A program made the translations under genes and the position numbers. Source: Pseudomonadota bacterium (GTDB lineage Bacteria > Pseudomonadota > Gammaproteobacteria > Steroidobacterales > JBCBZW01). From it: a DNA stretch of 33,925 nucleotides. The stretch is taken from the NCBI GenBank assembly GCA_039815145.1, contig JBCBZW010000048.1, forward strand, positions 1-33,925, written 5' to 3'. The notes beneath the pieces are model-generated. The model was not told where the DNA came from. It did not search any database and saw only the letters and a program-made list of their open reading frames with translations. Positions 1 to 33,925 of the stretch are shown here, piece after piece; position 1 is the first letter of the stretch, and each line of letters begins with the position of its first letter.

Positions 1-494
1 CGGGGCGTGATGGCGCGCTGGAGTTGTGCGGGTGTGATGCGAAAGCCCAACTCAGGTCCCGCCGGGATGATCACCGGCTCGGCGTCTGCCAGGAGCGCCA
101 TGTCGGGGTAGGACACCCAGTAGGGCGCCGGGATGACCACCTCGTCGCCGGGATCGAGGAGCGCCTGGAAGCAGTTGTAGATCGCCTGCTTGCCGCCGCC
201 GCTCACAGCAATCTCGTCGCGCGAATACTCGAGCGCATTCTCGCGGGCGAATTTGGCGATGACGGCGTCCTTCAGGGCCCGCGTGCCGTCGACGGCGGTG
301 TACTTGGTCTCGCCGCGGGCGATCGCCTGCACCGCTGCTTCCTTGATGTGGGCCGGGGTGTCAAAATCGGGTTCTCCCGCGCCCAGACCGATTACGTCGC
401 GGCCCTCGGCCCGCATGGCGGCCGCCTTGGCCGTGACCACGACCGTCTGCGACGGCTTCGCCCGCGCGACACGCGCCGACAGCTCGATTCCCAT
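1..494 (-). CDS. Aspartate aminotransferase, class I PLP-dependent (5' part only)
   Basis: The minus-strand frame from an ATG at 494 runs off the left edge, giving about 164 residues. It begins [17 protein letters not shown] and contains [12 protein letters not shown] (about residues 36-47), the substrate-carboxylate-binding N-terminal signature of aspartate aminotransferase subgroup I-gamma/AatA. It continues with the YTAVDGT and [10 protein letters not shown] segments that lead into the cofactor-phosphate loop, and then PYWVSYPD. The family transfers an amino group between aspartate and 2-oxoglutarate using pyridoxal phosphate in the cytoplasm. The PLP lysine lies outside the window, so the fine substrate range cannot be judged. 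The gene is divergent from uvrB with only 36 bp between the two start codons. Confidence 0.93.
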
Positions 495-530
495 GTGGCG
501 ATCCCCGTGTTCGCTGCCCAGAGAGACCCG

Positions 531-2654
531 ATGGTAGAGCAAGTACGAGACGACCCCAACGAACGCGCGCACGGCGTGGCGACGGATGATCAGCGCCACC
601 AGCATCTGGACGTGGCGGTGGCGCCCTATCGGTTGACGGGCAAGCGCTTCGACCTCGCCGCCACCTACGAGCCCGCGGGCGACCAGCCGGCGGCCATCGC
701 CGAACTCGTGGAGGGGGTGGACGCAGGCCTCGCCCGCCAGACCCTGCTCGGTGTGACGGGCTCCGGTAAGACCTTTACCGTGGCCAACGTGGTGCACGCC
801 GTGCAGCGACCGACCCTGATCCTGGCCCACAACAAGACCCTCGCGGCCCAGCTCTACGGGGAGATGCGCGACTTCTTTCCCAATAACGCCGTTGAGTACT
901 TCGTCTCGTACTACGACTACTACCAGCCCGAGGCCTACGTGCCCGCCTCGGACACGTACATCGAGAAGGACGCCTCGATCAACCAGCACATCGAGCAGAT
1001 GCGCCTGTCCGCGACCAAGGCTCTGCTCGAGCGACCGGATGCCATCATCGTCGCCACCGTGTCGGCCATCTACGGCCTGGGCGACCCCGGCCTGTACCTC
1101 GGCATGGTGCTGCACCTGGTGCGCGGCGACACCATCGACCAGCGCGAGCTCCTGCGCCGACTGGCGGAGATGCAGTACACGCGCAACGAGGTGGAGCTGC
1201 GCCAAGGCACCTACCGCGTGCGCGGCGACGTGATCGACGTATTTCCCGCCGAGTCCGAGATGCAGGCCGTGCGCATCGAGCTCTTCGACGACGAGATCGA
1301 CTCGCTCGCCTTCTTCGATCCGCTGACGGGCGAAGTGTTGCGTAAGGTGCCGCGGCTCACGATCTACCCCAAAACCCACTACGTGACTCCGCGGGACGTG
1401 CTGCTGGAGGCGGTGGATAAGATCAAGGTGGAGCTGCGCGAGCGCTTGAACCAGCTCTACGATGCCAACAAATTGGTCGAGGCCCAGCGCCTCGAACAGC
1501 GCACGATGTTCGACATCGAGATGATCAACGAACTCGGCTATTGCTCGGGCATCGAGAACTACTCACGCTACCTCTCGGGACGCGAGGCGGGCCAGGCGCC
1601 GCCGACCCTGTTCGATTATCTGCCGGCCGACGCTTTGCTGATCGTGGACGAATCCCACGTGACCATCCCGCAGTTGGGCGCGATGTTTCGTGGCGACCGC
1701 TCGCGCAAGGAAACTCTCGTCGAATTCGGCTTCCGCTTGCCCTCGGCCCTCGACAATCGTCCGCTGCGCTTCGACGAGTGGGAGCAGCTGGCCCCGCAGA
1801 TGCTGTTCATCTCCGCCACGCCGGGGCCCTACGAGAAGGCCAATGCGGATCAGACCGTCGAGCAGGTCGTGCGCCCGACCGGGCTGATCGATCCCGTCAT
1901 CGAGGTGCGGCCCGTGGCGAGCCAGGTCGACGACGCGCTGTCGGAGATCAACCTGCGCGCCGCCGTGGACCAACGCGTGCTCATCACCACGCTCACCAAG
2001 CGCATGGCCGAGGACCTCACCGAGTACCTCAGCGAGCACGGCGTGCGCGTGCGCTACCTGCACTCCGATATCGACACGGTGGAGCGCACAGAGATCATTC
2101 GCGATCTGCGCCTGGGCAAGTTCGACGTGCTCGTGGGCATCAACCTGCTGCGCGAGGGGCTGGATATGCCCGAGGTGTCGCTGGTGACGATCCTCGACGC
2201 GGACAAGGAGGGGTTTCTGCGCTCGGAGGGATCGCTGATTCAGACCATCGGGCGTGCCGCGCGTCACGTCGACGGCAAGGCCATCCTCTACGCGGACAAG
2301 GTGACCGGCTCCATGGCCCGGGCGATCGAGGAGACCGAGCGGCGCCGCGAGAAGCAGCTCGAATTCAATAAGGAGCACGGCATCACGCCCCAGACCGTGC
2401 GCAAGGCGGTCGCCGACATCATGGAGGGGGCCTATCCCGGCGGCGGCGGACGGGGCCGGGATCGCAAGCGCGGTGCGAAGGACGCCAACGACAAGTACGC
2501 CAAGATGGCACCGGAGCAGCTCGCCAAGGAAATCGACAAGCTCGAGAAGCAGATGCTCAAGCACGCCCGCGAACTCGAGTTCGAGGAAGCGGCCAAGCTT
2601 CGCGATCAGATCGACAGGATCACCAAATCCGGACTGGGGCTCCAGTCGGGATAG
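531..2654 (+). CDS. uvrB: UvrABC excinuclease subunit B
   Basis: UvrB receives damaged DNA from UvrA, opens it locally, and recruits UvrC for dual incision in nucleotide excision repair. The 707-residue frame has Walker A GVTGSGKT at residues 74-81, the aromatic beta-hairpin [13 protein letters not shown], the helicase box DESH, SATPG, the motif V/VI stretch [15 protein letters not shown] ... QTIGRAARH, and a C-terminal UVR domain ([12 protein letters not shown]) that binds UvrC. The ATG at 531 follows a weak AGAGAG. In E. coli the Walker A motif lies about 35 residues closer to the start, so either this protein has a short N-terminal extension or translation begins at an in-frame GTG (612 or 618) or TTG (633). 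No CTG-N10-CAG LexA box is visible in the short divergent spacer. Confidence 0.97.
2627..2652 (+). terminator. Inverted repeat at the end of uvrB
   Basis: GACTGG (2632-2637) pairs with CCAGTC (2642-2647) around a GGCT loop. The flanking ATCC (2627-2630) and GGAT (2649-2652) extend the stem across one G/G mismatch. It overlaps the uvrB stop codon at 2652-2654. No T-run follows, so it may be a 3'-end stabiliser or a weak terminator and not a classical intrinsic terminator. Confidence 0.35.
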
Positions 2655-2727
2655 CGCCACCGCACTCGGCCGTCCCAAGCCGCCGGTTACACCGCAAACC
2701 ACCCGCTCGTTTGTGCGAGGCGTTTCT

Positions 2728-2756
2728 TTGGAACTCGACGCGGACTCGCGTACCAT
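2728..2756 (+). promoter_or_regulatory. Candidate sigma-70 promoter for the PQQ alcohol dehydrogenase operon
   Basis: TTGGAA (2728-2733) and TACCAT (2751-2756) are separated by exactly 17 bp, each matching 4 of 6 consensus bases. It would give a leader of roughly 180 nt before the ATG at 2943. The spacing is ideal but the boxes are imperfect, and an activator would probably be needed. Confidence 0.35.
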
Positions 2757-2838
2757 CCTGAGCGCGCCACTGATTTTTGGACGAAAGCCCTAATTCGCGA
2801 TCGCTCGACCGTGAATTTCGGCCCCAAGGATCGAGATT

Positions 2839-2854
2839 CGTACGGGTTTGTACG
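2839..2854. promoter_or_regulatory. Short inverted repeat upstream of the alcohol dehydrogenase
   Basis: CGTAC (2839-2843) and GTACG (2850-2854) flank a 6-bp spacer. The symmetry suits a dimeric regulator. PQQ alcohol dehydrogenases of this type are commonly controlled by LuxR-family response regulators, but none is encoded in the window. The repeat is short enough to be chance. Confidence 0.25.
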
Positions 2855-2942
2855 TATGTGGAATCCGGCTTTCCGTGCTGATGGAGTCGGAGCTGGCCGC
2901 AATATCATCGGCGACGCACAACCATCCATGTGGGGAGAGATC

Positions 2943-4730
2943 ATGGGATCAAGACAACACGATGCAACGGTGCGGGGTGGGATTAGCCTGCTCGCCGCCA
3001 GCATCATCGCCTGCACCGCGCAAGCTGCGGCACCTGTTACCGACTCGGCCATCGTCAACGATGCTGCAACGACGGGTGACGTCGTCAGCTACGGCATGGG
3101 CACGAAAGGGCAGCGCTTCAGCCCGCTCACGCAGATTAACTCCAACAACGTTGACGGCATGGTGCCGGCTTGGGCCTTCTCGTTCGGCGGCGAAAAGCAG
3201 CGTGGTCAGGAGTCTCAGCCTCTCGTCCACGACGGTAAGATCTTCGTCACGGGCTCGTACTCGCGCCTGTACGCAATCGATGCCCGCACCGGTGAGGAGC
3301 TGTGGCAGTACGAACACCGCCTGCCGGACGGCATCCTGCCGTGTTGTGACGTGGTCAACCGCGGTGCCGCGCTCTACGACGACCTGGTGATCTTCGGCAC
3401 CCTGGACGCGCAGATCGTCGCCCTGAACCAAGACACCGGCAAGGTGGTTTGGAAGGAACGTATCGACGACTACAAGGCCGGCTACTCGCAGACGGCAGCC
3501 CCGCTGATCGTGAAGGGCATGGTCATCACCGGCGTGTCCGGCGGTGAGTTCGGCATCGTCGGCCGCGTGGAAGCGCGCGACGCGAAGACCGGCAAGATGG
3601 TCTGGACCCGCCCCACCGTCGAAGGCCACATGGGCTACATGAACGGTGAGGAGAACGGCATCAGCGGCGGCGCGGCCAACAAGACCTGGCCCGGCGACCT
3701 TTGGAAGACCGGTGGCGCAGCCACCTGGGCCGGCGGTACCTACGACCCCGACGTCGATCTGATTTTCTACGGCACCGGTAACCCGGCCCCGTGGAACGCG
3801 CACCTGCGCCCGGGCGACAACCTGTTCTCCACCTCCACGGTGGCGATCGATCCGGACGACGGCAAGATCAAGTGGCACTACCAGTTCACGCCGAACGACG
3901 GCTGGGACTACGACGGTGTGAACGAGACCGTGGCCTTCGACTACAAGAAACGTCGCAAGACCATCAAGGCTGCTGGTCACGCCGATCGCAACGGCTTCTT
4001 CTACGTCCTCAACCGCAAGAACGGCAAGCTGCTGAACGCGTTCCCGTTCGTCGATCGTATCGACTGGGCCGAAGGCATCGACCTGAAGACCGGCCGTCCG
4101 ATTGAAACCGGTCGTCGCCCTGGCGATCCCGCTGACAGCGTCGACGGCAAGAAGGGTGAGGACGTCTTCGTGGCACCTTCCTTCCTCGGCGGCAAGAACT
4201 GGATGCCGATGGCTTACAGCCCCGACACCGGTTACTTCTACGTACCCGCCAACGAGTGGGGCATGGACCTGTGGAACGAGCCCGTCGCCTACAAGCGCGG
4301 CGCTGCGTACCTCGGTGCAGGCTTTACCATCAAGCCCGTCTTCGACGACTACATCGGCGCCCTGCGTGCCTTCGATCCGAAGACCGGCGAGAAGGTGTGG
4401 GAAGTGAAGAACCAGGCGCCCCTGTGGGGCGGCGTGATGGCCACCGCAGGTAACCTCGTCTTCACGGGCACGCCTGAGGGTTACCTGAAGGCCTTCGATG
4501 CCAAGACGGGCGAGGAACTGTGGAAGTTCCAGACCGGTTCTGGCGTGGTCGGCTCGCCGATCACCTGGGAGATGGACGGTGACCAGTACGTGGCCGTGGC
4601 CTCGGGCTGGGGCGGTGCCGTGCCCCTGTGGGGCGGCGATGTGGCGAAGACGGTCAAGTACCTGAACCAGGGCGGTAGCCTGTGGGTGTTCAAGCTGCCG
4701 TCCAGCGTCCGCGCGGCTAGCACCAACTAA
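2943..4730 (+). CDS. PQQ-dependent (quinoprotein) alcohol dehydrogenase, lanthanide-type signature
   Basis: This is a periplasmic type I quinoprotein alcohol dehydrogenase that oxidises primary alcohols with pyrroloquinoline quinone and passes electrons to a cytochrome c. The ATG at 2943 follows GGGGAGAGA and gives 595 residues with a signal peptide ending near AQAAA. Eight-bladed propeller repeats are visible as recurring W-motifs ([36 protein letters not shown]). The adjacent cysteines of the PQQ-capping disulphide are C134-C135 (LPCCDVV). The active-site stretch WDYDGVNE contains catalytic Asp322 and a second Asp at 324. That Asp+2 is the lanthanide ligand in XoxF and PedH, and is replaced by Ala in MxaF and by Ser in calcium-type PedE. 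Substrate (ethanol-type or methanol-type) is not decided by the sequence alone. It is the first gene of a five-gene operon. Confidence 0.93.
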
Positions 4731-4740
4731 GTGAACCACT

Positions 4741-4780
4741 GTGAGCGTCACCGGGAGGGGGAACCTCCCGGTGCGCTCAC
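4741..4780 (+). terminator. Strong hairpin between alcohol dehydrogenase and cytochrome genes
   Basis: GTGAGCG (4741-4747) plus CACCGGGAGG (4749-4758) pair with CCTCCCGGTG (4764-4773) plus CGCTCAC (4774-4780). This makes a 17-bp stem with one bulged T and a GGGAA loop. No T-run follows. It lies inside the operon, so it is more likely an mRNA-stabilising or attenuating element that lets the dehydrogenase be expressed above the downstream genes than a full stop. Confidence 0.65.
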
Positions 4781-4856
4781 GGCCCAACAACCGTAGACCA
4801 AGACTCGTAGGCGCTGGGTGACACCCGTGGTGGCACCTTGGGCAAGGAAGAGGACG

Positions 4857-5291
4857 ATGAGCATCAAGAACCGCAAAGCTGCAGCACTGGCTGCTGGTGC
4901 ATTGACCGGCGCGCTGGCGTCCGTCGTGGCCTTCGGGCACGGCGACGTGACTCCGCAGCCGATCGACACCACCCACTTGCCCCAGTTGGGCGAGGAGTGG
5001 CTGGAACTGAATCCCTTCGAGGGCAATGCCGATGCGATCGAACTGGGTTCGTCGGCCTACAATCAGAACTGTGCTCGCTGCCACGGCCTCGGGGCCGTCA
5101 GCGGTGGCATCGCGCCGGACTTGCGCGAATTGCCGTCGGACGCCGAGGGCGATGAGTGGTTCATCTACCGTGCGCGCAACGGCGCCATCCGCAACGGCAT
5201 CACTTACATGCCGAAGTTCGAGGGCATATTGAGTCAAGAGGCGCTGTGGTCGATTCGCGCCTGGCTCGTGACCAAAGCCGTGGAGAGTTGA
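4857..5291 (+). CDS. Cytochrome c-550, PedF-like electron acceptor
   Basis: This 144-residue periplasmic cytochrome c most likely takes electrons from the quinoprotein encoded just upstream. The ATG at 4857 follows AAGGAAGAGG. A signal peptide (KNRKAAALAAGALTGALAS, cleaved around AFG-H) precedes the mature domain. The haem-binding motif CARCH is at residues 72-76 and the likely axial Met is M118 in TYMPKF. Overall it resembles the PedF family that accompanies ethanol-type PQQ dehydrogenases. The next gene starts 6 bp after the stop codon. Confidence 0.9.
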   Translation: MSIKNRKAAALAAGALTGALASVVAFGHGDVTPQPIDTTHLPQLGEEWLELNPFEGNADAIELGSSAYNQNCARCHGLGAVSGGIAPDLRELPSDAEGDEWFIYRARNGAIRNGITYMPKFEGILSQEALWSIRAWLVTKAVES

Positions 5292-5297
5292 CGGTTG

Positions 5298-6161
5298 ATG
5301 CGTCTTAGTGTGGCTCTGCAGACCCTGGCCTTCGCCGGGGTTTGCGCATTCTGGGGGACGGTCGGTGTGGCCCAGGAGGTCCCGGCGACGCAACGTCCTG
5401 GCGAGCTTTCCGTGGCCGTGTACGCCGATTACCCGCCGTTCTCCTCGCGCAGCCCCGAGGGGCGCCTCGTCGGCATCGACGTGGATATCGCCCACGCCCT
5501 GGCGGAAGCTTTGGGGCTACGTCTTTCCCTTCGTGAGCAGGGCGCCGACGAATCCGTCGAGGACGACCTGCGCAACGCGGTGTGGAAGGGACACTACCTG
5601 GGCGGCGGTACGGCGGACGTGATGTTGCACGTGCCGATCGATCCGGTGTTCGCGGCGCGTAACGATCAGGTGGCCTTCGTGGCGCCTTACTATCGCGAGC
5701 ACGTCCTGATGGCTTTTCGGGAAGACAAGGTCGCAGAGGGCGAGGTGACCCCCGGCAGCATGGTGTCGCTCACCGTCGGCGTGGAGATCGACACGTTGGC
5801 CGATACGTTCCTGTTGAGCGCCATGGGCGGTCGACTGCGGGAGAACGTGCGTCACTACGCAACGATGCCCCTGGCCGTGGAGGCACTGCTCGCGGGCGAA
5901 GTGGATGCGGTGGTTGGCAACTCGGTGGAAGTGCAGTCGTTCGCCGGGCAGGCGCCGGGCATTGCCCTGAGTCGTGTGGCATTGCCTGGGTTGCGCACCA
6001 CTCAGTGGGATCTCGGTGCTGCCGTCAAGGCGCAGGCCGGTGATGACCTCGGCGCCCGCCTGAACGAGGCGATGGTCGACTTGCAGCAATCTGGTCAGCT
6101 CGATCTGATCTTCCGGCGCCACGGCGCGGATCGTGTCGCCGCCGGGATCAGCCCGCGCTAG
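5298..6161 (+). CDS. Quinoprotein-dehydrogenase-associated periplasmic substrate-binding protein
   Basis: This 287-residue protein has a signal peptide (LAFAGVCAFWGTVGVAQ) and the periplasmic-binding-protein-type-2 fold opening: SVAVYADYPPFSS, then GIDVDIAHALAEALG, then later VAFVAPYYREHVLMAF. The same family (XoxJ/MxaJ/PedG-like) recurs beside PQQ alcohol dehydrogenases and is thought to assist dehydrogenase maturation or cofactor/metal handling and not transport, because no permease or ATPase accompanies it. That is true here too. The ATG at 5298 is preferred over the TTG at 5295; GGAGAG lies upstream. Confidence 0.85.
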   Translation: MRLSVALQTLAFAGVCAFWGTVGVAQEVPATQRPGELSVAVYADYPPFSSRSPEGRLVGIDVDIAHALAEALGLRLSLREQGADESVEDDLRNAVWKGHYLGGGTADVMLHVPIDPVFAARNDQVAFVAPYYREHVLMAFREDKVAEGEVTPGSMVSLTVGVEIDTLADTFLLSAMGGRLRENVRHYATMPLAVEALLAGEVDAVVGNSVEVQSFAGQAPGIALSRVALPGLRTTQWDLGAAVKAQAGDDLGARLNEAMVDLQQSGQLDLIFRRHGADRVAAGISPR

Positions 6162-6194
6162 CGACGGGCGAGCGGACGCGTCTTTGGAGTTTTG

Positions 6195-6986
6195 ATGAAC
6201 ACATCACGCCTGTATCGCTTGCCCCTGGCGGGACTGCTCTTGTCAGCGGGTGCCCTCGCGCTGGCGGACGCAACCCACCAATCCACGCCGGTCGATCCGT
6301 TGGGGTCGCCCATGTGGAACACGATGCACGACCGGGTGCTCGACGGCTTGCCCTACGTATTCGACGAACGGGTGGAAGTGCTGGCACCGCCCGCGGCTGA
6401 GAACCCTGCCAACGTGCCGGTGATGGTCCGCGTCGACGGGCTGCCCAACGTCCAGCGAATGGTTGTGTTCACCGACCTCAACCCGATCCAGAAGGTGCTC
6501 GAGTACATCCCCGAGCGCCTCAGCGCGTCGATCGGCCTGCGCCTGAAGTTGGAGCAAGCGAGCCCCGTTCGCGCGGCCGTGTTGACCGACGAGGGGATCT
6601 GGCACGTCGGCGGCATGTGGGTGGACGCCGCCGGAGGCGGGTGCACCGCGCCGAGCAACGGTCGCGCGCAAGGCAATTGGGCCGAGACCCTGGGGCAGAT
6701 CAGCTATCGCACCTGGGCCGATGAGGATCGCTTGCGCCGCCTGCGCGTGCGTGTGATGCATCCTATGGACACGGGGCTCGCTCCGGGTATCCCCGCCTTC
6801 TACATCGAGCGCCTGGAACTGCATGACGAGGAGGGTGAGCTGCTAGGCCGCCTGTTGACCTACGAGCCGATCAGCGAGAACCCCTTCTTCACCTTGGATT
6901 TCGGTCAGGGTCAGGAGGCCGTCAAGGCGGTCCGCCTCAGTGGCCGGGACATCAACGGCAACCGCTTCGAGCAACGGATCGAGTAG
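6195..6986 (+). CDS. Quinoprotein-dehydrogenase-associated SoxYZ-like carrier protein
   Basis: This 263-residue exported protein (leader ending near ALALADA) resembles the fused SoxY/SoxZ carrier seen next to PQQ dehydrogenases. The SoxY-like half (about residues 40-155) ends in a flexible GGGC segment with Cys150 (GGGCTAPS), equivalent to the SoxY cysteine that carries a covalent sulphur adduct. The SoxZ-like half follows (RVMHPMDTG, then PAFYIERLELHDEEG). No other sox genes are present, so sulphur oxidation is unlikely to be its role. What it carries is unknown. The stop codon overlaps the next start by 1 nt (TAGTG). Confidence 0.85.
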   Translation: MNTSRLYRLPLAGLLLSAGALALADATHQSTPVDPLGSPMWNTMHDRVLDGLPYVFDERVEVLAPPAAENPANVPVMVRVDGLPNVQRMVVFTDLNPIQKVLEYIPERLSASIGLRLKLEQASPVRAAVLTDEGIWHVGGMWVDAAGGGCTAPSNGRAQGNWAETLGQISYRTWADEDRLRRLRVRVMHPMDTGLAPGIPAFYIERLELHDEEGELLGRLLTYEPISENPFFTLDFGQGQEAVKAVRLSGRDINGNRFEQRIE

Positions 6987-7963
6987 TGGGCGAGCGAGCG
7001 CAGAACTGGTTGGGTCTCGGACTCGCGTTAGTGGTGGCGTGCGCCGCCCAAGCGCAGCAGGCCGACGACCGCTACGCCTACACACTCGATGCCACGCAGA
7101 TTGCGGACGGCACCTGGTGGGTAGCCGGCGAGATCGAGCACTTCACGATGGCCAACGGTGGCCGCATCGCCAACCTCGGGTTCATCAGCACGAGTGTGGG
7201 CACCGTGGTGATCGACACGGGCACCTCGCTGGCCCACGGCAAGGCCCTGCGGGCGCTCATCGAGCAGACGGTGGATTCACCGATCGTGCGCGTGTTCAAC
7301 ACCCATCAACATCCCGACCACGTGCTCGGTAACGGTGCCTTCGCGGACGTGCCCATCGAGGCTCTGGCCGCGACCCGAGATGGCCTGCGTGAGAACGGCG
7401 GTGCGCTCCTCGACAACGTGTATCGCATGTTGGGCCCGTGGATGCGGGGCACGGAGCTGCAGCTGCCGACGGCGGAGGCGACCCCCCGCACGATGACGCT
7501 CGGCGATCACGAGCTGGAGATCCTCGCCTTCGATGGCCATACGGACGGCGACCTCGTGATCTACGACCGCACCACAGGCGTGCTGTTCTGTGGCGATCTC
7601 TGCTTCCACCAACGGGCGCCGACCACACCGGATGCGGACATCGACCGTTGGTTGGCGACGCTGCGAGCCCTGGACGCCCTTGGCGCGAAGCAGATCGTCC
7701 CCGGCCACGGCCCCATCATCGGCGCCGAGGACTCCGCCCTACGCCTGAACGCCGACTACCTCGAGTGGTTGGACGGGCTCGTACGGGCGGCGGTGGAGGA
7801 GGGGCGCTTGATGCCCGAGTTGATGGAGCAGCCGCTGCCGGCGCGCTTCGGTCCCATCTCCTCGCCGCGCGCCGAGTACGCGCGATCGATCATGCACCTC
7901 TACCCGCTGTACGAGGCCGCACTGTTTGGTCCCGCCGAAGGGGGCGATGGGGGTCAGCGGTAG
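6986..7963 (+). CDS. Metallo-beta-lactamase-fold hydrolase of the quinoprotein relay system (SoxH-like)
   Basis: This 325-residue protein starts at GTG 6986, overlapping the SoxYZ-like stop. A signal peptide (LGLGLALVVACAAQAQ) exports it. The metallo-beta-lactamase metal ligands are visible: HQHPDH at 107-112, H185 (DGHTDGD), D204 (CGD) and H241 (PGHGP). It belongs with the SoxH-related zinc hydrolases found beside PQQ dehydrogenases and SoxYZ-like carriers, and plausibly releases whatever is loaded on the carrier's Cys. Its subtype and substrate cannot be assigned. It is the last gene of the operon and its 3' end overlaps the convergent lipoprotein gene by 10 bp. Confidence 0.88.
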   Translation: MGERAQNWLGLGLALVVACAAQAQQADDRYAYTLDATQIADGTWWVAGEIEHFTMANGGRIANLGFISTSVGTVVIDTGTSLAHGKALRALIEQTVDSPIVRVFNTHQHPDHVLGNGAFADVPIEALAATRDGLRENGGALLDNVYRMLGPWMRGTELQLPTAEATPRTMTLGDHELEILAFDGHTDGDLVIYDRTTGVLFCGDLCFHQRAPTTPDADIDRWLATLRALDALGAKQIVPGHGPIIGAEDSALRLNADYLEWLDGLVRAAVEEGRLMPELMEQPLPARFGPISSPRAEYARSIMHLYPLYEAALFGPAEGGDGGQR

Positions 7964-8676
7964 TCGACCAGTTCGTACTGGATCGAGCCACCCTCGAAGA
8001 GATCCGCCTCCAGCGGTTCCTCACGCAGGAGTTTCACCAAGCCCACGCCCGGTGCGTACCACTCGGTCTGCGTGATCGGCACGGTGATGAAGCCCTGGCG
8101 CGCATCGCCGTAGAGCTCGAGGGAACCTTCCCCCACCACCCGCACGCAGTTCTCGAAACGTCCCGCCGGGGTGGTGATGATGTCGTCGGTGGCCTCGATG
8201 ATCATCGTGAGGGAGATCGAGAACTGCACCGATAGATCCGCACCCAAGGGCACCGTTCGGCGCAGGGCGTAGGGGTGGGTCGACAGCTGCCAGGTACTGC
8301 CCAAGGTCGGCGGCAACGGCAGCACCTGGCGCGCGGGCACGTCGCGCTGGGCCTCGAGTTCGGTGGCGTTGCGAAGGGCGATTCGCTCGATGCTGGCGTC
8401 GCTGCGGGTGAAGTGGTACTCGTTGCCGAGCACATCGAAGCGCCGGTACACCCGACCCGGCACCCCTTGCACTTTGATCGGCTTGAGCGTGCGAACCTCA
8501 TGCAGCGGCAACCCGGCGGGCGGCGTGGGAGCGCCCTTCACGTCCACCCGGTAGGTCCATTCGTGTCCCGGTTGCAGGGGGAAGAAGTCGCTGGGATCAG
8601 CGGATCGCGTACACCCGTTGAGGCCAACGAATACCAGGGCAACGATGCCGAATCGACGAAGGAGGGCGTTGCTCAT
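7954..8676 (-). CDS. Uncharacterised lipoprotein, last gene of an ExbB/ExbD-type operon
   Basis: This 240-residue protein has a type II signal peptide and lipobox LNGC (Cys22), so it is probably anchored in the outer membrane. The mature part is beta-rich, beginning FFPLQPGHEWTYRVDVKG and containing TTPAGRFENCVRV and TEWYAPGVGLVKL. That pattern recurs in small proteobacterial lipoproteins of unknown function that open with a W-x-Y strand and end near a gly-val-gly-x-v motif. The ATG overlaps the upstream stop by 4 nt, indicating coupled translation in a four-gene operon. I do not recognise a function. Confidence 0.8.
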   Translation of the reverse strand: MSNALLRRFGIVALVFVGLNGCTRSADPSDFFPLQPGHEWTYRVDVKGAPTPPAGLPLHEVRTLKPIKVQGVPGRVYRRFDVLGNEYHFTRSDASIERIALRNATELEAQRDVPARQVLPLPPTLGSTWQLSTHPYALRRTVPLGADLSVQFSISLTMIIEATDDIITTPAGRFENCVRVVGEGSLELYGDARQGFITVPITQTEWYAPGVGLVKLLREEPLEADLFEGGSIQYELVDYR

Positions 8677-9188
8677 TTCTCTGGCAACGCCGGGTCTGGC
8701 ACGTCGTAGAACTCGATGAGCTGCTGGTCTGGCGCCAAGCGCACGGCGCCGACGTTCGTGCGCCGACCGTCCTCGATAATCCGCCGACCCATCTGCAGTC
8801 GGCCCTGACCCATACGTCGCTCGGCCGCCTCGATCGACTGATGCAGCTCGGTGTTGTAGGGCAGCTCGTAGGCGCGCGGGTGCACCGCAGGACCATCGTC
8901 GGTGACGGTCACCACCCACAGGTCGATACCTCCCTGCGTGTTGGTCTTCTCGTCAGGCTCGCGCACCCAGGAGCTTAGGAGCAGAAACTGCTCGGGCAGC
9001 ACCTGCGGGGCCGGCCAACCGCTCACCTGGCGCCAGCCGTGGTAGCTCGCGACGCAGAAGACGAAGAGCAGTGCCGACACGGCGACCTTCATCCACATGG
9101 CCTGTTGGCCACGGACCCAGATGCTGATCAGGATGGCGAGGGTGACCGCGTAGGCGAGCGCCAGGGTGACGGTGAGGCCGCTCATCAT
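8673..9188 (-). CDS. Uncharacterised membrane protein in an ExbB/ExbD-type operon
   Basis: About 171 residues with two predicted membrane segments (roughly residues 5-24 and 33-50), followed by a soluble domain with LLLSSWVREPDEKT, IDLWVVTVTDDGP and ELPYNTELHQSIEAAERRM. Two tandem ATG codons (9188 and 9185) overlap the TGA of the preceding gene. I recognise no family. Its fixed place between an ExbD-like subunit and a lipoprotein suggests a structural or coupling role in the same envelope assembly. Confidence 0.75.
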   Translation of the reverse strand: MMSGLTVTLALAYAVTLAILISIWVRGQQAMWMKVAVSALLFVFCVASYHGWRQVSGWPAPQVLPEQFLLLSSWVREPDEKTNTQGGIDLWVVTVTDDGPAVHPRAYELPYNTELHQSIEAAERRMGQGRLQMGRRIIEDGRRTNVGAVRLAPDQQLIEFYDVPDPALPEK

Positions 9189-9793
9189 AGGGTGTCCACG
9201 GAGACCAGCGCCTTCGCCAGGGTGTTGATGTTGCTCACCTCGCCCTCACTATCGAGGGTGAAGCGCACGGCGGTGCGTTCCTCCCCCTTGTCCCTCAGCG
9301 TGACCTCCTCGTAGTAGAGGATCTCCAGCACGGGATTGACCCGTGCCACCCTTACGTTCACATCCACAGGGTTACCAGTCTCCGAATCGTAGTAGTGCAG
9401 GTTGACCACGTACTCGCCTTGCGTCCACCCGCGCAGGGTCACCACCTCTTGGTTAAGAGGGTTGATCACTTCACGACCGTCCACGAGCATCTGGTCATTG
9501 CTGATACCGCGGTCGTCGCGGTCGAGGTGCATGAAACCTGCGGAGGGGTTGTTGAACCAGATGACGTTGCCAGTCGGATCCTCGACCCACATGTCCACGT
9601 CGTCCGGGAGGTTGTCGCCCCAGGTCGCCGAGATCAGGTACTCCGCCTTGATGTCGATGCGGCCTTGCTCGGTGGGTGGGTGCAGAAAGATCAGCGCCAC
9701 GATGAACAGAAAGGTGAACGCCAGGAGGGCGTTGAACAGGAGATCCGTGAAGGGATCCTGCTCAGCCGGCAGAGGACGCAGGCGCTGACGCAC
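9185..9793 (-). CDS. ExbD/MotB-type subunit with a beta-sandwich (DUF2135-like) periplasmic domain
   Basis: This 202-residue protein begins at a GTG inside the end of the channel gene. A short cytoplasmic tail with DPFTD is followed by one membrane helix (about 18-37). Asp17 sits at the position of the proton-relaying Asp of ExbD and MotB. The periplasmic part (about 45-185) lacks the OmpA-like peptidoglycan domain of MotB and is longer than the ExbD domain. Its VDMWVEDPTGNVIWF plus LDRDDRG pattern recalls DUF2135/YfaP-type beta domains. This suggests an ion-driven motor that acts on an unusual periplasmic target. The DUF2135 match is by eye only. Confidence 0.75.
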   Translation of the reverse strand: MRQRLRPLPAEQDPFTDLLFNALLAFTFLFIVALIFLHPPTEQGRIDIKAEYLISATWGDNLPDDVDMWVEDPTGNVIWFNNPSAGFMHLDRDDRGISNDQMLVDGREVINPLNQEVVTLRGWTQGEYVVNLHYYDSETGNPVDVNVRVARVNPVLEILYYEEVTLRDKGEERTAVRFTLDSEGEVSNINTLAKALVSVDTL

Positions 9794-10508
9794 GAGCGGC
9801 GAACCCCTCTTTCAAATCGCGCTCGGCGAAGAACACGGTGTCCGCCACCAGGCGCCGGGCGCCGAAATCGAGCCACAGGTACTGCACGCTCAGGACAGCG
9901 CTCACCACGAGCCCCACAAGCGTGGTATTCAAGGCGACCCCCATGCCCTGGGTCATCTCCGAGAGCAGCGACTGCACGGTGGAGAATTCGATGGAGTCGA
10001 TCACGACCGCACTGCGAAGCATCAGGATGAAGCCGATCACCGTGCCAAGTAGTCCGAGGCGGATGCTGAGGTTGGTGAGGAACCAGCCGAACTCGTAGGG
10101 CGCATGCACGCGGTCGTTGAAGACGTCCGTGAGGTTCTGCGAAGACTCATCAGCGCCGCGCCCGGCGGCGGTGGCGACCGCGCCCAGGTAGGCGTGCACC
10201 AAGGAGGTCGACGCCGCGCGCGGAGTGCCCAAGGCGAGTAGGGGCGCGAGGTCGCCGTCGCGTTCGTAGCGTCGCGCCAAGGCATCGATGGCGTCGAGTT
10301 CTCGTGAGAGGGTGAGGGCGCGCCACGCGCCGTGCAGCAGTCCACCCAGCAACAGGAGCAGAATAAGGATGCTCAGGCGCGTGATATCCCCCTGCACCAA
10401 ACGGCCCAGGAGGCCCAGTTCGGCGGCCAGGTAGGTGCCGAAGGCGACGAGGGCGGCGAAGACCAACCACTGGGTGAAGAGAAGGCCCTGGGGCCAACGG
10501 GCGGACAT
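9762..10508 (-). CDS. MotA/TolQ/ExbB-family proton channel subunit
   Basis: This 248-residue inner-membrane protein has four membrane segments (about residues 10-30, 44-64, 150-170, 190-212). The two diagnostic stretches of the family are present: RLGLLGTVIGFILM on TM3 and GVALNTTLVGLVVS on TM4. Members form pentamers around a dimer of the single-span partner, encoded immediately downstream with a 32-bp overlap. The family includes TolQ, ExbB, MotA and the ZorA anti-phage channel. There is no tolR, tonB, ompA-like or nuclease gene nearby, so it fits none of those systems as found here. The ATG at 10508 opens the operon. Confidence 0.88.
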   Translation of the reverse strand: MSARWPQGLLFTQWLVFAALVAFGTYLAAELGLLGRLVQGDITRLSILILLLLLGGLLHGAWRALTLSRELDAIDALARRYERDGDLAPLLALGTPRAASTSLVHAYLGAVATAAGRGADESSQNLTDVFNDRVHAPYEFGWFLTNLSIRLGLLGTVIGFILMLRSAVVIDSIEFSTVQSLLSEMTQGMGVALNTTLVGLVVSAVLSVQYLWLDFGARRLVADTVFFAERDLKEGFAARASAPASSAG

Positions 10509-10610
10509 CGATCGTTAGTCTATGAGGGTGCGTTCACGAGGCATGCAGTCGAGACTATCAGTGGAGACTCGAGCGGGTAAACTCGTGGCATGGGGTGCGC
10601 TTTCGAGGCT

Positions 10611-10620
10611 TGCGGATAAT
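10611..10620 (+). promoter_or_regulatory. Candidate -10 region for the DUF302-like lipoprotein gene
   Basis: GATAAT at 10615-10620 is preceded by a TG at 10611-10612 in the 152-bp divergent spacer. No good -35 box stands 16-18 bp upstream. It would give a leader of about 35 nt before the start at 10661. Confidence 0.3.
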
Positions 10621-10660
10621 CCGCGGCCGAGTCGACATGTCGCCCGAAGGGGGAATCGCG

Positions 10661-11188
10661 ATGCGCTTGCTTGGATGGTTTGCCGTGATGGTGCTGGCGG
10701 GGTGTTCGGGTGCCACGCTGGCGGAGCAGCACGCTGCGGATCCGATCTACCAGCGTTCCGTGATGGCCGACCAGGCCACCGCGTACGACGCGGTGTACCA
10801 CTCGCTCGAGGAGAGCCGCTTTTGGGTCATTGCCGAACCGAACATCGGTAAATCCCTGGCGAGAAACGCCGAGCGCTGGGGAGAGAACTTCAACCGCAAC
10901 GGTTACGAGGCCGTTCGCAGTCTTGTGTTCTGCAGTCCCTGGTACGCGAACGAGCTCAGCAATCTCGATCCACGGGCCCTCGCGATGTGCCCCTTCAGCG
11001 CCACGATGCTGTATCGAGACGGCGAAGCGACCGTGCTGTTCGAGCGGCCTACGACGGTGGTGAATGAGGGACCGGCCAAGGAGTTGGTGGCGCGCCTCGA
11101 AGCGGCGGTCGTGGAGGCGCTGGATCGGGCGATCGCTGAGTTGGCGGATGACGGCGCGCAGGGCGGGGCCGAGTCGGCGGACGACTAG
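10661..11188 (+). CDS. DUF302-like lipoprotein
   Basis: The 175-residue product begins MRLLGWFAVMVLAGC, a short signal with lipobox LAGC (Cys15). The ATG at 10661 is preferred because of the upstream AAGGGGGAA; an in-frame ATG at 10637 is possible. The body (YDAVYHSLEESRFWVIAEPNIGKS, LVFCSPWYANELSNLDP, FSATMLYRDGEATVLF) matches the general pattern of the DUF302/TT1751-like fold: a nucleotide-like pocket protein of unknown function in which a variable domain reads 'A...L...GF.V......G..L' then 'F..P......L...P...CPF...VY'. It diverges from the proton-channel operon. Confidence 0.8.
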   Translation: MRLLGWFAVMVLAGCSGATLAEQHAADPIYQRSVMADQATAYDAVYHSLEESRFWVIAEPNIGKSLARNAERWGENFNRNGYEAVRSLVFCSPWYANELSNLDPRALAMCPFSATMLYRDGEATVLFERPTTVVNEGPAKELVARLEAAVVEALDRAIAELADDGAQGGAESADD

Positions 11189-11470
11189 GGCATCGATTAG
11201 GTTCGATCGTGCCCGGGTGCGCTGAGCATCCTCGCATAGCTCAGGCGGATAGCGTGTTGCCGTCGCCTTGCGTCGGATGTCTGGCGCGCTTACGGGAGGC
11301 TGCGACGCCGATCGGTACCGGGTTGCCGCATTGGGTGCTGGTCGCCCGAATTCGAGCGTCCTGTGCCTGTGGTGGGGCCGGCTCGCGCGGCGAGAGCACG
11401 TTCGATCGCCGGACGCGATTCTCGTGCGTGCCAAGGGGGGGGACAGGGGTGCCGAAGGCGGGGGAGAGGA
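11189..11470. other. Intergenic stretch with no supported gene
   Basis: About 280 bp lies between the lipoprotein stop and the 3' end of tRNA-Val. Open frames here are short, lack ribosome binding sites and have no recognisable product. No clear hairpin with a T-run is visible. It may hold 3' processing sequence for the tRNA. Confidence 0.5.
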
Positions 11471-11545
11471 TGGTAGGCGCGGCTGGGATCGAACCAGCGA
11501 CCACCACCATGTCAAGGTGGTGCTCTACCGCTGAGCTACGCGCCT
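11471..11545 (-). tRNA. tRNA-Val (anticodon GAC)
   Basis: Read on the minus strand the gene folds fully. The acceptor AGGCGCG pairs with CGCGCCT, the D stem GCTC with GAGC, the anticodon stem CCACC with GGTGG around TTGACAT (anticodon GAC), and the T stem GCTGG with CCAGC around TTCGATC. The discriminator A and an encoded CCA follow. The D-loop (AGCGGTA) is short. The anticodon arm is identical in pattern to gammaproteobacterial tRNA-Val(GAC). Confidence 0.96.
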
Positions 11546-11560
11546 TCCGAAGAGCCGCAA

Positions 11561-11589
11561 AGTGTATCCACATGGACCCGAGCAGGCAA
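11561..11589 (-). promoter_or_regulatory. Promoter of tRNA-Val
   Basis: On the minus strand TTGCCT (-35, 11584-11589) and TACACT (-10, 11561-11566) are separated by 17 bp. The expected start point is a few bases before the mature 5' end at 11545, followed by a TTGCGGC discriminator-like GC stretch. Spacing and position make this convincing. Confidence 0.6.
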
Positions 11590-11645
11590 GCCACTGACCT
11601 CGGGCCTCTGCACTGGATCACGCTTGGGGTTGGAAGGTCCCGTCC

Positions 11646-11870
11646 GTGCGCGTGAGTCTGCACGGAGGCCCCTTCGACGGGCGCACCTTCGAGCGCCGGG
11701 ACTGCCGCGTCGGGCTTCTGCTTCTGGTCACTGGCGTGTCGGCCCGAGGGTTAGACCACCAGCTCTACCGCGTGCGTGCCCAGTCCGGCGACCGTTTCGC
11801 TGCGAGCGTCGAGCCGGACGGGGACGGCGACGGCGAGTGCCACCGCGTCCTGCTGCCGGGCACGGTCTGA
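11646..11870 (+). CDS. Small hypothetical protein
   Basis: A 74-codon frame from GTG 11646 has GGAAGG about 8 bp upstream. The product starts MRVSLHGGPFDGRTF, a GGP-x-DG opening that recurs in small bacterial and phage-related hypothetical proteins, followed by a strand-rich body (HQLYRVRAQSGDRFAASVEP). It ends 9 bp before the convergent HELVH gene. There is no functional clue, and it could still be a spurious frame. Confidence 0.5.
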   Translation: MRVSLHGGPFDGRTFERRDCRVGLLLLVTGVSARGLDHQLYRVRAQSGDRFAASVEPDGDGDGECHRVLLPGTV

Positions 11871-11878
11871 GCCCAGGC

Positions 11879-12286
11879 TCACTCGTATTTGCAGGTGACC
11901 TCATCGACGGTCCAGAAGCGCGCCACGCTGGCGCTAAGGCGCAGCAGGTACTCGTTCTGCACGGCCAAGGCCTCGCGCTCGCGTGCGCTGGCGTCGGTGC
12001 AGGAGTGGGAGTCGTAGCGGCCGCTGTGGTGCTGCAGGTAGTGCACGAGCTCGTGCACGTAAAGGGAGCTCACCTCCGGCCCCTGCTGGTCTCGGAACCG
12101 CTCGTCGATGTAGATGACGTCCTCGTCGTTGTACCAACCCACGGCGCGGCATTCCCGCCCGTTGCACACGTGCTCGACGAAGAACTCGTGGCTGCGCCAG
12201 ACGATCTCCGGGGGCGCCTCGGGGGCGGGGTAGCCGGAGAGGGTGGACGCCCAGCTCATGAGTGTTGCCAACAGTTCCTTTTCCAA
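11879..12286 (-). CDS. Putative small zinc-metalloprotease-like protein (HELVH motif)
   Basis: The product of about 135 residues contains HELVH, a HExxH zincin motif, in YVHELVHYLQHHSG. The preceding strand is GWYNDEDVIYIDERF and four cysteines are spread through the chain. It resembles the small DUF6647-type proteins of proteobacteria. I favour the TTG at 12286 because GAGGAG lies 7 bp upstream; an ATG at 12370 would add an unconvincing low-complexity extension. No signal peptide is evident from this start. Whether it is an active peptidase is unknown: a third zinc ligand downstream (Asp or Glu in ASAREREALAVQNEY) is only plausible. Confidence 0.7.
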   Translation of the reverse strand: MEKELLATLMSWASTLSGYPAPEAPPEIVWRSHEFFVEHVCNGRECRAVGWYNDEDVIYIDERFRDQQGPEVSSLYVHELVHYLQHHSGRYDSHSCTDASAREREALAVQNEYLLRLSASVARFWTVDEVTCKYE

Positions 12287-12632
12287 GCCGCTCTCCTCGA
12301 CTGATCCGAGTGAGCCCGCCCGGATCTCAGATGACCCGTGCTTGGGCGCCGGGCGCTGGGGAGATCCCAACGCGCCTCAAGAACACAGTTCGTTCCAACG
12401 ACCGCTTTGGAGTTTCATCGGATCGAGAGGGTTCACTGAGTTCTTCGCGGCGTTGGCCGAGTGGGCGCCATGATGATGCCTGTGGCAGCGTCGACGAGCC
12501 GGGTCGCTGCAGCCGATTTCCGAGCACCCAATCGCCGCGAGTGGTGGGGATCGTCGCCCAACGGTCAGGCGGATGAAAGTATACTGCCCCGATCGTCGCT
12601 AATAAGCCCGTACAGCAAAGGAGGGCGACCCC
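12287..12632. other. Non-coding stretch of about 350 bp
   Basis: No frame here has a credible product or ribosome binding site. The base composition looks less GC-rich than the neighbouring operons. The only signal is a possible -10 box near 12580, listed separately. It could contain an untranslated leader or a degraded gene. Confidence 0.45.
12580..12585 (+). promoter_or_regulatory. Candidate -10 box (TATACT) for the small low-complexity protein gene
   Basis: TATACT matches 5 of 6 consensus bases and lies 47 bp before the ATG at 12633. No recognisable -35 box is present at 16-18 bp, so an activator or an alternative sigma factor may be involved. Confidence 0.35.
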
Positions 12633-13130
12633 ATGCTGCACCGTTTGATAGCGGCGTTATTGCGGCTACTGCGTGCAGTGGTCGGAGGCGGCAACAAGGA
12701 GGCCGGCCAGATGAAAGACCGTTGTGCTGGCGGCGGATCCGACGGCGATGGGAAGCCCCCTGGCGACACCGGGGACGATGACAACTACCCACCGCCGCCG
12801 ACCCATGATGACGGCAAGGGCCCGAAGGAAGACATCACCTATCGGGATCAGGTCGTCGAAGTGAACATAAAGTCTGATTTCGAAGGAGAGATCACAATGA
12901 ACGAAGCCACCAAGAAGGCAGTGGATGACCTCAAGGCGGCCTGCGATGCGTTCCTGGGGGATCCGTCAAAGTCCGAAGCGCTGAAGTCGGCAATGGCGGC
13001 GGTCAGCAAGACCGAGGAGGTGGGCGGCAGCACCAGCGGCGGCGATGCGCCCGGGACCAACAGCCCTGGCGGTGGGGGTGGTCTGCCTCCCTTCGTTACC
13101 GTGAATGTGAACGTGACGAAACCGGACTAA
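12633..13130 (+). CDS. Small low-complexity protein with cationic amphipathic N-terminus; possible internal start
   Basis: The 165-codon frame starts 8 bp after a near-perfect AAAGGAGG (12617-12624). Residues 1-17 (MLHRLIAALLRLLRAVV) form a cationic amphipathic or hydrophobic helix. Then come a Gly/Asp/Pro-rich linker (about 18-65), a helical segment (TKKAVDDLKAACDAFL, AMAAVSKTEE), a Gly/Ser-rich linker, and the terminal strand PFVTVNVNVTKPD. An in-frame ATG at 12898 sits behind a second strong site (AAGGAGAG) and would make a 77-residue form holding only the helical and C-terminal parts. I recognise no family. It is followed by back-to-back hairpins and converges on the kinase gene. Confidence 0.65.
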   Translation: MLHRLIAALLRLLRAVVGGGNKEAGQMKDRCAGGGSDGDGKPPGDTGDDDNYPPPPTHDDGKGPKEDITYRDQVVEVNIKSDFEGEITMNEATKKAVDDLKAACDAFLGDPSKSEALKSAMAAVSKTEEVGGSTSGGDAPGTNSPGGGGGLPPFVTVNVNVTKPD

Positions 13131-13173
13131 GCGCACTTCGGTGCGCTGAGGGCGTCGCGGCAGGCGCCCTCAG
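13130..13173. terminator. Tandem hairpins between convergent genes
   Basis: Hairpin 1 is AGCGCAC-TTCG-GTGCGCT (13130-13147) with a UUCG tetraloop, starting on the last base of the stop codon. Hairpin 2 pairs CTGAGGGCG (13146-13154) with CGCCCTCAG (13165-13173). They share two bases and so compete. Neither is followed by a T-run, but the position between convergent stops suits a bidirectional terminator. Confidence 0.65.
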
Positions 13174-13182
13174 CTACTCGAA

Positions 13183-15870
<2,688 letters not shown>

Positions 15871-15962
15871 GGTCCTCGGGTCCCGCGGCGGCGCGCGCAG
15901 CCGTCCTCCTGGAGATGATACACAGATGCGTCGGCGGCCCGACGCCCATGCTGCGCCTGCGA

Positions 15963-15971
15963 TGCTACTAT
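15963..15971 (+). promoter_or_regulatory. Candidate extended -10 promoter for the glucosylglycerate operon
   Basis: TGC directly precedes TACTAT (15966-15971), an extended -10 arrangement. No convincing -35 box is visible. The expected start point is near 15978, about 65 nt before the TTG start of the kinase gene and 15 nt before a 17-codon upstream frame at 15993. Confidence 0.35.
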
Positions 15972-16042
15972 CCTTCGCCTGGGGGTCGAAACGTGGAGCA
16001 GGCCGTGGTCAACGCCATCGCACGAGTGCAAGAGGGGGCTTC

Positions 16043-17014
16043 TTGAGGGACGCGGCACAGGCCATCCGTGAGGCCGTGGAAAGCCCCGCCATCGCGCGGG
16101 TCATCGAAGAGGAGAAGCTGCCGGAGAGCTACCGCGGCGCCCTGCGCGAGCACATCGCACCTGTCGCCACAGCAATCCTCCGCGCCCTCGACGCGGCATC
16201 GCGACCTCTGCTGATCGGCATCAACGGCTGCCAGGGCAGCGGCAAGTCGACCCTGGCGCGGTTCCTGGCCGTGTTGCTGGAGCAGGCCGGCGGGCTGCGC
16301 TGCCCGGAGGTCTCGATCGACGATCTCTACCTTCCCCGAGCTGATCGAATCGCCCTCGGCCAGCAGGTGCATCCGCTGCTCGCCACGCGCGGGGTGCCCG
16401 GCACGCACGATCTCCCGCTCGGTCGCACCGTGCTTGAACGCTTGCTGTCGCCCTCGCGGGCTGAGGACGTGGCGATTCCGCGGTTTCTGAAGTCCATCGA
16501 CGATCGGGCGCCCGCCGATCAGTGGTCGCGCTGGCAGGGAGCGACCGACGCGGTGCTGTTCGAAGGCTGGTGCGTGGCCTGTACGCCGCAGGAGGCGTCG
16601 GCCCTCGACGAGCCGATCAACGCCCTCGAGGCGGAGGAGGACCGGGACGGTGAATGGCGCCGTTATGTGAATCGCAGCCTTCGCGAGGACTACCCAGCGC
16701 TATTCGGCCCCATCGACTTTCTCGTCTTCCTGCGCGCGCCGTCCTTCGAGTGCGTGCACCAATGGCGGCGCAAGCAGGAGGAGAAGTTGACCCAACGCTT
16801 GCGCGATGAGAACGCGCCGCCCGAGGCGTTCTCCCGGGTGATGAGCAACGCCGAGCTCACCCGCTTCATCCAGCACTACGAGCGGCTCACCCGGCACATG
16901 CTCAGCGATCTCGGCGAGCGCGCCCAGGCCATCATCGATCTGGCCGAGGACCACCGCTTGGTGGGTCATCAGCTACGGGGCAACCCGGGGAGCTCGGGAG
17001 CGACGCATGCCTGA
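16043..17014 (+). CDS. D-glycerate 3-kinase (GLYK-type P-loop kinase)
   Basis: The family phosphorylates D-glycerate with ATP to 3-phosphoglycerate. The 323-residue product has Walker A GCQGSGKS (62-69), then SIDDLYLPRADR and HPLLATRGVPGTHDLPLG, which are characteristic of plant-type GLYK and its bacterial relatives, and FEGWCVA with DFLVFLRAPSFECVHQWRRKQE later. The TTG at 16043 follows AGAGGGGGC and is favoured; an in-frame ATG at 15962 would add a poorly conserved leader. A 17-codon frame (GTG 15993 to TGA 16046) overlaps this start. The gene overlaps the next by 8 bp. With the downstream phosphorylase it would recycle glycerate to central metabolism. Confidence 0.87.
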   Translation: MRDAAQAIREAVESPAIARVIEEEKLPESYRGALREHIAPVATAILRALDAASRPLLIGINGCQGSGKSTLARFLAVLLEQAGGLRCPEVSIDDLYLPRADRIALGQQVHPLLATRGVPGTHDLPLGRTVLERLLSPSRAEDVAIPRFLKSIDDRAPADQWSRWQGATDAVLFEGWCVACTPQEASALDEPINALEAEEDRDGEWRRYVNRSLREDYPALFGPIDFLVFLRAPSFECVHQWRRKQEEKLTQRLRDENAPPEAFSRVMSNAELTRFIQHYERLTRHMLSDLGERAQAIIDLAEDHRLVGHQLRGNPGSSGATHA

Positions 17015-17861
17015 GCCGCTGGTGGTCTACACGGACCTCGACGGCACCCTGCTCGACCATTTCACCTATGACTGGTCGCCGGCGGCACCGGTGTTGGATC
17101 GCCTGGCGCGCCTCGGCGTCCCCGTGGTGATGGTCACCAGCAAAGCGCGAGGTGAGGTGTCTGAGCTCGCACAAGCGCTCGACAACCCCCATCCCTACAT
17201 CGTCGAGAACGGCGCCATCTCGGTGATTCCCGCGGGCTACTTCGGCGAGGCGGGCATCCACCCTCGCGGGCCGCGCGAGCCCGTGGACGTGCAGTATCAC
17301 GGCCCGACCCGCGCGCAACTCACGGACCAGATCCTGCAGTTGCGCGAGCGTCTCGGCATCAAGTTCGAGACCTTCGGGGAGCTCGGCTACGGCGGCATCG
17401 CCGAGCACACGGGCTTGTCTTTGCAGGCGGCGGCCAAGGCCGATGATCGCGAGGCATCCGAGCCTTTGCTCTGGCTCGAGGAGGATCCTATCGAGCTAGT
17501 GCGTTTTCGCCAGGCCTTGCGTGAGCGCGACCTCAATTGCGTACGTGGCGGACGCTTCGTGCACGTGCTCGGCCCCGTGGACAAGGCCCGCTCCGTGGCC
17601 ATGATGCACGGCCAGTACGAGCGTCGCCTGGCCCGGGCGCCGCGGCGGGTGGTGCTGGGCGACGGGCCCAACGACCTTGCCATGTTGGGGCAGGCGGATG
17701 TGGCCGTGGTGATCCCCGGGCATCATGATCAGGACATGACGCTGCCGGAGGGCGCCCGCGCCGAGGTGCTGCGACCGTCGCACGCCGGGCCCAAGGGGTG
17801 GGCGGAGGCGATGGAAGACGTGCTAGAACGTTACGGATACGACGAGACTTCAGGGGAGTAG
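17007..17861 (+). CDS. Glucosyl-/mannosyl-3-phosphoglycerate phosphatase (HAD superfamily)
   Basis: This 284-residue HAD-IIB phosphatase of the mannosyl-3-phosphoglycerate phosphatase/YedP type has motif I DLDGTLL (nucleophile Asp10, acid/base Asp12), motif II VMVTSKARGEV and motif IV GDGPNDLAML. The cap segment contains YIVENGAI, typical of the family. It removes phosphate from glucosyl-3-phosphoglycerate to give glucosylglycerate. The glucosyl (not mannosyl) assignment rests on the synthase encoded 6 bp downstream. No gene for mannosyl-3-phosphoglycerate synthase is seen. Confidence 0.88.
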   Translation: MPEPLVVYTDLDGTLLDHFTYDWSPAAPVLDRLARLGVPVVMVTSKARGEVSELAQALDNPHPYIVENGAISVIPAGYFGEAGIHPRGPREPVDVQYHGPTRAQLTDQILQLRERLGIKFETFGELGYGGIAEHTGLSLQAAAKADDREASEPLLWLEEDPIELVRFRQALRERDLNCVRGGRFVHVLGPVDKARSVAMMHGQYERRLARAPRRVVLGDGPNDLAMLGQADVAVVIPGHHDQDMTLPEGARAEVLRPSHAGPKGWAEAMEDVLERYGYDETSGE

Positions 17862-17867
17862 AGGGAC

Positions 17868-19106
17868 TTGGCCGATTTTCATCAGAACGGGACCGTCACC
17901 ACGCTGCACAACTTGACGCGCAGGCCCGTGGAGTACGTCGAGGCGGATCTCCAGCGCTTCTCCCGCTATCGCCCTCTCGGCCTGGTGCTGCCGTCGCTGT
18001 ACTCCGAGCTGCAGCAACCGGCCCTGGCCAACATCGTCGACGAGCTGACCCACGTGAACTACCTGAACCAGGTGGTGATCGGCCTCGACCGCGCCAACGA
18101 GCTGCAGTACCGCGAAGCCCTGCGCTACTTCGGACGACTCCCCCAACACCACCGCGTGCTGTGGAACGAGGGCCCACGCCTGCAAGCGATCGACGCCCAG
18201 CTGCGCCGCGAAGGGCTCGCGCCCACGGAGCTCGGCAAGGGCCGCAACGTCTGGTACTGCTACGGCTACGTGCTGGCCACCGGCATGGCGGAGAGCATCG
18301 CCCTGCACGATTGCGACATCGTCACCTACGATCGCAGCCTGCTCGCGCGCCTGTTGTACCCCGTGGCGAACTCGAGCTTCAGCTATGAGTTCTGTAAGGG
18401 CTACTACGCGCGCACGTCCACCTCAGCCATGAACGGCCGCGTGAGCCGTCTGTTGGTCACGCCCATGATCCGCGCCCTGAAGACGGTGTGCGGCAGCAGT
18501 GAATTCCTCGATTACCTGGATAGCTTCCGTTACCCCTTGGCCGGTGAGTTCAGCCTGCGCAAGGACGTGATCCAGGATCTGCGCATCCCGTCGGACTGGG
18601 GCCTTGAGATCGGCGTGCTCAGCGAGATGGCGCGCAACTACGCCAACAACCGTATCTGTCAGGCGGACATCGCCGATCGCTACGACCACAAGCACCAGGT
18701 GCTGAGCCCCGAGGACGCCTCGAAGGGGCTGTCGAAGATGAGCATCGACATCATGAAGGCCTTCTTCCGCAAGCTCGCCACCCAGGGCGAGACCTTCTCG
18801 ATGGATCGCTTCCGCACCATCAAGGCGACCTACTTCCGCATCGCCCTGGACTTCATCGAGACCTATCAGAACGATGCCCTGTTCAACGGTCTTCGCTACG
18901 ACCGCCACCAGGAAGAGACGGCGGTGGAGATGTTCGCGAGTAACGTGATGGCCGCGGGCGACTACTTCCTGCGCAACCCGGAAGAGGCGCCGTTCATCGC
19001 GCCGTGGAACCGCGTGATCAACGCTATCCCCGACATTCTGGAGCAGCTTGCCGAGGCGGTCGAAGAGGACACGATCGAGTTCCGCGAGGGGGAGGGCGCC
19101 GCGTGA
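17868..19106 (+). CDS. Glucosyl-3-phosphoglycerate synthase (GT81-type)
   Basis: This retaining glycosyltransferase transfers glucose from an NDP-glucose donor to 3-phospho-D-glycerate. The 412-residue product begins at TTG 17868, behind GGGGAGTAGAGGGA. It carries LVLPSLYSELQQPALANIVDEL, GKGRNVWYCYGYVLA and the metal/nucleotide-binding DCD at 148-150 (HDCDIVTYDRSLL), followed by FSYEFCKGYYAR and GLEIGVLSEM, all in the order expected for bacterial GpgS. A TTG start in the middle of an operon would lower translation relative to its neighbours. The stop codon overlaps the next start (GTGA). Confidence 0.9.
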   Translation: MADFHQNGTVTTLHNLTRRPVEYVEADLQRFSRYRPLGLVLPSLYSELQQPALANIVDELTHVNYLNQVVIGLDRANELQYREALRYFGRLPQHHRVLWNEGPRLQAIDAQLRREGLAPTELGKGRNVWYCYGYVLATGMAESIALHDCDIVTYDRSLLARLLYPVANSSFSYEFCKGYYARTSTSAMNGRVSRLLVTPMIRALKTVCGSSEFLDYLDSFRYPLAGEFSLRKDVIQDLRIPSDWGLEIGVLSEMARNYANNRICQADIADRYDHKHQVLSPEDASKGLSKMSIDIMKAFFRKLATQGETFSMDRFRTIKATYFRIALDFIETYQNDALFNGLRYDRHQEETAVEMFASNVMAAGDYFLRNPEEAPFIAPWNRVINAIPDILEQLAEAVEEDTIEFREGEGAA

Positions 19107-20905
19107 GCTCGACCTTGCCACCGCGCAGCGCGGGCGGCGGGGCCAGGGGCGAACTGCTGGCACGCGTCCAACAGCACCTCTCGGTCATCTACCCCGACCT
19201 CGATGCCATCACCTGGGGCCATCGCCTGATCGAAGCGATCGGTGGTGATTCCGATGCCCTGTCCGTGCCGCAGCCGTTCGTGAACCACTGGGACGAGCGC
19301 GACGCGATCATCATCACCTACGGCAACTCGGTAACCCGCGAGGGTGAAGCGCCCCTGCAGACCCTGCGACGCTTCCTCAACGATCACCTGTCGGATGCGG
19401 TGAGCGGCGTGCACATCCTGCCGTTCTTCCCCTACAGCTCCGACGATGGGTTCGCCGTCATCAACTACCTGCAGGTGAACGACGCCCTAGGCGATTGGGA
19501 GGATATCCGCGAGATCGCCGAGGAGTTCGACCTGATGGCGGACCTCGTCATCAACCACGCCTCGGCGCGCTCGGGCTGGTTCGAGAACTTCAAGAAGCGG
19601 ATCGACCCGGGCCTGAACTACTTCGTCGAGGTGGACCCGGACTCGGACGTCTCGATGGTCGTGCGACCACGGCCGTCGCCGCTCCTGCAGACCGTCCAGA
19701 CCCTCGACGGCGAGCGCACTGTCTGGTGCACCTTCGGCCCGGACCAGGTGGACCTGAACTTCGCCAACCCCCAGGTGCTTTGGGAGTTCGTGAATATCTT
19801 AGGTCGCTACCTCGATGTGGGCGTGCGCACCTTGCGCATGGATGCCGTGGCTTTCCTGTGGAAGGAGATCGGCACCCCTTGCATCCACTTGCGTCGCACC
19901 CACGAGATCATCAAGTTGCTGCGCACGCTGGCGGAGTTCCGCCGACCCGACGTGCTGGTGATCACCGAGACCAACGTCCCCAACCGCGACAACCTGACTT
20001 ACTTCGGCAACGCCAACGAAGCCCACGCCATCTACAACTTCTCCCTGCCGCCGCTGCTCGTGCACACCATGCTGAGCGGCAACTGCCGGCACCTGAAGAC
20101 CTGGATGATGAGCATGCCGCCGGCCCAGCACGGCACCACGTACCTTAACTTCATCGCCTCCCACGACGGCATCGGCCTGCGTCCCGCGGAAGGGTTGCTG
20201 AGCGATGAGGAGCTGGCCAGCATGATCGACGCCTTGCGTGCCTACGGCGCCGAGGTGTCGATGCGAGCGGGGCCCGATGGGGCGCTCAAGCCCTACGAGG
20301 TGAACATCTCGCTGATCGACGCGATGGCGGGCACGGCTGCCGGTCAACGCGATCGCTGGCAGTTCGAGCGCTTCATCTGCATGCACCTCATGATGCTGGG
20401 CCTCGAGGGCATTCCGGCGATCTACGTGCACAGCTTCCTGGCGACGCCTAACGATCACGACCTGTTCGCGCGCTCCGGGCGGGCGCGCTCGATCAACCGA
20501 CACCAGTGGCCGGAGGAGGAGCTGAGCGAGCAGCTCGCGGACGAGACGAGCCTGCACGCCCGCGTGCTGCGCGAACTGTCCCGCTCGCTGGCGATCCGTC
20601 GCCGGCAACCCGCCTTCCACCCCAACGCCACCCAGTTCACCCTGCACTTGGGGTTGGAGCTGTTCGCCTACTTTCGCCAATCGACGGACCGGTCGCAGAG
20701 CATCTTCTGTGTTTACAACGTGACCGATCGCCCCCAAGTCCTGTCCCTGGCAGACGTGAACCTGATCAGCACCGATCAGTGGATCGACCTGCTCAGTGGA
20801 ACGCAGGTGACGGCACTGGCCGGTGAGATGACCCTCGCGCCCTACCAGGGGATCTGGCTGTCGAACCGCGCCTTCGGCGTGGCCTTGCCAGGGCTGCGCG
20901 CCTAG
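19103..20905 (+). CDS. GH13_18 phosphorylase, probably glucosylglycerate phosphorylase
   Basis: The 600-residue protein belongs to the sucrose-phosphorylase branch of GH13. It has LPFFPYSSDDGFAV near the N-terminus, the catalytic nucleophile Asp247 (RMDAVAFLWKE), acid/base Glu289 (ITETNVPN) and the transition-state Asp355 (SHDGIGLRP). WKEIGTPCIHLRRTHE after the nucleophile is typical of glucosylglycerate and related phosphorylases more than of sucrose phosphorylase. The predicted reaction is glucosylglycerate plus phosphate giving glucose 1-phosphate and D-glycerate. Context with GpgS, the phosphatase and glycerate kinase strongly supports this, but specificity is inferred. The GTG at 19103 overlaps the GpgS stop. 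Confidence 0.87.
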   Translation: MSSTLPPRSAGGGARGELLARVQQHLSVIYPDLDAITWGHRLIEAIGGDSDALSVPQPFVNHWDERDAIIITYGNSVTREGEAPLQTLRRFLNDHLSDAVSGVHILPFFPYSSDDGFAVINYLQVNDALGDWEDIREIAEEFDLMADLVINHASARSGWFENFKKRIDPGLNYFVEVDPDSDVSMVVRPRPSPLLQTVQTLDGERTVWCTFGPDQVDLNFANPQVLWEFVNILGRYLDVGVRTLRMDAVAFLWKEIGTPCIHLRRTHEIIKLLRTLAEFRRPDVLVITETNVPNRDNLTYFGNANEAHAIYNFSLPPLLVHTMLSGNCRHLKTWMMSMPPAQHGTTYLNFIASHDGIGLRPAEGLLSDEELASMIDALRAYGAEVSMRAGPDGALKPYEVNISLIDAMAGTAAGQRDRWQFERFICMHLMMLGLEGIPAIYVHSFLATPNDHDLFARSGRARSINRHQWPEEELSEQLADETSLHARVLRELSRSLAIRRRQPAFHPNATQFTLHLGLELFAYFRQSTDRSQSIFCVYNVTDRPQVLSLADVNLISTDQWIDLLSGTQVTALAGEMTLAPYQGIWLSNRAFGVALPGLRA

Positions 20906-20976
20906 CGGGGAGGGGTGCACCCAACCGAGGAATCGCCGCGTTTGTCGATGCATCGGCGAGGGTCGGTCGCGGTCGG

Positions 20977-21006
20977 TTGACCCCCTTCGATGCCCCGCAG
21001 CATACT
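20977..21006 (+). promoter_or_regulatory. Candidate promoter of the thrS-infC-rpmI-rplT-pheST operon
   Basis: TTGACC (20977-20982, 5 of 6) and CATACT (21001-21006, 4 of 6) are 18 bp apart. The predicted leader before the thrS GTG is only about 40 nt, which is too short for the long tRNA-mimicking operator known from E. coli thrS. Confidence 0.5.
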
Positions 21007-21052
21007 TCGCCTCTTTTTTCGACTTACCGCCTAAATCGCGAGAGGTTTTCCC

Positions 21053-22978
21053 GTGCCCGTCATCACCTTGCCCGACGGCAGCCAGCGCAGCTATGACCAT
21101 GCGGTCAGCGCAGCGGATGTGGCTGCTGACATCGGCCCCGGCCTCGCCAAGGCCGCGGTCGCCGCGAAGCTGAACGGACGCCTGGTGGACACCTCCACGA
21201 CCATCACCGAGGACGCCGACCTGGCGCTGGTCACTGCAAAGGACGACGACGGCCTCGAGGTCATTCGCCACTCGACGGCGCACCTCCTGGCGCAGGCCGT
21301 GAAGAGCCTCCACCCCGAGGCCCAGGTCACCATCGGCCCGGTCATCGATGACGGCTTCTATTACGACTTCGCCTACGACCGCCCCTTCACGCCGGAAGAC
21401 CTCGACGCCATCGAGCAGAAGATGGCCGAGATCGCGGGCGAAGACCTCGCCGTGCAGCGCGAGGTGATGGAGCGCGGGGCGGCGGTGGAGTACTTCCACG
21501 GCCTTGGCGAGGAGTACAAGGCGAAGATCATCGCCGACCTGCCGGAGGAGGAGGTCATCTCCGTCTACGGCCAGGGCGACTTCAAAGACCTGTGTCGCGG
21601 GCCGCACGTGCCGAGTACCGGCCACCTGAAGGCCTTCAAGCTGACCAAGGTCTCGGGCGCCTATTGGCGCGGTGATGCCAGCAACGAGCAGCTGCAGCGC
21701 ATCTACGGCACCGCCTGGCCGGACAAGAAGCAGCTCAAGGCCTACCTCACGCGCCTGCGCGAAGCGGAGAAGCGCGATCACCGGCGCATCGGCAAGGACC
21801 TCGACCTGTTCTCCATCCAGGAGGATGCGGGCGGTGGCCTCGTGTTCTGGCATCCCAAGGGCGCGCGCATGCGCCGGGTGATGGAGGACTACTGGCGCGA
21901 CCGTCACATCGAGGCCGGCTACGAGCTGTTGTACACGCCCCACATCGCCCACGAGAGCCTCTGGTACACCTCGGGCCACAAGGATTTCTACGGCGAATCC
22001 ATGTACAAGCCGATGGAGGACGACGACCAGCTCTACCAGCTCAAGCCGATGAACTGCCCGTTCCACATCCTGGTGTACAAGGATCGCCTGCGCTCGTACC
22101 GCGAGCTGCCGATCCGCTGGGGCGAGCTCGGCACCGTGTATCGCCACGAGATGTCCGGCGCCCTGCACGGGCTCATGCGCGTGCGTGGTTTCACCCAGGA
22201 TGATGCGCACCATTTCTGCAGCGAAGAGCAGATCGAGGACGAAATCCTCGCCATCCTGGACCTGAACCTGACCATGCTGCAGGACTTCGGTTTTGAGAAG
22301 TTCGAGGTCAATCTCTCCACTAAGCCTGAAAAAGCCGTCGGATCGCCGGAGATCTGGGAGCGCGCCACCGCCGGCCTGCGCGGCGCCCTGGAGCGCAAGG
22401 GGCTCGAGTACGTGGTGGACGAGGGCGGCGGCGCCTTCTACGGGCCGAAGATCGACCTGAAGATCGAAGACGCCATCGGCCGCAAGTGGCAATGCTCGAC
22501 GATCCAGCTCGATTTCAACCTGCCCGAGCGCTTCGACATGACCTACGTGGCCGAGGGCGGGGATCGCAAGCGACCGATCATGATCCACCGCGCGCTGCTG
22601 GGCTCCTTGGAGCGTTTCTTCGGTGTGCTCATCGAGCACTTCGAGGGCCGATTCCCCACCTGGCTGGCGCCCGTGCAGGCGGTGCTGATGACGATTACCG
22701 AGCGCCACGATGGCTTCGCCGAGGAGCTCCGCGAACACTTTAAAAATCAGGGTCTTCGCGTTGAGGCAGACTTGAGAAACGAGAAGATCGGCTTTAAAAT
22801 TCGAGAACATACCTTGCAGCGGGTGCCCTACCTGCTGGTCATTGGTGATCGCGAAGTCGAAACCCGAAGCCTTTCGGTGCGTACGCGCGCCGGGAAGGAT
22901 CTCGGGTCTTTGTCTGTCGACGATTTTACGCAACACCTGGCTCGCGAAGCGGCAGAGCGCCTTCCCGAGCCGGCTTGA
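21053..22978 (+). CDS. thrS: Threonine--tRNA ligase
   Basis: The class II synthetase charges tRNA-Thr and edits mis-charged Ser-tRNA. Its 641 residues nearly equal the E. coli length. The N-terminal TGS domain ([11 protein letters not shown]) is followed by the editing domain with [11 protein letters not shown] and [12 protein letters not shown]. The catalytic core has the zinc-ligand region PMNCPFHI, motif 2 [30 protein letters not shown], motif 3 and a C-terminal anticodon-binding domain. The start is GTG 21053 after GAGAGG. It heads the translation operon; infC begins 14 bp after its stop. Confidence 0.97.
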
Positions 22979-22992
22979 CGGAGTAAGTTTCT

Positions 22993-23520
22993 ATCGCACA
23001 GGGCGGCAACAAGCGCGCGCGGCGCAACGCTGAGATCGAAGCTCGGGAAGTCCGAGTGATCGATCAGGAAGGCGAGCAGGCGGGCGTCATGGCAGCACGA
23101 GACGCATTGCGCATGGCGCAAGAGGCGGGGTTGGATCTGGTTGAGGTGTCACCGAATGCGGATCCTCCCGTTTGCCGGATCATGGATTACGGCAAGTTCG
23201 ACTTCGAACGCAAGAAGCGCGAGCGCGAGGCTAAGAAGAAGACTACCCATACGCAGATCAAGGAAGTGAAGTTCCGGCCGAACACAGACACCGGCGACTA
23301 CGCTGTCAAGCTGCGTAACCTGCGGCGCTTTCTAGAGCACGGAGACAAGGCCAAAGTCACCGTGCGCTTTCGCGGCAGGGAAATGGCCCACCAGGACATC
23401 GGACGACGTGTGCTGGAGCGGGTGAGGGAAGATCTCATCGAGTTAGGTACCGTTGAGCAATTCCCGAAGATGGAAGGTCGTCAAATGGTGATGGTGATCT
23501 CGCCGAAGAAGAAGCAGTAG
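22993..23520 (+). CDS. infC: Translation initiation factor IF-3, starting at an AUC codon
   Basis: IF-3 binds the 30S subunit and checks start-codon and initiator-tRNA choice. An in-frame TAA at 22984 bounds the frame upstream. The only start that gives a full protein is ATC at 22993, 9 bp after GGAG (22980-22983), giving 175 residues with N-terminal [23 protein letters not shown]. The conserved ISPNA-like [18 protein letters not shown] and [14 protein letters not shown] stretches and the C-terminal [15 protein letters not shown] are intact. E. coli infC uses AUU; non-AUG starts let IF-3 repress its own translation by rejecting them. A later GTG at 23056 would cut off the conserved N-terminal domain. 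Confidence 0.95.
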
Positions 23521-23639
23521 CTTTCTAAGGCGAGTCACACATTGAAGAAGAAGCGAGTCGAGCGTGCGTTGGCAACGCCGTTTGGCTCCACCCGTCCGGC
23601 CCTCATGACGTCGCGGCGGTGTTAACAGGAGTTTTCGCC

Positions 23640-23834
23640 ATGCCCAAGATGAAGAGCAATAGTGGCGCTAACAAGCGGTTTCGCAAGACTGCGAACGGCT
23701 TCAAGCGCAATCAGTCGCATCGTCGTCACATCCTGACGAAGAAGAGCACGAAGCGTAAGCGCCACCTGCGCCCCCACACTCAAGTGGCCGAGCAAGATGT
23801 GAAGATGCTCAGCCGCCTGCTGCCGTACGTGTAA
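23640..23834 (+). CDS. rpmI: 50S ribosomal protein L35
   Basis: The 64-residue, very basic protein [17 protein letters not shown]...[10 protein letters not shown] has the standard length and motifs of bL35. The ATG follows AGGAG at 8 bp. The 119-bp gap from infC is where the L20 autoregulatory operator lies in E. coli; a small GCGTT-GGC-AACGC stem is visible there, but I cannot identify an L20 site. Confidence 0.97.
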
Positions 23835-23846
23835 AGGAGACGAACC

Positions 23847-24227
23847 ATGGCACGAGTCAAGCGTTCCGTCGCCGGCCGCGTCCGGCGCAAGAAGATTCTT
23901 CGTAAGGCCAAGGGCTACTACGGCGCGCGTCGGAAGACTTTCCGCGTCGCCAAACAGGCGGTCATCAAGGCCGGCCAGTACGCCTATCGTGATCGCCGTC
24001 AGCGCAAGCGTGAGTTCCGCTCCCTGTGGATCGCCCGTATCAACGCTGCCGTGCGTCCCCACGGCCTGTCCTACAGCCGATTTATCAACGGCCTCAAGCT
24101 CGCCGGTATCGAGATCGACCGCAAGGCCCTTGCGGACCTCGCGATCCATCAGCCGGACGGCTTTGCGGCGATCGCCAAACAGGCGACCGACGCACTCGCC
24201 GCCCAGCCCACCGCCGCTGCGAGCTAG
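23847..24227 (+). CDS. rplT: 50S ribosomal protein L20
   Basis: The 126-residue basic protein has the bL20 hallmarks: [36 protein letters not shown] in the RNA-binding N-terminal extension, then [34 protein letters not shown]20 is needed for early 50S assembly and usually represses rpmI-rplT translation. A strong AAAGGAG lies just upstream of the ATG, 12 bp after the rpmI stop. Confidence 0.97.
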
Positions 24228-24245
24228 GCCGCTATCCGGCAAGTC

Positions 24246-25376
<1,131 letters not shown>

Positions 25377-25394
25377 TTTTTCCGGGAGACCACC

Positions 25395-27779
25395 GTGCGC
25401 TTCAGCAATGCCTGGCTGCGCGAGTTCGTTGCTCATGATCTGAGCCCCGAGGCGCTTGGCGCCCAGCTCACCATGGCCGGCCTCGAATTGGACGCGATCG
25501 AACCGGCCGCACCCGCCTTTGAGAAGGTAGTGGTCGGGCGCGTGGTAGCGGCCGAGCAGCACCCGAATGCGGATCGCCTGCGCGTATGCGAGGTGGATGC
25601 GGGCACGGGCGAAATGCTGTCCATCGTCTGCGGTGCGCCTAATGCACGCGCTGACATCCGAGTCGCCGTCGCCTTGGTGGGTGCGCGCCTGCCCGGGGAT
25701 TTCAAGATCAAACGCAGCAAGCTGCGCGGTGTGGCCTCCGCCGGCATGCTGTGCTCCACGCGCGAGCTCGGCCTCGGCGAAGAGCACGACGGCATCATGG
25801 AGCTGCCCGCCGATGCCCCGGTGGGGACGCCCCTGCGCGAGTACCTGGACCTCGACGACACGATCATCGAGGTGGATCTCACGCCTAACCGTGGCGATTG
25901 CCTGGGTCTGATCGGCATCGCCCGCGAGGTCAGTGCGCTCAACAACATCGACGCCCCCCAAGCGGAGGTGGCCGAGGTGCCATCCCCGGGCGACGATGTG
26001 CGGGGGATCACCCTGTCAGCACCGCAGGCCTGTCCGGTGTACGCCGGGCGGGTGATCCGCGGTATCCGACCCAATGCGACGTCGCCCCTCTGGTTGCAGG
26101 AGCGCCTGCGCCGCAGTGGGTTGCGAGCGATCCACCCCGTCGTCGACGTGACCAACTACGTGATGCTCGAGCGTGGCCAGCCCATGCACGGCTTCGACCA
26201 CGGCAAGCTGAGCGGCGACATCGACGTGCGCATGGCACGCGCGGGCGAGCAGCTCACCTTGCTCGATGGCAAGGAGGTCACGCTCGAGGACGACATGCTG
26301 CTGATCACGGACGCCAGCGGCCCGGTCGCTTTGGCAGGCGTGATGGGCGGCGAGTCGACCGCCGTCGACGACGACACGGTGGACGTCTTCTTCGAAAGCG
26401 CCTGGTTCGCGCCCACCGCGATCGCTGGCCGCGCGCGACGCATCGGCCTGCACACGGACGCGTCCCATCGCTACGAGCGTGGCGTCGATCCGCAGGGCCA
26501 GGTGGCGGCCATCGAGCGCGCGACTGCGCTGCTCATCGACATCGTCGGCGGCACGCCGGGGCCGGTGGTGCTGGCCCAGGATCCGTCGGCCTTACCGTCG
26601 CGTCCCGCGGTGGCCCTGCGTCGCTCGCAGCTCGATCGTCTGATCGGCATCCACGTCCCGGACGACGCCGTGGAGGCAGGCTTCGAACGCCTCGGGTTGG
26701 CCATGGAGCGCACCGGAGATGAGGGCTGGCAGGTCACACCGCCGAGCTTCCGCTTCGACATCAACATCGAGGCCGACCTCATCGAGGAGGTCGCACGCCT
26801 CTACGGCTACGACAACATCCCGGCCCAGGCCGAGGCCGCACCGCTCACCGTTCGCCCGGTGAGCGAGTCGCGCCTGCCGGACCTGCGCTTGAAGCAACTC
26901 ATGGTCGATCGCGACTACCAGGAGGCGATCACCTACAGCTTCCAAGACCCGGAGCTGCTCGCGAAGGTGGGCATGCCTAACGAAGGGGCCACCCTCGCGA
27001 ATCCGATCAGCTCAGATCTCGCCGTCATGCGACCGAGTCTGTTGCCTGGACTGCTCGTCGCGCTTCGCCAGAACGTCGCTCGTCAGCGCAGTCGCGTTCG
27101 TCTGTTCGAGGTCGGCGCGCGCTACCTCACCGATGGGCAGGGCGGTTTCCGCGAGGAGAAGATGCTCGCGGGCGTGGCCTGCGGCACGGCCAAGCCCGAA
27201 GGGTGGGCGAACGGGGCTGCTGCCCTCGACTTCTTCGACGTGAAGGGCGATCTCGAGGCGCTGCTCGCTTCGACCAGCGATGCGAGCATCGAGTTCGTGC
27301 CCGGCGGACCGGACGGGCTGGTGCACCCGGGCAAGAGCGCGTGGGTTCGCCGAGGAGATGAGGAGATCGGCTTCCTCGGCGCGATGCACCCGAGTCAACT
27401 CACCGCCCTGGACCTGCCAGCGAACACCTACTGCTTCGAGCTGAGTATGGCCGCTTTGACCAAGGGAGGGCTGCCGAGCTTTCAGGCAGTCTCGAAATAT
27501 CCGTCCAGTCGTCGGGATCTTGCGTTGCTGGTGGACGAGGCGACGCCCGCGCAGGAGATCGTGCGCACCATCCGCGACGCGGCGGGACCGCTGCTGCAGG
27601 AGGTGGTGCTCTTCGACGAGTACCGCGGGGACAAAGTAGATTCAGGTCTAAAAAGTATCGCTTTGGGCTTGATTTTGCAGGAGTCGTCGCGCAATCTAAC
27701 CGGCGAGGAAGCGGATCAGGTCATCGACCAGGTTCGCCAGCACGTAGCAGCAAAGTTGGGCGCGAAGCTCCGAGACTGA
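25395..27779 (+). CDS. pheT: Phenylalanine--tRNA ligase, beta subunit
   Basis: The 794-residue subunit recognises tRNA-Phe and edits Tyr-tRNA-Phe. Its length matches E. coli (795). Domains in order are the N-terminal EMAP/tRNA-binding fold ([23 protein letters not shown]), the B3/B4 editing region ([22 protein letters not shown]), B5 ([22 protein letters not shown]), the catalytic-like core, and a C-terminal ferredoxin-like anticodon-binding domain ([20 protein letters not shown]). The start is GTG 25395 with GGGAG upstream. ihfA begins one base after its stop. Confidence 0.97.
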
Positions 27780-27780
27780 G

Positions 27781-28080
27781 ATGGCACTGACCAAGGCCGA
27801 CATGGCCGAATCCCTGTATAACGAACTCGGGCTCAACAAGCGAGAGGCGCGTGAGCTCGTAGACCTGTTCTACGAGGAACTCCGCAACGCGCTAGCGACG
27901 GGATCGCAGATCAAGCTTTCCGGATTTGGTAACTTTGATCTTCGAGATAAGAACGAGCGACCCGGCCGCAATCCCAAAACCGGCGAGGAGATTCCGATCA
28001 CCGCTCGCCGTGTGGTGACCTTCAGGCCAGGCCAAAAGCTCAAAGCGCGAGTAGAGGCCTATGCTGGAACCGGCGAATAA
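27781..28080 (+). CDS. ihfA: Integration host factor, alpha subunit
   Basis: This 99-residue HU/IHF protein binds and bends DNA as a heterodimer with Ihf[41 protein letters not shown] and [29 protein letters not shown] match IhfA, including the proline-tipped beta arm ([12 protein letters not shown]). It directly follows pheT, as in most gammaproteobacteria, and overlaps the MerR-family gene by 20 bp. Confidence 0.97.
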
Positions 28081-28417
28081 CGACGAACTGCCGGCGATCC
28101 CTGGCAAACGCTACTTCACGATCGGTGAAGTCAGCGATCTGTGCGCCGTAAAACCCCACGTGCTCCGCTACTGGGAACAAGAATTCCCCCAGCTCAAGCC
28201 GGTGAAACGTCGCGGCAATCGGCGCTACTACCAGCGCCAAGATGTCATCATCATCCGCCAGATCCGCAGCCTGCTGTACGATGAGGGCTTCACCATCGGC
28301 GGCGCCCGACAGAAGCTGACGGGCGAGGCAGCGCGCGAAGATGTCACGCAAAGCCAGCAGATTATCAAGCAGTTACGCTCGGAACTTGAAGAGATTTTGA
28401 GAGACCTCAGGCGCTGA
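28061..28417 (+). CDS. MerR-family transcriptional regulator linked to ihfA
   Basis: A 118-residue protein with an N-terminal MerR winged helix-turn-helix ([28 protein letters not shown], then [15 protein letters not shown]) and a C-terminal helix ([18 protein letters not shown]) that would form the dimer coiled coil. No metal-binding cysteine cluster is present, so it is unlikely to sense mercury or copper. It is the conserved partner found downstream of ihfA in many gammaproteobacteria; its regulon is unknown. The ATG lies inside ihfA. Confidence 0.9.
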
Positions 28418-28430
28418 GCGCGCCCACGGA

Positions 28431-29000
28431 TCACTCGAGCCGCGTGACCGCGGTCGATTTCCGACCCGGCGCTACCAGCGTATAGCCGCCGAAGCGCCCC
28501 TTTTTCACCGTGACCTCGTCACCCACGCGTAGGCGGAACAGGGTGGTCACGGACTTCTGTCGCCACACTTGGTCGTTGTCCAGGGTGATGGTCATCAGGC
28601 CATCGCGGCGCTTGGCGATGGCGGCGACCACGGCTTTGATCTGCGGGGTCTCCTCGGGCGGCTTCTTCTTACCCTTGGATTCCCGCCGCTCCACTTCCTC
28701 CTTGCCGAACGCGTCGTCGCTGGGCGGCGCCTCGGCGGGCAAAGGTGCGGGCTCAGGCGGTGTGGCTTGCGTGGTCGTGGCCGTCGAGGCGGGCGCCGGT
28801 GTCGGTGCCGCCTCGCGCAGGGCCGCGTCGAAGCAGCGCAGGCGCACCTTGTCCTTCCGGATGCCGGCGCAGTCGCGCACCTTGGCGGCGACCTCAGCGT
28901 CGGTGGCGGCCTGGGCGAGAGGAGTGGCGAGGACCACGAGGGCTGCTGCCAGCAGGCGGACGGTTGCGCGCTTCGGCGGCGAATTGGGGCGGGTGCTCAC
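28431..29000 (-). CDS. Exported hypothetical protein with CxxxxxxxRLRCFD motif
   Basis: A 189-residue product from GTG 29000 (AGGAAA upstream). A signal peptide ends at AQA-A. The mature N-terminus has the motif CAGIRKDKVRLRCFDAAL, a Cys/Asp pattern widespread in gammaproteobacterial periplasmic proteins of unknown role. A Pro/Ala/Thr-rich linker follows (about 65-95), then a charged KGKKKPPEE segment and a small beta domain (LMTITLDNDQVWRQ, GDEVTVKKGRFGGYTLV) resembling an SH3-like barrel. The stop converges on the MerR-family gene 13 bp away. Function unknown. Confidence 0.82.
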   Translation of the reverse strand: MSTRPNSPPKRATVRLLAAALVVLATPLAQAATDAEVAAKVRDCAGIRKDKVRLRCFDAALREAAPTPAPASTATTTQATPPEPAPLPAEAPPSDDAFGKEEVERRESKGKKKPPEETPQIKAVVAAIAKRRDGLMTITLDNDQVWRQKSVTTLFRLRVGDEVTVKKGRFGGYTLVAPGRKSTAVTRLE

Positions 29001-29124
29001 TGGTGCCGATTTCCTGAGGTTGGCGTCTGATAAGGTGGAATGCTACCAGAGCTGTCCTTCCGACGACGCTCAACAAGACGGTGCAAAGCACTGAGAATCA
29101 TGCGAAACAAGGGAGTCACCAGCA

Positions 29125-29643
29125 GTGGCCGGTAAGAAGCAAGACAACGATGAGATCCTGGAAGCCGACTTCGAGGAGCTCTCCGTGGACGACATCCCCG
29201 GCACTGCGCTCCCGGATTCCTTGGACGATGACCTAGATGCGGCCGCCATGGGCGACGGCACCCCGCCGACCCTGAAAAAGGTGGGGGGGTTGCGCCGGAA
29301 AAAGAAGAAGAAGGTGGGGGCACGCGCCGGCGGTGGCGGCGGGATGATGCGCAAGAAGAAGGGCTTGGCCGCGCGGCGGGCTGGAGCCGGTGGCGCGGGC
29401 GTGCCGGGCGCGCCGGGCGGTCCGAGTGTCGGGGGCGAGGGCCGTAGCGCGGCGTTCGACGAGTCCGTCTCCAGCGGCCGCGAGGTGCTCAAGCAGATGA
29501 TCCAGCGCCTGACCCCGGAGGAGGGCGAGGCGGACGGCAAGCGCAAGGGCATGGTGCAGGCCCTGCGCCGGGTGGCGCGAGGCTATCGCGAGCTGGAGCA
29601 GGAGGTGGCCCGCCTCGAGGGCAAACTTGCCGGAAAGTCGTGA
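29125..29643 (+). CDS. Hypothetical protein with acidic, polylysine and polyglycine segments
   Basis: A 172-residue protein from GTG 29125, with GGAG 9 bp upstream. It has an acidic N-terminus (DNDEILEADFEELSVDDIP, DDDLDAA), a very basic, Gly-rich disordered middle (LRRKKKKKVGARAGGGGGMMRKKKG), and a helical C-terminus (MVQALRRVARGYRELEQEVARLEGKL) likely to form a coiled coil. There is no signal peptide or membrane segment. The layout suggests nucleic-acid binding or a scaffold, but this is only a guess. It lies between the ihfA-merR end and tRNA-Pro. Confidence 0.7.
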   Translation: MAGKKQDNDEILEADFEELSVDDIPGTALPDSLDDDLDAAAMGDGTPPTLKKVGGLRRKKKKKVGARAGGGGGMMRKKKGLAARRAGAGGAGVPGAPGGPSVGGEGRSAAFDESVSSGREVLKQMIQRLTPEEGEADGKRKGMVQALRRVARGYRELEQEVARLEGKLAGKS

Positions 29644-29669
29644 CCTGAGCGCGCGAGTGCGGGTATCAT
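29640..29669 (+). promoter_or_regulatory. Candidate promoter of tRNA-Pro
   Basis: GTGACC (29640-29645) and TATCAT (29664-29669) are 18 bp apart. The start point would lie about 30 nt before the mature tRNA. The -35 box overlaps the stop codon of the preceding gene. The match is moderate. Confidence 0.35.
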
Positions 29670-29708
29670 TGCCGGCCTCGCACGGGCGGCCGCTCGTGTG
29701 GGTCCGGT

Positions 29709-29785
29709 CGGGGCGTGGCGCAGTCTGGTAGCGCACTTGCATGGGGTGCAAGGGGTCGTGAGTTCGAATCTCGCCGCCCCGACCA
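29709..29785 (+). tRNA. tRNA-Pro (anticodon GGG)
   Basis: The full cloverleaf is visible. The acceptor CGGGGCG pairs with CGCCCCG, the D stem GCGC with GCGC, the anticodon stem CTTGC with GCAAG around ATGGGGT (anticodon GGG), and the T stem GTGAG with CTCGC (one G-T pair) around TTCGAAT. A discriminator A and encoded CCA follow, 77 nt in all. Its place after ihfA and merR matches related gammaproteobacteria. Confidence 0.97.
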
Positions 29786-29925
29786 AATCTATCTCTTCAC
29801 TCAACTCTTTGGTGCTCGCTCTTTGCGCCGGGTTCGTGTGGCGATAACTCCAAAGCATGTGAAACACGCCTAGTCTGGGGCCAGCACTTGCAGCCCCTCG
29901 CTTCCGGTGCTTGAGTAGGGGCCCT

Positions 29926-30474
29926 ATGACGGCCTCCCCGCAACCCGCCATCCGAAGCGCTACTTTGGCGGACGCGCCAGCACTCGCGCACTTGGCCGAG
30001 CAGACCTTCCGCGACGCCTTCGCCGACCAGAACACCCCCGAGGACCTGGACCTCTACTGCGCCGGTGCCTTCAACGAAGCACAACAGCTAGGCGAGATTC
30101 GCCACCTCGGGATCATCACGCTCCTCATGGAGCAAGCAGATCTGCTAGTCGGTTACGCGCAGATCAAGACGACCTCGGCCAGCGACCGCCTGGCGAACGA
30201 AGCCCAAGCGGAGCTGAGTCGTATCTACCTGCGCCAGGAGCATCACGGCCGCGGCCTCGCGCAGGTGCTGATGGCCGAGGTGCTCGCCCGTGCCGCCGGC
30301 GCGGGGGCGAGGGTGCTCTGGCTGGGGGTGTGGGAGCACAACCCGAAGGCAATCGCCTTCTACCGCAAGCACGGTTTCGAGGTGGTTGGTGAGAAGACGT
30401 TTCTCGTCGGCTCAGACCTGCAGCGGGACCTCGTGCTGTCCGTTGAGCTTGCTTCCCCTGGCGGCGCTGCGTAA
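29926..30474 (+). CDS. GNAT-family N-acetyltransferase
   Basis: A 182-residue cytoplasmic acetyl-CoA-dependent acyltransferase. The N-terminal strand IRSATLADAPALAHLAEQTFRDAFA is followed by the central AELSRIYLRQEHHGRGLAQVLMAEVL, containing the acetyl-CoA pyrophosphate-binding pattern HHGRGLA (Q/RxxGxG/A type), and WLGVWEHNPKAIAFYRKHGFEVVGEKTF, the typical C-terminal motif B. The substrate (amine, antibiotic or protein) cannot be told. The ATG at 29926 follows AGGGG. It stands alone between the tRNA and a hairpin. Confidence 0.88.
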   Translation: MTASPQPAIRSATLADAPALAHLAEQTFRDAFADQNTPEDLDLYCAGAFNEAQQLGEIRHLGIITLLMEQADLLVGYAQIKTTSASDRLANEAQAELSRIYLRQEHHGRGLAQVLMAEVLARAAGAGARVLWLGVWEHNPKAIAFYRKHGFEVVGEKTFLVGSDLQRDLVLSVELASPGGAA

Positions 30475-30479
30475 GCGCA

Positions 30480-30518
30480 CCCCAACCGCAGGCTGAGTCC
30501 ATCAGCCTAGAAATGGGG
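30480..30518 (+). terminator. Hairpin after the GNAT gene
   Basis: AGGCTGA (30490-30496) and TCAGCCT (30502-30508) form a 7-bp stem with loop GTCCA. A second outer pairing CCCCA (30480-30484) with TGGGG (30514-30518) is separated by symmetric 5-nt internal loops. There is no T-run. It starts a few bases after the stop codon and probably marks the transcript end. Confidence 0.5.
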
Positions 30519-30625
30519 CGAAGCGAGACAGCACCGCGGCGAAGTGAGCGCGGCCTCACGAACAGCCGATCTGGCAACGAGTCAAAAGGGTGAGTTCCTA
30601 AGCGCCGCCGAGGAGTGCTCAGCCC

Positions 30626-31138
30626 ATGATCGCCTTCACCGTCAACCGAGTCCCGGTCACCTTCGACGGGGATGACGACACCCCGCTGCTCTGGGTCCTG
30701 CGCGATTCCCTGCGTCTCACGGGCACCAAGTTCGGCTGCGGTATCGGCCAGTGCGGCGCCTGCACCGTGCACCTCGACGGTCAGGCCCAACGCGCCTGCA
30801 CGGTGGCCGTGAGCGAGGTGGCGGGCAAGGCCGTGACCACGATCGAGGGCCTGGCGCCGAGCGAGACCACCCTGCACCCCGTGCAGGAGGCCTGGCTGAG
30901 CCTGGATGTGCCGCAGTGCGGGTACTGCCAGGCGGGTCAGGTCATGGCAGCGGCCGACTTTCTGTCGAAGTGGCCGACGCCCACTGATGCCGACATCGAT
31001 CGCCACTTCACCAACCGCTGTCGCTGCGGCACCTATCCGCGTATCCGCGAAGGCATCCATCGCGCGGCGGCCCTGATGGCAGCTACGCGCGACGAGGCAT
31101 CCAGCGCCGCTGGGCAGGAGGCTACCGATGAACGTTGA
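30626..31138 (+). CDS. Molybdenum hydroxylase, [2Fe-2S] small subunit (isoquinoline 1-oxidoreductase alpha-like)
   Basis: This 170-residue subunit carries two [2Fe-2S] clusters that pass electrons from the molybdenum site. The plant-type cluster is ligated by Cys38, 43, 46 and 58 ([13 protein letters not shown]). The second cluster uses Cys98, 101, 132 and 134 (QCGYCQAGQ and [10 protein letters not shown]). The ATG at 30626 follows AGGAG at 10 bp. It overlaps the large-subunit gene by 11 bp. This two-subunit IorAB type lacks the FAD subunit of xanthine dehydrogenase. Confidence 0.93.
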
Positions 31139-33353
31139 TCGCTCACCGATGCTCACGCGTCGCCAGTTCATCATCGCCGGCGCCACCGCGAGCGGCGCCC
31201 TGGTCCTCGGCATCCCCGCCCTGGGTGACGAGGCGAACGCACGCCGCCTCGGATTCTTCGTGGAGATCGGCACGGACAACCGCGTGCGCATTGGTTCGTC
31301 CCAGCCGGAGATCGGTCAGGGCGTACGCACGGCCCTCCCGATGCTCGTGGCCGAGGAACTGGACGTCGCCTGGTCGCAGGTCGACGTTACGCCCATGCCC
31401 TTGGGCCTGGTGCGAACCAACGACGGCTTCACCTGGAAGTACGGCGTCCAGGGCGTCGGCGGCAGCACGGGCCTGACCTCGAACCTGGCGCTGATGCGCC
31501 AGGTCGGCGCGACGGCCCGCGAACGTCTCCTCCGGGCAGGCGCCGCACGCCTCGGCGCCACGGTGGACGAGTGCCGCACCGTGGAAGGCACCGTGGTGTG
31601 CGATCGCGCGAACGCCTCCCTGCCGTACGCTTCCCTGGTCGCGGACGCCGCCAAGCTTCCAGAGGCCGAGGCCCCCGCAAGTCTCAAGTCGCCCGACGAG
31701 TACCGCATCGTCGGCAAGCGCCACGGCAACGTGCAGGTGCGCGACATCGTGACCGGCAAGGCCCGCTACGGGATCGACACGGAAGTCCCCGGCATGCGCT
31801 ACGCGGTCATCGCGCGCAGCCCTTGGCTCAACGGCACGGTGAAGCGGATCGATGACGCGGCCGCCCGCCAGATCCGCGGCGTGCTGGATGTCTTCGAGAT
31901 CGAAGGCCCCGCCATGGGCGAGCCCTACCAGATCCTCGCCAGCGGCGTCGCCGTCGTGGCCACGACTACCTGGGCGGCGATCAAGGGCAGGGCAGCCCTG
32001 CGCGTGGAGTGGGAGAAAGGACCTAGCGCGGAGGATAGCTCCGAGCGCTTCTGGGCCGACAACGAGCGCATGCTGGCGACGCGCGGTCAGATCGGCGTGG
32101 ATGATGGCGACTTCGACGACGCCTTCGCCAAGGCCAGCACCCAAGTGGTGCGGCGCTACCAGGTGCCCTTCGCGAGCCACGCGCCGATGGAGCCGCAGAA
32201 CGCCTTCGCCCACGTGCAGGAAGATCGCTGCCACATCATCGCGCCGACGCAAACGCCGAGCGGCGCCTCGCGCTCGGCGGCGTGGGTTACGGGCTTGGAG
32301 CGCGATCAGATCCATGTGGAGTTCACCCGCGTGGGGGGTGGCTTCGGTCGGCGCCTCACCAACGACTACGTGGCCGAAGCTGCTCTGATCTCCAAGCGCA
32401 CGGGTTGGCCGATCAAGCTGCAATGGACCCGCGAGGACGACATCAAGAACGACTTCTACCGGCCCGCGGGTACGCACGAGATGAAGGCCGGGGTCGACGA
32501 GAACGGTGAGGTAATCGCCTGGGCGCATCGCCTGGCCAGCGCCTCGAAGTATTACCGACGCCCGAACATGCCTGACGAACGCCTGTGGCAGGCGGAGCTG
32601 TACTCGGACGACTTTCCCCGGCACATCGTGCCCAACCTGCAGCTCGAGTATCACCACAACGCGATCGGTGTGCCGCGGGGCTCCTGGCGCGCGCCGGCGC
32701 ATACGGCTAACGCGTTCGTGGTGCAGAGCTTCCTGGACGAGGTGGCCCACGAGACAGGCGAGGACCCGCTGGCGCTGCGCCTGCGCCTGCTCGGCGAGCT
32801 GCGCGAGCTCCCGTACGAGAACCATGGCGGCCCGACGTTCAATCCCGGCCGCTTGGCTCGCTTGACCCGATTCGTTGCTGAACGCATCGACTACGCCAAG
32901 CCACGAGGCGCTGGGCGGGGCGTGGGCATCGCCACCCATTTCACCTTCGGCGGCTACGCGGCGCACGCGATCGAAGTGAGCGTCTCAGACGCCGGCGACC
33001 TCACGATCGAGCGCATCGTGGCGGCGATGGACGTCGGCTACGCGATCCATCCCAACGCCGTCGAGGCCCAGTTGCAGGGGGGTACGGTCGACGGCTTGAG
33101 CACGGCCTTGGGGCTGGAGATCACCGTGCGCGACGGCCAGATCGAGCAAAGCAACTTCCACGACTACCCCTTGGCCAAAATCGCGGCGTTCCCGGCGCGC
33201 TTCGAAGCGCACGTGCTCGACTACGACGACACCCCGACCGGGGCGGGCGAGATGGGGTTGCCGAGTGCGGCGCCGGCCCTGACCAATGCGATCTTCGCGG
33301 CCACCGGCAAACGCCTACGCAGGCTGCCCATCGGTGATCAGCTGCGCGCGTAG
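31128..33353 (+). CDS. Molybdenum hydroxylase large subunit (isoquinoline 1-oxidoreductase beta-like), Tat-exported
   Basis: This 741-residue subunit holds the molybdopterin-cytosine-dinucleotide site. A twin-arginine leader ([19 protein letters not shown], Arg11-Arg12) suggests folding with cofactor and export together with the small subunit. Family signatures include [59 protein letters not shown] and, near the end, [19 protein letters not shown] with the expected active-site Glu. Substrates in the family are N-heterocycles or aldehydes; the actual one is unknown. No cytochrome c or cofactor-insertion (XdhC-like) gene is adjacent within the window. The stop lies 5 bp from the convergent AraC-family gene. 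Confidence 0.93.
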
Positions 33354-33358
33354 GGCGA

Positions 33359-33925
33359 TCAGGCTCGCCGTCGCCAGGTGGCCGGCGGCGCGCCGGTGGT
33401 GCGCCGGACGAACTTGCTGAAGTTGGTCGCTTCGCTGAAGCCCAGGGCCGACGCGATCTGCGTGACGGTCAAGGACGGGACGGCGAGGAGACGACGCGCC
33501 TCCAAGGCCAGTATCGCGTCGCTCTCCTGCTTGGCGGTACGCCCCGAGACGGATAGGCATGCCCGCGTTAGGGTGCGACTGCTGCAGCCGAGGCGCGCGG
33601 CACGCCGCGAGAGGGACTCGCGCACGTCAGGCAAACCGGCCACGTCTTCGCGGAAGGCGAGGTAGAGCGTGCCGTAGGGGCCCGCGGGGAGCGGATCGGG
33701 CGCCGTCAGGCCAAGCGCGATCGTGAAGAGATCGGCGATCGCACGTTGCGCCGGGAGCCGATCCTCCGCCCGCCTCATCGAGGAGTGTTGCGTGATCTCC
33801 GCCAGATGGTTCGCCGATTGCAGTGCCTCGTCACTCGCCTCGCGCACCCGGGACCCCACCGCCCGCGACACCGGCACCAGGGGCAAGTGGGGGGCGAGGA
33901 TCAGCCAAGCGTCGTAGGTCGCGTC
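33359..33925 (-). CDS. AraC-family transcriptional regulator (5' end outside the window)
   Basis: The minus-strand frame stays open to the window edge (it enters with DATYDAWLILAPHLPLVPVS), so about 188 C-terminal residues are seen. Two helix-turn-helix units are visible: SLSRRAARLGCSSRTLTRACL and LTVTQIASALGFSEATNFSKFVRRTTGAPPATWRR, the second being the diagnostic AraC C-terminus. The upstream region is the effector domain. Its position converging on the IorAB-like pair makes regulation of that operon possible but unproven. Confidence 0.88.
   Translation of the reverse strand, partial: DATYDAWLILAPHLPLVPVSRAVGSRVREASDEALQSANHLAEITQHSSMRRAEDRLPAQRAIADLFTIALGLTAPDPLPAGPYGTLYLAFREDVAGLPDVRESLSRRAARLGCSSRTLTRACLSVSGRTAKQESDAILALEARRLLAVPSLTVTQIASALGFSEATNFSKFVRRTTGAPPATWRRRA

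Follow-up and report, generated by a model that had tools for sequence, protein, structure and literature searches.

Does a bacterium that makes glucosylglycerate (GGA) also encode, in the same transcription unit, the enzymes that would take it apart and return its carbon? The question is raised by a window of 33,925 nt (the whole stretch of DNA that was analyzed), one contig of a 6.0-Mb Steroidobacterales genome that is 99.5% complete. Positions 16043–20905 of its forward strand are filled by four ORFs, in the order kinase, phosphatase, GpgS and phosphorylase. We consider it very probable that these genes form an operon for synthesis, phosphorolysis and recycling of GGA. A gene set for making and recycling GGA is already known and is common in marine bacteria, marine Gammaproteobacteria included; the cycle, too, is known in outline from earlier papers. 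What the window adds is a genome whose sole glycerate kinase found, in the families searched, sits in the GGA operon. The interpretation given in the first-pass annotation of this DNA is, as a whole, partly supported.

Gene layout and the predicted cycle

The predicted GLYK-type D-glycerate kinase gene begins with TTG at 16043 and stops at 17014. It overlaps by 8 nt the gene of GpgP, a putative HAD-IIB phosphatase of the MPGP family (17007–17861, ATG start). After a 6-nt gap follows the gene of GpgS, the presumed glucosyl-3-phosphoglycerate synthase (17868–19106, TTG start), which shares the 4 nt GTGA with the GTG-initiated gene of the candidate glucosylglycerate phosphorylase of GH13_18, GGaP (19103–20905). 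All four are on the forward strand, and the ORF coordinates bear out the spacing described earlier (overlaps of 8 and 4 nt and a 6-bp gap). The least certain boundary is the kinase start, as its frame is open upstream, with an ATG lying 27 codons ahead of the TTG; a Shine-Dalgarno-like AAGAGGGGG (16030–16038, forward strand), read in the sequence, precedes the TTG and is kept in the congener G001. The packing and overlaps of the genes, their shared strand and the recurrence of the arrangement suggest a single operon whose genes are co-transcribed. As these four families are also found side by side in numerous other genomes, the arrangement is not a chance one.

In the predicted cycle, GpgS would join glucose from a nucleotide-glucose to 3-phosphoglycerate and GpgP would take the phosphate off, giving GGA; GGaP would convert GGA and phosphate to glucose 1-phosphate and D-glycerate, and GLYK would rephosphorylate the glycerate to 3-phosphoglycerate. 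In this way the cell could make a solute that contains no nitrogen and get its carbon back later. The substrates, the direction of the reactions and the physiological role of this cycle we infer from sequence. A glycogen synthase-family protein is present in the same genome, so GGA need not be the sole glucose store. A search for ectoine synthase gave no match in this genome and none in any control genome either, so the result carries no weight.

Assignment of the enzymes and alternative readings

GpgS aligns with the model NF040724 over residues 3–404 (E 2e-111), with a score of 372.7 bits that falls under the equivalog cut-off of 700 and leaves the protein outside the model's membership. Because of this score the protein is named by homology, fold and context and not as an NF040724 equivalog, and its specificity for sugar and sugar nucleotide is putative. 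Its AlphaFold model (pLDDT 85.6) has the fold shared by the GpgS/MpgS group, the top Foldseek matches being MpgS and GpgS structures (3o3p, 7pdo and 5jqx; E 3e-11 to 5e-11; TM 0.48–0.51 by query length). GpgP scored 224.2 bits against TIGR01486, above the cut-off of 164.75, which places it in the MPGP family; 1xvi and 3ztw are its solved relatives. Its translation, read by eye, contains DLDGT, TSK and GDGPND, which we take to be the HAD phosphatase motifs of GpgP. Among the more specific MPGP equivalog models listed, no match rose above the cut-off of its model, so the assignment of GpgP to one exact substrate is tentative.

The phosphorylase, 600 aa long from the start at 19103, matches GH13_18 structures and scored 204 bits against the sucrose phosphorylase model TIGR03852, under the cut-off of 334. 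The three residues named in the first-pass annotation are correct for this protein: D247 lies in RTLRMDAV, E289 in VITETN and D355 in ASHDGI. GGaP is described as differing from sucrose phosphorylase by two marks, a (T/S)ETN motif and a loop-A Glu (PMC7178133, in its text on these enzymes). The window's phosphorylase has both: TETN at residues 288–291, at the tip of beta-strand 5, and Glu, not Gln, in loop A (KPYEVN). TETN was found in 104 of the 106 phosphorylase rows with data, window included (the exceptions are L030 and L040), and the loop-A Glu in all 104 rows with data. The protein is also 39% identical over 570 columns to Escherichia coli YcjM, which is annotated as GGaP and entered as such in a table of a review (PMC8950772). 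These features argue for a glucosylglycerate phosphorylase, GH13_18, EC 2.4.1.352.

Pfam gave only a sub-threshold match for the kinase. In a profile comparison with solved structures, its best matches were the D-glycerate 3-kinases 6ckg (7.6e-42) and 7xpc (5.6e-36); apart from yeast 1odf, the next match was a pantothenate kinase at 1.6e-10. The predicted model (pLDDT 94) had 7xpc, 6ckg and 1odf as top Foldseek matches (E 1.5e-16 for 7xpc), and the P-loop positions and RGVPGTH were invariant across 19 rows. By closest sequence and by fold, then, the operon kinase is of the GLYK type of D-glycerate 3-kinases. Kinases of this type yield the 3-phosphate product and other glycerate kinase types the 2-phosphate; the window's enzyme would turn glycerate into 3-phosphoglycerate.

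Glycerate kinases of the GK-I (Gly_kinase, PF02595) and GK-II (MOFRL, PF05161) families had no match in the 99.5% complete genome, whereas among 14 control genomes PF02595 was matched in 5 and PF05161 in 4. Apart from the operon gene, the GLYK profile gave a single match, of 47 positions (E 8e-4), which we take as a generic P-loop match. Across the three families searched, the genome yielded no glycerate kinase other than that of the operon, an observation that supports the salvage step proposed earlier. Family, motif, profile and fold evidence favors all four enzyme assignments made in the first-pass annotation; together with the single glycerate kinase found, they lend support to its closed-cycle logic.

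Could the same genes serve another end? Cellular phosphate usually exceeds glucose 1-phosphate, a ratio that favors GGA breakdown, and an adjoining glycerate kinase would take away the acceptor of the reverse reaction. Both points stand against a mainly synthetic GGaP, a reading we regard as improbable, under which the operon would hold two routes to GGA, one starting from 3-phosphoglycerate and the other from glycerate and glucose 1-phosphate, with the kinase merely stopping glycerate build-up. What speaks for it is that the GGaP reaction is described as reversible, with high affinity for D-glycerate (KM 1–5 mM; PMC11009771, in its account of the enzyme).

We assign a very small probability to mannosylglycerate, or another glycerate glycoside, being the product in place of GGA. 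The phosphatase belongs to the MPGP family, and the first match of the GpgS model was Rubrobacter MpgS, with GpgS structures close behind; yet the synthase aligns with the GpgS model over its length, and the phosphorylase bears the marks of GGaPs, enzymes described as strict for glucosylglycerate (PMC11009771, same account). It is hardly credible, too, that the cluster is there chiefly to import and consume GGA from outside and less for the turnover of GGA made by the cell itself. An outside supply was suggested for Prochlorococcus, where a putative transporter gene lies in or beside the GGA operon (PMC11631117, in its description of that operon), whereas no transporter gene adjoins the window's operon (a divergent protein kinase gene is on one side and thrS on the other) and both synthesis genes are in it. 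Turnover of endogenous GGA is the reading we prefer.

Recurrence of the gene set and comparison with known systems

GpgS was found in 3 of the 59 genomes of the search among relatives (the window's own, one congener and one of the same order) and in 50 of the 369 genomes of a class sample, own included; of these 50, four were weak (E 1.5e-7 to 8.7e-9), one was partial and one was the window's own. A scan of named genomes revealed at least 586 stretches encoding relatives; the best 80 of these were kept, a sample weighted toward close relatives and marine genera. We compared 112 loci: the window (L001), G001, G032, 29 from the class sample and the best 80 of at least 586 named ones. The comparison excludes L002, L003 (which duplicates the window) and two loci of a viral collection.

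All four genes were present in 71 of the 112 loci, three without GLYK in 35 and other subsets in 6. Many class loci carried a flank of 1.5 kb only; 70 loci, in which GpgS has 2.2 kb or more upstream and 3.2 kb or more downstream, could be evaluated for order. Among these, 49 (window included) had GLYK-GpgP-GpgS-GGaP on one strand, one had GLYK at the end, one had a convergent GGaP and 19 had no GLYK beside the other three. Given these 19 loci, GLYK is not an obligatory part of the cluster. At 9 of the 19, none of 10 chosen neighboring ORFs appeared to be another glycerate kinase; they were a Cys/Met PLP enzyme, OmpA, an NMT1-like protein, an MFS protein, an Fe-S reductase, a thiolase, an ABC ATPase, a CobB/CobQ-like protein, an FAD oxidoreductase and a chemotaxis protein. 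Beyond the four, no ORF family (ORFs of at least 110 aa) occurred in more than 16 of the best 80 of at least 586 named loci; the scanned member of the commonest one, seen in 16 of these 80, was a DUF1698 methyltransferase.

Franceus and Desmet (2020) noted, in their text on gene neighborhoods, that GGaP genes often have a gene for glycerate kinase, GpgS or GpgP in their company (PMC7178133). The window is alike in this; they name frequent companions, whereas here the four genes form one unbroken run with overlaps at nearly every junction. The co-location of synthesis and recycling genes is shared with the GGA operon of Prochlorococcus NATL2A, described in 2024 as recycling GGA to glucose 1-phosphate and 3-phosphoglycerate (PMC11631117, in its passages on the operon); a putative transporter gene adjoins that operon and not the window's, and the two are likened by description, not by gene order or sequence.

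Closer at hand, ten Marinobacter loci (L035–L039, L041–L043, L045 and L046) have the same four genes in the same order, with GpgS 72–74% identical to that of the window and with different flanking genes. Of 250 Marinobacter isolates, 198 carry GpgS, GpgP and GGaP together, a count of homologues whose accompanying text makes no mention of the kinase (PMC10873239). A related osmolyte system described there, for glucosylglycerol, likewise has a synthesis enzyme beside a GH13_18 phosphorylase: a fused phosphatase-synthase is next to glucosylglycerol phosphorylase. As described, it differs in substrate (glycerol 3-phosphate/glycerol), in synthase family and in being without a glycerate kinase (PMC10873239). 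The ycjM operon of E. coli K-12 shares with the window the GGaP homologue mentioned above; no GpgS, GpgP or GLYK is annotated in that stretch, which has instead an ABC transporter and glucoside-modifying enzymes.

Upstream region, control and gene fusions

In an 8.1-kb alignment with G001 at 82.7% identity, the block 15949–15974 (forward strand) is identical at 26 of 26 bases; it contains an extended -10-like TGCTACTAT and occurs once in the window. We tentatively suggest that this block is the operon promoter. A scan with the sigma-70 consensus called no promoter before the operon, the block included, and no terminator behind it in the region scanned; weak promoter-like sites were called at 20977, before thrS, and inside GpgP. 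A 43-aa ORF at 15915–16046 was set aside, being shifted by an indel in G001 (alignment read by eye), and a 36-base match elsewhere in the genome was taken as chance.

Upstream of the operon a divergent gene for a Ser/Thr kinase with TPR starts at 15870; thrS (21053) and infC (23056) lie downstream. G001 has the same layout and the same neighbors, with the protein kinase gene kept. We rejected this gene as a candidate regulator, a related ORF being present solely in L072 among the best 80 of at least 586 named loci.

It had been argued that opposing enzymes in one transcript imply regulation of the proteins themselves or of their translation. This does not follow. In dark-tolerant Prochlorococcus, synthesis transcripts were depleted and recycling ones enriched though the genes are co-located (PMC11631117, in its transcript data); of the 112 loci examined, 107 show a GGaP, and in 7 of these it is convergent to GpgS; and a reversible GGaP could be steered by the levels of phosphate and glucose 1-phosphate. 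The TTG start of GpgS, brought up in the same connection, is indeed in the window, but it is no conserved feature: the codon aligned with it is ATG in 101, TTG in 6 and GTG in 5 of the 112 loci, window included.

Tight junctions recur across the loci. By gene starts that a script guessed, 45 of 63 unfused GLYK-GpgP pairs of the same order overlap, GpgS overlaps GpgP or starts within 20 nt after it in 76 of 111 cases, and GGaP does so relative to GpgS in 80 of 99 unfused pairs on the same strand. In L092 the kinase is downstream.

Some junctions are lost altogether. GLYK and GpgP form one ORF in 6 of the 112 loci (L007, L010, L056, L069, L103 and L112), and GpgS and GGaP do so in L102 only, where the two parts are separated by ∼15 residues assigned to neither of them. 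A quickly built GpgS tree, 38 of whose 109 forks are drawn open, requires at least five changes among 72 rows for the kinase-phosphatase fusion, five being the parsimony minimum on that tree; the window's relatives on it point to a gammaproteobacterium. By title, none of the papers returned by a literature search for glucosyl-3-phosphoglycerate and fusion was about such fusions, though one describes the fused phosphatase-synthase for glucosylglycerol; we do not claim that the fusions seen here are unreported.

One could speculate about a physical GGA metabolon composed of all four enzymes, which we think unlikely. If so, the GLYK-GpgP fusions and the fusion in L102 would reflect selection for a fixed proportion of synthesis and breakdown in one complex, and direction would be set by metabolites, not by gene expression. 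Of the leads from this analysis, the fusions are the most useful. The role of GGaP in cells that also make GGA was called unconfirmed in the 2020 review (PMC7178133, in its remarks on physiology), and the recurrent fusions offer a concrete handle on it.

Fusions of operon enzymes

We observed the glycerate kinase GLYK and the phosphatase GpgP joined in a single ORF at six of the compared loci (L056, L069, L103, L112, L007 and L010). The fused ORFs have a length of ∼580–610 codons at the first four loci, while those of L007 and L010 run off the locus end, leaving their lengths incomplete. The loci carrying this fusion are dispersed across the tree of the synthase GpgS. At L102 (8001–10988), from a MAG labelled Puniceicoccaceae, one ORF of 995 aa unites GpgS with the phosphorylase GGaP, enzymes with opposing roles; judged by eye, the junction is no simple stop loss.

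Two loci came from a viral collection (IMG/VR). In L115 a host GpgP–GpgS pair adjoins phage capsid, portal and integrase genes, from which we infer the edge of a prophage. In L116 an SMC/RecF-type ATPase domain continues into the second half of GpgS within one ORF, which is probably an assembly chimera.

Variants of gene order and phosphorylase motif

GLYK is located 3′ of GGaP, instead of at the operon front, in two Woeseiaceae MAGs (L087 and L092). In the phosphorylases of L030 and L040 the TETN motif is replaced by VEAN or CENN, with the loop-A Glu retained; the specificity of these two enzymes may be different.

Upstream region of the operon

Divergent from the operon, a gene for a Ser/Thr protein kinase with TPR repeats at its C-terminal end (window 13183–15870, minus strand) is retained in the congener locus G001. 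An inverted repeat, GCGTCGG-CGGC-CCGACGC (15928–15945), was read by eye upstream of the candidate −10 sequence; a 6-bp form of it, also read by eye, is present in G001.
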